In this document: one piece after another, positions 1 to 64,000 of the stretch
Numbering within the stretch: position 1 is the stretch's first letter
Layout of the letters: every line of letters begins with the position of its first letter
Assembly (NCBI RefSeq): GCF_017642925.1
Contig: NZ_JAEPOL010000017.1
Span: 1 to 64,000, forward strand
Source of the DNA: Maricaulis sp.
Lineage (GTDB): Bacteria > Pseudomonadota > Alphaproteobacteria > Caulobacterales > Maricaulaceae
Direction: 5' to 3'
DNA length: 64,000 nt
Notes under the pieces: model-generated
The model's input: the letters and a program-made list of their open reading frames with translations, nothing else
Told to the model about the DNA's origin: nothing
Database searches by the model: none
Translations under genes and position numbers: made by a program

Positions 1-514
1 CGTGGCCATCTGCGGGGACACCGGCACAAAGCTCGACCGGCCCGTGCCTGCAGGTTTCGAGACGGTCCCGCAAGGGATCCGGGTAAATCTCCGCGTGCGG
101 GATGCCTCGGGCATCACCACCAAAGCTTCAAATCGGACACGCGATGTCCGCCGTGCATCCCGCACCCCTCTCATCGCTCCAGGGCGCAAGCCCGTGGAGG
201 ATTTCGTGCTGGGGGCCTTTCCTCCCCATTTCATGGGGAGGGGGACCCGCGAAGCGGGGGAGGGGCGCCGCGCGAGCGGCGTTATGCTTGAGACAGGCTC
301 CACCGCCTCCCGGCGCTCCGCGCCGGCCCCTTCGACCCGCGGCTAACGCCGCGGCCCACTTCCCCACGAGGTGGGGAAGAAAGAGAGCGTGCCGCTTTCC
401 CCGCGCTTGTTCCGGAGACGGCGCGAAGCGGCGGCACGGACAAAAGCCTGCTTCCTTTCGCTCTGAGTCGCGTTAGGTCTGGTACGACCTGTTGCTGCCG
501 GAGATTGCCGACGC
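1..514. other. Gene-free left edge and leader of the permease gene
   Basis: I see no convincing gene here. An open frame from base 2 to 346 exists, but its second half runs through a palindromic intergenic element and its composition is not protein-like, so I do not call it. It could be the tail of a gene that begins left of the window. The rest is the upstream region of the permease gene at 515. Confidence 0.5.
221..380. repeat. Dispersed intergenic element, type A
   Basis: The element opens with a hairpin (CCTCCCC, short loop, GGGGAGG) and closes with a second one (TTCCCCACgaggtGGGGAA). Between them are GC-rich short palindromes of the form cgcgaagcg. Similar bracketed units occur at 28736-28895 and 30975-31140, always between genes, so I treat it as a dispersed non-coding repeat. 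Confidence 0.6.
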
Positions 515-2284
515 ATGAGCTATGACCAGATCTTCCTGTTTGTCCTGCTGGGCATTGTCTTCGCGATGTTGGTCTGGGGGCGGGTGCGCTATGATCTTGT
601 CGCTTTTGCGGGGCTGGTCATTGCGGTGATCGGCGGCGTGGTGCCCGTCGAGGATGCCTTTGCCGGCTTCGGACACGAGGCGGTGATCATCATCGCTCTG
701 GTGTTGATCGTATCGCGGGCGATGACTAATGCGGGCGCTGTCGAGCTTGTCGCGCGCTTCGTGCTGTCCTCGACCCGCTCCCTGCCATCCCATGTCGGCC
801 TGATCTCGGTCGTTGGCGCGGCGCTGTCGGCCATCATCAACAATGTCGCCGCGCTGGTCATGCTGATGTCGCTCGACATGGAGGCCGCGCGCAAGGCCAA
901 GCGCTCGGTCGCCCAGAGCCTGATGCCGCTCTCCTTCGCGACCATTCTGGGCGGTATGATCACCCTGATCGGTACGCCGCCGAACATCGTCGTGGCACAA
1001 TTCCGCGACCGGGCGCTGGGCGAGCCCTTCTCGATGTTCGATTTTTCGCCCGTCGGCCTGATCTGTGCCGTGGTCGGCATCGGCTTCGTCACCCTGGTTG
1101 GCTGGCGCCTGATTCCCAAGGGCGAAGCGCGCACCATGGCCGGGGAGGGTGCGGGCAGTGTCTTTGTTGCCGAGGCCGGGGTGAAGGCAGACTCGAAATC
1201 CATCGGCCAGACGCCGGCCGATCTCTATCCGCTCGCCGACAGTCATGATGTCACAATTCTCGGCCTGGTGCGGCGCGGCAAGCGTCTTGGCGGGTTCGCC
1301 GCCGGCGAGGAAATCCGCAAGAGCGATCATCTGGTTCTGGAAGGTGATCCGGCCTCGATCGAGGCCTTCATCGGGGCGGCCGAACTCAATCCGCCGGGCG
1401 CGGATGCGCATGAGGGGCTGACCGGCAAGTCGCTGGCGCTGATCGAGGCTATCGTGCCCCATGATGCCCGGGCGGTCGGACGGACCGCGACAGACCTGCG
1501 GCTGCTCTACCGCCGCGGCGTGACCTTGCTCGGGATTTCCCGCCAGGGCCGCCGTTTCCGACAGCGGGTCCGCAAACTGCCGATTCGGGCCGGCGATCTC
1601 GTCCTGCTACTCGGGCCGGAAAGCCGGGTGAACGATGCGGCCGAATGGCTGGGCGTGCTGCCGCTGGCGGAGCGCCGGCACAGCGTCGTCCAGCGCTCCA
1701 AGGCGCTGATGACGATCGGCATTTTCGTCGCGGCCGTCGCGGCTGCGGTGATGGGGCTCGTGCCGCTGGTCGTCGCGCTTGCGGCTGTGGTGATCCTCTA
1801 CGCCCTGCTGAATATCGTCGGGCCCAGCGAAGTCTATGAATCGGTGGAATGGCCGGTCCTGGTGCTGCTGGGTTCGCTGATCCCGCTGGGTCTTGCCCTG
1901 GAAGAGACAGGCGGCACCCAGCTCATTGCGCAGGGCATTCTCTCGCTGACAGGCACGCTGCCGGTCTGGGCGATCCTGGCGCTCCTCATGATGGTGACGA
2001 TGACGCTGTCCGACTTCCTCAACAATGTTGCCACCGCCCTGATCGCCGCGCCGGTCGGGCTGAACATTGCGCGGTCGCTGGAGGTCAATCCGGACGCCTT
2101 CCTGATGGGGGTTGCCGTGGCGGCCTCCTGTGCCTTCCTGACGCCCATCGGACACAAGAACAACACGATCATCATGGGGCCGGGCGGCTACCGGTTCGGC
2201 GATTACTGGCGCATGGGCCTGCCGCTGGAAATCCTGATCATTGCCGTGGGCGTGCCCGCCGTTCTGACCTTCTGGCCGCTCTGA
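515..2284 (+). CDS. SLC13/DASS-family permease with cytoplasmic RCK_C domains
   Basis: This is a 589-residue inner-membrane anion or carboxylate transporter of the SLC13/CitMHS type. Hydrophobic segments lie at both ends. The first half carries the family motif IGTPPNIVV (about residue 152), and the second half its counterpart TPIGHKNNT (about residue 545). The soluble middle (about 205-390) contains two TrkA-C/RCK_C-like regions, which are typical of the long form of the family. Substrate is not deducible; dicarboxylate, sulfate and arsenite are all possible for relatives. The start ATG at 515 is the first one giving a normal membrane N-terminus. The DUF4010 membrane gene follows 52 bases later on the same strand. 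Confidence 0.85.
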   Translation: MSYDQIFLFVLLGIVFAMLVWGRVRYDLVAFAGLVIAVIGGVVPVEDAFAGFGHEAVIIIALVLIVSRAMTNAGAVELVARFVLSSTRSLPSHVGLISVVGAALSAIINNVAALVMLMSLDMEAARKAKRSVAQSLMPLSFATILGGMITLIGTPPNIVVAQFRDRALGEPFSMFDFSPVGLICAVVGIGFVTLVGWRLIPKGEARTMAGEGAGSVFVAEAGVKADSKSIGQTPADLYPLADSHDVTILGLVRRGKRLGGFAAGEEIRKSDHLVLEGDPASIEAFIGAAELNPPGADAHEGLTGKSLALIEAIVPHDARAVGRTATDLRLLYRRGVTLLGISRQGRRFRQRVRKLPIRAGDLVLLLGPESRVNDAAEWLGVLPLAERRHSVVQRSKALMTIGIFVAAVAAAVMGLVPLVVALAAVVILYALLNIVGPSEVYESVEWPVLVLLGSLIPLGLALEETGGTQLIAQGILSLTGTLPVWAILALLMMVTMTLSDFLNNVATALIAAPVGLNIARSLEVNPDAFLMGVAVAASCAFLTPIGHKNNTIIMGPGGYRFGDYWRMGLPLEILIIAVGVPAVLTFWPL

Positions 2285-2336
2285 AGGATCTTCGCGAAAC
2301 GCTTGTCTTGCAAAACGATCCGGTCAAAATCGCGCG

Positions 2337-3611
2337 ATGGAACTGATCGAAACCGTCCAGCGGCTCGCCGCCGCTCTTGCCATCGGCATTCTCGTCGGTG
2401 TCGTGCGCGGCTGGCAGGAGCGCAAACATCGCGATGACGGGATACGCCGCGCCGGTGTGCGCACATTCGGCCTGGCCGGCCTGCTTGGCGGGCTGGCGGG
2501 GCATCTGTTCGCACTGACCGGTCCGGTGCTGCCTGCAGTGCTGCTGGCCCTGTTCGGCGGGGCGGTGATTGTCGTGCGGTTGCGCGAGGTCGAGATTGTC
2601 GAGGATTTCAGTCTGGCCGGGGTGACGGCGGCGCTGGCGGTCTTCGTGCTCGGAGCCATCGCCGTGTCCGGCGATATGGAGATCGCCGGGGCAGGGGCCG
2701 TGGCCGTGGCGAGCGTGCTGGCAGCTCGGCGCAGCGCTCATGCCTTCCTTGAAAAGCTCACCTGGCTGGAATTGCGGGCAGCCCTGGTGTTGCTGGCGAT
2801 GACGTTGATCGCCCTTCCTTTGCTGCCCAATCGTACCATCGATCCCTGGGATGCGCTGAACCCGTTCGAGCTCTGGCTCCTGACCGTGATGATCGCGCTG
2901 ATTTCCTGCACCGGCTATGCCGCGATCCGCATAGCGGGCCCCTCGCGGGGTATCGTGTTCGCCGGTGCAGCAGGCGGCCTGGCATCGTCGACCGCGACCA
3001 CGCTCTCCTTCGCCCGTTTCGCGGCCAAGGCGCCGGACAATGCCAGCCGTCTGGCGGCCGGCGCGATCATTGCCGGTGCGCTCTCGGCCGGCCGTGTGGC
3101 CATTATTGGCGGCGCGCTGGCACCGCAGCTGATCCGGCCGCTCGGTCTCGCCATGGCGCCTGTCGTGGTGATTTTCCTGGCGGCGGCCTGGCTGTTGATC
3201 CGGCGCAGCCAGGCAAATGGTCAGGCGCCGGGGCTGACCCTGGACAATCCGCTCGATCTGGCGGGGGTGCTCCGGTTCGGCGCCTTGCTGGGCGTCGTGA
3301 CCCTGACATCCCGCCTGCTGCTGGACTGGCTGGGAGCCGGAACGCTTTATCTCGTCGCGGCGGTCTCGGGAGTGGTGGATGTCGACGCCATAACCCTGTC
3401 GACGGCCCGGCTGGCCGGTGGCGAGGTGACTGCGGGCACCGCCGCGGCCGCCATTCTGCTCGCCGTGGCGGTCAATATGATCGTCAAGGCGGTGCTCGCG
3501 CTGGTGGCCGGCGGCCGCGGATACGGCATGCCACTCGCGGTTGTCACCGGCCTCGGCGTGCTGGGCGGGGCGGCCGGGCTGGCCCTGCAGCACTTGCTTC
3601 CCGTTGGCTGA
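2337..3611 (+). CDS. MgtC/SapB-type membrane protein with DUF4010 domain
   Basis: This 424-residue polytopic membrane protein has two recognisable parts. The N-terminal ~130 residues resemble MgtC/SapB (ALAIGILVGVVRGWQER near the start). The rest resembles DUF4010, with a conserved small-residue segment AGAAGGLASSTATTLSFA at about residue 210. I expect 11-12 membrane spans. MgtC-like proteins are linked to magnesium or stress adaptation in other bacteria, but the DUF4010 form has no established activity. The gene lies 52 bases behind the SLC13 permease and may be co-transcribed with it. Confidence 0.8.
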   Translation: MELIETVQRLAAALAIGILVGVVRGWQERKHRDDGIRRAGVRTFGLAGLLGGLAGHLFALTGPVLPAVLLALFGGAVIVVRLREVEIVEDFSLAGVTAALAVFVLGAIAVSGDMEIAGAGAVAVASVLAARRSAHAFLEKLTWLELRAALVLLAMTLIALPLLPNRTIDPWDALNPFELWLLTVMIALISCTGYAAIRIAGPSRGIVFAGAAGGLASSTATTLSFARFAAKAPDNASRLAAGAIIAGALSAGRVAIIGGALAPQLIRPLGLAMAPVVVIFLAAAWLLIRRSQANGQAPGLTLDNPLDLAGVLRFGALLGVVTLTSRLLLDWLGAGTLYLVAAVSGVVDVDAITLSTARLAGGEVTAGTAAAAILLAVAVNMIVKAVLALVAGGRGYGMPLAVVTGLGVLGGAAGLALQHLLPVG

Positions 3612-3693
3612 CGGACGCCGCCGATTTGCCGATTGCATCCGCCGCGGGGCGGGCGCATGATGAACCGCCGCCTTTGTTTTCAAGGACGTGCAC

Positions 3694-4518
3694 ATGAGTT
3701 CCGGAAAATCCCAGCAATACCCCGCCAAGGCCTACAAGGACGAAGATTTCATCAATGCGCCCGAAGGGCGCCCGGTGCGGATCCTGGCCGAATATCTTGA
3801 GCCGAAGGCCCGTTTTGCCGAATACAATGTGCAGGACACGATCCTGTTCTTCGGCTCGGCCCGGATCCACTCACGCGAGGAGGCCGAGGCCGAACTCGAC
3901 GCCCTGCGCAAGGCGGGAGACGACGAGACGCCGGCGCTGAACAAGCTCAAACTGTCAGAATACTATGAATCCACCCGCGAGCTCGCAGCACGCCTGACGC
4001 AATGGTCGAAGAGCCTGCGCGACAAGTCGGGACGGCGTTTCGTGATCTGCACGGGCGGCGGGCCGGGCATCATGGAGGCCGCCAATCGCGGGGCATCCGA
4101 AGCGCATGGCGACAATATCGGCCTGGGCATCTCGCTGCCCTTCGAACAGGGCAATAATCCCTGGGTGACGCATGCGCTCAGCTTCGAGTTCCACTACTTC
4201 TTCACGCGCAAATTCTGGTTTCTCTATCTCGCCAAGGCGCTGGTGCTGATGCCCGGCGGTTTCGGCACGATGGACGAGTTGTTCGAGACGCTGACCCTCC
4301 TACAGACCGGCAAGATCAAGAAGCGGGTGCCGGTGGTGCTGTTCGGCACGGAATACTGGGACAAGGTGATGAACCTGGAAACCATGGTCGAATTCGGCAC
4401 GATCGACGCGAAGGATCTGGACCTGATCTACCGCACCGACTCCGTCGACGATGCCTTCGCCTACATCACCCGGGAGCTGGCCGAACACGCCCTGCCGCAT
4501 CCGGGCGGGCGGTTGTAG
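3694..4518 (+). CDS. LOG-family protein (phosphoribohydrolase-like)
   Basis: The 274-residue product belongs to the LOG/lysine-decarboxylase-like family. It has both nucleotide-binding signatures: GGGPGIMEAANRGA (about 117) and PGGFGTMDELFE (about 189). Family members studied elsewhere hydrolyse nucleoside 5'-monophosphates to base and ribose 5-phosphate, releasing cytokinins in plants and some bacteria. This longer form (over 250 residues) is widespread and its natural substrate is uncertain. I use the ATG at 3694 because AAGGA at 3682-3686 is well spaced for it and too close to the GTG at 3688. Confidence 0.85.
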   Translation: MSSGKSQQYPAKAYKDEDFINAPEGRPVRILAEYLEPKARFAEYNVQDTILFFGSARIHSREEAEAELDALRKAGDDETPALNKLKLSEYYESTRELAARLTQWSKSLRDKSGRRFVICTGGGPGIMEAANRGASEAHGDNIGLGISLPFEQGNNPWVTHALSFEFHYFFTRKFWFLYLAKALVLMPGGFGTMDELFETLTLLQTGKIKKRVPVVLFGTEYWDKVMNLETMVEFGTIDAKDLDLIYRTDSVDDAFAYITRELAEHALPHPGGRL

Positions 4519-4603
4519 GCCGGGGTAGCCGGGCGCGGGCAGGCGGCATCACAATTTTTGTTTCCCCCTTGCCAAGTGCGGCGATTTGAATCACGTTGGT
4601 CAT

Positions 4604-4618
4604 GTGAACAATGTTCAC
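4604..4618. promoter_or_regulatory. 15-bp palindrome ahead of the diiron gene
   Basis: GTGAACAATGTTCAC is a perfect inverted repeat (arms GTGAACA and TGTTCAC around one base) ending 40 bases before the diiron-protein start. The form resembles TetR-family operators. A -10-like GATAAT lies just downstream at 4624-4629. No TetR gene is adjacent, so the cognate regulator is unknown. Confidence 0.55.
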
Positions 4619-4658
4619 TAAAGATAATGATTGGTCGCACCTGGGGAGGTAACGCGCC

Positions 4659-5747
4659 ATGGGAACGCTCCGCGAGCTGTATCCGATGCCGGAAATCGAC
4701 AAGCACTGGTCGGTTCCGCAGCAATTCGACGCCACGTTCGACTTCGAATACGACGAAGGCCGCACGACGCTCATGCACCTGTACCAGAAGGGCAAGGACA
4801 TGCAGTGGGATGCGGTCAACCGCATCGACTGGACGCAGGAACTCGACTTCGAAAATCCGATGCAGCTGCCCGATGAAGGCGTCGCGCTGCACGGCTCCCC
4901 GATGTGGGAGAAGATGACGAAGAAGGAGAAGATCGAGTTCCGCCGTCATGCCCAGGCCTGGAACATCTCCCAGTTCATGCAGGGCGAGCAGGCGGCCTTG
5001 ATCTGCGCGGCGAAGATCGTCGAGTCGGTGCCGGATCTGGACGCGAAATTCTACGCCGCGACCCAGGTGATGGACGAGGCGCGCCATGTCGAGGCCTACA
5101 AGAAGCTGATGCAGAAATTCGGCGTCGCCTATCCGATGACCGAACCGCTGCGCCAGCTCGTCGACGAAGCGCTGCGCGACAGCCGCTGGGACTTCACCTA
5201 TCTGGCCATGCAGGTCGTGATCGAGGGGCTGGCACTCGCCGCCTTCGGCACGATCCGCGATCTCGCCCAGAACCCGCTGGCACGCATGGTCAACGCCTAT
5301 GTGATGGAAGACGAGGCCCGTCACGTCGCCTTCGGCCGTCTCTCCCTGCGCGACTATTATCCGCAGCTCACCCAGGCCGAGCGCGACGAGCGCGAGGAAT
5401 TCCTGGTCGAGGCCTGCTATCACATGCGCGACCGGTTCGAGGCGCGTGAAGTCTACGAGACGCTCGGCCTGCCGGTCGAGGAGTGCGTCGCCTGGGCGGC
5501 CCAGTCGGAAATCCAGAAACTGTTCAAGACGATGCTGTTCCAGCGCATCGTCCCGGTGGTGAAGGATATCGGCCTGTGGGGCCCGAAGATCCGCAAGGCC
5601 TACGAGGATATGGGCGTGCTGCACTATGCCGACCAGGATCTCGACACGCTGGCCAAGCAGGACGAAGCCATCGCCAAGGATCTCGACACCCGTCACCAGG
5701 ACGTGCGCACGGCCTATGTGAAGGCGGTTGCCGGCGCTGCCGAATAA
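4659..5747 (+). CDS. Ferritin-like diiron protein (R2/AurF-like superfamily)
   Basis: The 362-residue protein has a complete diiron ligand set for the ferritin-like four-helix fold. Glu110 (in QGEQAA), Glu140 and His143 (MDEARH), Glu190 (VIEGLAL), and Glu219 and His222 (EDEARH) are arranged as E, ExxH, E, ExxH. That pattern is seen in ribonucleotide-reductase R2-like and AurF-like oxygenases or oxidases. It is too long for a ferritin or rubrerythrin and has no R2 C-terminal tail that I can recognise. The substrate is unknown. A 15-bp palindrome at 4604-4618 suggests repression, and a strong hairpin terminator at 5802-5828 closes the unit, so the gene is probably monocistronic. Confidence 0.75.
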   Translation: MGTLRELYPMPEIDKHWSVPQQFDATFDFEYDEGRTTLMHLYQKGKDMQWDAVNRIDWTQELDFENPMQLPDEGVALHGSPMWEKMTKKEKIEFRRHAQAWNISQFMQGEQAALICAAKIVESVPDLDAKFYAATQVMDEARHVEAYKKLMQKFGVAYPMTEPLRQLVDEALRDSRWDFTYLAMQVVIEGLALAAFGTIRDLAQNPLARMVNAYVMEDEARHVAFGRLSLRDYYPQLTQAERDEREEFLVEACYHMRDRFEAREVYETLGLPVEECVAWAAQSEIQKLFKTMLFQRIVPVVKDIGLWGPKIRKAYEDMGVLHYADQDLDTLAKQDEAIAKDLDTRHQDVRTAYVKAVAGAAE

Positions 5748-5801
5748 AGCCTGACGCCATATTGCCGGAGGCACTCGCCTGCTTCCGGCGCGGCGCGCCT
5801 G

Positions 5802-5828
5802 AAGGGACCCCGTCGCGGGTCCCTTTTT
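5802..5828 (+). terminator. Rho-independent terminator of the diiron gene
   Basis: The stem AAGGGACCC / GGGTCCCTT closes on a six-base loop (CGTCGC) and is followed by a short T-run. It lies 55 bases after the diiron-protein stop codon. Confidence 0.8.
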
Positions 5829-5888
5829 CGTGAGCGCTCTGGTGTGGCCTGAACCGCTGTCCTACATGCGCAGCGAGGAGGAGCCGCT

Positions 5889-6407
5889 ATGTCTTTAAAA
5901 CTTCGTCCGGCGACGCCGGAAGACATCCCTGTCCTGCAGCATTGGGACAGCCAGCCGCACGTCATTGCAGCGACCGGGAGCGATGCCCCGCCGGACTGGG
6001 CCGAAGATATCGGCCTTTCGGGCCCGGCCTTCCGGACGCTGATCGGCGAGCACGGCGGCCGGCCGGTCGGTGTCGTGCAGATTATCGATCCGGCCGAGGA
6101 ACCGACCCACTACTGGGGCGATTGCGAGCCCGATCAGCGGGCGATCGATATCTGGATCGGCGAGCCTGACTGCCTGGGGCAGGGGCTGGGCACGCAGATG
6201 ATGACGCTGGCGATCGAACGCTGTTTTGCCGCGCCCGAGGTTACCGCGATCCTGATCGATCCGCTCGCGACGAATACCGACGCCCAGCGTTTCTACCGGC
6301 GACTGGGGTTCGAGGTGGTCGGACCGCGCCGTTTCGGCGATGACAACTGCACGGTGATGCGCTTGACGCGCGCTGGTTGGGTGGGGCGGGCGTTGTCGGG
6401 TCAGTGA
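5889..6407 (+). CDS. GNAT-family N-acetyltransferase (AAC(6')-like)
   Basis: This 172-residue protein has the GNAT acetyl-CoA pyrophosphate loop as GQGLGTQMM (about residue 97) and the closing FYRRLGFEVVG segment (about 137). The N-terminus and the segment IDIWIGEPDCLGQG resemble the acetyltransferase_8/AacA-like subgroup, which includes aminoglycoside 6'-acetyltransferases and siderophore acetylases. The substrate cannot be told from sequence. GAGGAGGAG just before the ATG is a strong ribosome-binding site. The gene converges with the histidine kinase gene and the coding ends overlap by 7 bases. Confidence 0.75.
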   Translation: MSLKLRPATPEDIPVLQHWDSQPHVIAATGSDAPPDWAEDIGLSGPAFRTLIGEHGGRPVGVVQIIDPAEEPTHYWGDCEPDQRAIDIWIGEPDCLGQGLGTQMMTLAIERCFAAPEVTAILIDPLATNTDAQRFYRRLGFEVVGPRRFGDDNCTVMRLTRAGWVGRALSGQ

Positions 6408-8503
6408 CCCGGATCCGTCGCCAACGGTAGTGCCGACAGATCGATATCGAAACGGGCCGTACTGCCGGTTGGGTTCCGGTCGAACGCGAAGTGACCGTTC
6501 AGTGAGCGGGCGCGCAGGCGGCAATTGTCCAGACCGTGTCCGCCATCGCTCCGCGGCAGGGCGTCTTGCGGCTTGGCGGTGCCGTTGTCGGCGATGAGGG
6601 CCGACAGTCGTCCGTCGCCGAGTGTCGTCCGGATCGTCACCGCGCTCCCGCCGGAATGCCTGAGGGCATTGCTGACACTTTCACGGAACAATGCAAGCAG
6701 GTGCCGGTAGACCGCGTAGTCGAGCGGATGCCCGGCCTCGGCAATATCGTCCGGAGGCCAGTCCAGTTTGAAACCGGCAGCCTCGCAGCGGGAGCGGGAC
6801 TCTTCCCGCAGATCGGCCATCAGGTCAGCCAGCTCCCGCGGCTTCCCGGCGAGGCCCGTGACGATGGTGCGGATATCGGCCATGGCTTCACGAACGTCCT
6901 GGCGCATGCCGTCGGTGTCGGAACGGTGCAGGCTGATCATCAGCCGACCGCTGACATCGTCGTGCAGGTCGCGGGCGATGCGATGCCGCTCCTCGGTCAC
7001 GCCGGCCAGGTAGGCATCACGCGTTGCGATGAGGCGCTCAGTCATGCGTATGAGCGCAGCTGCCGTGTCGAGGTCGCCCGTCACAAACGGGCGGCGCCCG
7101 CCATCGGCGTGGCGGCACAGGAGCGCCGGGGCGCCACCCAGCGAGGGCAGGCGAAGGATTGTCCCGTTCTGTCCGATCGCCGGGACCGGAACGGCAGCCG
7201 GGTCAGTCTCGATCTCCAGCGGCTGGAAACTCGCTTCGACGGCAGCGCGCCAGCTTTCCGATCTCTGTTGATCATTGGCGGCGAAGACAAGATCGGCGGC
7301 CCGCGACAGGGCATGCTGAACCACGGCGAGCCGCCGGCGCTCCTGACGCCGCGCCAGCCATTCCCGCAGCGGAAAATAGACCAGGGCAGCCCCGGCGAAG
7401 GCAAGACCGAGCGCGACTTCCTGCTGCCGCGTCACGAAGGTAAGCAAGGCGATGTCGACCAGCAGGATCGCTGCAAGGAAGGCAACCGACAGCACGATAT
7501 TTCTCACCCAGCCGTCAAGCGACAGAAGGCTGGTCCGCACGATCGCTGTGCCGATCCCGCAATAGATCAATACGAAGAGGGGGAAGGCGGCGTCTTCGTC
7601 GAGGCTGGCCTTCACAAGGCCCAAGACGGGCAGCAGAACCATGAGGGCGTACAGAGCAATGCCCAGAAGAATGCTGGCCAGAAGCATGATCAGGGACGGC
7701 CGGATGACGGGATCCCTGCGGCCGAGCCAGAACTGGATGCCGACAAGAGCCAGCAGCACCAGATACTCCACCATCTGGACAGAGTACGAGATGCGGGCAT
7801 CGATGAAATGTCCGAGCAGAACGCAGGCCAGCGCAGCGATACCGCTTGCTGCCGCCGCCGCGACAGCCGTGCGCGGGGTGAGCAGGGGTTTCGGGAAAAG
7901 CAGGAAGACAAAGACGAATGCGAGCCCGAAGCCGTGCAGCACGATACCGTTGAGCAGGCTCGTGGCGACGGAAAGCTCGGGCCATGTCATTATGCCGAAC
8001 TTCAGGGACAGGCGGTATGTCAGCTCCGACGCAAGCAGCAAGCACCCCACAACGGCATAGCTGAGGGCGGCCGGGAGCTGCGGCCGGGAGGCCCAGACGG
8101 CAAGCCCGAACAGACCGCCAAGGAGGGCGCTGGCGAGACCCATCCAGTCACTGGCATCGAGCTCGTCCAGCCGGATGGAGCGAGGGCGGACTTCACGATC
8201 ATGCGGCGTGCCGGACAGGTCGGAGAAGCTTGCCGACGTGGTCAGGCCGGCGCGCAGATGCGCCGCCAGCTGCTGACGCTGCAGGGACGCGAGCGCAGGG
8301 TCCGATGCCAGTTGTCCGGCAGGGATCACCAGTCGCTCACCGGAAATCCCGCTGAACAACACGGGTGCATCGATGGCCAGATCGTAAGGTTCGCCGTCAA
8401 TGGTGAGCACGATGCCGTCATGGTTGCCGGCGGGCTCGGCTGTGAGATTTGCGCTGCCAAGCGACAGCATGAACCAGACGAAGCCCAGCACGCCGAGCAC
8501 CAT
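6401..8503 (-). CDS. NarL-type membrane sensor histidine kinase (orphan)
   Basis: The 700-residue kinase has an N-terminal membrane anchor, a periplasmic segment (about 20-150), a block of about seven hydrophobic spans (about 155-400), and a cytoplasmic GAF-like stretch. A HisKA_3 dimerisation domain (EERHRIARDLHDDVSG, phospho-acceptor His524) and an HATPase_c domain (N-box RESVSNALRHS near 610; GGHGLDNCRLRARSLNG near 660) follow. This is the NarX/DesK kinase class, which normally pairs with a LuxR-type response regulator. No response regulator lies next to it, so partner and signal are unknown. The reading frame stays open upstream of the chosen ATG without another start codon. Confidence 0.85.
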   Translation of the reverse strand: MVLGVLGFVWFMLSLGSANLTAEPAGNHDGIVLTIDGEPYDLAIDAPVLFSGISGERLVIPAGQLASDPALASLQRQQLAAHLRAGLTTSASFSDLSGTPHDREVRPRSIRLDELDASDWMGLASALLGGLFGLAVWASRPQLPAALSYAVVGCLLLASELTYRLSLKFGIMTWPELSVATSLLNGIVLHGFGLAFVFVFLLFPKPLLTPRTAVAAAAASGIAALACVLLGHFIDARISYSVQMVEYLVLLALVGIQFWLGRRDPVIRPSLIMLLASILLGIALYALMVLLPVLGLVKASLDEDAAFPLFVLIYCGIGTAIVRTSLLSLDGWVRNIVLSVAFLAAILLVDIALLTFVTRQQEVALGLAFAGAALVYFPLREWLARRQERRRLAVVQHALSRAADLVFAANDQQRSESWRAAVEASFQPLEIETDPAAVPVPAIGQNGTILRLPSLGGAPALLCRHADGGRRPFVTGDLDTAAALIRMTERLIATRDAYLAGVTEERHRIARDLHDDVSGRLMISLHRSDTDGMRQDVREAMADIRTIVTGLAGKPRELADLMADLREESRSRCEAAGFKLDWPPDDIAEAGHPLDYAVYRHLLALFRESVSNALRHSGGSAVTIRTTLGDGRLSALIADNGTAKPQDALPRSDGGHGLDNCRLRARSLNGHFAFDRNPTGSTARFDIDLSALPLATDPGH

Positions 8504-8670
8504 CGCGGCGGCGGCAAGCCGTGCGATGGTGTGGGGAGCATGATAGGGCCGTCGGGCTGCGCCGGTTGGCGTTGAAGTCTCTATGGTCTTGCCGGCTTCA
8601 TTGCCGCCCCCGATTCCCCGTCGATGTGGAGATTACTCCACCCGGCAGGATTACGCAGCGCAAAACCGGC

Positions 8671-10101
8671 TCAGTCCTCGTTGAAACTGTAGGGCGAGGC
8701 GCGCAGCATGTGGCTGTCGAGGACGAGTTTGCGGTTCAGCGGCGGGAAGGCGCGCTGGGCGCAGTCTTCCCGGTCGCACAGGCGGCAGGTGATGCCGACG
8801 GCCGCCGGTGTGACGCTTGCAACGGCGTCCGCATGGACGATCTTCGGCGCGTGTTCGAGCGCGCATCCCAGAGCGATGGCATGGACGACCGGCGGGTGCC
8901 CGGCCGGGGCGGGCGATAGCTGACCGCGTGCGAGGGAGAGCATCGCCGTGCCGTCGGGCAGTTCGAATGTCTGGGCGATCAGGCGCTCGGGCGTGTGCAG
9001 GGCGTCGTAGAGATTCCATTTCGGGCACCCCCCGCCCGATCGCGCAAAGGGCATGATGCCGCCGCCGAAGCGTTTGGACACATTCCCCGCGCTGTCGACG
9101 CGGATCATGAAGAAGGGCAGGCCGCGGGCGCCGGGCCGCTGCAGCGTCGTCAGGCGGTGGCAGATCTGTTCGAAGCTGACTTCGAAGCGCCGCTGCAGCC
9201 GGTCGATATCGTAACGCGTATCCTCGGCGGTCTTCAGGAAGGGCGCATAGGGCATGTGAACCGCGCCGGCGAAATAATTCGCCAGGCCGACCCGGTACAG
9301 CTTGCGGCCTTCCTCGGCCGGCAGAAGCGGTTCGCCGGCCAGTTTATCCAGCGTGTCGCCGAGTTCCAGATTGGCCAGCACGACTGCCATGTGAAAGGCG
9401 CGCGAGCCCGCAGAGAGCGCTTCGGAGAGCAGCAGGCGGCGACCGTGAAAGTCGAGACGGCGGCGCGCGCCGGCCATGATATCCTCGTCCAGCACGCGCA
9501 TGGTAAAACCATGGGTATGTTGCAGGTAGTCGGCCAGTTGCTGTTCGCGCCGGTGAGTGCGCAAACCGATCCGCTCGACGAGCGCTTCGGCCGCTTCCTC
9601 CAGTTCGGGGAAATGGTTCTGGCGCGCATCCAGCGCATCGCGCACGCTTTCCAGTACGGCGCCGGGCCCGCCAGTGGCCGCGCCCGGTCCGGACATGCGC
9701 GTGGCGAGGTCGGCCGTCGCGGCCGTTGTTTCACGATAGGCCTGGAAGAGGCGGGCAAAGGCTTCCGCGGCGCGCGGTTGGCTGTCGGCAAACTCGGACA
9801 ATTCCATCCGGTCGAGACCCAGGCCGGAGAGGACGGGATCGGCCGCCGCTTCCTGCAGGTCCGCCACAAGCTGGCGGTCGCTCTCATTGGCAAAGGCACG
9901 CACATCGACGTCGAAAGCGTCGGCGAGGGCCAGCAGGACCCGCGCCGTCACCGGCCGCTGATTGCGTTCCAGCAGGTTGAGATAGCTGGCCGACAGTCCC
10001 AGCGCTTCGGCAGCCTCGGCCTGGGTCAGTCCGCGTTCACGGCGCAGGCGGCGCAGGCGCGCGCCGGCAAAGATCTTCTCGAGGCCCTGTCCATCATTCA
10101 T
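8671..10101 (-). CDS. XRE/ScfR-type regulator of acetate metabolism (RamB-like)
   Basis: The 476-residue regulator begins with an XRE helix-turn-helix (about 10-65, RRERGLTQAEAAEALGLSAS). The middle is an IrrE/ImmA-like region whose HExxH-type motif is not evident. It ends with the short-chain fatty-acyl regulator domain (PF09856 type) and its cysteine cluster CRLCDREDCAQRAFP. In Corynebacterium the relative RamB controls aceA, aceB and acetate activation. Here the gene is divergent from aceA, 155 bases apart, so control of the glyoxylate shunt is a strong inference. Candidate sites in the gap are TTTGT-N10-ACAAA (10103-10122) and an inverted repeat at 10131-10149. Confidence 0.85.
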   Translation of the reverse strand: MNDGQGLEKIFAGARLRRLRRERGLTQAEAAEALGLSASYLNLLERNQRPVTARVLLALADAFDVDVRAFANESDRQLVADLQEAAADPVLSGLGLDRMELSEFADSQPRAAEAFARLFQAYRETTAATADLATRMSGPGAATGGPGAVLESVRDALDARQNHFPELEEAAEALVERIGLRTHRREQQLADYLQHTHGFTMRVLDEDIMAGARRRLDFHGRRLLLSEALSAGSRAFHMAVVLANLELGDTLDKLAGEPLLPAEEGRKLYRVGLANYFAGAVHMPYAPFLKTAEDTRYDIDRLQRRFEVSFEQICHRLTTLQRPGARGLPFFMIRVDSAGNVSKRFGGGIMPFARSGGGCPKWNLYDALHTPERLIAQTFELPDGTAMLSLARGQLSPAPAGHPPVVHAIALGCALEHAPKIVHADAVASVTPAAVGITCRLCDREDCAQRAFPPLNRKLVLDSHMLRASPYSFNED

Positions 10102-10102
10102 T

Positions 10103-10149
10103 TTTGTGTCCGGATTTACAAAGTGACATCATGACAATGTAATTATCAT
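10103..10149. promoter_or_regulatory. Operator-like repeats between regulator and aceA
   Basis: Two inverted repeats lie in the divergent promoter region. One is TTTGT-N10-ACAAA at 10103-10122, next to the regulator's start codon. The other is ATGACAAT-GTA-ATTATCAT at 10131-10149, with arms matching at seven of eight positions. Read on the minus strand the first contains ACTTTGTAAA, one base from the ACTTTGCAAA core I associate with RamB sites. Confidence 0.4.
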
Positions 10150-10256
10150 ACACGGCATCCTCTTTATAGGAAAAGCCATATCGACACCATCCCTGCCGTT
10201 TGACAGCTTCGTTGCAACGCAACAGGCATTTGCCCTAACCCGTCAGGGAGACAAGA

Positions 10257-11546
10257 ATGACGACTTTCAAGGATCTGGTTCCGAGTGCTCCGGAAGGCCG
10301 TTTTGACGGTATCGAGCGTCCCTACACGCCCGAAGACGTCGCCAAGCTGCGCGGCTCCGTGCAGATCCAGCACACGCTGGCCGAACGCGGTGCGGTGAAG
10401 CTGTGGGAACTCCTCAAGACCGAGCCCTATATCAATGCGCTGGGTGCCTTGTCGGGCAATCAGGCCATGCAGATGGTCCGGGCCGGCCTGAAGGCGATCT
10501 ACCTGTCGGGCTGGCAGGTTGCTGCCGATGCCAACACGGCTGGCGCGATGTATCCCGACCAGTCGCTCTATCCGGCCAATTCCGCGCCGGAACTGGCCAA
10601 GAAGATCAACCGCACCCTGCAGCGCGCCGACCAGATCGAAGTGTCGGAAAACGGCAAGCCGAGCCGCGACTGGTTCGCGCCGATCGTTGCTGACGCGGAA
10701 GCCGGCTTCGGCGGCACGCTGAACTGCTTCGAGATCATGAAGGCCTTCATCGAGGCGGGCGCGTCCGGCGTTCACTTCGAAGACCAGGTTGCAGCCGAAA
10801 AGAAGTGCGGTCACCTGGGCGGCAAGGTCCTGATCCCGACCAGCCAGCACGAGCGCAATCTTGCTGCAGCGCGTCTCGCTGCTGACGTGATGGGCGTGTC
10901 GACGATCACGGTTGCCCGCACCGATGCGGAATCGGCCACGCTGATCAATTCCGACATCGACGAGCGCGATCATGAATTCATCGATTTCGATGCCGGCCGC
11001 ACGCCGGAAGGCTTCTTCCGCCTGAAGGAAGGCATGGGTGTCGATCACTGCATCAAGCGCGGTCTGGCCTATGCGAAGGTGGCCGACCTCCTGTGGTGGG
11101 AAACCTCCAAGCCGAACCTGGACGAGGCCAAGCGTTTCGCCGAGGCAGTCCAGAAAGCCTATCCGGGCAAGATGATGGCCTACAACTGCTCGCCGTCCTT
11201 CAACTGGGAAGCCAATCTCGACAAGGCCACGATCGAGACCTACCAGCGCGAGCTGGGCGCGATGGGCTACAAGTTCCAGTTCGTGACGCTGGCCGGTTTC
11301 CACCAGCTCAACCACGGCATGTTCCAGCTGGCCTCCGGCTATCGCGATCGCGGTATGGGCGCCTATTCCGAGCTGCAGCAGGCCGAGTTTGCCTCGGAAG
11401 CCGATGGCTACACCGCCACGCGCCACCAGCGCGAAGTGGGCACCGGCTATTTCGACAAGGTGAACCTGGCCATCTCCGGCGGCACCTCGTCGACGACGGC
11501 GATGGGCGCTTCCACCGAGACCGCGCAGTTCCACGCTGCCGAATAG
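10257..11546 (+). CDS. aceA: Isocitrate lyase
   Basis: Isocitrate lyase cleaves isocitrate to succinate and glyoxylate, the first step of the glyoxylate shunt. The 429-residue product has the usual length for the short bacterial form. It carries the active-site loop KKCGH (182-186) and the conserved segments [10 protein letters not shown] and [14 protein letters not shown] at 10244-10249 is a good ribosome-binding site. It is followed by aceB on the same strand and faces the ScfR/RamB-like regulator. An 11-bp hairpin lies between aceA and aceB and may adjust their relative output. Confidence 0.97.
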
Positions 11547-11573
11547 AGCGCAGGCCCTGCCCGAGCCTGTACA

Positions 11574-11604
11574 CCGGGGTGCGCACCCCCAAGGCGCACC
11601 CCGG
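11574..11604 (+). terminator. Intercistronic hairpin between aceA and aceB
   Basis: The arms CCGGGGTGCGC and GCGCACCCCGG pair perfectly over 11 bases with a 9-base loop. There is no T-run, so it is more likely an mRNA-stabilising or partial-termination element than a full terminator. It sits 30 bases before aceB. Confidence 0.5.
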
Positions 11605-11633
11605 ACCTGCCTCCAACCCCACAGGAGCAAGCC

Positions 11634-13277
11634 ATGACACTCATTGCACCGTCCGGCGTCGAAGTTCTGGGCCATCTCGAGCCCGGCTATGGCGATATCC
11701 TCACGCACGAGGCGCTGACCTTCCTGGCCGGCCTGCACCGCCGGTTCGAGAAGCGCCGTCAGTCCCTGCTGCGCTATCGCAAGGAACGTCAGGTCGAGCT
11801 CGATCAGGGCGCGCTCTTGATGTTCCCGCACGAGACGGCCGATATCCGCGCTGGCGAGTGGACCGTGCGGCCCGCGCCTGCCGATCTGCAGGACCGCCGG
11901 GTGGAAATCACCGGACCGGTCGATCGCAAGATGGTGGTCAATGCGCTCAATTCCGGCGCCAAGTGCTTCATGGCCGATTTCGAGGATGCGACCGCGCCGC
12001 TCTGGTCCAACCTGCTGGACGGGCAGATCAATCTGCGTGACGCGATCCGCCGCGAGATCGATTTCACCGACGAGAAATCCGGCAAGCGCTATCAGGTCAA
12101 TGACGACGCTGCGGTGCTGATCGTGCGTCCGCGCGGCTGGCATCTGGACGAACGTCACGTCCATATCAACGGTCACGCCCTGTCGGGCTCGCTGTTCGAC
12201 TTCGGCCTCTATGTCTTCCACAATCACGCAGCACTCAAGGAGCGCGGCACCGCGCCGTACTTCTACCTGCCCAAGCTGGAAAGCCGGCTGGAAGCACGCC
12301 TGTGGAGCCTGGTCTTCCAGCATGCCGAGGACGAGCTGGGTCTGGAACGTGGCACGCTGCGCGCCACCGTGCTGATCGAGACCCTGCCGGCGGCCTTCGA
12401 GCTCGACGAGATCCTCTACGAGCTGAAGGACCATATCGTCGGTCTCAATTGCGGTCGCTGGGATTATATCTTCAGCTATATCAAGCGCCTGCGTTCACGC
12501 GCAGAGCACGTTCTGCCGGACCGTTCGGCGGTGACCATGACCGTGCCCTTCATGGCGGCCTATTCGCGCCGGGTGATCTCGGTCTGCCATCGCCGCGGGG
12601 CCCACGCCATGGGCGGCATGTCGGCCTTCATCCCGGTCAAGGGCGATGAGAAGGCCAATGCCGCGGCCACCGAACAGGTGCGCCAGGACAAGCTGCGCGA
12701 AGTGAAGAACGGCCATGACGGCACCTGGGTGGCTCACCCCGACCTCGTGCCGGTCGCGATGGAAATCTTCGACCAGCACATGAAGGGGCCGAACCAGATC
12801 GACCGTCCGGCGGATCCGCACGAGCTTCCGGTGACGACCCAGCAATTGCTGACGGCTCCCGAGGGCGACATCACGGATCATGGCGTCAGCGACAATATCG
12901 ACGTCGCCATCCGCTATATCGCCGCCTGGCTGGGCGGTCGCGGGGCCGTGCCGATCCGCAATCTGATGGAGGATGCGGCGACCGCCGAGATCGCCCGCGC
13001 CCAGCTGTGGCAATGGCGCCGTTTCGACAAGTCCACCAAGGAAGGCACCGCGATCACCGCGGCCTTCCTGGAAAACAAGATCGCCGACATCTGTGCGGCC
13101 ATCCAGGACGAAGTCCCCGGCCAGGACGAGCTGTGCGACCGGATCCAGACGGCGGCAGACATCCTGTCGGACCTGGTCCTGTCGGACGAGTTCACCGAAT
13201 TCCTGACCCTGCCGGCCTATGACCGGATCACGGCAGAGCTCAAGGCGCCGATGCGTCTGATGGAGTTCGAGGACTGA
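11634..13277 (+). CDS. aceB: Malate synthase A
   Basis: Malate synthase joins glyoxylate and acetyl-CoA to malate, completing the glyoxylate shunt begun by AceA. The 547 residues fit the A-type enzyme (about 530-550) and not the longer G type. Conserved family segments include GLNCGRWDYIFSYIKR (about 271) and AHAMGGMSAFIPVK (about 323), followed by GHDGTWVAHPDLVP (about 362). The start ATG has AGGAG seven bases upstream. Together with aceA, acs and aldehyde dehydrogenase nearby, it forms a two-carbon assimilation block. Confidence 0.96.
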   Translation: MTLIAPSGVEVLGHLEPGYGDILTHEALTFLAGLHRRFEKRRQSLLRYRKERQVELDQGALLMFPHETADIRAGEWTVRPAPADLQDRRVEITGPVDRKMVVNALNSGAKCFMADFEDATAPLWSNLLDGQINLRDAIRREIDFTDEKSGKRYQVNDDAAVLIVRPRGWHLDERHVHINGHALSGSLFDFGLYVFHNHAALKERGTAPYFYLPKLESRLEARLWSLVFQHAEDELGLERGTLRATVLIETLPAAFELDEILYELKDHIVGLNCGRWDYIFSYIKRLRSRAEHVLPDRSAVTMTVPFMAAYSRRVISVCHRRGAHAMGGMSAFIPVKGDEKANAAATEQVRQDKLREVKNGHDGTWVAHPDLVPVAMEIFDQHMKGPNQIDRPADPHELPVTTQQLLTAPEGDITDHGVSDNIDVAIRYIAAWLGGRGAVPIRNLMEDAATAEIARAQLWQWRRFDKSTKEGTAITAAFLENKIADICAAIQDEVPGQDELCDRIQTAADILSDLVLSDEFTEFLTLPAYDRITAELKAPMRLMEFED

Positions 13278-13310
13278 CAGAACAACAAGAGCTGATGGCG
13301 GTTGGTCGTC

Positions 13311-13688
13311 TCAGGCGCGGGGCCCGGTCCAGGCATCAAGCCAGGATCGGGCTTCGCCGTATCCGGAGAACACCCGGAACTGGCCGCCGACCAGGAAGCC
13401 CTTGGTCTGGAACAGCATGGCCTGGTCCTTGTGCCGCTCGGCATGGAAGATATGCGCGGCTTTCAGGCGGGCTGCCGGCATGCGGAACCAGTCATCCGTC
13501 AACGACATGAACTCGATCGTCGAAAGGGCGATCTCCGCCTCGCGCCAGTCGGCCAGCAGGGCGGAATAATCCGCGCTCTCCTCCGAGATGCGCGCCAGAT
13601 CTTCGGCAACCCCGTCGGGTGCCAGTGTCCCGGAAAAACGGACAAGAAGAAGACTGGCCGGAGAACCGGTTTCCAGGATGACGGGCAT
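13311..13688 (-). CDS. Small STAS/SpoIIAA-like protein of unknown function
   Basis: This 125-residue soluble protein has a pattern reminiscent of SpoIIAA-like/STAS folds: a short beta-rich start, a central helix-rich half, and the ending SGYGEARSWLDAWTG, a common closure in that family. I take the start at 13688 (MPVILETGSP), because the in-frame extension upstream looks like non-coding sequence. Function is unknown. It converges on aceB with a 33-base gap and shares its strand with the lipoprotein gene further right. Confidence 0.6.
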   Translation of the reverse strand: MPVILETGSPASLLLVRFSGTLAPDGVAEDLARISEESADYSALLADWREAEIALSTIEFMSLTDDWFRMPAARLKAAHIFHAERHKDQAMLFQTKGFLVGGQFRVFSGYGEARSWLDAWTGPRA

Positions 13689-13802
13689 GGCACTCACCAA
13701 CAACGCTACACGCCGCAAGGGCGGTATCGTCGGTAACAGCGCCATACCGAGTCGGGGAAGGCCGTGGCGCAGCCCGGTGGCTACGCATCTCAGCCCGTAA
13801 TT

Positions 13803-14342
13803 CTAGCCGGTCACCGGCGTTGCAACCGGGCGTGTATATCCGCACAGGTCCGCGAGCTTCCAGCCTTCCGCCGTCATCTCGAAACGGCAGGACAGATAGT
13901 CACGCCGGGAGACGCCATAGGGCGGCGGGGCATCGGCAAGCGGCGTCTCGGGCGGCGGTGCGACACGGCTGTAGCTGGCCTGGGGATAGACCAGGACCTG
14001 ACGCACTGTCTCGCTGTCCGGGGCTGACGGATCGTCGATGATGCAGAGCGGCGGCTGGGACAGTATGCCGACCACAGTGCCCTCGGTGATGCCGTCATGG
14101 CCCCACAAGTGTCCGCGCACAGCCGGTGTTCCGCCGGTCAACGCTGTGCGCAGGGCACCCGGGGCCGTGGCTGCGGCGAGGGCGTTGGGATTGTGGCTGA
14201 TCACGCCGGAAAAGGCTGCCAGTTCATAGGACTGAGGCGCCCGGCAGGCAGGGACGGTTTCCGTCGCACAGCCGGCAAGCAGCGCCGTGGCTCCGGTGGT
14301 GAGGACGGCAAGTCGAATACGCAAGGCTTGAACTCCGGTCAC
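13803..14342 (-). CDS. Putative lipoprotein of unknown function
   Basis: The 179-residue product starts with a lipoprotein signal: a short charged end (RIR), the hydrophobic stretch LAVLTTGATALLAG, and the lipobox Cys in LLAGC (about residue 25). The mature part has several further cysteines (CRAP, LCII, SCRF, LCGY), compatible with periplasmic disulfides. I recognise no catalytic motif. The start is a GTG with GGAGG about 12 bases upstream. It lies just downstream of acs on the same strand, but a connection is not evident. Confidence 0.65.
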   Translation of the reverse strand: MTGVQALRIRLAVLTTGATALLAGCATETVPACRAPQSYELAAFSGVISHNPNALAAATAPGALRTALTGGTPAVRGHLWGHDGITEGTVVGILSQPPLCIIDDPSAPDSETVRQVLVYPQASYSRVAPPPETPLADAPPPYGVSRRDYLSCRFEMTAEGWKLADLCGYTRPVATPVTG

Positions 14343-14400
14343 TGGAACGTCCCGCCTCCGCTATAGCCGGTTTCCCGGGAAACGGCGAGAGGTGAGGGGG

Positions 14401-16356
14401 CTAGCGGTTCTTCCGGTTCTCGATCAGGTCGTCCACCACGGACGGGTCTGCCAGGGTGGAGGTGTCGCCCAGATTGGAGAAGTCGTTCTCCGCGATCTTG
14501 CGCAGGATACGCCGCATGATCTTGCCGGAGCGCGTCTTGGGCAGGCCGGGGGCGAACTGGATCAGGTCCGGCGTCGCTACCGGACCGATCTCCTGACGCA
14601 CCCAGGCCTTGATCTCGGCAATATCCTCGTCCTCGGCCTTGCGGCCGCCCATCAGGGTCACATAGCAATAAATGCCCTGGCCCTTCACATCATGGGGATA
14701 GCCGACCACGGCAGCTTCCGCGATATCGTCGTGGGATACGAGCGCGCTTTCGATCTCCGCCGTGCCCAGCCGGTGGCCGGATACGTTCAGCACGTCGTCG
14801 ACCCGGCCGGTGATCCACCAGTATCCGTCGGTATCGCGCCGGGCGCCGTCGCCGGTGAAGTAATAGCCCGGGTATGCCGTGAAATAAGTATCGATGAAGC
14901 GCTGGTGATCGCCATAGACGGTCCGCATCTGGCCGGGCCAGGAGCGGGCGATCACAAGATTACCTTCGGCCGCGCCATTATCGGCCAGGCGATTGCCCTC
15001 GGCATCCATCAGGGCGGGCTCGACGCCGAAGAAGGGCCGCGTTGCGGAACCCGGCTTCATGTCGGTCACGCCGGGCAGGGGGGTGATCAGTGCGCCGCCC
15101 GTCTCGGTCTGCCACCAAGTGTCCACGATCGGGCAGCGTTCGTCGCCGACCACGCGGTAATACCAGCACCAGGCTTCTGGATTGATCGGCTCGCCCACCG
15201 TGCCCAGCAGGCGCAGCGAGGCGCGCGAATGCTTCTTCACGGGGTCGTCGCCTTCACGCATCAGCGCGCGGATGGCAGTCGGCGCGGTGTAGAAGGTGTT
15301 CACCTTGTGCTTGTCGATCACCTGCCAGAAGCGGTCCGGTCCTGGCCAGGTCGGCACACCCTCGAACATCAGTGTCGTCGCGCCGTTCGCCAGCGGGCCG
15401 TAGACGATGTAGGTGTGGCCGGTCACCCAGCCGACATCGGCCGTGCACCAGTAGATTTCGCCCGGCCGGTAGTCGAACACGTATTCATGCGTCATCGACG
15501 CCCAGACCATGTAGCCGCCGGTCGTGTGCAGCACGCCCTTGGGTTTGCCCGTCGATCCCGATGTGTAGAGGATGAAGAGCGGATCCTCGGCGCTCATCGG
15601 TTCCGGATCGCAGTCGGCATCCTGTCCGGCGACCAGCGTTGCGTAGTCCACATCGCGGGTCTCGTCCCAGGCCACGTTTGCGCCGGTGCGGCGGACGACG
15701 ATCACCTGGTCGACATCGCCGGCGCTCTCAACCGCCTTGTCGACATTGGCTTTCAGCGGGATTGTCTTGCCGCCGCGCAGGCCTTCATCGGCCGTGATTA
15801 CGAACCGGCTCTCGCAATCGGAAATCCGGCCTGCCAGCGCATCCGGCGAGAAACCGCCGAACACGACCGAGTGGACCGCGCCGATCCGGGCACAGGCCAG
15901 CATGGCGTAGGCAGCCTCCGGGATCATCGGCATATAGATCGTGACGCGGTCGCCCTTCTGCACACCGATGGATTTCAGCCCGTTGGCCAGGCGGCACACG
16001 GCCTCGTGCAGCTGGCGATAGGTGATCGCCTTGTCGTCAGCCGGATCGTCACCCTCCCAAAGGATTGCCGTTTCGTCGGCCCGCTCGGCGAGATGACGGT
16101 CGATACAGTTGACCGAGGCGTTCAGCTTGCCGTCGGCGAACCAGCGAATGTGCAGATCGTCCCTGTCCCAGGACACGTCCGAGATTTCCGTGAAGGGCGT
16201 CATCCAGTCGATCCGCCGCGCTTCCTCGCGCCAGAACCCGTCCGGATCCTCGAGCGAGCGGCGATACATCTGCGTATAGCGCTCCGCATTGATCAGCGCG
16301 GTTTCAGCACGGCCTTCCGGCACCGGGTAGATTTCATTGGGATCGTGGTGGGACAT
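14401..16356 (-). CDS. acs: Acetyl-CoA synthetase
   Basis: Acs activates acetate to acetyl-CoA through acetyl-AMP. The 651-residue protein has the length of the family. It shows the AMP-binding P-loop [11 protein letters not shown] (about 266), the hinge region [15 protein letters not shown] (about 513), and the C-terminal lysine motif TRSGKIMRR, which is the acetylation control site in other bacteria. I place the start at 16356 ([12 protein letters not shown]), which matches family N-termini; an upstream in-frame extension lacks such similarity. The gene is downstream of the aldehyde dehydrogenase/DUF779 pair, so acetaldehyde to acetate to acetyl-CoA is a plausible route here. Confidence 0.96.
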
Positions 16357-16431
16357 GAAGGAACTCCCCGGGCGTTCTGGGCAGATTGTGATTGTTGGGA
16401 TGCACGATAACGCGTTGTCCGCGTCGCGCAA

Positions 16432-16785
16432 TCACGCCTGCGAGAGCAGGCGGGAGCGGACGAGGAAACGCCGTTCGCGGCCATTGTCGAGCGAGAACAT
16501 GCCACCCCGGCCCGGCACCGCGTCGAGAATGAGCTGGGTATGCTTCCACGCCTCGTACTGGCGGCCGCCGATATAGACCGGCACAGGCCCGATCCATCCC
16601 AGCAGGACGTCGCTTTCACCGATCCGGAATTCGCCGGCCGGGTAGCACATCGGTGACGACCCGTCGCAACAACCGCCGGACTGGTGGATCAGGATGTCGG
16701 GATGGTCGCGCCGGATTTCTGCAATCAGGGCGAGGGCGTCGTCCGTTGCGGCTACACGGGGTGTTTGGCGGGTTTTGTCCGTCAT
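16432..16785 (-). CDS. DUF779 protein, aldehyde-dehydrogenase partner
   Basis: This 117-residue protein belongs to DUF779, shown by HQSGGCCDGSSPMCYPAGEF (about 34-53) and YIGGRQYEAWKHTQLILD (about 71-88). The cysteine and histidine pattern suggests a metal site. DUF779 genes are very often next to NAD-dependent aldehyde dehydrogenases of the ExaC/AldB type, exactly as here, but the molecular role is not established. It is separated from the dehydrogenase by a 15-bp perfect hairpin and precedes acs by 75 bases. Confidence 0.85.
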   Translation of the reverse strand: MTDKTRQTPRVAATDDALALIAEIRRDHPDILIHQSGGCCDGSSPMCYPAGEFRIGESDVLLGWIGPVPVYIGGRQYEAWKHTQLILDAVPGRGGMFSLDNGRERRFLVRSRLLSQA

Positions 16786-16802
16786 GCCGGTCTCCTTGCT
16801 GG

Positions 16803-16836
16803 CCGGACAGGGGCCGGTAGGCCGGCCCCTGTCCGG
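16803..16836 (-). terminator. Intercistronic hairpin after the aldehyde dehydrogenase gene
   Basis: The arms CCGGACAGGGGCCGG and CCGGCCCCTGTCCGG match perfectly over 15 bases with a four-base loop. It stands between the dehydrogenase stop and the DUF779 ribosome-binding site. Without a T-run it probably attenuates or protects the 3' end of the dehydrogenase message. Confidence 0.55.
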
Positions 16837-16845
16837 AGGTGAGGA

Positions 16846-18366
16846 TCAGAAGAAGCCCAGCTTTTTCGCGCTGTAGCTGACCAGCATGTTCTTGGTCTGC
16901 TGATAGTGGTCCAGCATCATCTTGTGGGTCTCCCGGCCCACGCCAGATTGCTTGTAGCCGCCGAACGCCGCATGGGCCGGGTAGGCATGATAGCAATTGG
17001 TCCAGACCCGCCCGGCCTGGATGCCGCGGCCAAAGCGGTAGCAGGTATTGGCGCTGCGGCTCCACACACCGGCACCCAGGCCATAGAGCGTGTCATTGGC
17101 GATCGCCAGCGCCTCGGCTTCGTCCTTGAAGGTCGTGACGGCCACGACGGGACCGAAAATCTCCTCCTGGAAGACGCGCATCCGGTTATGTCCCTTCAGC
17201 ACGGTGGGCTGGACATAATGTCCGCCGGCCAGGTCGTCACCGACCCGGCCTTCGCCACCGCCGATCAGCACTTCGGCGCCTTCCTGGCGGCCGATATCGA
17301 GATAGGCGAGGATTTTCTCCTTCTGCTCAGACGAGGCCTGGGCGCCGATCATGGTTTCCGGGTCCAGCGGATTGCCCTGCTTGATGGCGGCAACGCGCTG
17401 CAGCGCCCGCTCCATGAAGCGCTCATAAATGTCCTCGTGGATCAGCGCGCGCGACGGACAGGTGCAGACCTCGCCCTGGTTCAGGGCGAACATGGCAAAG
17501 CCCTCGATCGCCTTGTCGAAGAAATCGTCGTCGGCGTCGGCCACGTCCTTGAAGAAGATGTTGGGCGACTTGCCGCCCAGTTCGAGCGTCACCGGGATCA
17601 GGTTTTCCGAGGCGTATTGCATGATCAGACGCCCGGTCGTGGTCTCGCCCGTGAAGGCGATCTTCGCGATCCGGCTGGACGAGGCGAGCGGCTTGCCGGC
17701 TTCCAGGCCGAAACCGGAGACGATGTTCAGGACGCCCGGCGGCAGCAGGTCGCCGATCAGCTCCGCCCAGACCAGGATGCTGGCCGGCGTCTGCTCGGCC
17801 GGTTTCAGCACCACGCAATTGCCGGCTGCCAGGGCCGGCGCCAGTTTCCAGGCCGCCATCAAGAGCGGGAAGTTCCAGGGAATGATCTGGCCGACCACGC
17901 CCAGCGGTTCATGGAAGTGGTAGGCCACCGTGTCGGCGTCGATCTCGGCGAGCGAGCCTTCCTGGGCGCGGATGCAACCGGCGAAATAGCGGAAATGGTC
18001 GATCGCGAGCGGAATGTCCGCTGCCATGGTCTCGCGGATCGGCTTGCCATTGTCCCAGGTTTCCGCCGTTGCCAGCGTCTCGAGATTGGCTTCCATCCGG
18101 TCGGCGATGGCATAGAGCGCGGCGGCGCGCTCGGCGACGGCTGCATGGCCCCAGGCATCCTTGGCGGCGTGGGCAGCGTCGAGTGCGGCCTCGACATCCT
18201 GCGCGTCCGATCGGGCGATCTCGCAGATCGGCCGGCCATTGATCGGCGAGGTGTTGGTGAAGTAGCGGCCGGCAGCGGGGGCGCGCCAGCTGCCGCCGAT
18301 GAAATTGTCATAACGCGCCTTGAAGGGCGCACGGGTGTCGCGGTCGATCTGTGTGATGACGTTCAT
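16846..18366 (-). CDS. NAD-dependent aldehyde dehydrogenase (ExaC/AldB type)
   Basis: The 506-residue enzyme oxidises an aldehyde, probably acetaldehyde or another short one, to the acid. It has the cofactor motif FTGETTTG (about 235), the general base region [12 protein letters not shown] (about 258), and the nucleophile in [11 protein letters not shown] (about 292). The ending [11 protein letters not shown]...LGFF is typical of the ExaC/AldB group. Linkage to DUF779, acs and the glyoxylate shunt supports alcohol or acetaldehyde catabolism. A GAF-Fis regulator lies just upstream, and a 13-bp inverted repeat 97 bases before the start is a likely activator site. Confidence 0.9.
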
Positions 18367-18462
18367 GTCTTCCTCCCATGGAAACGAGCCCTTTGCGGGC
18401 CTCTGGGAGAAAGTCTGCGTATCCGGGCGTGCGCCTGTCTGCCCCGTCGCGGCGAGCGGAAT

Positions 18463-18494
18463 GCCGGACTGTCTCGCTGGTGAGACAGTCCGGC
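18463..18494. promoter_or_regulatory. 13-bp inverted repeat upstream of the aldehyde dehydrogenase
   Basis: GCCGGACTGTCTC and GAGACAGTCCGGC form perfect arms around the six-base spacer GCTGGT. The core TGTCTC...GAGACA has the shape of an upstream activator site for AcoR-like regulators. It also lies four bases after the regulator's stop codon and could work as its transcript-end hairpin, though no T-run follows. Confidence 0.55.
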
Positions 18495-18498
18495 GGTG

Positions 18499-19488
18499 CT
18501 ATTCGATACCGAGGCGCTTCATGCGGCGGTAAAGCGTGGCGCGGCCGATCCCCAATTCGCGGGCAGTCGCACTGGCATTGCCGTCATTGCGAGCCAGCGC
18601 CCGGCGAATTTCGCTGCGCTCTGCAGCGTCGAAACCGGGCGTCACCGAGCCGGCCGAGAGCAGATCCGCCGCGGGCCGCGGCGATGCCAGGCTGGCATCG
18701 TCCAGACCCAGCCCCTGCCGCGCCGCCCGCGTAGCGCCGACGACGAGATCATCGCTGTCGACAGCCAGCAGGGCCGGGCCCCGGGCGCTGTCGCCGGGGG
18801 CAACTAGGATGCGATGACCGGAAAAGGCGGCGCTGAAATGTTCCGCCTCGATCCGTCGCGCCGCTTCCGTGACGATATTCCCGATCAGACCGGCCAAGCT
18901 TTCATTCATGTCCCGCCGGCAGGACGAGACGTCCAAGGCGCCGGCCAGCCGCCCGCGCTCGTCGAAGATCGGCGCGTCCATACAGCTCATCCCGGTATTG
19001 CGGCTATGAAAGTGCTGGTCGCGATGGATGGTCACGGCGCGCTTTTCCACCAGGCAGGTACCGATCCCGTTGGTGCCTTCGCTCGCCTCGCTCCACACCG
19101 CGCCGGTCCACAGACCCCATCGGTTGAAGGCAGGGTCGTGCGATGGCGATCCCTGCCGTTCCAGCACCACGCCATCGGCGTCGGTGAGAAGAACACAGCA
19201 CCCGCTGTCGCCCACCGTCTGCAGGAGCCGCGTCATCGCCGGCCGGGCGATCGACAGCAACCGGCCCGCCTGCTCGCGCGCCTGATCGAGTTCCCGGCCG
19301 GTGAGCCGTTCGGGCGCCTGCGGGGTGTCCGGGTCGAGGTGATGGTAGTTGAGAGAGCGCGACCATGACGCTGCCACGAAGGACCGCGCAACAGCGCTGT
19401 CGCTGCTGGCGGTGCTGAAGACAAGATCGGCGTGCCTGGCCTGCACGGGCGCTCCCCGGTGAATATGATCGCGGTCTTTGCGAGCCAC
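18499..19488 (-). CDS. AcoR-like GAF-Fis regulator lacking the AAA+ domain
   Basis: The 329-residue regulator has a GAF-type sensor region (about 80-205, with SEGTNGIGTCLVEKRAVTIH) and ends in a Fis-type helix-turn-helix (ARELGIGRATLYRRMKRLG). The central sigma-54-interacting AAA+ ATPase of AcoR/AcxR proteins is absent: no Walker A and no GAFTGA motif. It should therefore act with an ordinary sigma factor or as a repressor. Its position directly upstream of the aldehyde dehydrogenase suggests aldehyde or alcohol sensing. The start codon is GTG. Confidence 0.8.
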   Translation of the reverse strand: MARKDRDHIHRGAPVQARHADLVFSTASSDSAVARSFVAASWSRSLNYHHLDPDTPQAPERLTGRELDQAREQAGRLLSIARPAMTRLLQTVGDSGCCVLLTDADGVVLERQGSPSHDPAFNRWGLWTGAVWSEASEGTNGIGTCLVEKRAVTIHRDQHFHSRNTGMSCMDAPIFDERGRLAGALDVSSCRRDMNESLAGLIGNIVTEAARRIEAEHFSAAFSGHRILVAPGDSARGPALLAVDSDDLVVGATRAARQGLGLDDASLASPRPAADLLSAGSVTPGFDAAERSEIRRALARNDGNASATARELGIGRATLYRRMKRLGIE

Positions 19489-19550
19489 GTTACACGAAGA
19501 CTGACACGAAACCGCGCCGTGTCAAAACGGCGGAGCGTCATCGTTTATGT

Positions 19551-21305
19551 TCAGCCTTCGGCGCGCAGCGTGGTTGCCGGATCGAGGGTGCGCAGGGCGG
19601 CGTAGTGGGACAGGAAGACCTGGCCGGACAATTCGTCGAACAGGCCGGCCTTGATCAGCCCGTCGGCCACGGGGCCTTTCACCTCTGACAGGTGCAGGCG
19701 AATGCCCGCCTCCTGCAGCCGCGCATTGATGGCACGCAGGCTGCCGAGCGCGCTGGCATCGACAAAATTCACGGCCGGGAACATCAGGACGAGATCGGTC
19801 ATCTCCGGTTCGCCGGCGGCGATCCGCGAGATCAGCTCTTCCAGGAAGCGCGCATTGGCGAAGTAGAGCGCGCTGTCGACCCGCAGCGAGACCACGTGCG
19901 GTGAGACGATCACGTCATGCCGGTCGACATTGCGGAAATGGTGCGTGCCGGGCACCTGTCCCAGCCGGGCCCAGTGCGGCCGCATCGTGCGCTGGAGCAC
20001 CAGGCCGACCGAGACGGCCACGCCCAGCGTCAGGCCGAACTCGATACCCAGGAAGAGCACGCCGAACAGGGTCAGGAAGGCTGCCGCGCCGTCGGATCGG
20101 GAATAGGTCCAGGCGTGCCAGGCGCCCTTGAAGTCCGCGAGCTTCCAGATCGCCGCCAGGATGGTCGCGGCCAGCGTGGCCTTGGGCAGATGATGGAAAG
20201 CCGGGGTGAGGAAGGCCGCGACGAGCAGGATGAGAAGCGCCGTGAAAACGCCGGCATAGGGTGTGCGGGCACCGGCGGTTTCGTTGACGACCGAGCGGGC
20301 AAAGCCGCCCGTCACCGGATAGCCGCCGGTCAGCGCTGCAGCGGCATTGGCTGCGCCCAGGCCGAAAAGCTCGCGATTGGGCTGGATATGCTCGCGATGC
20401 TTGGCGGCCAGCGACTGGCCCACCGAGACGCTTTCGACGAAACCGATCAGGGAGATCAGGGCTGCGGGACCGAGCAGGGCGCGCCAGGTCTGGAGATCGA
20501 CGGAAGGGAATTGCAGGGGCGGCAGGCCGGAGGGCAGGCTGCCGACAATGGCGAGACCGGTCCGTTCGTTGAGGTGCAGTGTCCATGCGGCGATTGTTGC
20601 CGCGGCAACCAAGGCAGCCGGCGCGGCGCGCACCAGGCTGTCGCTCAGGGCCTTGCCCAGGCCGATACGCTGCAGGAGAGCCGGCAGGACACCCCGCGTC
20701 ATCAGCAGGAAAGCCAGGCTGGCACCGCCCACCAGCAGCGCGATCCCGTCAAAACCGCCAAGGTCCTGGACGAAGGTCATTGCCAGCTCGGGCAGGGTCG
20801 CGCCATGCATGTCGATCCCCAGCATGTGGCGCAGCTGGCTGGCGATGATCAGCACGGTCGATGCGGTGATGAAGGCATCGACCACCGGCCGGCTGAGGAA
20901 ATTGGCGACACTGCCGAGGCGGAACACGCCGAACAGCAGCAGAAAGAGGCTCGACAGGAGCGCCAGCGCTCCGGCGGCCGCGATCTGGTCGGCGGGATTG
21001 TCGAGACCGAGCGAGCCGACAGCCGCTGCCGTCATCAGCGAAACCACGGCGACAGGGCCGACCGCCAGGACGCGGCTCGAACCGAACAGGGCATAGGCGA
21101 TGAGAGGAGCAATAGAGGCGTAGAGGCCTGCCTGCGGCGGAAGCCCCGCCAGCAGCGCATAGGCGAGGCTCTGCGGGATCAGCAGGATGGCGGTGACCAC
21201 GCTCGCCAGCGCATCCGCGCCCAGCGTCGCGCGGTCATAGGTTTTTAGCCAGCCGAGCCCCGGCAGGAAACGGGCGGCCCGATCCAGGAGCGTTTCAGAC
21301 CGCAT
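19551..21305 (-). CDS. SulP-family anion transporter with STAS domain
   Basis: This 584-residue inner-membrane protein has the SulP layout. A transmembrane region opens with LLIPQSLAYALLAGLPPQAGLYAS (sulfate-transporter signature, about 41-64), and a C-terminal cytoplasmic STAS domain (about 440-560) contains FPAVNFVDASALGSL. SulP proteins carry sulfate, bicarbonate or dicarboxylates. Coding overlap of 11 bases with the persulfide-dioxygenase-like gene upstream indicates one operon under the BigR/SqrR-like sensor, so export of oxidised sulfur products such as sulfite or sulfate is a reasonable inference. Confidence 0.88.
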   Translation of the reverse strand: MRSETLLDRAARFLPGLGWLKTYDRATLGADALASVVTAILLIPQSLAYALLAGLPPQAGLYASIAPLIAYALFGSSRVLAVGPVAVVSLMTAAAVGSLGLDNPADQIAAAGALALLSSLFLLLFGVFRLGSVANFLSRPVVDAFITASTVLIIASQLRHMLGIDMHGATLPELAMTFVQDLGGFDGIALLVGGASLAFLLMTRGVLPALLQRIGLGKALSDSLVRAAPAALVAAATIAAWTLHLNERTGLAIVGSLPSGLPPLQFPSVDLQTWRALLGPAALISLIGFVESVSVGQSLAAKHREHIQPNRELFGLGAANAAAALTGGYPVTGGFARSVVNETAGARTPYAGVFTALLILLVAAFLTPAFHHLPKATLAATILAAIWKLADFKGAWHAWTYSRSDGAAAFLTLFGVLFLGIEFGLTLGVAVSVGLVLQRTMRPHWARLGQVPGTHHFRNVDRHDVIVSPHVVSLRVDSALYFANARFLEELISRIAAGEPEMTDLVLMFPAVNFVDASALGSLRAINARLQEAGIRLHLSEVKGPVADGLIKAGLFDELSGQVFLSHYAALRTLDPATTLRAEG

Positions 21306-22161
21306 CGATCGGCAGTTTGAGATAGCGCAGGCCGTTGGCGGCCGGCTCGGGCAAATTGCCGGCGCGCATATTGATCTGCACCGAGGGCAGGATCAGGCGG
21401 GGCATGTCCAGCGTGGCATCGCGCTCGGTTCGCCAGGCCACGAACTCGTCTTCGCTGGTCCGGGCATTGAGATGGATATTGCCGGCCTTTTCCTCGGCCA
21501 CCGTGGTCTCCCAGGCGAAGAAATCGCGGCCCGGCGCCTTGTAGTCGTGGCACATGAAAAGACGGGTTTCGTCGGGCAGGGCGTAGATCTTCTGCACCGA
21601 ATGATAGAGCTGGCGCGCATCGCCGCCCGGGAAGTCACACCGTGCGGTGCCGAAATCCGGCATGAACAGCGTGTCGCCGACAAAGGCCGCATCGCCGATA
21701 TGATAGACCATGCAGGCGGGGGTGTGGCCCGGTGTGTGGATCGCCTCGGCGTCGATATTGCCGATCGAGAAGCGCTCGCCGTCCTGGAAAAGATGGCCGA
21801 ACTGCGAACCGTCACGGGCAAAGTCCGGACCGGCATCGAACAGGTCGCCGAAAACTTTCTGCACGTCGGTGACATGACCCCCGATGCCGATCTTTCCACC
21901 CAGCCGGCTCTGGATATAGGGCGCCGCTGACAGGTGATCGGCGTGGACATGGGTTTCCAAGATCCAGTCGACCGTCAGGCCTGCCGACTTCACGTGCTCG
22001 ATGATGGCATTGGCCGAGTGGGTCGCCGTGCGTCCGGAGGCCTGGTCGAAATCCAGCACGCTGTCGATGATCGCCGCGCGGTCCGTCTCGGGATCCGACA
22101 CGACATAGGAGATCGTGAACGTATCCGGGTCGAAGAAGGATTTTACGGCAAGCTGGGGCAT
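21295..22161 (-). CDS. blh: MBL-fold hydrolase, persulfide dioxygenase-like (ETHE1/Blh)
   Basis: The 288-residue metallo-beta-lactamase-fold protein carries ETHVHADHLSAAPYIQ, the HxHxDH metal motif. It also has HTPGHTPACMVYHIGDAAFVGDT and the late metal ligand in MCHDY. It resembles the Blh/ETHE1 group, which oxidises glutathione persulfide to sulfite. In Xylella and Agrobacterium a fused version is controlled by BigR; here it is a single domain behind a BigR-like gene. I start at 22161 (MPQLAVKSFFDP), because a TTG-initiated extension would run through the promoter and palindrome at 22197-22229. Confidence 0.8.
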   Translation of the reverse strand: MPQLAVKSFFDPDTFTISYVVSDPETDRAAIIDSVLDFDQASGRTATHSANAIIEHVKSAGLTVDWILETHVHADHLSAAPYIQSRLGGKIGIGGHVTDVQKVFGDLFDAGPDFARDGSQFGHLFQDGERFSIGNIDAEAIHTPGHTPACMVYHIGDAAFVGDTLFMPDFGTARCDFPGGDARQLYHSVQKIYALPDETRLFMCHDYKAPGRDFFAWETTVAEEKAGNIHLNARTSEDEFVAWRTERDATLDMPRLILPSVQINMRAGNLPEPAANGLRYLKLPIDAV

Positions 22162-22196
22162 GATGGTGGCGGGCTCCTGGCGGATTACTCGGACTC

Positions 22197-22229
22197 GATA
22201 TAGGTTATGTGCATATTCATGCAAATATG
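22197..22229 (-). promoter_or_regulatory. Promoter and operator-like palindrome of the persulfide operon
   Basis: On the minus strand TTGCAT (22219-22224) and TATATC (22197-22202) are spaced by 16 bases, a good promoter for the hydrolase gene. An AT-rich palindrome, CATATT-N6-AATATG at 22212-22229, covers the -35. It overlaps a second one, TTCAT-N6-ATGAA at 22216-22231. This is where a BigR/SqrR-type repressor would be expected to bind. Confidence 0.5.
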
Positions 22230-22269
22230 AAACTATGCGGCGCGCGGTCGCAGGCGGCGACTGTCTAGC

Positions 22270-22572
22270 CTATCCGGCGGGCCGGCAATAGGTGTCGTAG
22301 AGGGTGGATATCAGGTGTTCCAGCCGCGTGTCGGCGAGGGCGTAGTAGATGGTCTGTCCGTCGCGCCGCGTTCGCACCAGCCCCTTGTTGCGCAGGATCG
22401 CCAATTGCTGCGACATCGCCTGCGCCCGCATGTCCAGCGCTTCGGCGAGCTCGCCGACGGACCGCTCCTTTTCCACCATGGCGCACATGGCCAGAAGTCG
22501 ATTGGGGTGGGCGAGGGTCTTCATGATCTCGGACACCTCCTCGGCGACCGGCCGCATGTCGTCGTATTGCAT
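22270..22572 (-). CDS. bigR: ArsR-family persulfide sensor, BigR/SqrR-like
   Basis: This 100-residue winged-helix repressor (SVGELAEALDMRAQAMSQQLAILRNKGLVRTRRDGQTIYY) has exactly two cysteines, Cys30 and Cys96. In BigR (Cys42/Cys108) and SqrR (Cys41/Cys107) the redox pair is also 66 residues apart. That spacing plus a persulfide-dioxygenase-like gene directly downstream supports reactive-sulfur sensing by disulfide or tetrasulfide formation. It probably represses the promoter at 22197-22229 and itself. It lacks the metal-site cysteines of arsenic or cadmium sensors. Confidence 0.8.
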   Translation of the reverse strand: MQYDDMRPVAEEVSEIMKTLAHPNRLLAMCAMVEKERSVGELAEALDMRAQAMSQQLAILRNKGLVRTRRDGQTIYYALADTRLEHLISTLYDTYCRPAG

Positions 22573-22661
22573 GGCTTACCTGCAGCGATTTGTAGCTACG
22601 GGTTTATGTAGATGGTTCCGGGGTGTGGGGGAAGGGTAGAGTAAACCCACCTGCAAACACC

Positions 22662-22796
22662 GTCATCCCCAGGCTTGTCCGGGGGACCTCAACCATCCTG
22701 CTGAACATTGGCTTCGCGACGTCATGACCGGGCTCTTCGCCAGGTTGGCGGAGGTCCCCCGGACCCCTGCTGACGCAGTGACCGTGGGATGACGAG
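22662..22796. repeat. Dispersed intergenic element, type C
   Basis: The unit is bracketed by GTCATCCC and GGGATGAC, with internal matching arms (GTCCGGGGGACCT / AGGTCCCCCGGAC). The same brackets enclose the elements at 32395-32560 and 46822-46986, and a diverged relative lies at 49661-49812. It looks like a non-coding, hairpin-forming dispersed repeat. Confidence 0.6.
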
Positions 22797-22854
22797 GTAT
22801 TGGCCGTATTGAAGGAGGAAAGGCGTCGAGCTGCATTCCAGCTGAAATCACCCA

Positions 22855-22882
22855 TTGTGTTAGTGCGCTAACACGTTATATC
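22855..22882 (+). promoter_or_regulatory. his operon promoter with 18-bp operator-like palindrome
   Basis: TTGTGT (22855-22860) and TATATC (22877-22882), 16 bases apart, form a plausible promoter. GTGTTAGTGCGCTAACAC (22857-22874) fills the spacer; its seven-base arms match perfectly. It has the 18-base length of the E. coli TrpR operator and agrees with GTACTAGTTAACTAGTAC at about 11 positions. The short leader (about 15 bases to the ATG) leaves no room for a leader-peptide attenuator. Confidence 0.6.
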
Positions 22883-22904
22883 GACCCTCAAGGAGACCGA
22901 AGCC

Positions 22905-23222
22905 ATGGACGACCTGTCTGAAAACACGCGCGCCCCGGCGCCGGACCTGGCGCCGCTCAGCGAGGCCTTGCTCGCCCTGCGCGATGAGCGCGAGGCCGAC
23001 CGGTTTTTGCGTGATCTGCTGACGCCGGGCGAGATCCGCACGCTGGTGGAGCGCTGGCGGGTGGCGCGGCTGCTGGACGAAGGCGGTCATTCCTATCGCG
23101 AGATTGCCGAGATGACCGGCGCCTCCACCACGACGGTGACCCGGGTCGCCCGTTTCCTCAGCCAGGAGCCCTGGCAGGGCTACCGCACCATTCTCGATCG
23201 CCTCAAGGAGCCGAAATCGTGA
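22905..23222 (+). CDS. TrpR-superfamily (YerC/HisR-like) regulator of the his operon
   Basis: The 105-residue protein belongs to the TrpR/YerC family: FLRDLLTPGEIRTLVERWRVARLLDEG (about 34-60) followed by the DNA-binding helices SYREIAEMTGASTTTVTRVARFL. Proteins of this family encoded next to histidine genes in Xanthomonadales and Firmicutes have been proposed as histidine-responsive repressors (HisR). Here it is the first gene of the operon, overlaps hisG by four bases (GTGA), and its own promoter contains an 18-bp palindrome. Auto- and operon repression by histidine is therefore a good hypothesis. AAGGAGA at 22890-22896 is its ribosome-binding site. Confidence 0.85.
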   Translation: MDDLSENTRAPAPDLAPLSEALLALRDEREADRFLRDLLTPGEIRTLVERWRVARLLDEGGHSYREIAEMTGASTTTVTRVARFLSQEPWQGYRTILDRLKEPKS

Positions 23223-24106
23223 CTTCCCCGCGTCTGCGTATCGCCGTTCAAAGCAAGGGCCGCCTCGCCGAGGGCGGTATGGACCTGTTGAAGCGCTGCG
23301 GCCTTCGTTTCGCCTATGGCCGGGACAAGCTGCACCAGCGCGCCGAGAACATGCCGGTCGACCTGATGCTGGTGCGTGACGACGACATCCCCAATTTCGT
23401 GGCGTCCGGGGCATGCGACTACGGCATCGTTGGCGAGAATGTGCTGCGCGAGGAACAGGCGGCTGGCGGCCGGGCCCGTGAGCTGGATGTGGCGCTGCGC
23501 CTGGGGTTCGCCGGCTGCACGCTGAAACTGGCTGCCGCCCAGGGCGGAGATATCCGCTCGTCTGCCGATCTGGCGGGCAAGGCGGTCGCGACCTCCTATC
23601 CGGCGCTCACGGCACAGTATCTGCGGGATCGGGGAATCGAGGCGGAAATCGTCGAGATGCGCGGTTCTGTGGAAGTGGCGCCCCGCCTGCGGATCGCCGA
23701 TGCGATCTGCGACCTTGTCTCGTCCGGCGCGACGCTGCAGGCCAACGGGCTGTCAGCCTTCGAGACGGTGCTGGAGAGCGAGGCCGTTCTGATCCGGCGC
23801 GGCACGGGCCGGGATCCCCGGACCGATGCCGTCGCGAATGTGCTGATGCGCCGTGCCGAGGGCGTGATCGCCAGCTCGCAGACCAAATACATCATGCTCA
23901 ACGCGCCCAAGGACAGGCTCGAAGCGATCCGCAACCTCCTGCCGGGCGCCGACGCGCCGACCATCGCCCAGGTCGCCGGCCGGGACGATGTCGTGGCCAT
24001 GCATGCGGTGTGCCGTGAACGGGTGTTCTGGGAAACCCTGGAAGCGCTCGAAGCGGAGGGCGCGCGCGCCATCCTGGTCTTGCCCATCGAGAAAATGCTC
24101 GCCTGA
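23219..24106 (+). CDS. hisG: ATP phosphoribosyltransferase (long form)
   Basis: HisG catalyses the first, committed step of histidine synthesis, joining ATP and PRPP. At 295 residues it is the long, HisZ-independent form with a C-terminal regulatory ACT-like domain, which gives histidine feedback. Signatures are LRIAVQSKGRLAEGG at the start, ENMPVDLMLVRDDDIPNFV (about 42-60) and ADAICDLVSSGATLQANGL (about 159-177). The ending AILVLPIEKML is close to enterobacterial HisG. Many alphaproteobacteria instead use short HisG plus HisZ. The start GTG overlaps the regulator's stop, and hisDB follows after 8 bases. Confidence 0.96.
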   Translation: MTSPRLRIAVQSKGRLAEGGMDLLKRCGLRFAYGRDKLHQRAENMPVDLMLVRDDDIPNFVASGACDYGIVGENVLREEQAAGGRARELDVALRLGFAGCTLKLAAAQGGDIRSSADLAGKAVATSYPALTAQYLRDRGIEAEIVEMRGSVEVAPRLRIADAICDLVSSGATLQANGLSAFETVLESEAVLIRRGTGRDPRTDAVANVLMRRAEGVIASSQTKYIMLNAPKDRLEAIRNLLPGADAPTIAQVAGRDDVVAMHAVCRERVFWETLEALEAEGARAILVLPIEKMLA

Positions 24107-24114
24107 GGTTCGTC

Positions 24115-26013
24115 ATGCTCGACACGCTGATCTGGAAAGAGGCCACAGAGGCACAACGGCGTCAGGCGCTGGCGCGTCCGGTCGAGACCGGTACCGCCGA
24201 TGCGGCGGCCCGCGAGATTGTGGATGCGGTGCGCGCGCGCGGCGACGAGGCGGTCCGCGCCTATGCAGCCCGTCTGGATGGCTACGCGCCGGACGATTTC
24301 CGTGTGCCGGCCGAAGCGCTGCGTGAGGCGCGCAAGGCCATGGACCCGGCTGACATTGAAGCGGTGAAGGCGGCCGCGGATGCGGTCCGGCGGTTTCACG
24401 TCCGCCAGGGCTATACCGGTTATTCCGTCGAGACCTGGCCGGGGGTCATGGCGTCACGCCGGGCGACGCCGGTCGATGTGGCGGCACTTTACGTGCCCGC
24501 CGGCAGTGCGCCGCTCGTCTCGACACTGATCATGCTGGCCGTGCCGGCCCAGCTGGCCGGTGTGCCGCGGATTGTCGTCGTGGCGCCGCCGGCCGGTGAG
24601 GGCGGGGTGAACCCGGCGCTCCTGGCCACCGCCGATATTCTCGGCATTGACGAGGTCTATGCGATCGGCGGCGCCCAGGCGATTGCGGCTCTGGCAACCG
24701 GTACGGCGGGCCTGCCGCGGGCCGACAAGATTTTCGGACCCGGCAATGCCTATGTCGCCGCAGCCAAATCCTATGTCGCCGGACTGCCGGGCGGGCCTGC
24801 AATCGATCTGCCGGCCGGACCGAGCGAGGTGATGGTGATTGCCGACGATCGCGCCGACGCCGAGTTGGTCGCCAGCGATTTGCTCAGCCAGGCCGAGCAC
24901 GATCCGTCGGCGCAGGTCGTGCTGGTCTGTTTCGATACTGTGACCCGCGACCGGGTGATTGCGGCGACCGAAGCCCAGCTGGCGCAATTGCCGCGTGCGG
25001 AAATCGCGCGGGCCGCGCTGGCAAACTCCTGCACGGTGATCTGCGACACGCTGGAAGAGGCGGCCGAGGTGGCCAATGCCTATGCCCCTGAACACCTGAT
25101 CCTGCAGGCCGATTCGGCCGAGCGCCTGGTCGGCCTGGTGCGGCATGCGGGGTCGATCTTTGTAGGCGCCTTCACGCCGGAAGCGGCGGGAGACTATGCC
25201 GCCGGTCCCAACCACACCCTGCCGACCAGCGGAGCTGCGCGGGCCTATGGCGGGGTGACGGTGGAGGCTTTCCAGAAGACCACGACCATCCTGCGCGCCA
25301 CGGCCGAGGGCGCGGCGGCGATGGCGCCCGCCGTCGAGCGGCTGGCGGCGCTGGAAGGACTGGAGGCTCACGCGACGGCCATACGTCTGCGCCGGGAACG
25401 GGCCGGGGCTCAGCCGGATGGGGCCGCGACCGGCGGTCCGCGCGCGGGCACGAAGCGCCGCAAGACGGCCGAGACGGATGTCACCGTGACCGTCAATCTC
25501 GATCGCGACGGCCCCAGCCGGATCGCCACCGGTGTGGGCTATTTCGACCACATGCTCGAACAGGTCGCCCGGCATGGCGGGATCGCGCTCGATGTGGCGG
25601 TGGAGGGCGATCTTCACATCGATGCCCACCACACGATCGAGGATGTCTGCCTGACCTTCGGTGAGGCCCTGCGCGAAGCGCTGCGGGACAAGCGCGGTCT
25701 TGCCCGCTTCGGGTTCGAACTGCCGATGGACGAGACGCGGGCCGCAGTCTGGATCGATCTGTCGGGACGGCCATTTGCGAAATTCGAGGGCGAGATACTC
25801 GGCGAGACCGTTGGTGAGTTCCCGGTCGAGATGACGGCGCACGCCTTCCGCTCCATCGCCGAAAGCCTGGGTGCGGCGATCCATGTGAAAGTCGAGGGCG
25901 AGAATGCCCACCACATGGTCGAGGCCTGTTTCAAGGCCTTCGGGCGCGCCCTGCGCAAGGCCGTGCGGGTCGAGGGCGATGCGCTGCCGTCGACCAAGGG
26001 GATGCTGGCATGA
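24115..26013 (+). CDS. hisDB: Fusion of histidinol dehydrogenase (HisD) and imidazoleglycerol-phosphate dehydratase (HisB)
   Basis: One 632-residue frame encodes two enzymes. Residues 1-430 are HisD, numbered exactly as in E. coli, with zinc ligands Gln259, His262, Asp360 and His419 and catalytic Glu326/His327. An Ala/Gly/Pro-rich linker (about 430-446) leads into HisB-type dehydratase (447-632), with TGVGYFDHMLEQ, DAHHTIEDVC, EMTAHAFRSIAE and ENAHHMVEACFKAFGRAL, the histidine- and glutamate-rich manganese sites. The histidinol-phosphatase domain of enterobacterial HisB is absent, and hisC, which lies between hisD and hisB in enterobacteria, is missing. The enzymes catalyse non-consecutive steps (6 and the final two). 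hisH overlaps the stop by four bases. Confidence 0.93.
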   Translation: MLDTLIWKEATEAQRRQALARPVETGTADAAAREIVDAVRARGDEAVRAYAARLDGYAPDDFRVPAEALREARKAMDPADIEAVKAAADAVRRFHVRQGYTGYSVETWPGVMASRRATPVDVAALYVPAGSAPLVSTLIMLAVPAQLAGVPRIVVVAPPAGEGGVNPALLATADILGIDEVYAIGGAQAIAALATGTAGLPRADKIFGPGNAYVAAAKSYVAGLPGGPAIDLPAGPSEVMVIADDRADAELVASDLLSQAEHDPSAQVVLVCFDTVTRDRVIAATEAQLAQLPRAEIARAALANSCTVICDTLEEAAEVANAYAPEHLILQADSAERLVGLVRHAGSIFVGAFTPEAAGDYAAGPNHTLPTSGAARAYGGVTVEAFQKTTTILRATAEGAAAMAPAVERLAALEGLEAHATAIRLRRERAGAQPDGAATGGPRAGTKRRKTAETDVTVTVNLDRDGPSRIATGVGYFDHMLEQVARHGGIALDVAVEGDLHIDAHHTIEDVCLTFGEALREALRDKRGLARFGFELPMDETRAAVWIDLSGRPFAKFEGEILGETVGEFPVEMTAHAFRSIAESLGAAIHVKVEGENAHHMVEACFKAFGRALRKAVRVEGDALPSTKGMLA

Positions 26014-26609
26014 CCATCGCCCTGATCGATACCGGCTGTGCCAATATCGCCTCGGTGCGGTTTGCATTGGACCGGGCGGGGCTGGACCATGTTGTGGTCA
26101 CCGAACCGGCTGGCGCGGCGGATTGCGACCGCATCATTCTGCCCGGTGTCGGTGCGGCGGGACCGGCCATGGAGCGCCTCAAGGCGCGCGGCTGGGCCGA
26201 GACATTGCCGCAGGACGGCCGTCCGCTGATGGGTATCTGTCTGGGCATGCAGCTCCTGTTCGAGCACTCGGCCGAGGGGGATGTCGACGGGCTCGGACTG
26301 CTGCCGGGCCGGGTCGAGCGCCTGCCGCGGCCGGACGGCCTGGTCTGGCCGCACATGGGCTGGAATGCGCTGGAAGGGTTCGCCGTCGGTGAGCCGTTGC
26401 TGACCGGCATTTCGGCCGGATCCCATGCCTATTTCGTCCACGGCTACTACGTTCCCGCCGGCCGGGTGACGCAGGCCCAGTGCGACTACGGCGTTCCGGT
26501 TTCGGCGATTGTGCGCCAGGGGCAGGTCTCCGGCTGCCAGTTTCATCCCGAGCGCTCCGGAGCCGTGGGCGCGCGTATTCTTTCCAACTTTGCGAGTATC
26601 AAGGCGTGA
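26010..26609 (+). CDS. hisH: Imidazole glycerol phosphate synthase, glutaminase subunit
   Basis: HisH supplies ammonia from glutamine to HisF. The 199-residue protein has the complete class-I triad, Cys77 (GICLGMQ), His179 and Glu181 (FHPERSGA). It opens with LIDTGCANIASV and carries PHMGWN, both very like enterobacterial HisH. It overlaps hisDB by ATGA and hisA by GTGA, so translation is probably coupled. Its partner hisF is two genes downstream in the same operon. Confidence 0.95.
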   Translation: MTIALIDTGCANIASVRFALDRAGLDHVVVTEPAGAADCDRIILPGVGAAGPAMERLKARGWAETLPQDGRPLMGICLGMQLLFEHSAEGDVDGLGLLPGRVERLPRPDGLVWPHMGWNALEGFAVGEPLLTGISAGSHAYFVHGYYVPAGRVTQAQCDYGVPVSAIVRQGQVSGCQFHPERSGAVGARILSNFASIKA

Positions 26610-27340
26610 TCCTCTATCCAGCCATCGACCTTCTCGACGGCCGCGTGGTGCGGCTGCACAAGGGTGAATTCGACGCCGTCACGGATTATGGCGACGATCC
26701 CGTTGCCGTGGCCGAAAAGTTCGGCGAGGCGGGTGCCAGCTGGATCCATGTCGTCGACCTGTCCGGCGCCCGGGACGGTCAGCGCCGGCAGGGCGATACG
26801 ATCCGCGATATCTGCCGCACGGGGCTGCGCGTGCAGACCGGCGGCGGGGTGCGTTCGTCCGAGGATGTGGAAGATCTCCTGGCGATGGATGTCGAGCGGG
26901 TGATCGTCGGTTCGCTGGCGGTGACGGATCCGGAAAAAGTCGCCGGATGGCTGGCCCGCTATGGCGGCGAACACATCACGCTGGCGCTGGATGTGCGGGC
27001 GGTCGGGGGCCAGTACCGCCCGGCGCTGAAGGGCTGGACGGATCTGGCGGACACCACGCTGGTCGATGTCGTGAAGGCGTATGACGGGGCGAAATTGCGC
27101 CACGCACTTGTCACGGACATCGGACGTGACGGTGACCTTTCTGGCCCGAATGTGGGACTTTACCGCTACATAAGTGCCCAATTCCGTGACATTGCCTGGC
27201 AGGCCTCCGGTGGTATCGCGTCCCTGGAGGATATCACGGCCGTGCGGGATGCGGGTGTTGCCGGGGCGATTTCCGGCAAGGCTTTGTATGAAGGCCGGTT
27301 TTCTCTTGCGGAGGCGTTGATATGCTCGCAAGACGGATAA
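26606..27340 (+). CDS. hisA: ProFAR isomerase
   Basis: HisA opens the ribose ring of ProFAR to give PRFAR, the substrate of HisF-HisH. The 244-residue TIM barrel has the catalytic aspartates in [15 protein letters not shown] (about 6-20) and [14 protein letters not shown] (about 171-184). The start is the GTG at 26606 overlapping hisH's stop; the frame continues open upstream, but that part is hisH sequence in another frame. The ring-closing segment [13 protein letters not shown] is conserved. It overlaps hisF by 19 bases. Confidence 0.94.
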
Positions 27341-28089
27341 TCCCCTGCCTCGATGTCCGCGATGGCCGTGTCGTCAAGGGCGTGAAATTCCGCGACCACG
27401 AGGATGTCGGCGCGATCGTCGATCTCGCCCGCCGCTATTCCGCCGCCGGTGCCGACGAACTGGTCTTCTACGACATCGCTGCCTCGGCCCGCGGGGCGAC
27501 GGTAGAGCCGGAATGGGTGAGCCGGGTGGCGCGGGAGATCGACATTCCCTTCTGCGTCGCCGGCGGTATCCGCAGTGTCGACGATGCCCGCGCGCGCCTG
27601 TTCGCCGGGGCCGACAAGATCTCGATCAATTCCCCGGCGCTGGAAAGCCCGGACCTGATCGACCGGCTGGCGCACGAATTCGGCAGCCAGTGCGTTGTGC
27701 TGGGTGTCGACAGCCGCAAGATCGAGGGCGAATGGCGGGTGCACCAGTATACCGGCGATCCGGACAAGACCCGCACCGATGAACGCCGCACGCTGGACTG
27801 GGTCGCCGAGGGGCTTGACCGCGGCGCGGGCGAGGTCGTGCTCAACTGCATGGACATGGATGGCGTTCGCGACGGGTATGATATCGAGCAGCTCGCTGCT
27901 GTGAGGGCGATCTGTTCGACCCCCCTGATCGCGTCGGGCGGGGCTGGCCGAAAAGAACACTTCAAATCCGTGTTCGAATTGGCCAATGTCGACGGCGCGC
28001 TGGCGGCCAGCGTATTTCATAAAGGGGTCATGCAGATAGGCGATCTGAAAGCCTATCTTGCCGCCGAGGGAATCAGGGTCAGACCATGA
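27322..28089 (+). CDS. hisF: Imidazole glycerol phosphate synthase, cyclase subunit
   Basis: HisF cyclises PRFAR with HisH-derived ammonia to imidazoleglycerol phosphate and AICAR. The 255-residue barrel has the catalytic aspartate in [15 protein letters not shown] (Asp11) and the second acid in [13 protein letters not shown] (about 173-185). The segment [13 protein letters not shown] is of the enterobacterial kind. It overlaps hisA by 19 bases and hisIE by four, consistent with tight translational coupling. Confidence 0.96.
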
Positions 28090-28718
28090 TTGAAGCGAAC
28101 ACCCTGGACTGGAAGAAGTCCGACGGGCTCATTCCGGCCATTGTCCAGGATCATGCCACGCGCCAGGTCCTCATGCTGGGCTATATGAATGAAGAGGCGC
28201 TCGCAAAGACGGTCGAGACCGGCAAGGTGCACTTCTTCTCGCGCTCCAAACAGCGCCTGTGGAAGAAGGGCGAAACCTCGGGCCACACATTCAAGCTGAT
28301 CTCCATTGCCGCCGATTGCGACCAGGACACGCTGCTGGTCGAGGTGAAGCCGAAAGGCCCGGCCTGCCACACCGGCACGGTGAGCTGTTTCGGCGACGAT
28401 CTGGCCCCGGGCCTGGGCTTCCTGGCGCATCTGCGCGCGATCATCCGCAAGCGCAAGAAGGACAATCCCAAGGGCTCCTATGTCGGCGGTCTGATGGCGC
28501 GCGCCCCGAAACGCCCGGCCCAGAAAGTCGGCGAAGAGGGTGTCGAGGTGGCCATGGCCGCGGTGTCGGAAAGCAAGGCCGCGCTGAAAGCCGAAGCGGC
28601 CGATCTGCTCTTCCACCTCATGGTGCTGCTGGAAAGCCGCGACCTCTCGCTCGAGGATGTCGTCGGCGTGCTGCGCAAGCGTCATGCCGTGCGCGCGGAA
28701 AAGACGGGACGGAGCTAA
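28086..28718 (+). CDS. hisI: Bifunctional PRA-CH hydrolase / PRA-PH pyrophosphatase
   Basis: This 210-residue fusion does steps two and three of the pathway. Residues 1-110 are the cyclohydrolase HisI ([25 protein letters not shown], with the metal site [11 protein letters not shown]...CHTG). Residues about 125-205 are the pyrophosphohydrolase HisE ([16 protein letters not shown] and [14 protein letters not shown]). The fused form is usual in gammaproteobacteria and Bacteroidetes; most alphaproteobacteria have separate hisI and hisE. It ends the operon, and a type A repeat follows 17 bases later. Confidence 0.95.
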
Positions 28719-28735
28719 GCAGGGCCGAGCTGGAC

Positions 28736-28895
28736 AGGGCTCGCCCCGCCTGCGGGGGAGCTGTCCGCGAAGCGGACTGAGGGGGCGGCGCGAAGCGGCG
28801 CAGAGCGCGCCAGCGCGCACCTGTGACTCACCCCCTTCGACCTCACCCGGCCCGAGGGCCGGGCTCGGCCACTTCCCCCGCTCACGCAGGGGAAG
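28736..28895. repeat. Dispersed intergenic element, type A
   Basis: The unit starts with CGCCCCGCCTGCGGGGGAG and ends with CTTCCCCCGCTCACGCAGGGGAAG. Short cgcgaagcg and cgccagcgcg palindromes lie between. It has the same architecture as 221-380 and 30975-31140, and fills the gap between the his operon and the TonB receptor. Confidence 0.6.
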
Positions 28896-28927
28896 CCTTG
28901 GGTCTGACCTTTTTGGGGAGGCGTGAA

Positions 28928-30922
28928 ATGGCCAGAACCGGGCTTGTTGCACTGGTCGTTGCAATCGGTATAGCGGTGCCGGCCAGCGCCCAGGATGTCA
29001 TCGTCGTCACCGGCGACCGGGTCGGCGAGGTGCGCGACGCGGCGGCGCTGTCGATCGGCGTGATCGATGCGGCGGAAATCGCGGAGATCGCCGCCCAGCA
29101 TCCCGCGGAACTGCTCAACCGGGAAGCCGGTGTTTTCATCCATCGCGGCAATGGTGCGGAGCATCTCACCGCGATCCGGTCGCCTGTCCTGACGGGCGGG
29201 GCCGGGGCGGGCGGTTTTCTCTATCTGGAAGACGGGATTGCCCTGCGCGCACCGGGTTTTGCCAATGTGAACGGGCTGTTCGAGGATATCGGTCCGCTCG
29301 CCGGGGCGGTGGAGGTGCTGCGCGGGCCGGGGCCGTCGCTCTATGGTTCCAACGCCCTGCACGGTCTGGTGAATACGCGCACGCCCGACCCGGCCGCAAC
29401 GCCCTCGCGTCTCCTCGCCGAGGCCGGCAGTTTCGGGCGCTATCGCGGCGAGGCCGTGCTGGCGCGGCCGGGCGAGGCGGTGTCCTCCCTCATCGCGGTG
29501 TCCGCCCGTCACGAGGGTGGCTGGCGCGAGGCGGCCGGTCTCGATCACGTCCGCGCCCTGGTACGGGCCGACGGCGAAACGCGCGGCATCGACTGGCGCT
29601 TTACCGCCGCTCTGGTGCAGCTGAACCAGGAGACGGCCGGTTATGCCGCGGACTATCGCGACCGCGCTGTCGCCCGGGCCAATGGCGATCCGGAAGCCTT
29701 CCGCGATGCCATCGCCGGCCGGATGAGCCTCGCCCTGCGCGGTCAGGCGTCGGAGGGCTGGACCTGGTCGCTGACGCCCTACTGGCGGGCCAATGCGATG
29801 GATTTCCGCATGCATTTCTTCCCCACCGACCCGCTGGAGGAAAGCGGGCACCGTTCGGCGGGCGTGCAGGGCGCGCTGCATCGCGAGCGCGGTGCCTGGC
29901 GGATCACACTGGGCAGCGATCTGGAATGGACGCGCGGCTGGCTTTCGGAAACGCAGGAAAACCCGACGCAATTCTCCTTCGTCCAGGGCGATCATTACGA
30001 CTACGCCGTCAATGCCCGGGTGGCCGCGCTCTATGCCCGCGCCCGCTGGCAGGCGAGCGAGCGGGTGAGCCTGATCGCCGGCGCCCGCTGGGAGGCGACG
30101 CGCTTTGACTATGACAACCGTCTGGCGGACGGATCGGTGGGCCGCTATCTGCGCTTGTCCGACCGAAGCGATGATTTCTCGACCTTCGCGCCGGACTTCG
30201 GCTTTCTGTTTGAAGCATCGGAAAATGCGTCATTATTCGGCCGTGTTGCGCGCGGGGTGAGGGCGCCGCAGGTCGCCGAGCTTTACCGGCTGCAGCCCGG
30301 CCAGACGATTGCCGGGATCGAGCCGGAAACCCTGGACAGTGCGGAACTGGGCTGGCGCCAGGATATCGGCGCCGGGCGGGTCGAGATCACCGCCTTTGCG
30401 ATGGAAAAGTCGAATGTCTTCTTCCGCGATGCCGACGGTTTCAATGTCACCGATGGCGCCAGCGATCATCACGGTGTCGAGTTCGGCATCGCCTGGCCGC
30501 TGACCGGCACGCTGGAAGCCGGACTGACCGGCACCTGGGCGCGCCACACCTATGCTTTCGACCGTCCCGTCAGCGCCGCCAGCGAGGGCATCGCAAAGGG
30601 CAATGATGTCGACACGGCGCCGCGCTGGCTGTGGACCGGCCGCCTGGCCTGGACGCCCGTGTCGCAGGCGGACGTGTCGCTGGAATGGACCCATGTCGGC
30701 GCGTATTTCACCGATGCCGGCAACCTCAACACCTATGAGGGCCACGATCTTCTGACCCTGCGCGCGCAATACCGCGTCACCGGCCGCACCACCCTCTACG
30801 GCGCCATCCGCAATCTCACCGGCGAAGCCTACGCTAACCGCGCCGACTACGCCTTCGGCAATCCCCGCTACTTCCCCGGCGAACCGCGCGGTGTCACTGT
30901 GGGTGTTCGGGTGACGGGGTAG
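28928..30922 (+). CDS. TonB-dependent outer-membrane receptor
   Basis: The 664-residue protein has a signal peptide (cleavage near PASA-QDV) and a TonB-box-like segment DVIVVTGDR. The plug domain spans about 30-150 (LLNREAGVFIHRG; VEVLRGPGPSLYGSNALHGLVN), followed by a long beta-barrel. It imports an unknown ligand such as a siderophore, vitamin or oligomer; nothing here identifies it. I start at 28928 because GGGGAG lies 7 bases upstream and a good signal peptide follows. The last residue is glycine and not the usual terminal aromatic, although YFPGEPRGVTVGVRV precedes it. Confidence 0.88.
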   Translation: MARTGLVALVVAIGIAVPASAQDVIVVTGDRVGEVRDAAALSIGVIDAAEIAEIAAQHPAELLNREAGVFIHRGNGAEHLTAIRSPVLTGGAGAGGFLYLEDGIALRAPGFANVNGLFEDIGPLAGAVEVLRGPGPSLYGSNALHGLVNTRTPDPAATPSRLLAEAGSFGRYRGEAVLARPGEAVSSLIAVSARHEGGWREAAGLDHVRALVRADGETRGIDWRFTAALVQLNQETAGYAADYRDRAVARANGDPEAFRDAIAGRMSLALRGQASEGWTWSLTPYWRANAMDFRMHFFPTDPLEESGHRSAGVQGALHRERGAWRITLGSDLEWTRGWLSETQENPTQFSFVQGDHYDYAVNARVAALYARARWQASERVSLIAGARWEATRFDYDNRLADGSVGRYLRLSDRSDDFSTFAPDFGFLFEASENASLFGRVARGVRAPQVAELYRLQPGQTIAGIEPETLDSAELGWRQDIGAGRVEITAFAMEKSNVFFRDADGFNVTDGASDHHGVEFGIAWPLTGTLEAGLTGTWARHTYAFDRPVSAASEGIAKGNDVDTAPRWLWTGRLAWTPVSQADVSLEWTHVGAYFTDAGNLNTYEGHDLLTLRAQYRVTGRTTLYGAIRNLTGEAYANRADYAFGNPRYFPGEPRGVTVGVRVTG

Positions 30923-30974
30923 AGCGAGGGTTGTGGTGCATCGAAGGAAGGGCCCGATGGAGCACAGCGTCATC

Positions 30975-31140
30975 CTTCCCCTCGATGGGGAAGGTGGGCC
31001 CTCCGTAGCCTTGGCGAAGGAGGGGTCGGAAGGGGTGAAGCCCGGCGCCGACAGGTTTGCTGGAAACCTCCGACACTTCGCTGCCACCCCATCCACCACG
31101 CCTTCGGCGCGGTCCCCCTTCCCCATCAAGGGGAAGGATG
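30975..31140. repeat. Dispersed intergenic element, type A
   Basis: CCTTCCCCTCGATGGGGAAGG opens and CCTTCCCCATCAAGGGGAAGG, less its first base, closes this unit, which lies between the receptor and the serine hydrolase. The interior contains further short inverted repeats. It differs in interior sequence from the other two copies, so the family is loosely conserved. Confidence 0.5.
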
Positions 31141-31181
31141 GCGGGCGCCGGCACAATCAGGTCGCCAACCGGGAGAACCGT

Positions 31182-32375
31182 ATGAAATACTTTCTGACCG
31201 CCGCCGCAGCTGCCCTGACCCTAACAGCCACAGCCGCCGCGCAGGATTATTTCCCGCCGCGCGGCGATGCCGACTGGGAGCGGCGTGAGGCGGTGGAGAT
31301 GGGGCTGGATCCCGTTGCCTTGCAGGCGGCTGTGGACTTTGCCGTCGCCAACGAGACCGCGCCGCCGGACGGCTGGACGGGGGTCGATGTGCGCGATCTG
31401 TCTGTCATGGTGCCGCTGACCTGGGCGTTCGAGCCCTTTTCCAGCCCGGTCGGCGAGTTGCGGCCGCGCGGCGGTCCGGCGGGGATCATCCTGCGCGACG
31501 GTTATATCGTCGCCGAGTGGGGCGATCTGGAACGGGTCGACATGACCTTCTCGATCTCCAAGAGCTTCCTGTCGCACACGGTGGGCCTGGCCGTGGATGA
31601 CGGGCTGATCGCCAGCGTCGACGAGCCGGTGTCCGGCTCGGTCGAGGACTCGCGCTTTCATACCGATCACAATGCGCCGATCACCTGGGACCAGATGTTG
31701 CGCCAGACTTCGGGCTGGTGGGGCACGCTGTTCGACAAGCCGGCCTGGGCCGACCGTCCGGCGCGCGACAATCCCGCGCGCGATCTTGTTGCCGGTCCGC
31801 CCGAGCCGGGTTCTGCGTGGGAATACAATGACGTGCGCGTGAATGCTCTGGCGCTGGCTGCACTGCATGTCTGGCAGCGTCCGCTGCCGGATGTGCTGGC
31901 CGAGCGGATCATGGGTCCGATCGGTTCGTCGGGCACCTGGGAATGGCATGGCTATGAGAACAGTCATGTCGAGATCGGCGGCGAGACCATGTGGTCGGTC
32001 TCCGGCGGCGGCCATTGGGGCGGCGGCATGATGATCTCGGCCTATGACCAGGCGCGCTTCGGCCTGCTGGGGCTTCATCGCGGCAATTGGGATGGCGAGC
32101 AATTGCTGTCGGAGAGCTGGTATGAGCGCTCGCTGATGCCGACCGATGTGATGCCGTCCTACGGCTATATGAACTTCTTCCTCAATACGCCGGGCGATGA
32201 GCGCGCGGCGATCGCCGTGGAGGAGGCGCCGGCCGGAAGCTTTGCCTATCTGGGCGCCGGCGCGAACATGATCTTCATCGACCCCGAGCACGACATCGTC
32301 GCCGTGGTCCGCTGGATCGATGCCGGCCAGCGCGGCGCATTCATCCGCCATCTGATGCAGGCGGTGGAGGAGTAG
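31182..32375 (+). CDS. Secreted serine hydrolase, beta-lactamase/penicillin-binding fold
   Basis: The 397-residue protein begins with a signal peptide (FLTAAAAALTLTATAAA-QDY) and belongs to the class C beta-lactamase-like serine hydrolases. The SxxK motif is SISKSF (about 126), a YxN-type motif is EYNDVRVN (about 213), and the late glycine-rich GGGHWGGGM segment occupies the KTG/HxG position. Such proteins act as esterases, peptidases or carboxypeptidases; lactamase activity cannot be inferred. The ATG at 31182 is preceded by GGGAGA. A second, distantly similar hydrolase is at 40396. Confidence 0.82.
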   Translation: MKYFLTAAAAALTLTATAAAQDYFPPRGDADWERREAVEMGLDPVALQAAVDFAVANETAPPDGWTGVDVRDLSVMVPLTWAFEPFSSPVGELRPRGGPAGIILRDGYIVAEWGDLERVDMTFSISKSFLSHTVGLAVDDGLIASVDEPVSGSVEDSRFHTDHNAPITWDQMLRQTSGWWGTLFDKPAWADRPARDNPARDLVAGPPEPGSAWEYNDVRVNALALAALHVWQRPLPDVLAERIMGPIGSSGTWEWHGYENSHVEIGGETMWSVSGGGHWGGGMMISAYDQARFGLLGLHRGNWDGEQLLSESWYERSLMPTDVMPSYGYMNFFLNTPGDERAAIAVEEAPAGSFAYLGAGANMIFIDPEHDIVAVVRWIDAGQRGAFIRHLMQAVEE

Positions 32376-32394
32376 GGATTCACATCTCCGCCTT

Positions 32395-32560
32395 GTCATC
32401 CCGGCCGAATGCCCCGCGAAGGCGGGGCGCAGGGCCGGGACCCATACACGCGATGTCGGCCTGAAGCAGGCTCGATAGCAGCGACAGCTGGATGAGCACC
32501 GGGATTATGGGTCCCGGACCCCCACCCGGCTCAAGGCCGGGCATGCGTCCGGGATGACAG
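32395..32560. repeat. Dispersed intergenic element, type C
   Basis: GTCATCCCGGCCGAATGCC opens and CATGCGTCCGGGATGACAG closes the element. Inside are GGGACCCATA and its inverted counterpart TATGGGTCCCG. It lies between the convergent hydrolase and hutC genes. Confidence 0.65.
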
Positions 32561-32570
32561 CGTGGTGCGG

Positions 32571-33308
32571 CTATCCCTGCGGGCTGAAGCGTTCGGTCAT
32601 GGAGTGGCGCGAGCCGGGATGGGTGAGGCGGGCATAGGTGACAACGTCCTGGCCCTGGAAGGTGCGGCGCTCCAGCACGAGGCAGGCCGCGCCGGGCTCG
32701 ACGCCGAGACGGCGGGCCAGGTCTGCATCGGCATTGACGGCGGAGACCGTGTGTTCGGCTTCGGTCCAGGGCGCGGCGCGCAGCAGCCAGCCGCCGGGGC
32801 CTTCGGTGTCGAAACCGGCCTGGGCGGCGCCGGGCAGAAGGGCGAGATTGATCCAGCGTTCCTCGAACTCGACGATCTCGCCATCCGCCGTGTGCAGGCA
32901 TTCCACATGCTGCAGACGCGCGCCGGGCGGCAGGCGCATCGCCTTGGCGATCGCGGGCGAGGCGGGCACGGTGTCGTCGGTCTCGCAGACATAGCCATAG
33001 GTCTGGCCGCGGGCGGGAATGGCCTTGGCCATGTCGACGATTTTCAACAGGGCGGCAGGGGCGTCGGGCTGGGCCACGAAGGTCCCGGCGCGGCGGCGGC
33101 GGACCAGCAGGCCTTCCTCGGTCAGCTCACGCAGGGCGCGGTTGACCGTCATGCGGGCCGTGGTGAGGGATTGCGAGAGATCGGCTTCCGAGGGCAGGCG
33201 GTCGCCCGGCTTCCAGGCACCGGAGCGGATCTGCGCCGTGACGGCGCGCTTGATCTGGTCGTAGACCGGTCCGTGTCCGTCCAGTTCGATGGCCTCGATC
33301 TGCGGCAT
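32571..33308 (-). CDS. hutC: GntR-family histidine-utilization repressor HutC
   Basis: HutC represses hut genes and is released by urocanate. The 245-residue protein has an N-terminal GntR winged helix (VYDQIKRAVTAQIRSGAWKPGDRLPSEADLSQSL) and a C-terminal UTRA ligand-binding domain (about 95-240). The start at 33308 gives the normal family N-terminus; its ATG overlaps the hutF stop (TGATG). It is thus the second gene of a hutF-hutC operon, and the box at 34717-34730 between the divergent units is its likely target. Confidence 0.92.
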   Translation of the reverse strand: MPQIEAIELDGHGPVYDQIKRAVTAQIRSGAWKPGDRLPSEADLSQSLTTARMTVNRALRELTEEGLLVRRRRAGTFVAQPDAPAALLKIVDMAKAIPARGQTYGYVCETDDTVPASPAIAKAMRLPPGARLQHVECLHTADGEIVEFEERWINLALLPGAAQAGFDTEGPGGWLLRAAPWTEAEHTVSAVNADADLARRLGVEPGAACLVLERRTFQGQDVVTYARLTHPGSRHSMTERFSPQG

Positions 33309-34675
33309 CAGCCCCCTCCGTGCAGCAGGTCCGCAATGGCGGTGCGATAGGCGGCCAGTGCGCTGTCCCGCACCCGGGCGCGGCCTGCTGTCACCTGCGC
33401 CTGTCCGCCGACATGCACCGAGCGGACACATCCCTTGTCGCCGCAGAATATCCAGCTGTCCAGCAAGGCGTCCGCAGATCGTCCCGTCAGATGCGGATTA
33501 TCCGTGTCCAGTTCGACGAAATCGGCGCGCTGGCCGGGGGCAAGACCGGCGGCGGGCTGTTTCAGCGCCTGGGCACCGCCGGCGAGGGCGGCCTCGAACA
33601 GGGTACGGCCGCTCGAGCGGCCGGGCGCGGCGAGGGCATTGCGGCGGCGGGCGGTCAGACGGACGCCGTATTCCAGCAGGCGCAGCTCCTCGGCCAGATC
33701 GATGCGGATATGGCTGTCCGAACCGATACCGATCCGCCCGCCGGCCTCGAGATAGGCCCGTGCCGGAAAGAGACCGTCGCCCAGATTGGCCTCGGTCAGC
33801 GGGCACAGGCCGGCCACCGCGCCGGAGCGGGCGAGGGCGGTTGTTTCCTCAGCGTCCATATGGGTCGCGTGGACGAGGCACCAGTCGGCATTAACCGCGA
33901 CATGCTCCATCAGATGAGCGACCGGGCGCTGTCCCGTCGCGGCGATACAGTCTTCAACCTCTTGTGTCTGCTCGGCAATATGGATGTGGAGCGGGGCGTT
34001 TTCCACAAGTGGCAGAATGGCAGAAATATCCTTAACGGGGGCGGCGCGCAGGGAGTGCGGCGCCAGGCCCAGCCGGGCATGGGGCAGGGCTGCGACATGC
34101 TTCCGCGCGGCCTCGATGAGGGCGGCATAGCTGTCCGGATCATGCAGGAAACGGCGCTGGCCATGGCTGGCCGGAGCTTCGTTGAAACCGCTATAGCGGT
34201 AATAGACAGGCAGCAGGGTGAGGGCGATGCCGGTCGAAGCGGCGGCGGCGCAGATCCGCCCGGCCATCTCGGCACGGTCGTCATAGGGCGTGCCGTCCGG
34301 GCCGTGATGGAGATAGTGGAATTCGCCCACGGAGGTGAAGCCGCTCTCCAGCATCTCCACCTGCACCCAGGCGGCAATCGCCTCGACATGGTCCGGGGTG
34401 AGGCGGTCGTTGAAGGCGTACATCAATTGCCGCCAGGACCAGAAACTGTCCTCACCCTCGCCGCGGCGCTCGGTGAGGCCGGCCATGGCGCGCTGGAAGC
34501 TGTGCGAGTGCAGATTGGCGAGGCCCGGCACCACTGTGCCCAGCCGCGTCGCGTCCTTGGCGGGCGGTGTGCCGGGACGGATGTCGGCGATCAGGCCGGC
34601 CGCGTCGACCCGGATCGTAACGCCATCGGCCCAGCCATCGGGCAGAAGGGCGGACCGGCAATAAAATTCAGCCAT
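33308..34675 (-). CDS. hutF: Formimidoylglutamate deiminase
   Basis: HutF converts N-formimidoyl-glutamate to N-formyl-glutamate and ammonia. The 455-residue amidohydrolase has the metal motif NLHSHSFQRAMAGLTERRG (about 54-72), a later metal histidine in LHIHIAEQ and the aspartate region GIGSDSHIRIDL. Its presence together with HutG shows that this organism uses the two-step route and not direct formiminoglutamase. It is divergent from hutI and translationally linked to hutC. Confidence 0.95.
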   Translation of the reverse strand: MAEFYCRSALLPDGWADGVTIRVDAAGLIADIRPGTPPAKDATRLGTVVPGLANLHSHSFQRAMAGLTERRGEGEDSFWSWRQLMYAFNDRLTPDHVEAIAAWVQVEMLESGFTSVGEFHYLHHGPDGTPYDDRAEMAGRICAAAASTGIALTLLPVYYRYSGFNEAPASHGQRRFLHDPDSYAALIEAARKHVAALPHARLGLAPHSLRAAPVKDISAILPLVENAPLHIHIAEQTQEVEDCIAATGQRPVAHLMEHVAVNADWCLVHATHMDAEETTALARSGAVAGLCPLTEANLGDGLFPARAYLEAGGRIGIGSDSHIRIDLAEELRLLEYGVRLTARRRNALAAPGRSSGRTLFEAALAGGAQALKQPAAGLAPGQRADFVELDTDNPHLTGRSADALLDSWIFCGDKGCVRSVHVGGQAQVTAGRARVRDSALAAYRTAIADLLHGGG

Positions 34676-34716
34676 GGCGGCATGACCCCGCTGGACAGAC
34701 TCGGTTTGAGGATTTT

Positions 34717-34730
34717 ATTGTATAGACAAT
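34717..34730. promoter_or_regulatory. HutC operator-like box
   Basis: ATTGTATAGACAAT has perfect five-base arms (ATTGT/ACAAT) around four bases. It resembles known HutC sites of the form TTGTATATACAA. It lies 41 bases before hutF and 23 before hutI, so one bound repressor could block both divergent promoters. Confidence 0.75.
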
Positions 34731-34753
34731 TAGACGCATGCAAAGGCCGTCCC

Positions 34754-35962
34754 ATGCAATTCGACCGTCTTCTCACGAATGCACGCCTGGCGACAATGGT
34801 GCCCGGCGGTGCCGCCTATGGCGCTATCGAGGGCGGCGCGATCGGGATTTCCGGCGAGCGGATCGCCTGGGCCGGACCCATGGCCGAAGTGCCGGGCGAG
34901 GCCGCCGTCACCGAGAATATGGACGGGCGCTGGATCACGCCGGCCCTGGTCGATTGTCACACCCATCTCGTCTTCGCCGGCGACCGCTCGGACGAGTATG
35001 AGCGCAAGCTGGCGGGCGAGGATTATGCCGCCATCGCCCGCGCCGGCGGCGGTATCCGCAAGACGGTCGAGGCGACGCGCAAGGCCGGTGCGGCCGAACT
35101 GGCCGCCGGAGCGCTGTCGCGGCTGGATGCCTACGCGCTGGAAGGCGTCGGCACGGTCGAGATCAAGTCGGGTTATGGCCTGACCCATGACAGCGAACTG
35201 GCGCAGCTGAAAGCGGCGCGCGGCGTCGGCCTGGCCTCGGGCATGCGCATTTCCGCGACCCTCCTGGCCGCGCACACCGTGCCGGTGGAGTATGAGGGCC
35301 GCTCGGGCGCCTATATCGACGAGGTCTGCATCCCGCTGGTGCGCGAGGCCGCGCGGACGGGCCTGGCCGATGCGGTCGACGCCTATTGCGAGGGTATTGC
35401 CTTCTCGCCGGAAGAGACGCGCCGTCTGTTCATTGCCGCCAAGGCGGCCGGCCTGCCGGTGAAACTGCATGCCGACCAGCTCTCCGATACCGGCGGCGGC
35501 CAGCTGGTTGCCGAGTTCGGCGGCCTGTCGGCGGACCATATCGAATACACGAACGAGGCGGGCATTGCCGCGATGGGCAAGGCGGGCACGGTGGGCGTGC
35601 TGCTGCCCGGCGCCTTCTATGCGCTGCGCGAGACGCAAAGACCGCCGGTCGAGGCGATGCGTGCGGCCGGTGTGCCGATGGCCGTGGCGACCGACGCCAA
35701 TCCGGGCACCTCGCCGCTCGTCTCGCTGCTGACGGCCGCCAACATGGCCTGCACGCTCTTCCACCTGACCGTGGAGGAGGCGATCGCCGGCATTACCCGC
35801 GAGGGCGCACGGGCGCTGGGTCTGGCCGGCGAGATCGGCACGATCGAGGCCGGCAAGGTGGCGGATCTGGCTGTCTGGGACATCGAGCGCCCGGCGGAAC
35901 TGGTTCAATGGATCGGAAAACGGCCCCTGCATGGCCGTATCCTGGGAGGAGAATGGCTGTGA
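34754..35962 (+). CDS. hutI: Imidazolonepropionase
   Basis: HutI hydrolyses 4-imidazolone-5-propionate to formiminoglutamate. The 402-residue amidohydrolase has the metal motif [12 protein letters not shown] (about 70-81), KLHADQLSD (about 237), and [11 protein letters not shown] (about 312-322). Start at the ATG 34754: the frame is open far upstream, but that stretch lies antisense to hutF. It is the first gene of hutI-H-G-U and overlaps hutH by 10 bases. Confidence 0.95.
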
Positions 35963-37482
35963 GTTCGGTGACCGTAACCCCCGGCAGGATGACCCTGGCC
36001 GACTGGGCCGCAATCTGGCGCGGTGCCGGCGTGACGATCGATCCGGCCGCGAAGCCGGATGTCGATGCCGCAGCGCAGACTGTCGACGATCTCATCGCCT
36101 CGGGCCGGGCGGTCTACGGGCTCAATACCGGTTTCGGCAAGCTGGCCCAGACCCGTATCGCCAATGAGGAACTGGCCACGCTGCAGGAAAGACTGGTGCT
36201 GTCGCATGCCGCCGGTGTCGGCGATGCGCTGCCCGAAGCGGTCGTGCGCCTGATCCTGGCCCTGAAGATGGCGTCGCTGGCCCGCGGCGCCTCGGGCGTG
36301 CGCTGGACGACGATCGAGGCGATCCAGGCGATGCTGGATACCGGCGTGTTGCCGGTGATCCCGTCCCAGGGCTCGGTCGGAGCCTCCGGCGATCTCGCGC
36401 CGCTGGCCCACATGTCTGCCGCCCTGATCGGCGCGGGTGAGGCGACGTACAAGGGCGAGCGCCTGCCGGCCGCGGACGCGCTGAAAAAGGCCGGGCTGGA
36501 ACCGGTCCGGCTGGGCCCCAAGGAAGGGCTGGCGCTGCTGAACGGCACCCAGGCTTCGACGGCGCTGGCGCTGGCCGGCCTGTTCGAGGTGGAAAGCGGT
36601 TTCCAGGCGGCGCTGCTGTCCGGTGCGCTCTCGGTCGAGGCGGCCAAGGGCTCGGTCGCTCCGTTCGATCCGCGCATCCACCAGCTGCGCGGTCATCCCG
36701 GCCAGATCGATGTGGCGCAGAGCTTGCGCGATTTGCTCGAGGGATCGGGCATCCTCGCCAGCCACGAGAATTGCGACAAGATCCAGGACCCGTACTGCCT
36801 GCGCTGCCAGCCGCAGGTGATGGGCGCCGTGCTGGACCTTCTGCGCCAGGCCGGCCAGGTGCTGGAGCGCGAAGCCAATGCCGTCACCGACAATCCGCTG
36901 GTCTTCACCGATACGGGCGAAGCCATCTCCGGCGGCAATTTCCACGCCGAACCCGTCGCCTTTGCCGCCGACCAGATCGCCATGGCGGCCTGCGAGATCG
37001 GCTCGATCTGCGAGCGGCGCGTGGCGCTGCTGACCGATCCGGCGGTTTCCGGCCTGCCGGCCTTCCTGACCCCCAATCCGGGCATCAATTCCGGCTTCAT
37101 GATCGCCCATGTCACGGCCGCGGCGCTGGTCTCGGAGAACAAGCAGAAGGCCTATCCGGCCTCGGTCGACAGCATTCCCACCTCGGCCAACCAGGAAGAC
37201 CATGTCTCCATGGCGACGCATGGCGCCTTCCGCCTCCTGAAAATGGCGGAGAACCTGCACAATGTGGTGGCGATCGAGACGCTGTCCGCCGTGCAGGGGA
37301 TGGAGTTCCACAAGGGGCTGACCTCATCGCCGCGGCTCGAGGCCGTGCGGACATGTTTGCGTGAGGCGGTTCCCGCCTACGGCGACGACCGCTATTTTGC
37401 GTCCGATATCGCCAGCGCCCGAAGCCTGGTGACGGGCAGGGGGCTCGTCGCGGCAGCGGGTGAATTGCCCGGGATTGCCTAG
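35953..37482 (+). CDS. hutH: Histidine ammonia-lyase
   Basis: HutH removes ammonia from histidine to give urocanate, the first catabolic step. The 509 residues match the family length. Ala144-Ser145-Gly146 ([12 protein letters not shown]) form the autocatalytic MIO electrophile, and YGLNTGFG (about 55-62) carries the active-site tyrosine. The ATG at 35953 has GGAGGA close upstream inside the hutI end; coding frames overlap by 10 bases. hutG starts on the base after its stop codon. Confidence 0.96.
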
Positions 37483-38295
37483 ATGAACGTCTTCTTCGAG
37501 AAACGCGGAAGCTCGCCGCTGATCGTGTCCATGCCGCATTCGGGAACTCATCTGCCCGACGGAATGGCCGAGCGGATGACCGAGACGGCACGCGGCCTGC
37601 CGGACACGGACTGGCATGTGCCGGAGCTCTACGATTTTCTCGATGACCTCGGCGCCAGCATGATCCGCGCCACCCATTCGCGCTATGTCATCGATCTCAA
37701 TCGCGACCCGACGGGCGCCTCGCTCTATCCCGGCCAGGCGACGACGGAACTGGTGCCGACGACGCTGTTCGACGGATCGCCGGTCTACCGGCCGGGCGAG
37801 GAGCCGGACGAGGCCGAGATCGAGCAGCGCCGCACGGCTTATTATGATCCTTACCACCGCGCCCTGACCGAGATGATCGTCAAGGTGCGCATGGAGCACG
37901 GCTATGTCGTGCTGTGGGACGCCCATTCCATCCTCGATGAAGTGCCGCGCCTGTTCGAGGGCGTGCTGCCGGATCTCAATCTGGGCACGAATGGCGGCGA
38001 GAGCTGCGACCGGACCATCGAGCGCTGGGCGGTGAAGGCGATGATGGATCACGAGGACTATGCCTCGATCGTCAATGGCCGCTTCAAGGGCGGCTGGATC
38101 ACGCGCGCCTATGGCCGCCCGGGGCTGAACGTGCATGCCCTGCAGATGGAACTCGCCCAGTCGGCCTACATGGACGAGGGCGAGCCTTGGACATTCAGCG
38201 AGGACAAGGCGGGCAGGCTGCGCCTGGCGCTCAAGGACACAATGAAGGCGGCCCTGAAGGCGGCCGCGATGCTCTATTCCGGAGAGGTGAAGTAA
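37483..38295 (+). CDS. hutG: N-formylglutamate deformylase
   Basis: HutG hydrolyses N-formylglutamate to glutamate and formate, the last step of the HutF-dependent route. The 270-residue protein has the FGase-family features [12 protein letters not shown] (about 14-25), [15 protein letters not shown] (about 68-82), and LWDAHSIL (about 144-151). It starts directly after hutH's TAG, and hutU begins one base after its own stop. Confidence 0.93.
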
Positions 38296-38296
38296 G

Positions 38297-39967
38297 TTGA
38301 CCCAGACCCGCCGCGACAATTCCCGCATCATCCGCGCCAGGCACGGCAGCGAACTCGACGCCACCCACTGGGCGGCCGAGGCGCCGTTGCGCATGCTGAT
38401 GAACAATCTCGACCCCGAAGTGGCCGAGAAGCCGGAAGAACTGGTCGTCTATGGCGGGATCGGCCGGGCCGCGCGCGACTGGGAGAGTTTCGACCGGATC
38501 GTTGCGACCCTGAAACGGTTGAAGGAAGACGAGACCCTGCTGGTCCAGTCCGGCAAGCCGGTGGGTGTGTTCCGCACCCACAAGGACGCGCCGCGCGTGC
38601 TGATCGCCAACTCCAATCTCGTGCCCCACTGGGCAAACTGGGACCATTTCCGCGAGCTCGATAAGAAGGGCCTCATGATGTACGGCCAGATGACGGCCGG
38701 GTCGTGGATCTATATCGGCAGCCAGGGCATCGTTCAGGGCACGTACGAGACCTTCGTCGAAGCCGGCCGCCAGCACTATGACGGCGATCTGGCCGGCCGC
38801 TGGATCCTGACCGGCGGTCTGGGCGGCATGGGCGGCGCCCAGCCGCTGGCCGCGACCATGGCGGGCGCCTCCATGCTGGCCGTGGAATGCCAGCCGAGCC
38901 GGATCGAGATGCGTCTGAAGACCGGCTATCTCGACCGCAAGGCCGACACGCTGGACGAGGCCATGGCCATCATCAACGCGGCCGTCGCGAAGAAGGAAGC
39001 CGTCTCGGTCGGCCTGCTGGGCAATGCGGCCGAGGTCTTCCCGGAACTCGTCAAACGCGGCATCAAGCCGGACATGGTCACCGACCAGACCTCGGCCCAC
39101 GATCCGGTCAATGGTTATCTGCCCGCCGGCTGGACGCTGGCTGAATGGGACGAGAAGCGCGAGAGCGATCCCGCCGCCGTCGAAAAAGCCGCCAAGGCTT
39201 CGATGGCCGTGCAGGTAAGGGCGATGCTCGACTTCTGGGAGATGGGCATCCCGACGCTCGACTATGGCAATAATATCCGCCAGATGGCCCAGGATGAGGG
39301 CGTTGCGAACGCCTTCGACTTCCCCGGTTTCGTGCCAGCCTATATCCGCCCGCTCTTCTGCCGCGGCATCGGTCCCTTCCGCTGGGCGGCGCTGTCGGGC
39401 GATCCGGAGGATATCTATAAGACCGACGCCAAGGTGAAGGAACTCATCCCGGACAATCCGCACCTGCATCGCTGGCTCGACATGGCGCGTGAGCGCATCC
39501 AGTTCCAGGGCCTGCCGGCGCGGATCTGCTGGGTCGGGCTGGGCGAACGGCACAAGCTGGGCCTGGCCTTCAACGAGATGGTGGCAAAGGGCGAGCTTTC
39601 GGCGCCGGTCGTGATCGGCCGCGACCACCTCGATTCAGGCTCGGTCGCCAGCCCCAACCGGGAAACCGAGGGCATGATGGACGGCTCTGACGCCGTCGCC
39701 GACTGGCCGCTCCTGAACGCTTTGCTGAACACGGCCTCGGGCGCCACCTGGGTCTCGCTGCATCATGGCGGCGGGGTCGGCATGGGCTATTCCCTGCACT
39801 CCGGCCAGGTCGTCATGGCCGACGGCACGCCGGAAGCCGCCGAACGCGTCGGCCGCGTCCTGTGGAACGATCCGGGCACCGGCGTGATGCGCCATGCCGA
39901 TGCGGGGTACGAGATCGCGAAGGATTGCGCGCGGGAGCAGGGGCTGGATTTGCCGAGCGTGGTGTAG
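38297..39967 (+). CDS. hutU: Urocanate hydratase
   Basis: HutU hydrates urocanate to imidazolonepropionate with tightly bound NAD. The 556-residue product aligns by eye along its length with family members: [50 protein letters not shown] (NAD site) and the catalytic-cysteine segment near [10 protein letters not shown]. The start codon is TTG at 38297, one base after hutG's stop with GGAGAGG upstream; no ATG or GTG nearby gives a full N-terminus. It is the last gene of the hut operon. Confidence 0.95.
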
Positions 39968-40395
39968 GTGGACGCAGCCACTTTCCCCGGAGGAGCGCAG
40001 CGAATTCCGGGGCCTGGCGGCGTGGGCCGTCGTGCGAAGTTGTCGACAACGCCAGACCCCGGAACACGTCCGGGGGAAGTGGTAGAATAATCTCACCTCC
40101 ACCATCGTCATTCCGGCGAAAGCCGGAACCCAGATCGCAGAACTCGGTCGGAACCTGATTGGCACGATCCCGCTTTATGATCTGGGCCCTGACTTTCGTC
40201 AGGGTGACGACCCGTAGACCGGGACGGCAATCGTTCGTCTGCTCGATAGAAAAGGCGTCTGTCCCCGCTCACGGCCGCGCAACCCCTTCTCCCCATCCGG
40301 GGAGCAAGGTGGGGGAATACGCGCGTTGAGCATCCCGGTACCCCGGGCTGAAATCGCTGCCTAGCCTCCTTCCTTGACGCCAAGGAGGGATATCC
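39968..40395. other. Intergenic region with a type B repeat and a type A fragment
   Basis: No gene is visible. A ~250-base type B repeat (39982-40229) is followed by a fragment with type A hairpin character (CCCCATCCGGGG, 40283-40315). The ribosome-binding site of the serine hydrolase (AAGGAGGGA) is at its right end. Confidence 0.7.
39982..40229. repeat. Type B repeat, copy 1
   Basis: This unit and the one at 41571-41829 share long near-identical blocks in the same orientation. These include GCGAATTCCGGGGCCTGG, GGTAGAATAAT, CCGGAACCCAGATCGCAG and GATCTGGGCCCTGACTTTCG. The two copies flank the serine hydrolase gene. CCCAGATC and GATCTGGG can pair inside the unit. There is no coding capacity. 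Confidence 0.8.
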
Positions 40396-41556
40396 ATGCG
40401 CAGATTTCTGACTGCCGCCGCTTCGATCACCGCACTCGCCACAGCTGCCCAGGCCCAGCCGGATGGCTGGACCGATGCCGAGATCGCCGCGCTTGACGCC
40501 TCGATCCAGCAGATGATGGCCGAGGAAGAGGTGGTGGGCCTGGCCTATGCGCTGATCGACCAGGGCGAGGTCGAGCATGTGGCGGCCTTCGGCTATCGCA
40601 ATCTGGAAAACGGGTGGCCGCTGGAGACCGACACCGTTATGTACGGTGCGTCGCTGACCAAGGCGGCCTTTGCCTACTATGTCCTGATGCTGGTCGATGA
40701 GGGTCTTCTCGATCTGGACACGTCGATCGCGGACTACCTGCCGCGGCCGTTGCCGGACTATGTCACCGGGGACGACGACTGGAGCGATCTGGCCGACCAG
40801 CCGCAATGGCGCGAGCTGACGCCGCGCATCATCCTGTCGAACGGGACGGGGTTCGCGAATTTCCGCTGGCTGGAGGACGACGGACGGCTGCAATTCCACT
40901 TCGCGCCTGGCGAACGCCAGACCTATTCGGCCGAAGGCTTCTACATCCTCCAGCACGTGATCGAGGAAGGCCTGGGGCTGGACCTGAAGGCCGAGATGCA
41001 ACGGCGCATCTTCGACCGGTTCGGCATGGTGAATACCTCGATGCAATGGCGGCCGGACTTCCGCGAGAACCTGGCAGACGGCTATGCCATGGACGGCACA
41101 TTCGAGCCGCATGACGAGCGCTCGGGCGTCTCTGCCGCCGGTTCGATGGACACGACGATTGCCGATCAGGCGCGTATGTGGGCGGGCTTCATCGCCGGCG
41201 ATGGGCTGAGCGAGGCGGCACGGGCGCAATTCGTCGCGCCGTCACAGACGATCCGCTCGCCCAGCCAGTTTCCCACCCTCACGACGCAGGAAGATCCGCG
41301 CGCGGCGGAGATCGGGCTCGCCGGCGGTCTGGGCGTCATCGTCTATCGCGACGAAAACGGCCTCTGGTTCGACAAGGGCGGCCACAATCCCTGGACCGGC
41401 AATCGCGCCATCTGCCACGAGGAGACCCGGCGCTGCATCGTCTTCCTGGGCAATTCGGTGCGCGCGGAGCTGATCTATCCGGCGATCACGGAAATGGCGA
41501 TGGGCGAGAACCCCGTGCCCTGGTGGTGGATCTATCCGGGCCAGTTTGCGGAGTAG
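40396..41556 (+). CDS. Secreted serine hydrolase, beta-lactamase fold
   Basis: The 386-residue protein has a signal peptide (FLTAAASITALATAAQA-QPD). It has a class C-type SxxK motif, ASLTKAAF (about 76-83), and a late GGHNPW segment in the HxG/KTG position. The usual YxN asparagine appears replaced: the aligned stretch reads YSAEGFYILQHVIEEG where relatives have YSN, so proton relay may differ. It could be an esterase or peptidase. The gene is enclosed by two near-identical ~250-base repeats, suggesting it could be mobilised or lost by recombination. Confidence 0.8.
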   Translation: MRRFLTAAASITALATAAQAQPDGWTDAEIAALDASIQQMMAEEEVVGLAYALIDQGEVEHVAAFGYRNLENGWPLETDTVMYGASLTKAAFAYYVLMLVDEGLLDLDTSIADYLPRPLPDYVTGDDDWSDLADQPQWRELTPRIILSNGTGFANFRWLEDDGRLQFHFAPGERQTYSAEGFYILQHVIEEGLGLDLKAEMQRRIFDRFGMVNTSMQWRPDFRENLADGYAMDGTFEPHDERSGVSAAGSMDTTIADQARMWAGFIAGDGLSEAARAQFVAPSQTIRSPSQFPTLTTQEDPRAAEIGLAGGLGVIVYRDENGLWFDKGGHNPWTGNRAICHEETRRCIVFLGNSVRAELIYPAITEMAMGENPVPWWWIYPGQFAE

Positions 41557-41874
41557 GGGCCTCACACCGATTTCCCCGGAGGAGCGAAGCGAATTCCGGG
41601 GCCTGGAGACGGTGGCGGCTGTGCACATCTGCCGACATTGGCAGACCCTGGAACAGGTCCGGGGGAATTGGTAGAATAATCCCGCCTCCAACACCGTCAT
41701 TCCGGCGAACGCCGGAACCCAGATCGCAGCGCTCTGTCGCGGCCTGACCGGCACCATCGCGCTTTGTGATCTGGGCCCTGACTTTCGTCAGGGTGACGAT
41801 TTGTGGACCGGGATGACAAGCGCCTGTGAGGCCAATAGAAGTGGCGGGAAGAATCCCCTTCAAGGAGCCCCGCC
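41557..41874. other. Intergenic region filled by a type B repeat
   Basis: There is no gene here. The second type B repeat occupies 41571-41829, and CAAGGAG (41860-41866) just before the kbl ATG is the ribosome-binding site. Confidence 0.7.
41571..41829. repeat. Type B repeat, copy 2
   Basis: It is a direct copy of the unit at 39982-40229, with scattered substitutions and a few indels in the first third. Same orientation and a matching end (GACGA...GACCGGGA) imply duplication, or gene conversion between members of a dispersed family. Confidence 0.8.
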
Positions 41875-43077
41875 ATGTCCGACGCCTTTTTCGCCGATCT
41901 TCGTGCCGAGCTGGAAAACATCGAGGCCGACGGGCTCTACAAGCGTGAGCGGATCATCACCTCGCAGCAGTTTTCCGAGATCGATGTGCGGGCGAATGGC
42001 GATGAGAGCCATGTCATCAATTTCTGCGCCAACAACTATCTCGGCCTGGCCAACCGGCCGGAGCTGATCGAGGCGGCGAAGACTACGCTGGACAGTCATG
42101 GTTTCGGCGTGGCCTCGGTGCGCTTCATCTGCGGCACCCAGGATCTGCACAAGCAGCTGGAAGCGAAGATCGCCGGGTTTACCGGCTGCGAGGACGCCAT
42201 CCTCTACGCGGCGGCTTTCGACGCGAATGGCGGCGTGTTCGAACCGCTGCTGGGGCCGGAGGATGCGATCATCTCCGACGCGCTGAACCATGCCTCCATC
42301 ATCGACGGTGTGCGCCTGTGCAAGGCGAAGCGCTATCGCTATGCCAATTCGGACATGGCCGATCTGGAGACCCAGCTGAAACAGGCCCGGGCCGATGGCG
42401 CGCGCCACATCCTGATCGTCACCGACGGCGTGTTTTCCATGGACGGCTATATCGCCAATTTGCCGGAGATCGTGCGGCTGGCGAAACAGTATGACGCGCT
42501 GACCATGGTGGATGATTGCCACGCGCACGGCTTCATGGGCGCGAAGGGACGCGGCACGCCGGAGCATTGCGGCGTTTTCGGCGAGATCGACATCATCACC
42601 GGCACGCTGGGCAAGGCGCTGGGCGGAGCGATGGGCGGCTTCACCGCGGCGCGCAAGGAAATCGTCGACATGCTGCGCCAGCGCTCGCGGCCCTATCTCT
42701 TCTCCAACTCGCTGGCACCGGCCATTGCGGGGGCCTCGCTGAAGGCGCTCGACATGGTGGCCGAGGGCGACGATCTGCGCGCGCGCCTGTTCGACAATGC
42801 CAAGCGCTTCCGTGCGGGTATGAGCGCGGCCGGTTTCGATCTCCTGCCGGGCGAGCATCCGATCATCCCGGTGATGCTGGGCGATGCGAAACTGGCCCAG
42901 GAGATGGCGGCGAAACTGATGGAGGAGGGCGTCTATGTGATCGGCTTCTTCTATCCCGTCGTGCCCAAGGGCAAGGCCCGCATCCGCACCCAGATGTCCG
43001 CCGCCCACACGCCGGAGATGATCGACCGCGCCGTCGCCGCCTTCACCAAGGTGGGCAAGGCGATGGGCGTGATCTAG
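41875..43077 (+). CDS. kbl: Glycine C-acetyltransferase (2-amino-3-ketobutyrate CoA ligase)
   Basis: Kbl cleaves 2-amino-3-ketobutyrate with CoA to glycine and acetyl-CoA, following Tdh in threonine breakdown. The 400-residue PLP enzyme of the alpha-oxoamine synthase family has [15 protein letters not shown] (about 44-58), [11 protein letters not shown] (about 211) and the PLP lysine in [13 protein letters not shown] (about 244). In many bacteria kbl and tdh are adjacent; here about 4.8 kb with five genes lies between them. Confidence 0.95.
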
Positions 43078-43108
43078 CATTCTGTTGTAGCGGTTTTTGG
43101 GGTGGAAC

Positions 43109-43669
43109 ATGGGCGAGAAAGATGTCCTCTTGGAGGAGTACAAGGTTACTGAAGCCCAGATACAGTCATACGACGCGTTTATCGTGCAGATAAAGAATTG
43201 GGCCGTTGTTTCTGTTACAGCAATTTTGGCTGTTGCTATGCAAGCAAAGGAGCCTGCAATTATTGTTCTTGCTTTTTTGGCGGTTATCGCGTTCTGGTAT
43301 TGCGCTGGCGTTTATAAAACTTTTCAGAATCATTATATTATGAGGTCTAGAGATATAGCCGTTAGAATTGACGGAAAAGATGAGTTCGAAGACTTTTCAG
43401 GATACAGTGATAGAGACCCGCTAAAATTTGGAGTCAGTCCGTATTTTAAAATTTATGAGAGCAAGAATTTTGTAGTTAAAATTATCATGGCTGTGCAGCA
43501 AATGTACAGGATAAGCTTGTCAGCTCTTTTTGGTTTTGTATTTTTTGTTTGTGTTGTTGCGTTTTTCTTTCTGGATTTATTAATTGTCGAAAGCTCTTCG
43601 AGTACGACGGAATTCACGATAACCGGTCCCGGAAATGTCCAGATCGAGCGTATTGACCCGCCCGAATAG
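43109..43669 (+). CDS. AT-rich membrane protein of unknown function, likely acquired
   Basis: The 186-residue product has an N-terminal helical segment ([21 protein letters not shown]), two adjacent membrane spans (about 30-70), a cytoplasmic middle, and two more spans (about 120-160). I recognise no named family, though small membrane proteins with this layout (EYK...helix, paired spans) are frequent in mobile DNA. Codon use is strikingly AT-rich (many TTT, ATT, AAA, AGG/AGA), unlike every neighbour, so recent transfer is likely. The ATG at 43109 is preferred over an in-frame TTG at 43097. A role in anti-phage or phage-exclusion processes is only speculation. Confidence 0.7.
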
Positions 43670-43795
43670 ATCTGACCCCGGATTCCCGGCTCGCCATTCC
43701 CTCCCGGATTCGGCGGGGCGCAATCCCTCTAATTCCCTATGGGTTTTCCGGCTAACGTCTTGGTGTTCAAGAGTTTAGCTGGAATGGAGGGACGT

Positions 43796-44182
43796 ATGAA
43801 ACTCAGTCTTCTTGCCGGCGGTGCCGCCATCCTTGCCGTGTCTGTCGGTGCCCTGATGTGGGGTCTGCCCCAGTATGGCGTCTGGCAGCAGGAACTGGCC
43901 GGCCGGGCCGAGCTGGTCCGCGCCGAGCAGAACCGCCGTATCGCCGTGCTGGAGGCCCAGGCGCGCCTGGAGGCCGAGGAGCTGAATGCCCAGGCCGAGA
44001 TTGCGCGCGCCCATGGTGTCGCCGAGGCCAATGCCATCGTGGCTGAAGGTCTGGGCGGTCCGGAAGGCTATCTGCGCTATCTGTGGATCCAGTCGCTGGG
44101 CGAGAACGGCCAGGATGTGATCTACATCCCGACCGAGGCCGGCTTGCCGATCCTGGAAGCCAGCCGTCACCTGGCCGAATAG
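43796..44182 (+). CDS. Membrane-anchored SPFH-tail-like protein
   Basis: The 128-residue protein has one N-terminal membrane span (about 3-22) followed by a coiled coil rich in Ala, Glu and Arg (about 30-85). The end, AEANAIVAEGLGGPEGYLRYLWIQSL...VIYIPTEAGLPIL, matches the C-terminal segment of stomatin/HflK-type SPFH proteins. The SPFH (band 7) domain itself is missing. It may oligomerise with or modulate full-length SPFH proteins. Start at 43796 with GGAGG 5-9 bases upstream; an upstream in-frame extension lacks a ribosome-binding site. Confidence 0.75.
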   Translation: MKLSLLAGGAAILAVSVGALMWGLPQYGVWQQELAGRAELVRAEQNRRIAVLEAQARLEAEELNAQAEIARAHGVAEANAIVAEGLGGPEGYLRYLWIQSLGENGQDVIYIPTEAGLPILEASRHLAE

Positions 44183-44189
44183 GCCGGAC

Positions 44190-44219
44190 ACGCCGGTACC
44201 GTTGCAGCGGTGCCGGCGT
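44190..44219 (+). terminator. Hairpin after the SPFH-tail gene
   Basis: ACGCCGGTACCG and CGGTGCCGGCGT pair over 12 bases (one wobble) around a six-base loop, 8 bases after the stop codon. There is no T-run, so it is a weak terminator call. Confidence 0.4.
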
Positions 44220-44371
44220 CTTGCTGAGGGGACGGGCGCCGCCGGTTTCCCGCTGCCCCTTTGCCCGAATGGCGCTAGTATCGTCCGGCAGTTTCGCCTT
44301 TGTGGCGAAATCCTGCATCCGAATGATCGCTTGGGGGCATCACACGGGTAACGGTGACACAGGGGACCGAT

Positions 44372-45550
44372 ATGACGGATACCAGCGAAATTCGCGCCAG
44401 CAGCGCCCGTCCTTCCGACGAGATGCTGCCCTTCCTCAATAATTTCCACGACATCTTCACCACGCTCGGCGTACTGATCCTGCTGGGCGGGCTCGGCGTC
44501 GGCGCCGGCCAGGTGATGGCCGGGCTCGACATGGCCGAGGGCAGCCAGGCCTGGCAGAACATATTGATGGCATTGATCGGCGGTATCGCCGTGTTCGCCT
44601 GGTTCCTGTCCGCCCTTCTGGTCGGCAAACAGCGCCGCATTCTGCCCGGCATCGTGCTGTCGGGCGTGTTCGGTGTTGCGACAGCCATCGTTCTGGTCTG
44701 GGGCTATGCCCAGTTCCTGATCCACGTCACGGGCATTTCCGAAAGCAGTTTCGAGCTGGGCAGCGAGAGCGCCGAAAACATGGCCTTCGGCCGTGAAGCG
44801 GTGATGGCGGTCGTTTCGCAGATCCCGCTTTCGGTGCGCGTCATGCCGGTCGTGTTCGGCCTCGCCTTCGTGCTGCCGATGATGGCCTATTACCGCGTCT
44901 ATCGCCTGCCGTTTGCCGGCGGTCTGGTCGGTGCCGGCACGGTGATGACGGCCGTGCTGACCCTGCTCGTCATCGAGCCCTATACGGCCATCGTCTGGAT
45001 GCCGGCGATCAATGTCGCCGCCGGTGCGGCCCTGCTGCTGGCGGGGATAATGTTCGACGCCCGCGACCCGGGCCGTGAAACGCGCCTGTCCGGCACGGCC
45101 TTCTGGCTCCATTTCTTCGCGGCGCCGATCCTGCTGGGCGCCGTGCTCAACATGGCGCAGGTCGGCCTCACGCTCGGCGAAAGCGATTTCGCGAACCCTG
45201 ACGCGATCAATTTGTTTGCCGCGCTGGCGGCTGACAGTGCCGAGGCGATGCGCCTCGCGGTGACGGCCCTGGTGGTGATCGGCCTGTTTGCGCTGGTCTC
45301 GCTGCTGATCAACCGGCGCGCGCTGATTGTCTCCGGCCTGGTGACCGCGGGCGTGTCGATCGGCGTCATCGTCAATTCGACCGATCTGGGTGCCGGCGTC
45401 GTGGTCGCCGTGACGCTGCTGGTGCTGGGCGGGATCGTTGTCCTGCTGGGCGCGGCCTGGAACCCGGTGCGCCGGATCCTGCTGCTGCCCATCCCGCAGG
45501 ACGGCCCCCTCGGCCGCATCTTCCCGCCGGTCAGCGCCGCCGAAGGCTGA
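44372..45550 (+). CDS. Polytopic membrane protein of unknown function
   Basis: This 392-residue protein has about ten hydrophobic spans from residue 25 to the C-terminus and a short cytoplasmic start. Charged loops are few (GKQRR, DARDPGRETR, NRRAL). I recognise no domain. The ATG at 44372 has AGGGGA just upstream and is preferred to the GTG at 44354. A strong T-tailed terminator follows at 45575-45611, so the gene closes a transcription unit. Confidence 0.75.
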   Translation: MTDTSEIRASSARPSDEMLPFLNNFHDIFTTLGVLILLGGLGVGAGQVMAGLDMAEGSQAWQNILMALIGGIAVFAWFLSALLVGKQRRILPGIVLSGVFGVATAIVLVWGYAQFLIHVTGISESSFELGSESAENMAFGREAVMAVVSQIPLSVRVMPVVFGLAFVLPMMAYYRVYRLPFAGGLVGAGTVMTAVLTLLVIEPYTAIVWMPAINVAAGAALLLAGIMFDARDPGRETRLSGTAFWLHFFAAPILLGAVLNMAQVGLTLGESDFANPDAINLFAALAADSAEAMRLAVTALVVIGLFALVSLLINRRALIVSGLVTAGVSIGVIVNSTDLGAGVVVAVTLLVLGGIVVLLGAAWNPVRRILLLPIPQDGPLGRIFPPVSAAEG

Positions 45551-45574
45551 CCGCCTGCGTCGAAAACGAAACGA

Positions 45575-45611
45575 GGCCGCCCAGCCTGACCGCGGGGCGG
45601 CCTTTTCTTTT
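45575..45611 (+). terminator. Rho-independent terminator
   Basis: GGCCGCCC pairs with GGGCGGCC around a 12-base loop and is followed by TTTTCTTTT. It ends the membrane-protein gene upstream. Confidence 0.85.
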
Positions 45612-45692
45612 GCCCGGTCTTGATGACGGCCAGGCATTTACGCCGTTGCCGGGAACACCGATCATGGCCTTCGCAGCGGGAGGCGAGAGGGC

Positions 45693-46802
45693 ATGACCCA
45701 CGATACGGACGCCATCATCATCGGGGCCGGGGCTGTCGGGCTGGCCTGTGCCTATGCCCTGGTCCAGCGCGGCTTCGAGACGATCGTGCTGGAGAAGCAG
45801 AAGGCGATCGGGCAGGGCGTCTCCTCGCGCAATTCCGAGGTGATCCATGGCGGGCTCTACTATCCCACGGGTTCGCTGAAGGCGCGGCTGTGCGTCGAGG
45901 GGCGCCGCAAGCTCTATGACTTCCTCGCCAGCCATCATGTGGCGCATGAACGCTGCGGCAAGCTGGTCGTGGCGACCGAGCCGCACGAGATCGAGCGGCT
46001 GGATGCCATCTTCGACCAGGCCGCAGCGAATGGTGTGGAGGGCATGCAGCGCCTGACCGGCGCCGAGGCGCGGGCGCTGGAGCCGGGCTTGAGAGCCGAG
46101 GCAGCGCTGCTCTCGCAGACCAGCGGCGTGATGGATGCCCATGGCTATATGGACGCGCTGGCCGGCGAGATTTCTGCCCAGGGCGGGGCGATTGCCGTCA
46201 ACACACCGTTCGCCGGCGCCCGGCCGCTGGAGGGCGGCGGTTTTGCGATCCGCACCGGCGGGGATCATGCGACCGAGGTGACGGCGCGCCATCTGGTGAT
46301 CGCGGCAGGACTCGGCGCCCAGGCGGCGGCCGAGACGGTGGAGACCTATCCGGCCGGCGCGATCCCGCCGCTGCATCTGGGCAAGGGCGTCTATTTCACC
46401 ATGGCCGGCAAGGCGCCGTTCCGGCATCTCGTCTATCCGCTGCCCATTCCCGGCGCGCTGGGCACGCATTACCGCCGCGATCTGGGCGGGCAGGCGCGGT
46501 TCGGGCCGGACCTGGAATTCGTCGCGACCGAGGATTACAGCGCCGACCCGGCCCGCGGCGCGGCTTTCTACGCCACGATCCGCCGCTTCTGGCCGGACCT
46601 GCCCGACGGTGCTCTCGTGCCCGACTATGCCGGTATCCGCCCCAAACTGCACGGGCCCGGCGAACCCCATCCGGACTGGCGCATCGCTGGCACCGGGCAG
46701 CACGGCATGAAAGGCCTCGTTACGCTGTTCGGCATTGAAAGCCCCGGCCTCACGGCCTCGCTCGCCATCGGCGAGCATGTTGCGGGGATGCTGGCGGGGT
46801 AG
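45693..46802 (+). CDS. FAD-dependent oxidoreductase, L-2-hydroxyglutarate oxidase-like
   Basis: The 369-residue flavoprotein has the N-terminal dinucleotide fold IIIGAGAVGLACAYAL (about 8-23) and the segment SSRNSEVIHGGLYYPTGSLKA (about 45-65), characteristic of the LhgO/L2HGDH group. A C-terminal FAD-contact region follows (GQHGMKGLVTLFGIESPGLTASLAIG). Relatives oxidise L-2-hydroxyglutarate to 2-oxoglutarate as a repair reaction. Another 2-hydroxy acid is possible. The gene stands alone between a terminator and a repeat. Confidence 0.82.
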   Translation: MTHDTDAIIIGAGAVGLACAYALVQRGFETIVLEKQKAIGQGVSSRNSEVIHGGLYYPTGSLKARLCVEGRRKLYDFLASHHVAHERCGKLVVATEPHEIERLDAIFDQAAANGVEGMQRLTGAEARALEPGLRAEAALLSQTSGVMDAHGYMDALAGEISAQGGAIAVNTPFAGARPLEGGGFAIRTGGDHATEVTARHLVIAAGLGAQAAAETVETYPAGAIPPLHLGKGVYFTMAGKAPFRHLVYPLPIPGALGTHYRRDLGGQARFGPDLEFVATEDYSADPARGAAFYATIRRFWPDLPDGALVPDYAGIRPKLHGPGEPHPDWRIAGTGQHGMKGLVTLFGIESPGLTASLAIGEHVAGMLAG

Positions 46803-46821
46803 CCGCAGAACCGGCAGCCCT

Positions 46822-46986
46822 GTCATCCCGGATGAATGCCCGGCCTCGGGCCGGGCGCAGGTCCGGGACCCATAATCCGGGTTCACGCCTGACAGACTCC
46901 GCTATCGAACCCGCTTTTGGCCAATATCGAGTCTATGGCTCCCGGCCCTGCGGCCCGCCTTCGCGGGCCATCCCGCCGGGATGACA
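46822..46986. repeat. Dispersed intergenic element, type C
   Basis: GTCATCCCGG at the left and CCGGGATGACA at the right bracket the unit. Inside are GGGACCCATA and a degenerate inverted counterpart (TATGGCTCCCG). This is the same plan as 32395-32560. Confidence 0.65.
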
Positions 46987-47064
46987 AAATTTTGAGCGGC
47001 AAACGCAGTCCTTGTCGCGGCGCTGCGTTCATGGCCAAATCCTGCCGGGGAAGGGGAGGCAGAC

Positions 47065-47910
47065 ATGACACCATCGCGTTGGGCCTTCGGGCTTTGCATC
47101 CTGTTTGCGCTGGCAACGACCCTGCTGACGCTGGCCTTCGGTACACCGCCGGAGCCGGCCGTGCCGCTGCATTCCGGTTTCAGCACGCCCATCCTGGCCC
47201 TGGAATTCGCCACGCAGGTGACACATCTCGACTTCCTGCAGGGCGAGGCCGGAGCGGAGATGCGCGATTATATCCGGCACGTGCAGTTCATCGATGTCTT
47301 CTTCCCCATCGCCTATGCGGGCATGGCCGCCTGCCTCTTTCTGGGCATGGCGATGCGGGGAAATATCTTCGCCGTTCTCGGCGTTGGCCTGGCCGTGGCG
47401 ACCATCGTTGCGGACTGGCAGGAAAACGCCACGATCGACGATATTCTCGACGAGATCGAGAACCCGCATTGCAACGCCCAGACCGTGCCGGAGGATCAGG
47501 GCGGCGATCCGGTCCTGCGCGACTGTCTGTCGGACGAGGTGTTCGAGAATGCCCCGCCGGCGCTGGAACTGGCCTCTTTCGTGTTCGACAGCTTCCTGCC
47601 GATCCGGATCGAATTCCTGCGCGAGGACACCTGGATCAAATGGGCGCTGATGGCGACCTATGCGGTGCTGCTGTCGGCCCTGTTATGGTTCTCCGGCCGG
47701 CCGGTCTGGCATGAGTGGCGGCGCTGGCTGGCGGTGCCGCCTGCATTGGCCGCCTTCGCCATCTGCCTCACATGGCTGACCGGTTCGAACGGCCATGTCG
47801 CGGAAATCATGAGCATACTGCTCATTCCATTCATGCTCACTTTTCCCGCCGCCGCGGTGATGTATTTTCTCGCCAAGCCCAAAGGGTCCCGCAAGACGGG
47901 CACCCGCTAG
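47065..47910 (+). CDS. Membrane protein of unknown function
   Basis: The 281-residue protein has an N-terminal span (about 6-26), two to three further spans around 70-120, and three towards the C-terminus (about 200-270). Between them is an acidic soluble loop with two cysteines (NPHCNAQ and LRDCLSD). No family is recognised. It ends 19 bases before tdh on the same strand, so the two are probably co-transcribed, but a functional link is not evident. Confidence 0.7.
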
Positions 47911-47929
47911 CAAAGGTCGAGGAAAAGCC

Positions 47930-48958
47930 ATGAAAGCCCTGGTCAAGGCCAAGCCGGAAGAAGGCATCTGGATGGACGACGTGCCGATGCCCAAGATCGG
48001 CCCGGACGACGTGCTGATCCGCATCACCAAGACCGCCATCTGCGGCACCGACATCCACATCTATAACTGGGATGACTGGGCCGCGAAGAATGTGCCGACA
48101 CCGATGGTGGTGGGCCATGAATATGCCGGCGAGATCGTTGAGGTCGGCGGCAATGTGACCCGCGTGAAAGTGGGCCAGCGTGTCTCCGGCGAGGGCCATG
48201 TTGTCGGCGCCACCTCGCGCGCGGCGCGGGCAGGCCGTTTCCACCTCGACCCCGACACGCGCGGCGTCGGCGTGAACATTCCCGGCGCCTTTGCCGAATA
48301 CATGAAACTGCCGGCCTTCAATGTCGTGCCGCTGCCCGAAGAAGTGCCCGACGAGATGGGCGCCATTCTCGACCCGCTGGGCAATGCCGTGCACACGGCG
48401 CTGCAGTTCGACCTGATCGGCGAGGATGTGCTGATCACCGGGGCCGGCCCGATCGGCATCATGGCGGCGGCCATCGCCCGCCATGTCGGTGCGCGCCATG
48501 TCGTGCTGACCGACATCAATACGCACCGTCTCCACCTGGCCAGCCAGGTCGCGCCGAATATCCGCACGGTCGACGTCTCGAAGGAAGACCTGCGCGATGT
48601 CCGCAAGGCGCTGAAGATGACCGAAGGCTTTGATGTCGGCCTGGAAATGTCCGGCGCGCCGCAGGCTTTCGGCTCGATGCTCAACAATATGGTGATGGGC
48701 GGCAAGATCGCGATGCTCGGCCTGCCGTCCAAGCCGATCGAGGTGGATTTCGGCCAGCTCGTCCTCAAGGCGATCACGCTGAAAGGCGTTTATGGCCGCG
48801 AGATGTTCGAGACCTGGTACAAGATGATCGCCATGCTCGAAAGCGGTCTGGACGTCTCGCGCATCATCACCCACCGCTATGCCGCCGACGAATTCCAGAA
48901 GGGTTTCGACGCCATGCGTGCCGGCAAGTCGGGCAAGGTGGTCCTGGACTGGAGCTGA
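47930..48958 (+). CDS. tdh: L-threonine 3-dehydrogenase lacking the structural zinc site
   Basis: Tdh oxidises threonine with NAD to 2-amino-3-ketobutyrate, the substrate of Kbl. The 342-residue medium-chain dehydrogenase keeps the catalytic zinc ligands Cys38 (ICGTD) and His63-Glu64 (GHEYAG) and the NAD motif [12 protein letters not shown] (about 168-179). Numbering follows E. coli Tdh exactly, but the four structural-zinc cysteines (93, 96, 99, 107) are Gly, Ser, Ala and Asp here, in [19 protein letters not shown]. The lobe is kept in length but cannot bind zinc. Start ATG 47930 follows a GAGGAAA site. A nitroreductase gene begins two bases after the stop. Confidence 0.93.
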
Positions 48959-48960
48959 TC

Positions 48961-49635
48961 ATGGGTGCCGAAAAACGCGTGCCGCTGGAAGGGTTTGTCG
49001 AGTATGCGCCCGAGGACATGTCGTCCCGGGTTGCGGCCTTCACGGAAAATCTGCGCCGTCGCCGCACGGTGCGCGATTATTCCGATCGTCCGGTCGATCG
49101 CGCGATCGTCGAACAGGCCATCCTGGCCGCCGGATCGGCGCCGTCGGGTGCCAATCACCAGCCCTGGCATTTCGTCGTTCTGACCGACGCCGAGCGCCGC
49201 AAGGCGCTGCGCGAAGCGGCCGAGGCGGAGGAGCGGGCCTTCTATGCCGGCAAGGCGTCGGAGGAATGGCTCGAGGCGCTCGCGCCGCTGGGCACGGATG
49301 CCGACAAGCCGTTTCTCGAGACCGCGCCCGTGCTGATCGCGGTCTTCGCCCAGAAGCGCGGCGGCGAACGCGCGGGTCAGGACAAGAAGAATTACTATAT
49401 CAATGAGAGCGTCGGCATTGCCTGCGGTTTCCTGCTGGCGGCGCTGCACGAGGCGGGCCTGGTGACGCTCACCCACACGCCCAACCCGATGCGTTTCCTC
49501 AACGAGGTCTGCGAACGCCCGGTGACCGAAAAGCCCTACATGCTGATCGTCGGCGGCTATCCGGCCGAAGGTGCCACCGTGCCGGAACACGCGCTGGTGA
49601 AGAAGTCCCTGGACGAGATCACGACCTGGTTGTGA
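48961..49635 (+). CDS. Nitroreductase-family flavoprotein (iodotyrosine deiodinase-like)
   Basis: The 224-residue FMN protein has the nitroreductase opening [15 protein letters not shown] (about 32-46), [14 protein letters not shown] (about 61-74) and the closing [15 protein letters not shown] long insertion around 85-130 and the early extension [13 protein letters not shown] resemble the iodotyrosine-deiodinase/BluB-like branch. The substrate is unknown. It is translationally close to tdh and may share its message, although no pathway link is known to me. Confidence 0.82.
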
Positions 49636-49660
49636 GTTTTCTCCTCCAGACAACACGCAT

Positions 49661-49812
49661 TTTTCCCGGCCACCCGCTTTCGCGGGCGCAGGCTTCAGCC
49701 TGCGGAGACAGGGTGGAGATCCGGGACCCAGAGGACGAGCGATGAGCCCGGTATCTCGTCGGTCGGTCCCGGCGCTGCGTCCCGCCTGCGCGGGACATCC
49801 AGCCGGGAAAAA
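49661..49812. repeat. Dispersed intergenic element, type C-like
   Basis: TTTTTCCCGGC opens and GCCGGGAAAAA closes the unit. Inside are GGGACCCAGA and short hairpins such as CCCGCTTTCGCGGG and GCAGGCTTCAGCCTGC. It is a diverged relative of the other type C units. Confidence 0.5.
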
Positions 49813-49865
49813 TGCCTTGTGGATTGATGGGGATCGGGCGGCATGACTGCCGACCCGCGAACCCC

Positions 49866-49905
49866 CAAAAAACAGAGCGCCCGGATCGGGGGAGGATCCG
49901 GGCGC
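49866..49905 (-). terminator. Rho-independent terminator, minus strand
   Basis: GCGCCCGGATC and GATCCGGGCGC form an 11-bp perfect stem with a seven-base loop. On the minus strand it is followed by TCTGTTTTTT. It lies about 95 bases after the immunity-like gene. Confidence 0.8.
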
Positions 49906-50000
49906 CAGATTTGCCGACCAACCGTTATCTGATCGGGGCGCTTTTGCCAGGGAAACCGGGAGTGAGGGAACCGGTTTCCCGTTTCGGGGTTGGGGGAACC

Positions 50001-50195
50001 CTAGGCCCGCATGCGCCGGCGGATTGCCGTGAAGGACCAGATCAGTGCGACCACCCAGCCGATCACCGTCCAGCCCAGAAGCAGGTTGGTGAGGAAGATC
50101 GCAAAGGTGTTGTCGTGACCGCGCAAGAGCGCGATCAGCGTCGGCAGGAACATCAGCAGCAAGGCGATGATGCCGAACTCCGCTCCACCCATCAT
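50001..50195 (-). CDS. Small membrane protein, superinfection-immunity-like
   Basis: The 64-residue protein has two membrane spans with the family pattern FLPTLIALLRGHDNTFAIF, LTNLLLGWTVIGWVVALIW and a basic end RRRMRA. It resembles the Imm_superinfect family, named after phage T4 Imm but very common in bacterial chromosomes, where its role is uncertain. I choose the ATG at 50195, which has GGAG six bases upstream; ATG 50207 and GTG 50219 are alternatives, the latter abutting the palindrome at 50220-50242. It has its own terminator at 49866-49905. Confidence 0.7.
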   Translation of the reverse strand: MMGGAEFGIIALLLMFLPTLIALLRGHDNTFAIFLTNLLLGWTVIGWVVALIWSFTAIRRRMRA

Positions 50196-50219
50196 GACGA
50201 TCTCCATCTCCGTTTCCAC

Positions 50220-50242
50220 TTCATATCGAATTTCGATATGAA
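50220..50242. promoter_or_regulatory. 23-bp perfect palindrome upstream of the immunity-like gene
   Basis: TTCATATCGAA and TTCGATATGAA are exact inverted arms of 11 bases around one central base. It ends 25 bases before the preferred start codon. Its position and symmetry make it an operator for a dimeric regulator, perhaps of PadR or ArsR type; none is encoded nearby. Confidence 0.7.
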
Positions 50243-50348
50243 TGTATGAGCGCCCCCGGAAGAGCGCAATAGCGGGGAAGGGGGGATTGGACGGATTTTC
50301 GTCCCGCCTCTCTTTGGAGGCCTCGGGAATGTCCGGGAACCGGCTCTG

Positions 50349-51248
50349 TCAGGCGGTCCGCAGCGCCCGTTCCGCACGCGGCGGGCGGCCGAACTGGCGG
50401 CTGTATTCGCGCGAGAACTGGGTCGGGCTTTCATAGCCGATGGCAAAGGCGATGGCCGAGACGCTCTCGGCGGTGTCGGTCAGCCGGCGGCGGGCCTCCA
50501 TCAGGCGCAGCGTCTTCTGGTATTGCAGCGGCGTCGTGCCGGTCAGGCTGCGGAAATGCTCGTGAAAGGCCGAGGCGCTCATGCCGGCCTCGCGCGCCAG
50601 ATCGGCAACGGGCAGGGCATTGTCGAACTCGCGGCGGATACGCCCGATGGCGCGGGCGATCCGGCTGGCATGACTGTCAGGCCGGGTCAGGCTGGCGAGG
50701 AGCGGCGCCTCCGGGCTGCGCAGCAGGCGATAGTGGATTTCCCGGACCGTCAGCGGCGCCAGGACAGGCAGATCGTCCGGCTGCTCGTGCAGGCGGTAAA
50801 GACGCGCCATCGCATCGACAAGGGCCGGGTCGGCGGTGGTCACCGTCATCGCGGAGCAGCGATACTCCGTGCGCGGTGGCGGCAGCGCGTCCTCTGGCAG
50901 TCCGGCCATGAGTTCGCGCAGCAGCGCGATATCGATCTCCAGGCCCAGCGAGAGATAGGGCGCGCCGGCACTGGCCGTGACAATGCGGGCCGTTGTCGGC
51001 AGGTCGAGGCCGACGATCAGGGTCTGGCCGGCGGCAAAGGTGAGCGCGGTATCGCCCATCACGGTCTGCTTGGCACCCTGCAGGACCAGGCAGAAAATCG
51101 GGCGGTAGTCGACGACATCGAGCGGCGTCGGCGCCCGGCTGCGCACCAGGCTGAGACCGGGCACACCGGTCGGGTTCGGCTGGGTGTCAAAGCCCATACG
51201 GTCGGCATGCCGGGTCATGTCGCGCTTCAGGCTGTCGAGATCGGTCAT
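50349..51248 (-). CDS. AraC-family transcriptional regulator
   Basis: The 299-residue protein has an N-terminal AraC_N-type ligand domain (about 20-170, with PIFCLVLQGAKQTVMGD) and a C-terminal double helix-turn-helix (about 195-295, MSASAFHEHFRSLTGTTPLQYQK; AIGYESPTQFSREYSRQFGR). The start at 51248 is supported by AGGAG 8 bases upstream. It is divergent from the SDR gene, a common arrangement for this subgroup. Two 19-base direct repeats 21 bases apart in between (51313-51352) are a likely binding site. Confidence 0.88.
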   Translation of the reverse strand: MTDLDSLKRDMTRHADRMGFDTQPNPTGVPGLSLVRSRAPTPLDVVDYRPIFCLVLQGAKQTVMGDTALTFAAGQTLIVGLDLPTTARIVTASAGAPYLSLGLEIDIALLRELMAGLPEDALPPPRTEYRCSAMTVTTADPALVDAMARLYRLHEQPDDLPVLAPLTVREIHYRLLRSPEAPLLASLTRPDSHASRIARAIGRIRREFDNALPVADLAREAGMSASAFHEHFRSLTGTTPLQYQKTLRLMEARRRLTDTAESVSAIAFAIGYESPTQFSREYSRQFGRPPRAERALRTA

Positions 51249-51312
51249 GCATGGCTCCTGCCGGTATGGACTACGCGCGGGTACCTCGCCGCGCAAGTCG
51301 GGCGAGCCGGGG

Positions 51313-51352
51313 TTCCGGAGGATCGGGCAGGTTTTCCGGAGCATGCGGCAGG
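51313..51352. promoter_or_regulatory. AraC-type direct repeats upstream of the SDR gene
   Basis: TTCCGGAGGATCGGGCAGG (51313-51331) and TTCCGGAGCATGCGGCAGG (51334-51352) agree at 16 of 19 positions and are 21 bases apart, two helical turns. This is the typical spacing for AraC-family activators. They lie 57-96 bases before the SDR start. Confidence 0.6.
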
Positions 51353-51408
51353 CCGGGCATCGGTGCGGCCGCTAGATGAGGGGCGTCTTGAACACCGGAG
51401 CCTTTCCC

Positions 51409-52176
51409 ATGACCCAATCAACCACCCCCATCGCCCTGATCACCGGCGGCAGCCGCGGGCTGGGCCGCAATACCGCCCTTCATCTGGCCCGCAAGGGCGT
51501 CGATGTCATCCTGACCTGGCGCGGCAATCGCGCGGAGGCGGAAAGCGCCATGGCCGAGATCGAGGCGCTGGGAGGCCGGGCGGCGATCCTGCAGCTCGAC
51601 ACCGGCGACATTGCCAGCTTCGCCGGCTTTGCCGAGGCTGTGAAATCCGTCCTGGCCGAGGGCTGGCAGCGCGACCGGATCGACTTCCTGGTCAACAATG
51701 CCGGACATGGCGTCTACAAGCCCTTCGCCGAAGTCACCGAGGCCGAGTTCGACGGGCTGGTGAATGTCCACTTCAAGGGCGTCTTCTTCCTCACCCAGAC
51801 GCTCCTGCCGCTGATCCGCGATGGCGGGCATGTGGTGAATGTCTCGTCGGGCCTGACCCGCATCACGCTGCCCGGCTTTGCCGCCTATGCCGCGATGAAG
51901 GGCGCAATCGAGGCGCTGACCCGCTACCAGGCCCGTGAACTGGGCGAGCGGGGGATCCGCGTGAATGTGGTCGCGCCCGGCGCGATCGAGACGGATTTCG
52001 GTGGCGGCATGGTGCGTGACAATGCGCAGATGAATGCCGAAATCGCCTCGGTGACGGCGCTGGGCCGGGTCGGCCAGCCCGACGATATCGGCGGCGCGAT
52101 CTCCAGCCTTCTGACCGGCGATTTCGGCTGGCTGACGGCGCAGAGGATCGAGGTCTCCGGCGGCCAGGCACTGTGA
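51409..52176 (+). CDS. Short-chain dehydrogenase/reductase
   Basis: The 255-residue classical SDR has the cofactor motif TGGSRGLGRNTALHLA (about 12-27), NNAGHG (about 97), the catalytic serine in VNVSSG and YAAMK (YxxxK) near 163-167. An arginine at the first strand end (TWRGNR) favours NADPH. The substrate is unknown. It is divergently paired with the AraC regulator, which probably activates it. A perfect hairpin terminator follows. Confidence 0.88.
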   Translation: MTQSTTPIALITGGSRGLGRNTALHLARKGVDVILTWRGNRAEAESAMAEIEALGGRAAILQLDTGDIASFAGFAEAVKSVLAEGWQRDRIDFLVNNAGHGVYKPFAEVTEAEFDGLVNVHFKGVFFLTQTLLPLIRDGGHVVNVSSGLTRITLPGFAAYAAMKGAIEALTRYQARELGERGIRVNVVAPGAIETDFGGGMVRDNAQMNAEIASVTALGRVGQPDDIGGAISSLLTGDFGWLTAQRIEVSGGQAL

Positions 52177-52188
52177 CCTCAAATGCGA

Positions 52189-52215
52189 ACGCCCGCCCCC
52201 GGGAGGGGCGGGCGT
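52189..52215. terminator. Bidirectional terminator between convergent genes
   Basis: ACGCCCGCCCC and GGGGCGGGCGT form an 11-bp perfect stem with a five-base loop between the SDR and acyl-CoA ligase ends. There is no clear T-run on either strand. Confidence 0.6.
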
Positions 52216-52246
52216 CAGTCATTCCGTTGCTACAGACAGAGACCGG

Positions 52247-53890
52247 TCAGGCGTCGACCGTCGGGAATTCGTAGTCCTTGTAGATTTCCCGCAGCTTGGT
52301 CTTGAGGATCTTGCCGGTGGCGCCGATCGGCATCTCGTCGATGAACTCCACCGCATCCGGCACCCACCATTTGGGCACCTGGCCGCGCAGATAGTCCAGG
52401 ATCGACTCGGCGTTCGGCGTGACACCCGGCTTGGGTTGCACGACGAGGAGCGGGCGTTCCTGCCATTTCGGGTGCGGCATGCCCACGGCGGCAGCCATGG
52501 CGACATCCGGATGACCCATGGCGGCGTTTTCCAGATCGATCGAGGAAATCCATTCCCCGCCGGTCTTGATCACGTCCTTGGAGCGGTCGGTGATGGTCAT
52601 GTAGCCATCGCCGTCGAGATAGGCGACATCGCCGGTCCTGAACCAGCCATCCTCGGTGAAGCTGTCGGCACCGGCGCCGCGATAATAGGCCGAAGCGATC
52701 CACGGACCGCGTACCTGCACATGACCGGAGGACTTGCCGTCCCAGGGCAGTTCCTTGCCTTCATCGTCGACGATCCGCATGCCGACACCGAAGACGAGAC
52801 GGCCCTGTTTGAGCTTGATCTTGATCTGCTCTTCGCGGTCCAGCGCGTCGTGCTTGGGCAGGGATGCATTGACCGTGCCCAGCGGGCTCATCTCGGTCAT
52901 GCCCCAGCCCTGCTGCATGACGACGTCATACTTGTCCTCATAGGCGCGCAGCAGCGCTTCGGGCAGGGCCGAGCCGCCGATCAGCACGCGCTCGATCGAG
53001 TCGATGCGCTTGCCTTCCTGTTCAAGATAGTTGAGCAGGCCAAGCCACACCGTCGGCACGCCGGCGACATAATTGACCTTCTCGCCCTCGATCAGCTCGT
53101 GAATGCTCTGCCCGTCCATCTGTGCGCCGGGCATGACCAGCTTGGCGCCGTTCATCGGCGCGGCATAGGGGATGCCCCAGGCATTGACGTGGAACATCGG
53201 CACCACCGGCAGCAGCGTGCCGCGCGCGCCGACGCCGATCACGTCCGAAGCCGAGCAGGCCATGGCGTGCAGCACGTTGGAACGGTGGGAATAGAGGACG
53301 CCCTTGGGGTCGCCCGTCGTTCCGGACGTGTAGCACAGGCCGGCGGCGGTGTACTCGTCGAACACCGGCCAGTCGAAATCGGACGATTGCTCGGCGATCA
53401 GTTCCTCATAAGTCTTGCACTTGGTCTTGACCGCATCGGCGTGCGACTTGTCGGTCATCAGCACCCAGTTCTTCACCGACTTGCACATCTTCGAGATGCC
53501 GTCGACGATCGGTGCGAACTGCTTGTCGAAGAAGACTGCCTTAGCCTGGGCGTGTTCCAGCATCCACACGATCTGCTTGGGATCGAGACGCGGATTGACC
53601 GTGTGAACCACGGCGCCCATGCCGGAAATGCCGTAATAGAGCTCGAAATGGCGATGCGAGTTCCAGGCGATGGTGGCGACGCGGTCACCCTCGCGAATCT
53701 TCAGCTTCTTCCTGAGCGCATTCGCCAGCTGTTTTGTACGCTCATGTGCTTGGGCATAGGTCTCGCGATGAATCTCGCCCGTCTCCGGCAGGCGTGTCAC
53801 GATCTCCTGGCCGCCATGGCATTTGGCCGCGTGGACAAGAATGTCCGAAATCATCAACGGACAATCCATCATGTGTGCGCGGAATGTCAT
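52247..53890 (-). CDS. Medium/long-chain fatty-acid-CoA ligase (AlkK-like)
   Basis: The 547-residue adenylate-forming enzyme activates fatty acids to acyl-CoA. Motifs are YTSGTTGDPKGVLYSHRS (about 187-204), the adenine region QQGWGMTEMSPLG (about 327-339), GWFRTGDVAYLDGDGYM (about 427-443), ITDRSKDVIKTGGEWIS and the catalytic lysine in IGATGKILKTKLRE. Length and sequence are close to AlkK-type ligases. Substrate chain length is not deducible. It is followed by a shared hairpin terminator and faces the threonine dehydratase gene across 165 bases. Confidence 0.9.
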   Translation of the reverse strand: MTFRAHMMDCPLMISDILVHAAKCHGGQEIVTRLPETGEIHRETYAQAHERTKQLANALRKKLKIREGDRVATIAWNSHRHFELYYGISGMGAVVHTVNPRLDPKQIVWMLEHAQAKAVFFDKQFAPIVDGISKMCKSVKNWVLMTDKSHADAVKTKCKTYEELIAEQSSDFDWPVFDEYTAAGLCYTSGTTGDPKGVLYSHRSNVLHAMACSASDVIGVGARGTLLPVVPMFHVNAWGIPYAAPMNGAKLVMPGAQMDGQSIHELIEGEKVNYVAGVPTVWLGLLNYLEQEGKRIDSIERVLIGGSALPEALLRAYEDKYDVVMQQGWGMTEMSPLGTVNASLPKHDALDREEQIKIKLKQGRLVFGVGMRIVDDEGKELPWDGKSSGHVQVRGPWIASAYYRGAGADSFTEDGWFRTGDVAYLDGDGYMTITDRSKDVIKTGGEWISSIDLENAAMGHPDVAMAAAVGMPHPKWQERPLLVVQPKPGVTPNAESILDYLRGQVPKWWVPDAVEFIDEMPIGATGKILKTKLREIYKDYEFPTVDA

Positions 53891-54055
53891 GCTCTCTCCC
53901 CTTAACTGGTCAACCGTTGCGTTGTTGTGGTGTTTTTCCCATCAAACGAATTCCCGGGCTGCGGCGCAATCCCTTTGCTCAATCGATGTGAATTGCCTAT
54001 GGGGTCCTGACGGCTTTCGCCAGCCAAATCTGCGTCTCATACCGGGAGAGTTCCG

Positions 54056-55045
54056 ATGTCCAGCCCGCTGACCCCGCCGTCCTATTCCGATATCGCCGAC
54101 GCAGCGGAACGCCTGGCGGGACATGCGGTCCGAACGCCCTTGTTGCGCAATGACGTGCTGGACGAGCGCACCGGCGCGCGGGTGTTCGTGAAGGCGGAAT
54201 GCCTGCAGCGCACGGGCTCGTTCAAGTTCCGCGGCGCGTTCAACCGCATTTCGCGCATGGATTCAGACGAAAAGACGCGCGGCGTCATGGCCTACTCCTC
54301 GGGCAATCACGCCCAGGGTGTTGCCGCGGCAGCGCGGATCAACGGCACGACGGCCAAGATCCTGATGCCGGCCGATGCGCCGCGCTCGAAGGTCGAGGGG
54401 GTGAAGTTCTGGGGCGGCGAGGTCGTGGAATACGATCGCGGCACCCAGAATCGCGAGGAGATGGGCCGCGCCATTGCCGAGGCCGAGGGCCGCGTCCTGG
54501 TGCCGCCCTATGAAGACCCCTTCATCATCGCCGGCCAGGGCACAGCCGCGCTGGAAGCCAGCGAACAGATGGCCGAAGCCGGGGCCGTGCCGGATATCGT
54601 GATCTGTCCGGCTGGCGGTGGCGGTCTGATTGCCGGCACCGGCATGGCGATGCTGCACCACCACCCGTCAGTCCAGGTGTGGGCGGCCGAACCGGTCGGG
54701 TTCGACGATTTCCGCCGCTCGCTCGCCAGCGGCCAGCGCGAAGTGAATGAGCGGCTGACAGGTTCGGTCTGCGACGCGATCATCACGCCGACACCGGGCG
54801 AGCTGACCTGGTCGATCAATTCCGGCCAGCTGGCGGGCGGTGCGGCTGTCAGCGATGACGAGGCCCTGGCCGCCGTGGCCTTTGCGTGGCGGCATCTGAA
54901 GATCGTGGTGGAACCCGGCGGTGCGGTGGCCCTGGCGGCTGTGCTGACCGGCCGCGTCGAGACGCGCGGCAAGACGGTGTGCGTCATTGCCAGCGGCGGC
55001 AATGTCGACCGCGCCATGTTCACCCGCGCCCTGGAAAGCCTCTAG
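54056..55045 (+). CDS. Threonine/serine dehydratase, PLP-dependent
   Basis: The 329-residue fold-type II PLP enzyme deaminates threonine or serine. It has the PLP lysine in TGSFKFRGAFNRIS (about 52-65), the substrate loop YSSGNHAQGVA (about 80-90) and the phosphate-binding loop CPAGGGGLIAG (about 184-194). It ends without the ACT-type regulatory domain of biosynthetic IlvA, so it is a catabolic or serine-racemase-like form. With kbl and tdh it gives the cell a second threonine outlet. It converges with the transglycosylase gene on a shared hairpin. Confidence 0.88.
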   Translation: MSSPLTPPSYSDIADAAERLAGHAVRTPLLRNDVLDERTGARVFVKAECLQRTGSFKFRGAFNRISRMDSDEKTRGVMAYSSGNHAQGVAAAARINGTTAKILMPADAPRSKVEGVKFWGGEVVEYDRGTQNREEMGRAIAEAEGRVLVPPYEDPFIIAGQGTAALEASEQMAEAGAVPDIVICPAGGGGLIAGTGMAMLHHHPSVQVWAAEPVGFDDFRRSLASGQREVNERLTGSVCDAIITPTPGELTWSINSGQLAGGAAVSDDEALAAVAFAWRHLKIVVEPGGAVALAAVLTGRVETRGKTVCVIASGGNVDRAMFTRALESL

Positions 55046-55051
55046 GCAACA

Positions 55052-55071
55052 GCCGGCGCCGTAGCGCCGGC
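55052..55071. terminator. Hairpin between convergent genes
   Basis: GCCGGCGC and GCGCCGGC form an eight-base perfect stem with a CGTA loop. It stands between the dehydratase stop (55045) and the transglycosylase stop (55092). Confidence 0.5.
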
Positions 55072-55091
55072 CTTCACCTGCGAGCCTTTAC

Positions 55092-57284
55092 CTAGCGATC
55101 CGATTCGTCGGCCTGCTGGTAATTCTCGTCCTCGAGCCCGGGCTCGTCACCGGGTTCGGAGCCCTCGTCGTCAAGGCCGGTTTTACCGGGTTCGAGTTCA
55201 TCCGTCTCCACATTCACCGGCCGGGCCATACCCGCCTCGTCCGTGAAGATCAGGACCGGTTCGGAACCGCGGCGCAGGTCTTCCTCGATCAGCAGCGGCA
55301 CGGCCGCGTCATTGTCGAGACGCGAGCGATAGACCTGCAGATTCTCCATCACGCGCTGAACGTAATTGCGGGTCTCGGAGAAGGGGATGCTTTCCACCCA
55401 GTCGACCGGATCGACATCGGGGTCGCGCGGATCGCCATAATCCTGGATCCAGCGGCGGGCGCGGTGGGCGCCGGCATTATAGGCCGCCAGCGCCAGCACA
55501 TAGGACCCGTCGAAATCCTCCACCACGTCGGCCAGGTGATGCATGCCGAGGGTGAGATTATAGTCCAGATCGTCGGTCAGCCAGCTGAAGCGATAAGGCA
55601 CGCCGACCTGGCGTGCCGTCTGCCGCGCGGTGGCCGGCATCATCTGCATCATGCCGCGGGCACCGGCGCCGGACACGGCGTGCTGTCCGAACTCGGTCTC
55701 CTGGCGGATGATCGAGTGGGTCAGGGCGTCCTCGGGACGCAGGGCTGCGCTCTGGGGCAGGGTGATCGTGGGATAGGCGCTTTGCGGCAGGATGATGCCG
55801 CGCTGGCGGGCGGCCTTCGCGGCGCGCACCGACTGGCGCATGTAAAGATATTCGCTCGCCAGACGCGCCAGCAGCACGGATTCCGCCGGATCGGTCAGCT
55901 GGTCGTCGAGGCGGTAGGACAGCAGGCGGAAATAATATTCCTCATTCTGCTCGGCCAGAAGACGCATCGCCCGCACCAGCGGCCGCGCTTCAAAGCGCAC
56001 GCGGGTCGCTTCGTCCGGCTCCGGCTCGCGCTCCAGCGCCATGACGCCGCCACCGGAGGCATCCGGCAGCTGGGCCAGGGCCAGCTGGCCATAGAAGGCG
56101 GTCGAGTGTTCGCCGGCTTCGGCATAATAGGCGGCGGCTTCCTCGTGGCGGCCAAGCGCATCGGCAGCACGGGCCATCCAGTAGGAACCGCGCGAGCGTG
56201 AGACCGGCGTGGAAACATTGTCCCGCAGATGCGTGAAGTGGGCGAGGGCCTCTTCCGGGCGGTCCAGGTGAACCAGGGCAAGCCAGCCGGCGACGAATTC
56301 GGCATCGGCGAAATCTGCGCCTTCGCTCATGCCGTGGGCACGGGCGAGGGCATAGGCTGTCTCGTAATCGCGATCGCGCACCAGGTTGAGGATCATGAGC
56401 TTGCGCTCGGTCCACATCAGTTCCAGCGCATCGGTGTTGCCGTAGCTGTCCGGCAATTGCAGCAGCAGCGGCAGCGTCGTGTCGGTCAGGCCCGCGCGGC
56501 GGCGCCAGCGGGCGCGTTCGAACACCAGTCCGGCATCGTTCGACAGCGAGGCGGGCACGCGGTCGACAGCGCGGTCGACACCGCTCTGGCGGCCGGCGAG
56601 GCGCAGGCGGGCGTCGGCCAGGTCGTGATTATTGCCCGACAGAAGCGGCAGGACCCGGCGCGCTGCGGTGCGCTGGTTCGACCAGATCAGATAGTCGATA
56701 CGCGCCATGTGATCGTCTTCGGTGAAGAGATCGCGATGGGCCTGATAGGTCTCGCTCTGCACCGAAAGCGGCAGGAATTCATGGCGCCAGGTCTCGCGCA
56801 GCAGGGCTTCGCCTTCCTCGACGCGGCCGGTCTCGATCAGCGCTTCGGCATATTCGACCGCACCGCGGCCGGTGGTCGGCGGATTGTTCTCGAACCAGGT
56901 GATGATGAAGGGCGCGGTCATGCCGCTTTCATCGATCTTGGATTCGGCCTCCGAGCGGATGAAGCTGTCGCGCGGCCAGTTGTCCAGCTCGTTCAGGGCC
57001 ATGTCGAGCTCGAGGAAGCTCGCGCGGGCATCGCCCAGGGCGATGCGCCAAAGCAGGACATCGCGGGCCGAAGTGTCGGTGAGTTCGTCGCGGATCTCGC
57101 GCACGCGCATCCAGTCCTCATCATCGGCCGCGTCGAGACCGCGCTGGAAGCGCGTGAAATCGGCGTCCGAGAGGTATTGCGAGAAATTCACCGGATCCGG
57201 CCGCATGCGCGGCGTGGGAATCTGGGCAGAGGCCGGCACGGCAAGGGCAATGAGTGCCAGCGCGGAAAGGCAACGAGCGATCAT
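55092..57284 (-). CDS. Soluble lytic murein transglycosylase (Slt-like)
   Basis: The 730-residue periplasmic enzyme cleaves peptidoglycan glycan strands. It has a signal peptide (MIARCLSALALIALAVPASA-QIP), a long helical TPR-like ring region (about 35-500) and a C-terminal SLT domain (about 525-650). The catalytic glutamate is in IIRQETEFGQHAVSGAGARGMMQMMPATA, with NLTLGMHHL and LALAAYNAG following. A very acidic tail of about 60 residues (ELEPGKTGLDDEGSEPGDEP) is extra to Slt70. I take 57284 as start; 57317 is possible. It is divergent from dapA, an arrangement I regard as common in the group. Confidence 0.9.
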   Translation of the reverse strand: MIARCLSALALIALAVPASAQIPTPRMRPDPVNFSQYLSDADFTRFQRGLDAADDEDWMRVREIRDELTDTSARDVLLWRIALGDARASFLELDMALNELDNWPRDSFIRSEAESKIDESGMTAPFIITWFENNPPTTGRGAVEYAEALIETGRVEEGEALLRETWRHEFLPLSVQSETYQAHRDLFTEDDHMARIDYLIWSNQRTAARRVLPLLSGNNHDLADARLRLAGRQSGVDRAVDRVPASLSNDAGLVFERARWRRRAGLTDTTLPLLLQLPDSYGNTDALELMWTERKLMILNLVRDRDYETAYALARAHGMSEGADFADAEFVAGWLALVHLDRPEEALAHFTHLRDNVSTPVSRSRGSYWMARAADALGRHEEAAAYYAEAGEHSTAFYGQLALAQLPDASGGGVMALEREPEPDEATRVRFEARPLVRAMRLLAEQNEEYYFRLLSYRLDDQLTDPAESVLLARLASEYLYMRQSVRAAKAARQRGIILPQSAYPTITLPQSAALRPEDALTHSIIRQETEFGQHAVSGAGARGMMQMMPATARQTARQVGVPYRFSWLTDDLDYNLTLGMHHLADVVEDFDGSYVLALAAYNAGAHRARRWIQDYGDPRDPDVDPVDWVESIPFSETRNYVQRVMENLQVYRSRLDNDAAVPLLIEEDLRRGSEPVLIFTDEAGMARPVNVETDELEPGKTGLDDEGSEPGDEPGLEDENYQQADESDR

Positions 57285-57429
57285 GGATCGTAGGACACTT
57301 TCTGACCGAATAGGCATGACATCATCGCTGCAAGACCGGCTCACTGTCCAGACTTGACAACAAGACTTGGCCGTTTCTGTGCCCGCCGATATGGTCGCGC
57401 GCTCGTTTTTCGGTTTCCGGGATTGAAAC

Positions 57430-58311
57430 ATGTTCAAAGGGTCCATCACTGCGCTGGTCACGCCGTTCAAGAATGGTGCCGTCGACGAGGCGGCCGTTGC
57501 CGCGCTGGCCGAACGCCAGATCGAGGCCGGTTCGCACGGCCTGGTGCCCTGCGGAACGACCGGCGAGAACGCGACGCTGACCTTCGAGGAGCATATGCGG
57601 GTCGTCGAGATCGTCGTCGAGACGGCGCGCGGCCGCGTCCCGGTGATCGCCGGCACGGGCTCGAACAACACCGCCGTCGCGATCCAGAACCAGATCCGTG
57701 CGAAGGAACTCGGTGCCGATGCCGGCCTGATTGCCGCGCCTTACTACAACAAGCCGAATGCCGAAGGCCTGTACCAGCACTACAAGGCGATCAACGACGC
57801 CATCGATCTGCCGATCGTCGTCTACAATGTGCCGGGCCGGACCGTCATCGACATCCAGGCCGATACCGTGGCCCGTATCGCGACGCTGGAACATGTCGTC
57901 GGTATCAAGGATGCCACGGGCGATGTCGCCCGCGTGACCCAGCATCGCCGTCTGATCGGGACGGATTTCGTGCAGCTGTCCGGCGATGACCCGACGGCGC
58001 TGGGCTATAATGCGACGGGCGGTGTCGGTGCGATTTCTGTCACCTCGAATGTGGCGCCGGCCCTGTGCGCGCAGTTCCAGGCCGCCACGCTGTCCGGTGA
58101 CTGGGACATGGCCCGCGAAATCAATGACAGGCTGCTGCCGCTGCATCATGCCCTGTTCACCTCGGCCAGCCCCGGTCCGACCAAGTATGCGATGTCGCTG
58201 CTCGGCGTGATGAATACCGAACTGCGCCTGCCGCTGACCGAGCCGAACGAGGCGTCGAAGGCTGCAGTCCGTGAAGCAATGGTCATTGCCGGCCTTCTGG
58301 ACGCTGCCTAG
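57430..58311 (+). CDS. dapA: 4-hydroxy-tetrahydrodipicolinate synthase
   Basis: DapA condenses pyruvate with aspartate semialdehyde, entering lysine and diaminopimelate synthesis. The 293-residue barrel has the Schiff-base lysine Lys160 (VVGIKDATG), Tyr132 (VYNVPGRT), Arg137 and Thr44 in GTTGEN, equivalent to the E. coli residues. It precedes smpB by 11 bases on the same strand. Its divergent neighbour is a cell-wall enzyme, so both concern peptidoglycan. Confidence 0.96.
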
Positions 58312-58322
58312 ATGATGCGATC

Positions 58323-58793
58323 ATGAGCAAACCCAAGACAGAGACCGGCGCCGTCGCCGTCAACCGGCGCGCCCGGTTCGACTACGAGATCGAGGAGACG
58401 TTTGAAGCCGGCCTGATGCTGATGGGTTCGGAGGTGAAATCCCTGCGCGAGGGCCGGGCCAATATTGCCGAGAGCTATGTCAGCCCGGAACGCGGCGAAA
58501 TCTGGCTGGTCAATGCCGACATCCCGCCCTACGGCCCGGCGAACCGCTTTAATCACGAGCCGCGCCGCCATCGCAAACTCCTGCTCAAGCGCAACGAGAT
58601 CGAGAAGCTGGCCGGTGCGGTGACCCGCGACGGGCGGACGATCATTCCGCTGCGTCTCTTCTTCAACAATCGCGGCATCGCCAAGCTCCAGATCGGCCTG
58701 GCCAAGGGCAAGAAGACCGTCGACAAGCGCGAAACGATCAAGCGCCGCGAATGGGACAAGCAGAAATCCCGCCTGATGAAGAATTACGGCTAG
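58323..58793 (+). CDS. smpB: SsrA-binding protein
   Basis: SmpB carries tmRNA to stalled ribosomes. The 156-residue protein has the family signatures [32 protein letters not shown] (about 18-49) and the basic tail [19 protein letters not shown], which enters the mRNA channel. The gene follows dapA closely and is probably co-transcribed. I looked for an ssrA gene beside it and saw none. A long-range inverted repeat (58794-58803 with 58855-58864) begins right after the stop. Confidence 0.96.
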
Positions 58794-58882
58794 GCGCTTT
58801 GCGGGGTGCGACCCCGTTTCCCGGTGACAAGCAGATTGCGGCCAAGCACAATTGCGCAAAGCGCAGTGTTCGGGTTTGGCCG

Positions 58883-59989
58883 ATGAACAGACGTCAGATC
58901 ATGCTTGGCGGTGCTACCGCCGTTCTGGCCGGCGGTGTTGCCGCGACCTGGGGTGCCACGCGCACCGGATCGCTGGATGCCTACACCGATTACGTTCTGG
59001 CACAGCGTCAGCCCCTGACGGCTGGTGGTGCAGACCGGGAGCTTGTCCGCTACGCCACGCTCGCTGCCAACGGACACAATACCCAGCCCTGGCTGTTCAG
59101 GCGCGGCGAGGGCGGCGGGCTGTCGATCCGGCCCGATATGTCGCGCCGCACCCCCGTCGTGGATCCGGACGATCATCACCTCTATGCCAGCCTGGGCTGC
59201 GCGGCGGAAAACCTCGCCCTGGCAGCCTCGGCCCAGGGCCGCGGCGGCGAAATCCGGTTCGTGCCGGCAGAGGGTGAGGGCGCTCGTCTGGATTTCGTGC
59301 CGGGTCGCGCTTCCGACGGGCCAGAGGACATGATCGCGGCGATCCCGGAGCGCCAGTCGACCCGGAGCGAGTATGATGGGCGGCCGGTTTCCGCGGCGGA
59401 CCTGACCGCGCTGGCCGAGGCGGCGCGGATGCCCGGCGTCGACATGGTGCTGATCACGGACCGGCCGGCATTGACGCAGGTCCGCGACCTGGTCGTGGCC
59501 GGCAATACCGCCCAGATCGCCGACCCGGCTTTTGTACGCGAGTTGAAAGACTGGCTCCGCTTTTCGCCGCGCCAGGCGCTGCAGCGGAATGACGGACTGT
59601 TCACGGCGGCCAGCGGAAACCCCGTCATGCCGGCCTGGCTGGGCGGCACGATGTTCGACCTGTTTTTCACCGCGGAGGCGGAAAACGAGAAATACGCCCG
59701 GCAGTTGGCGTCTTCGGCCGGAGTCGCGGTCTTCCTGGCCGAACGTGACGATCCGGAACACTGGGTCCGGGCCGGCCGGGCCTGCCAGCGCTTTGCCCTC
59801 AAGGCGACGGCCCTGGGATTGCGGCATGCCTTCATCAACCAGCCTGTCGAAGTCCCGGGCCTTCGCGACGACATGGCTCGGCTCGCCGGCATGCCCGGCC
59901 GCCGGCCCGATATCGTGATGCGTTTCGGGTACGGGCCGCTTTGGCCTTATTCACCACGGCGGCCGGTGGAGGCGGTGCTGACGGCCTAG
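58883..59989 (+). CDS. Tat-exported nitroreductase-like protein (Acg family)
   Basis: The 368-residue protein starts with a twin-arginine signal (MNRRQIMLGGATAVLAGGVAA) and contains the nitroreductase opening AANGHNTQPWLF (about 56-67) and ERQSTRSEYDGRPV (about 158-171). This two-repeat layout is that of Acg-type FMN proteins. A folded, cofactor-loaded export route fits a flavoprotein. Function is unknown. I start at 58883, because the open frame upstream lies over smpB. It converges with the GlxA-type gene; their stop codons share the bases CTAG. Confidence 0.8.
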   Translation: MNRRQIMLGGATAVLAGGVAATWGATRTGSLDAYTDYVLAQRQPLTAGGADRELVRYATLAANGHNTQPWLFRRGEGGGLSIRPDMSRRTPVVDPDDHHLYASLGCAAENLALAASAQGRGGEIRFVPAEGEGARLDFVPGRASDGPEDMIAAIPERQSTRSEYDGRPVSAADLTALAEAARMPGVDMVLITDRPALTQVRDLVVAGNTAQIADPAFVRELKDWLRFSPRQALQRNDGLFTAASGNPVMPAWLGGTMFDLFFTAEAENEKYARQLASSAGVAVFLAERDDPEHWVRAGRACQRFALKATALGLRHAFINQPVEVPGLRDDMARLAGMPGRRPDIVMRFGYGPLWPYSPRRPVEAVLTA

Positions 59990-60999
59990 CCCGCCACGCT
60001 TTCCGCCACCTCGACCGCGAAACGGTCCCGATAGGCCTGCGGGGTAATGCCCAGCTGGCGGGCAAAGCTGCGCCGCATGCGTTCGTCATTGCCGAACCCG
60101 GTGCGCATGGCGATGGTCTTGATGCTGACGCCGGGGTTTTCCAGCATGGCCCGGGCGGCCTCGACGCGCATCTGCTCGACGGCGCGGGCCGGCGTCATCC
60201 CGGTTTCCTCGGTATAGATCCGGGCGAAATTGCGCGGGCTCATGCCACTGCGATGGGCGAGGGCATCGACCCGCAGATCGGCCGTCAGATTGTCCTTCAT
60301 CCAGAAATGCAGGGCGTCGAACTTGCCGGTTGCGGATTGTGTCTGCTGTTTCAGGGCTTCGGAGAATTGCGACTGGCCGCCGGGCCGTTTGACGTAGACC
60401 AGCATGTTGCGCGCCAGCTCCAGGGCGAGGTCGCGGCCGTGATCGGCCTCGACGAGTGCGAGGGCGAGGTCGATCCCGGCGGTGACGCCGGCTGAGGTCC
60501 AAACGCCTTCATCCTCGATGAAGATCGGGTCCGGATCGATGTCCGCCCTGGGGCAGATGCGGGCCAGATCGCTGCAGCGCTGCCAGTGGGTCACCGCGCG
60601 GCGGCCATCGAGCAATCCGGCCGCGCCCAGCAGGAAGGCGCCGGTGCAGGTCGAGGCGACCCGTCCGCATTTTTCCGCGGCGCGCTGGATACCGGCAACC
60701 AGGCGATTGTCGCGGCTGGCGACATAGACCCCGTCTCCGCCGCAGGCGATCAGGGTGTCACTGGTGTCCAGGCCGACGCCCGCGAGACGCCGTGTGTTCA
60801 GGGCGACCCCGGTATCGGTCGTCACCGGGCCGCCATACAGCGAGGCGAGGGTGGTGTTGTAGGCATCCCGGCCGAGGACCTCGTTGGCATCGGAAAACAC
60901 CTGCAGCGGACCGGTCACGTCCAGCAGCTTGACCCGGTCATAGGTCAGGAAGGCGATGTGGCGTTCGATGTGTTCGGGCTTGGCAGGAAATGTGGGCAT
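59986..60999 (-). CDS. GlxA-type transcriptional regulator (DJ-1/PfpI plus AraC HTH)
   Basis: The 337-residue protein has an N-terminal DJ-1/PfpI-like domain (about 12-200; IAFLTYDRVKLLDVTGPLQVF, VASTCTGAFLLGAAGLLDGRRAVTHW with the nucleophile-position Cys) and a C-terminal AraC helix-turn-helix (about 225-330). Such regulators often sense amino-acid derivatives or amines, for example GbdR and ArgR types. It is divergent from the TRASH-protein/decarboxylase operon across 67 bases, so control of that operon is a sensible inference. Start at 60999 (MPTFPAKPEHIERH). Confidence 0.87.
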   Translation of the reverse strand: MPTFPAKPEHIERHIAFLTYDRVKLLDVTGPLQVFSDANEVLGRDAYNTTLASLYGGPVTTDTGVALNTRRLAGVGLDTSDTLIACGGDGVYVASRDNRLVAGIQRAAEKCGRVASTCTGAFLLGAAGLLDGRRAVTHWQRCSDLARICPRADIDPDPIFIEDEGVWTSAGVTAGIDLALALVEADHGRDLALELARNMLVYVKRPGGQSQFSEALKQQTQSATGKFDALHFWMKDNLTADLRVDALAHRSGMSPRNFARIYTEETGMTPARAVEQMRVEAARAMLENPGVSIKTIAMRTGFGNDERMRRSFARQLGITPQAYRDRFAVEVAESVAG

Positions 61000-61066
61000 A
61001 ACGTCATTTGTGCCATCGCTTCTTCGAAATATCAAATCGCAAAGCGACGCGGGAAGGAAGAGAGCG

Positions 61067-61279
61067 ATGCAATCTGGGCGAATGGATACGGTCCTGAACG
61101 AGACCTGCCCCTGGTCGGGCAAGCCGGTGGCGGCCGACAGTCTGACGGATTATCGCGGACACACTGTCGGCTTCTGTAACCCCGGATGTCGCGACAAGTT
61201 CCGGGTGGCGCTGCAGTTTTTTGACGGCTTGATGGAGACACCGGCCGACGGTCCCAGCGAGAAGGTTAACAAAATATGA
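61067..61279 (+). CDS. Small TRASH/YHS-like cysteine protein
   Basis: The 70-residue protein has a single treble-clef-like metal motif: CPWSGKPVAADSLTDYRGHTVGFCNPGCRDKF, given here only by its ends, CPWSGKP at about 15 and GFCNPGCRDKF at about 36. The three cysteines are spaced as in TRASH/YHS domains, which bind copper or other soft metals. AAGGAAG six bases before ATG 61067 supports that start. It overlaps the decarboxylase gene by ATGA and is probably translated together with it. A metallochaperone or sensor role is inference. Confidence 0.75.
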   Translation: MQSGRMDTVLNETCPWSGKPVAADSLTDYRGHTVGFCNPGCRDKFRVALQFFDGLMETPADGPSEKVNKI

Positions 61280-62709
61280 AACCTGTGGATAACTTGGCGG
61301 ACGCCTCGCTCAACGCCTTGGTGCAAGCGGGTATCGGGACCGACCTGACGTGGGTCTCCGGACCGGTCGAGGCCGCCTTTTCTGCCATGGTTAACGGTCC
61401 GGTCGCCCCCGCGGTGCCCGCAGGCACGATCGGCGAGCGTCTTTCGCGGATCGATCTGTCTGCCGGCGAGGGGCTGGAGCGTGCGGTCGGCGAAGCGGCG
61501 GCGCTGATGGCTGACGGCGATCTGCTTTCGGCACACGCCCGGTGCTTCGGCTATTTCAACCCGACCCCGGCCTGGCCGGGTGTGCTGGCCGACCTTCTCT
61601 CCGCCGTGCGCAATCCGCAGCTCTGCGTCGTCAGTCATGCGCCGGCCTCGGTGATGATGGAGCGCAAGCTGATTGCCTGGCTGAACCAGGCACTCGGCTT
61701 TCCGGCGTCTGCGACCGGTCATTTCACCTCCGGCGGTTCGGAAGCCAATGCGACGGGCCTGCAGGTGGCGCTGGCACGGCTGTTTCCCGGCTATGACACG
61801 GAGGGCGCCGCGGCCCTGCCGGGCCCGGCGCGCCTGTATGCGTCTGCCGACAGCCATCTGGCCTGGATCAAGCTGGCGCGGGCGGCGGGGCTCGGACGCA
61901 ACGCGGTCTCGCTGATCCCAACGGACGGGGCCGGACGGCTCGATCCGGATGCCCTGCGCCGGACGATTTGCGACGACCGGGCCGCCGGTGCGGCGCCGGT
62001 GATGATCGCGGCTACGGCGGGTACCACGAATGCCGGCATGATCGATCCGCTGCACGCCTGTGCGGATATCGCCGCGGAGACAGACCTGCATCTTCATGTC
62101 GACGCGGCCTGGGCCGGGGCGTTGATTGTCGACGAAACCCGCCGCCCGCTGCTGGACGGGATCGAACGGGCCGACAGCGTGACCGTCGATGCCCATAAAT
62201 GGCTGGCCGTGCCGATGGGGGCCGGCATGGTTTTCGTGCGCGATGCCGAGGCTCTGTCCCGCGCCTTCGCCGTGACAACCAGCTATATGCCCGCCGGCGA
62301 CGGGGTGGATGCCTATGTGACCAGCTATCAGTGGTCGCGCCGTTTCATCGGTCTGCGGCTTTGGATGACGCTGCGCACGATCGGGGCCGCGGGATATCGC
62401 GCCATGTTCGATCGCCAGTTCGCGCTGGCCGATGCACTGCGTGACGGGCTCACGGCGCACGGCTGGAACATCCGGAACGCGTCGTCATTGCCGGTGGTGC
62501 TGTTCGAGGATCCCGAAGGCCGCGACAGCGCAGCACTCGCGGCCTGGCTGGAAGCCGACCGGCAGACCTGGCTGGGACATGTCGCGTTCGAAGGCCGGCC
62601 GGCGCTGCGGGCCTGTATCACCAGTTATCTGACCGGCCCCGATGATATCGAGGTCCTGCTCGATCGTCTGGACGCGGCCCGGGCAGCGGTTCAGCCGGCG
62701 TCGAGATAG
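61276..62709 (+). CDS. PLP-dependent group II amino-acid decarboxylase
   Basis: The 477-residue enzyme belongs to the aromatic-amino-acid/glutamate decarboxylase family. It has HFTSGGSEANATGLQVAL (about 152-169), ATAGTTNAGMIDPL (about 245-258), HVDAAWAGAL and the PLP lysine in SVTVDAHKWLAVPMGAG (about 302-318). Substrate is not certain; aromatic amino acids such as tyrosine, tryptophan or DOPA are common in the group. It follows the TRASH-like gene with overlapping stop and start. Its 3' end overlaps the glycosylase gene on the other strand by 19 bases. Confidence 0.87.
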   Translation: MKPVDNLADASLNALVQAGIGTDLTWVSGPVEAAFSAMVNGPVAPAVPAGTIGERLSRIDLSAGEGLERAVGEAAALMADGDLLSAHARCFGYFNPTPAWPGVLADLLSAVRNPQLCVVSHAPASVMMERKLIAWLNQALGFPASATGHFTSGGSEANATGLQVALARLFPGYDTEGAAALPGPARLYASADSHLAWIKLARAAGLGRNAVSLIPTDGAGRLDPDALRRTICDDRAAGAAPVMIAATAGTTNAGMIDPLHACADIAAETDLHLHVDAAWAGALIVDETRRPLLDGIERADSVTVDAHKWLAVPMGAGMVFVRDAEALSRAFAVTTSYMPAGDGVDAYVTSYQWSRRFIGLRLWMTLRTIGAAGYRAMFDRQFALADALRDGLTAHGWNIRNASSLPVVLFEDPEGRDSAALAAWLEADRQTWLGHVAFEGRPALRACITSYLTGPDDIEVLLDRLDAARAAVQPASR

Positions 62710-63350
62710 GCGCGGATATCGGCGAACACGCTGTCGAACATGGCTTCGGTGAGCCGGCCGGTATTCGTGTTGTAGCGCGAGCAGTGATAGCTGTCGAAGA
62801 GCTGCAGCGGGCCGTTGGGACCGTCCAGTCTCGCCCGGGCGCCATGGCCGAACGTGGCGTCCTTCATCTTGTGGCCGAGCGCGCGCAGCGTGTTGTCGTG
62901 CGAGATCTTGCCCAGGCAGAGAATGGCCTCGAGCCGCGGCAGGGCGGCGATCCGCGCGGTGAGGAAGGGGCGGCAGGCACTCGCCTCCGCGCCGACCGGC
63001 TTGTTCTCCGGCGGCACGCAGCGCACGGCATTGGTGATCATCGCATCGACAAGTGTCAGCCCGTCATCGGGCCGGCTGTCATAGGTGCCGCGGGTGAAGC
63101 CGAACTTGCCCAGCGTGGCGTAGAGCAGATCGCCCGCCCAGTCGCCGGTGAAGGGCCGGCCGGTGCGATTGGCGCCGCGCAGCCCGGGCGCCAGACCCAC
63201 GACGAGCAGGCGTGCCTGCGGATCGCCGAAGGATTCAACCGGCGCATTGTGCCAGTCCGGATGATCGCGCGCGGTCGCTTCGCGGAAGGCGACGAGACGG
63301 GGGCAGAGCGGGCAGTCGAGCGGGGCTTCGGCCGGATAGGCTGCGCTCAC
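62691..63350 (-). CDS. Uracil-DNA glycosylase, family 5 (UdgB-like)
   Basis: This 219-residue DNA-repair enzyme removes uracil and related bases. It has the family-5 signatures GLAPGLRGANRTGRPFTGD (about 52-70) and SYHCSRYNTNTGRLT (about 185-199), plus an N-terminal cysteine cluster CPLCPRL and a further CRPF and CLG that could hold an iron-sulfur cluster. The start is GTG at 63350, overlapping the NYN gene stop (GTGA). Family 5 enzymes lack the usual catalytic Asp of family 1. Confidence 0.88.
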   Translation of the reverse strand: MSAAYPAEAPLDCPLCPRLVAFREATARDHPDWHNAPVESFGDPQARLLVVGLAPGLRGANRTGRPFTGDWAGDLLYATLGKFGFTRGTYDSRPDDGLTLVDAMITNAVRCVPPENKPVGAEASACRPFLTARIAALPRLEAILCLGKISHDNTLRALGHKMKDATFGHGARARLDGPNGPLQLFDSYHCSRYNTNTGRLTEAMFDSVFADIRAYLDAG

Positions 63351-63886
63351 GAACCGCCTCCGTTGCGCCCGATCATGCCTTCCAGGTCGGCCAGTTCGAT
63401 GAAGGTGTCGGCCGCCCGGCGCAGATCGTCGGACACCATGGAGGGCTGGGTCTTCAGCGAGGAGACCACGCTCACCCGGGCGCCGCGGGACTGGGCGGCC
63501 TGGATGGCGCGCCGGAAATCGCCATCGCCGGAGAACAGGATGATGTGGTCGAGATAGCTGGCGGCCTCGATCATGTCGACGGCCAGCTCGATATCCATAT
63601 CGCCCTTGATACGGCGGCGACCGCTTTCATCGGTGAACTCGCGCGCCGGCTTCGTGATCACGGAGAAGCCGTTATAGTCCAGCCAGTCGACGAGCGGGCG
63701 CAGCGGATTGTAGTCCTCTTGCTCGAGGAGGGCGGTGTAGTAATTGGCCCGGATCAGCTTGCCGCGCTTGCGGAATTCATCCAGCAGCCGCTTGAAGTCG
63801 ATGTCGAAATCCAGCGCCTTGGTGGTGGAGAACAGGTTGGCGCCGTCGATGAAAAGACCGATGCGCTCGTCGGGATAAAATGCCAT
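63347..63886 (-). CDS. NYN-domain putative ribonuclease (LabA/DUF88 type)
   Basis: The 179-residue protein is a PIN-like NYN domain, with the acidic metal-site residues in IGLFIDGANLFS (about 9-20), KGDMDIELAVDMI (about 94-106) and LFSGDGDFRRAIQAAQSRG (about 117-135). RNA cleavage is expected from the fold. It overlaps the glycosylase gene by four bases and is divergent from folK, an order I believe is conserved in Caulobacter-like bacteria. Confidence 0.88.
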   Translation of the reverse strand: MAFYPDERIGLFIDGANLFSTTKALDFDIDFKRLLDEFRKRGKLIRANYYTALLEQEDYNPLRPLVDWLDYNGFSVITKPAREFTDESGRRRIKGDMDIELAVDMIEAASYLDHIILFSGDGDFRRAIQAAQSRGARVSVVSSLKTQPSMVSDDLRRAADTFIELADLEGMIGRNGGGS

Positions 63887-63920
63887 CTGATTGTATCCTT
63901 TAAAAAATCACGGATCGAAA

Positions 63921-64000
63921 ATGTCTGCTGACGCCATCTATATCGCGCTTGGCGCCAACCTTCCAGAAGGCGACCGCACGCCGCAGGAAACGCTGGCCCT
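63921..64000 (+). CDS. folK: folK, 5' end only (HPPK)
   Basis: The first 26 codons read MSADAIYIALGANLPEGDRT and then PQETLA, the typical start of 2-amino-4-hydroxy-6-hydroxymethyldihydropteridine pyrophosphokinase (IYIALGANLP; family consensus IALGSNL). The gene runs off the right edge of the window. It acts in folate synthesis. The position opposite an NYN gene supports the call. Confidence 0.75.
   Translation, partial: MSADAIYIALGANLPEGDRTPQETLA

Follow-up and report, generated by a model that had tools for sequence, protein, structure and literature searches.

The window, a 64,000-nucleotide stretch of Maricaulis sp. DNA, encodes a complete histidinol dehydrogenase (HisD) and a complete imidazoleglycerol-phosphate dehydratase (IGPD, HisB) in one frame (positions 24115 to 26013 of the window, plus strand). 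The best reading of the data is that a HisC domain standing before IGPD became redundant, then dead, then shrunken, and was deleted together with the hisD stop codon. This route as a whole, in which domain decay in the his operon would have led to one bifunctional 66-kDa protein and the fusion is a tolerated outcome, appears quite likely to us.

The fused gene is a single frame of 632 codons with zero internal stops. Pfam assigned fusion residues 27 to 426 to Histidinol_dh (PF00815; 481 bits versus a cut-off of 27) and residues 472 to 613 to IGPD (PF00475; 187 bits versus a cut-off of 27). The NCBIfam models for hisD (TIGR00069; 484.4 bits, cut-off 243.8) and HisB (NF002111; 234.2 bits, cut-off 231) were both passed, and the uninterrupted HisD-HisB frame announced in the preliminary description was thus borne out. 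The HisD part aligns to PDB 1k75 over residues 5 to 427; therefore, the earlier remark that E. coli HisD numbering is kept through His419 also holds. The IGPD part aligns to PDB 4mu0 from residue 442. In 17 aligned fusions, the HisD residues Q259, H262, E326, H327, D360, H367, and H419, to which we ascribe catalytic and zinc roles, were invariant. The same was true of the IGPD motifs H479, H505-H506-x-x-E509, H576, and H599-H600-x-x-E603, in which the two HHxxE are presumably metal motifs. No other HisD or IGPD match was found in the genome, which is rated 99.99% complete. Because the sites are intact and no second HisD or IGPD was found, we infer that both active sites work in the predicted 66-kDa protein.

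HisD proteins of sister genera terminate at '...RRERAS*' or a few residues beyond, which places the end of HisD near fusion residue 431 (HisD domain, residues 1 to 431, positions 24115 to 25407); Maricaulis HisD extends approximately 11 residues past this point into IGPD. IGPD's own N-terminus starts at about R443 (IGPD domain, residues 443 to 632, 25441 to 26010, followed by the stop codon at 26011 to 26013); we take the RxAxxxR...ET stretch, also seen in relatives, to be this N-terminus. The linker is therefore about 11 residues long (432 to 442, 25408 to 25440), of which residues 435 to 440 had a pLDDT below 50 in the AF2 model. A linker of about 17 residues had been proposed; the linker stands, and its length is about 11 by the sister HisD ends, while 17 depends on where the edges are placed. 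Linker length is not constant in Maricaulis: depending on the species, 51 to 63 bases separate the BLAST-matched parts. The approximately 11 residues left are too few for assigning a HisC trace.

A frameshift or assembly error at the linker, a concern raised in the preliminary description, can be excluded, because both domains are in one open frame in all 19 Maricaulis genomes (own genome and all 18 others of the genus, among 61 genomes searched), one of them (G013) being a contig-end fragment whose match ends inside HisD. Linker gaps in multiples of three were dismissed as evidence, since both domains share one frame anyway. Two proteins could still be made if IGPD had an internal start or if the chain were cut in the linker. 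GTG codons are located a few residues into IGPD, an ATG lies in the last HisD helix in 17 of 18 Maricaulis loci, and a Shine-Dalgarno-like stretch precedes a GTG in L113, the sole case in the 18 distinct Maricaulis loci scanned; furthermore, part of the linker was predicted at low confidence. However, in the window species, the segment extending from about 15 codons upstream of the HisD end to about 27 codons inside IGPD lacks an in-frame ATG, neither of its two in-frame GTGs is preceded by a Shine-Dalgarno-like stretch, and the frame is open genus-wide. A separate hisB start with a ribosome-binding site, the other earlier concern, is thus unsupported in this species, and we regard the production of two proteins as very unlikely.

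The operon lies on the plus strand in the order TrpR-family regulator (22905 to 23222), hisG as first enzyme gene (23219 to 24106), hisD::hisB, hisH (26010 to 26609, its start overlapping the fusion stop as ATGA), hisA (26606 to 27340), hisF (27322 to 28089), and hisIE, a fused cyclohydrolase/pyrophosphatase gene (28086 to 28718). The products of hisG, hisH, hisA, hisF, and hisIE scored over the cut-offs of TIGR00070, TIGR01855, TIGR00007, TIGR00735, and NF002747, respectively, and Pfam detected PRA-CH and PRA-PH in the last of these. The regulator (Pfam Trp_repressor, 76 bits; no NCBIfam match at 1e-30) is probably HisR, since its position fits that of HisR in the available text of PMC9413887. 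Thirty bases before its start, a palindrome spotted by eye, GTGTTAG-N4-CTAACAC (22857 to 22874), is the sole copy in the window at up to one mismatch. When up to two mismatches were allowed, all 15 further Maricaulis loci tested had it at the corresponding position, as did 7 of 8 relic loci (described below) and 1 of 6 other loci; L030 lacked it. It is a possible HisR operator. It differs from the proteobacterial HisR motif given in the part of PMC9413887 seen, and that motif had zero matches in the window at up to three mismatches. Genes for histidine degradation are located near the biosynthesis operon, between 32571 and 39967: hutC (32571 to 33431) and hutF (33308 to 34675) on the minus strand, and hutI (34742 to 35962) and hutU (38297 to 39967) on the plus strand.

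The preliminary description held that hisC is missing from the operon and that HisC and histidinol phosphatase must be supplied elsewhere. Indeed, HisC (TIGR01141; 317.6 versus a cut-off of 276.55) and a HisN-type phosphatase (TIGR02067; 291 versus 275.15) were matched on other contigs of the genome. A window gene at 41875 to 43077 (Pfam Aminotran_1_2) was considered as the missing hisC and rejected: it was absent from the TIGR01141 matches, hisC of this genome was located on a different contig, and the product of the window gene reads as a member of the KBL/BioF group. The 2-kb step 42001 to 44000 has a GC content of 0.575, compared with 0.62 to 0.69 in the remaining steps, and holds a 190-aa frame (43097 to 43669) beside this KBL/BioF-like gene.

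A stand-alone hisC over the curated cut-off was detected in 17 of the 19 Maricaulis genomes, the two exceptions being incomplete (90% and 69%), and HisN exceeded its cut-off in 18 of 19 (exception G013, 65% complete). All 32 relic genomes of the family had a stand-alone hisC over the cut-off; in relic genome G245, a full-length HisC match fell just below it (272.1 versus 276.55). Stand-alone hisC was also present in four Brevundimonas-type genomes, in those of L052, L032, and L034, and in three SAR86 genomes. When an over-cut-off HisC in a frame of at least 531 aa was taken as HisC::IGPD, 64 genomes had one, and another stand-alone HisC was present in 14 of them (15 with the second match of G147). 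A backup HisC would have been necessary for the loss of the operon copy, and it may have been the cause of that loss.

We examined the stretch between the domains in loci holding both HisD and IGPD. The Maricaulis clade shows four states: HisC::IGPD, pseudo-HisC::IGPD, relic::IGPD, and HisD::IGPD. In HisC::IGPD, about 1,100 bases lie between the HisD and IGPD domains, and Pfam found an aminotransferase and IGPD in the four proteins tested; the PLP motif SK with its lysine was present in all 19 distinct proteins, most of which belong to the Maricaulis clade, with a few (such as L084, L054, and L065) outside it or at its edge. Pseudo-HisC::IGPD is shortened, with a still recognizable aminotransferase (83 and 150 bits in the two scored), and all five cases (four Brevundimonas-type, one SZAS-4) have lost the PLP lysine by a change of SK to SL (RSLSLAYGLAG). 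In the Brevundimonas locus and the three grouping with it (L096, L177, L178, L179), leucine stands at the position of the PLP lysine, a pseudoenzyme being fused to the essential IGPD. In relic::IGPD, an N-terminal part of 192 to 230 residues precedes IGPD (33 distinct loci).

L084, from Muribaculaceae (Bacteroidota), carries HisC::IGPD and lies far from the alphaproteobacterial clade in the trees, pointing to transfer or a second origin of this fusion. L141 and L167 come from genomes that share a genus code (G021 and G061). In one of these genomes, IGPD is preceded by only a HisC relic, and the other combines an intact HisC::IGPD with a separate, stand-alone hisC; the two loci were not sisters in the 53-row tree described below.

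These states bear on the proposal of the preliminary description that the enterobacterial operon, hisG-D-C-(HolPase-IGPD)-H-A-F-I, lost precisely two parts, hisC and the N-terminal HolPase half of hisB. The remaining gene order is identical. Some loci, gammaproteobacterial ones among them, separate HisD from IGPD by about 1,600 bases, which is the room that hisC plus HolPase would take up. However, the nearest relatives have HisC::IGPD or a relic, not HolPase-IGPD. Furthermore, the fusion scored 272.5 bits against the HolPase/IGPD model NF003937, below its cut-off of 443, and was matched from model position 166 only, that is, in the IGPD half. Pfam found no HAD/DDDD phosphatase domain in the fusion and no HolPase in the four HisC::IGPD proteins tested (L047, L053, and L073 of the Maricaulis clade, L084 outside it). 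Thus, among Maricaulis-clade relatives, neither the three HisC::IGPD proteins by Pfam nor the relics by profile gave a sign of a HolPase segment available for deletion. The absence of hisC from the operon stands, the HolPase ancestor does not, and the enterobacterial deletion is extremely improbable. The lost part was probably a HisC domain that had already decayed.

The identity of the relic was addressed by profile comparison. By its length, the region of about 200 residues before IGPD in Oceanicaulis had suggested HolPase, a candidate that we rejected: hhalign gave the relic alignment (L141 left out) a probability of 93.8% against the HisC profile in global mode (score 44.4; 83.4% in local mode) and of 0.2% against HolPase. 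The reversed relic reached 0.1% (global) and 0.5% (local), and 40 column shuffles reached at most 0.3% and 0.9%. The AF2 model of the Oceanicaulis relic (mean pLDDT 88.4) had as its top PDB match 3ly1, a putative histidinol-phosphate aminotransferase (Foldseek probability 1.00, E 1.4e-3, large internal gaps). No Foldseek match reached an E value of 1e-3 or below, and the 50 matches listed were mostly what we take to be fold-type I PLP enzymes, T. maritima HisC included. Taken singly, the relics scored low against the HisC HMM, with 6 of the 33 at E 0.01 or better; none of the 33 has a PLP lysine in an SK[A/I/V] motif, and Pfam found no match before IGPD in the three relic proteins tested. By profile, predicted fold, and position, the relic is classed as a relative of HisC, and not as a functional HisC. 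Relic dN/dS was 0.17 to 0.37 in pairs whose relic dS was below 0.7 (15 pairs), compared with 0.02 to 0.07 for IGPD and 0.05 to 0.19 for HisD; among all 73 pairs, it was up to 0.85, at higher dS. Since these values show that the relic is not drifting freely, it may have a structural role or a function beyond that of a leader.

In HisC::IGPD and relic loci, translation starts in the HisC part if the first ATG near the hisD stop is taken as the start. An ATGA overlap of this ATG with the hisD stop occurs in 22 of the 33 relic loci and in 14 of the 19 HisC::IGPD loci. The ATG is in the frame of hisD in none of these 52 loci; therefore, loss of the hisD stop alone would not fuse the genes. A different order of events is conceivable, in which hisB first regained its own start behind hisD and a later stop loss or frameshift fused the two. 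Arrangements of this kind exist: in G540 (L146/L170), hisD and hisB overlap unfused, in L049 they are adjacent and unfused, and in G560 (L180), HisD and IGPD share a frame that is interrupted by one stop codon followed directly by a valine codon, one mutation away from fusion; none of these loci has HisC in between. Because IGPD has its own start behind hisD in these genomes, the argument that IGPD is "captive" behind its partner is not absolute. However, this state was not seen in the clade of Maricaulis and the relics, and all 33 distinct relic loci retain the N-terminal part. We consider a regained start unlikely and favor deletion of the HisC remnant. None of the loci examined showed a half-deleted state between relic and fusion.

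In the family search, 127 of 137 genomes had a match, 6 of the 127 lying beyond the matches listed. A single unbroken match into both domains was obtained for 20 of the 127, namely the 19 Maricaulis genomes and G083, a Hyphobacterium MAG. In the class sample, 292 of 385 genomes had a match, and in the phylum sample, 374 of 398; among the matches listed for either, an unbroken match spanning the two domains occurred only in the genome of the window. When GTDB contigs were scanned with a pattern, 21 of the best 80 of 493 relatives had the fused gene: 14 from Maricaulis (one titled Alphaproteobacteria), 1 from Hyphobacterium, 2 from SZAS-9/Lac Pavin, and 4 SAR86-like. These counts are not frequencies, because the scan was seeded with the window protein and is biased to its kin. 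One of the four SAR86-like genes lies on a contig labelled Flavobacteriales (L040); it groups with SAR86, and the contig is perhaps mis-binned. The SAR86 fusions (L037, L041, L043) are 37 to 38% identical to the window fusion, and the one SAR86 locus checked (L041) has the layout hisG-[D::B]-H-A-F-IE, as in Maricaulis.

HisD and IGPD were combined in a FastTree tree of 118 distinct loci, with duplicates and fragments dropped, and in a quick IQ-TREE tree of 53 hand-chosen rows. In both trees, all relic loci apart from L141 group with Maricaulis and L030 in a single clade (SH-aLRT 100 in the 53-row tree), whose internal branches are less certain, and HisC::IGPD loci branch outside this clade. 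The Maricaulis fusions nest in the HisC::IGPD clade, with SH-aLRT values of 98 and 100 for the enclosing branches; L032/L034 stand beside the pseudo-HisC locus L052 (96), and SAR86 stands apart, its tree neighbors giving no indication of the state that preceded its fusion. An RRAEVV-like junction in L032/L034, considered as a HisC fossil, is the normal IGPD N-terminus.

A single origin of all fusions is opposed by AU tests, whose p-values are optimistic because the groups were chosen after the tree had been seen. All fusions as one clade were rejected (p 1.8e-54), as were Maricaulis with Hyphobacterium and L032/L034 (p 1.3e-45), Maricaulis with L032/L034 (p 5e-8), Maricaulis with Hyphobacterium and SAR86 (p 2e-12), and L032/L034 with SAR86 (p 2.2e-5). 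The tests did not reject a clade of Maricaulis and the DHS20C06 fusion of Hyphobacterium (p 0.143), which is why we count at least three origins and not four. HisD::IGPD thus arose at least three times: in Maricaulis, in the SZAS-9/Lac Pavin lineage (L032/L034), and in SAR86.

The route that we propose begins with the fusion of hisC and hisB, a state that relatives show, by which IGPD became the C-terminal half of HisC::IGPD and lost its own start codon. A second, stand-alone hisC would then have made the operon copy redundant; the two co-occur, and that one caused the other is our inference. As seen in relatives, the PLP lysine of the fused HisC disappeared in some lineages, while in others the domain was reduced to a relic of 192 to 230 residues. 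Since translation began in the dead domain, IGPD presumably had no simple way of getting rid of it. In Maricaulis, a deletion would have removed the relic and the hisD stop and joined IGPD in frame to HisD, as the nesting of the fusions suggests. More generally, this may be an instance of a "captive domain" ratchet, in which a C-terminal enzyme loses its start, its redundant N-terminal half decays to a selected dead leader, and upstream fusion is the escape. We put this generalization forward tentatively. If it is true, HisC::IGPD to pseudo- or relic::IGPD to HisD::IGPD would be a clear worked case, and the relic would be a pseudoenzyme domain that aids IGPD folding, assembly, or translation.

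IGPD is a 24-mer and HisD a dimer, which makes a large mixed particle likely: the fusion protein would probably assemble as an IGPD 24-mer with 12 HisD dimers, about 1.6 MDa in size. The fusion might be adaptive, with HisD tethered to the IGPD shell either co-localizing late and middle steps or fixing the ratio of the enzymes. The separate origins of the same pairing, the shared operon layout in SAR86, and the genus-wide retention are in line with this. However, if hisD merely happens to be the gene that precedes a captive IGPD, the same pairing should also arise repeatedly. Moreover, IGP dehydratase catalyzes step 6, HisC step 7, and histidinol dehydrogenase steps 9 and 10, according to the parts of PMC8305728 and PMC10978614 available. 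As the preliminary description had rightly pointed out, the steps of the two fused enzymes are non-adjacent, which makes direct channelling unlikely. We find an adaptive fusion doubtful; most likely, the fusion is a tolerated outcome of escape and not a channelling device.

Enterobacterial HisNB (HolPase-IGPD) resembles the Maricaulis fusion in that IGPD is C-terminal in a bifunctional protein encoded in a hisGD...BHAF(IE) operon, but it has the DDDD phosphatase at its N-terminus where Maricaulis has HisD, in line with the NF003937 score below cut-off. In fungal HIS4 (HisIE-HisD; PMC1963479, seen in part), HisD is joined to HisI/HisE, whereas in Maricaulis it is joined to IGPD. In the multi-domain protein of Acanthamoeba, as given in the available text of PMC6029752, HisD is joined to several histidine enzymes, but not to IGPD. 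HisC::IGPD, found in Robiginitomaculum, Sphingosinicella, and others, has IGPD at its C-terminal end and lies directly behind hisD, as in the inferred ancestor, but its N-terminal partner is an aminotransferase with PLP lysine instead of HisD. SAR86 HisD::IGPD has the same two domains in the same order, but a separate place in the tree and a separate origin. The accessible portions of PMC1963479 and PMC10138114 name hisD, N, B, H, F, I, and E, and not hisC, as fused his genes, and that of PMC8305728 names hisIE and hisNB as fusions. Neither HisD::IGPD nor HisC::IGPD was found in the openly accessible papers searched. HisD::IGPD is a new pairing within the well-known his-gene fusions, with a rare and unusually complete series of living intermediates and a repeated origin.

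The histidine pathway is a textbook case for the origin of gene fusions, and such fusions are often interpreted as evidence of interaction or channelling. Living relatives of Maricaulis preserve another route, fusion by deletion of a dead domain, apparently taken more than once. If this is right, the evidence that fused genes provide for functional interaction would be weaker than commonly supposed, and the dead HisC on an essential IGPD in Brevundimonas-type bacteria, Oceanicaulis, and others would be a testable model for the retention of dead domains.
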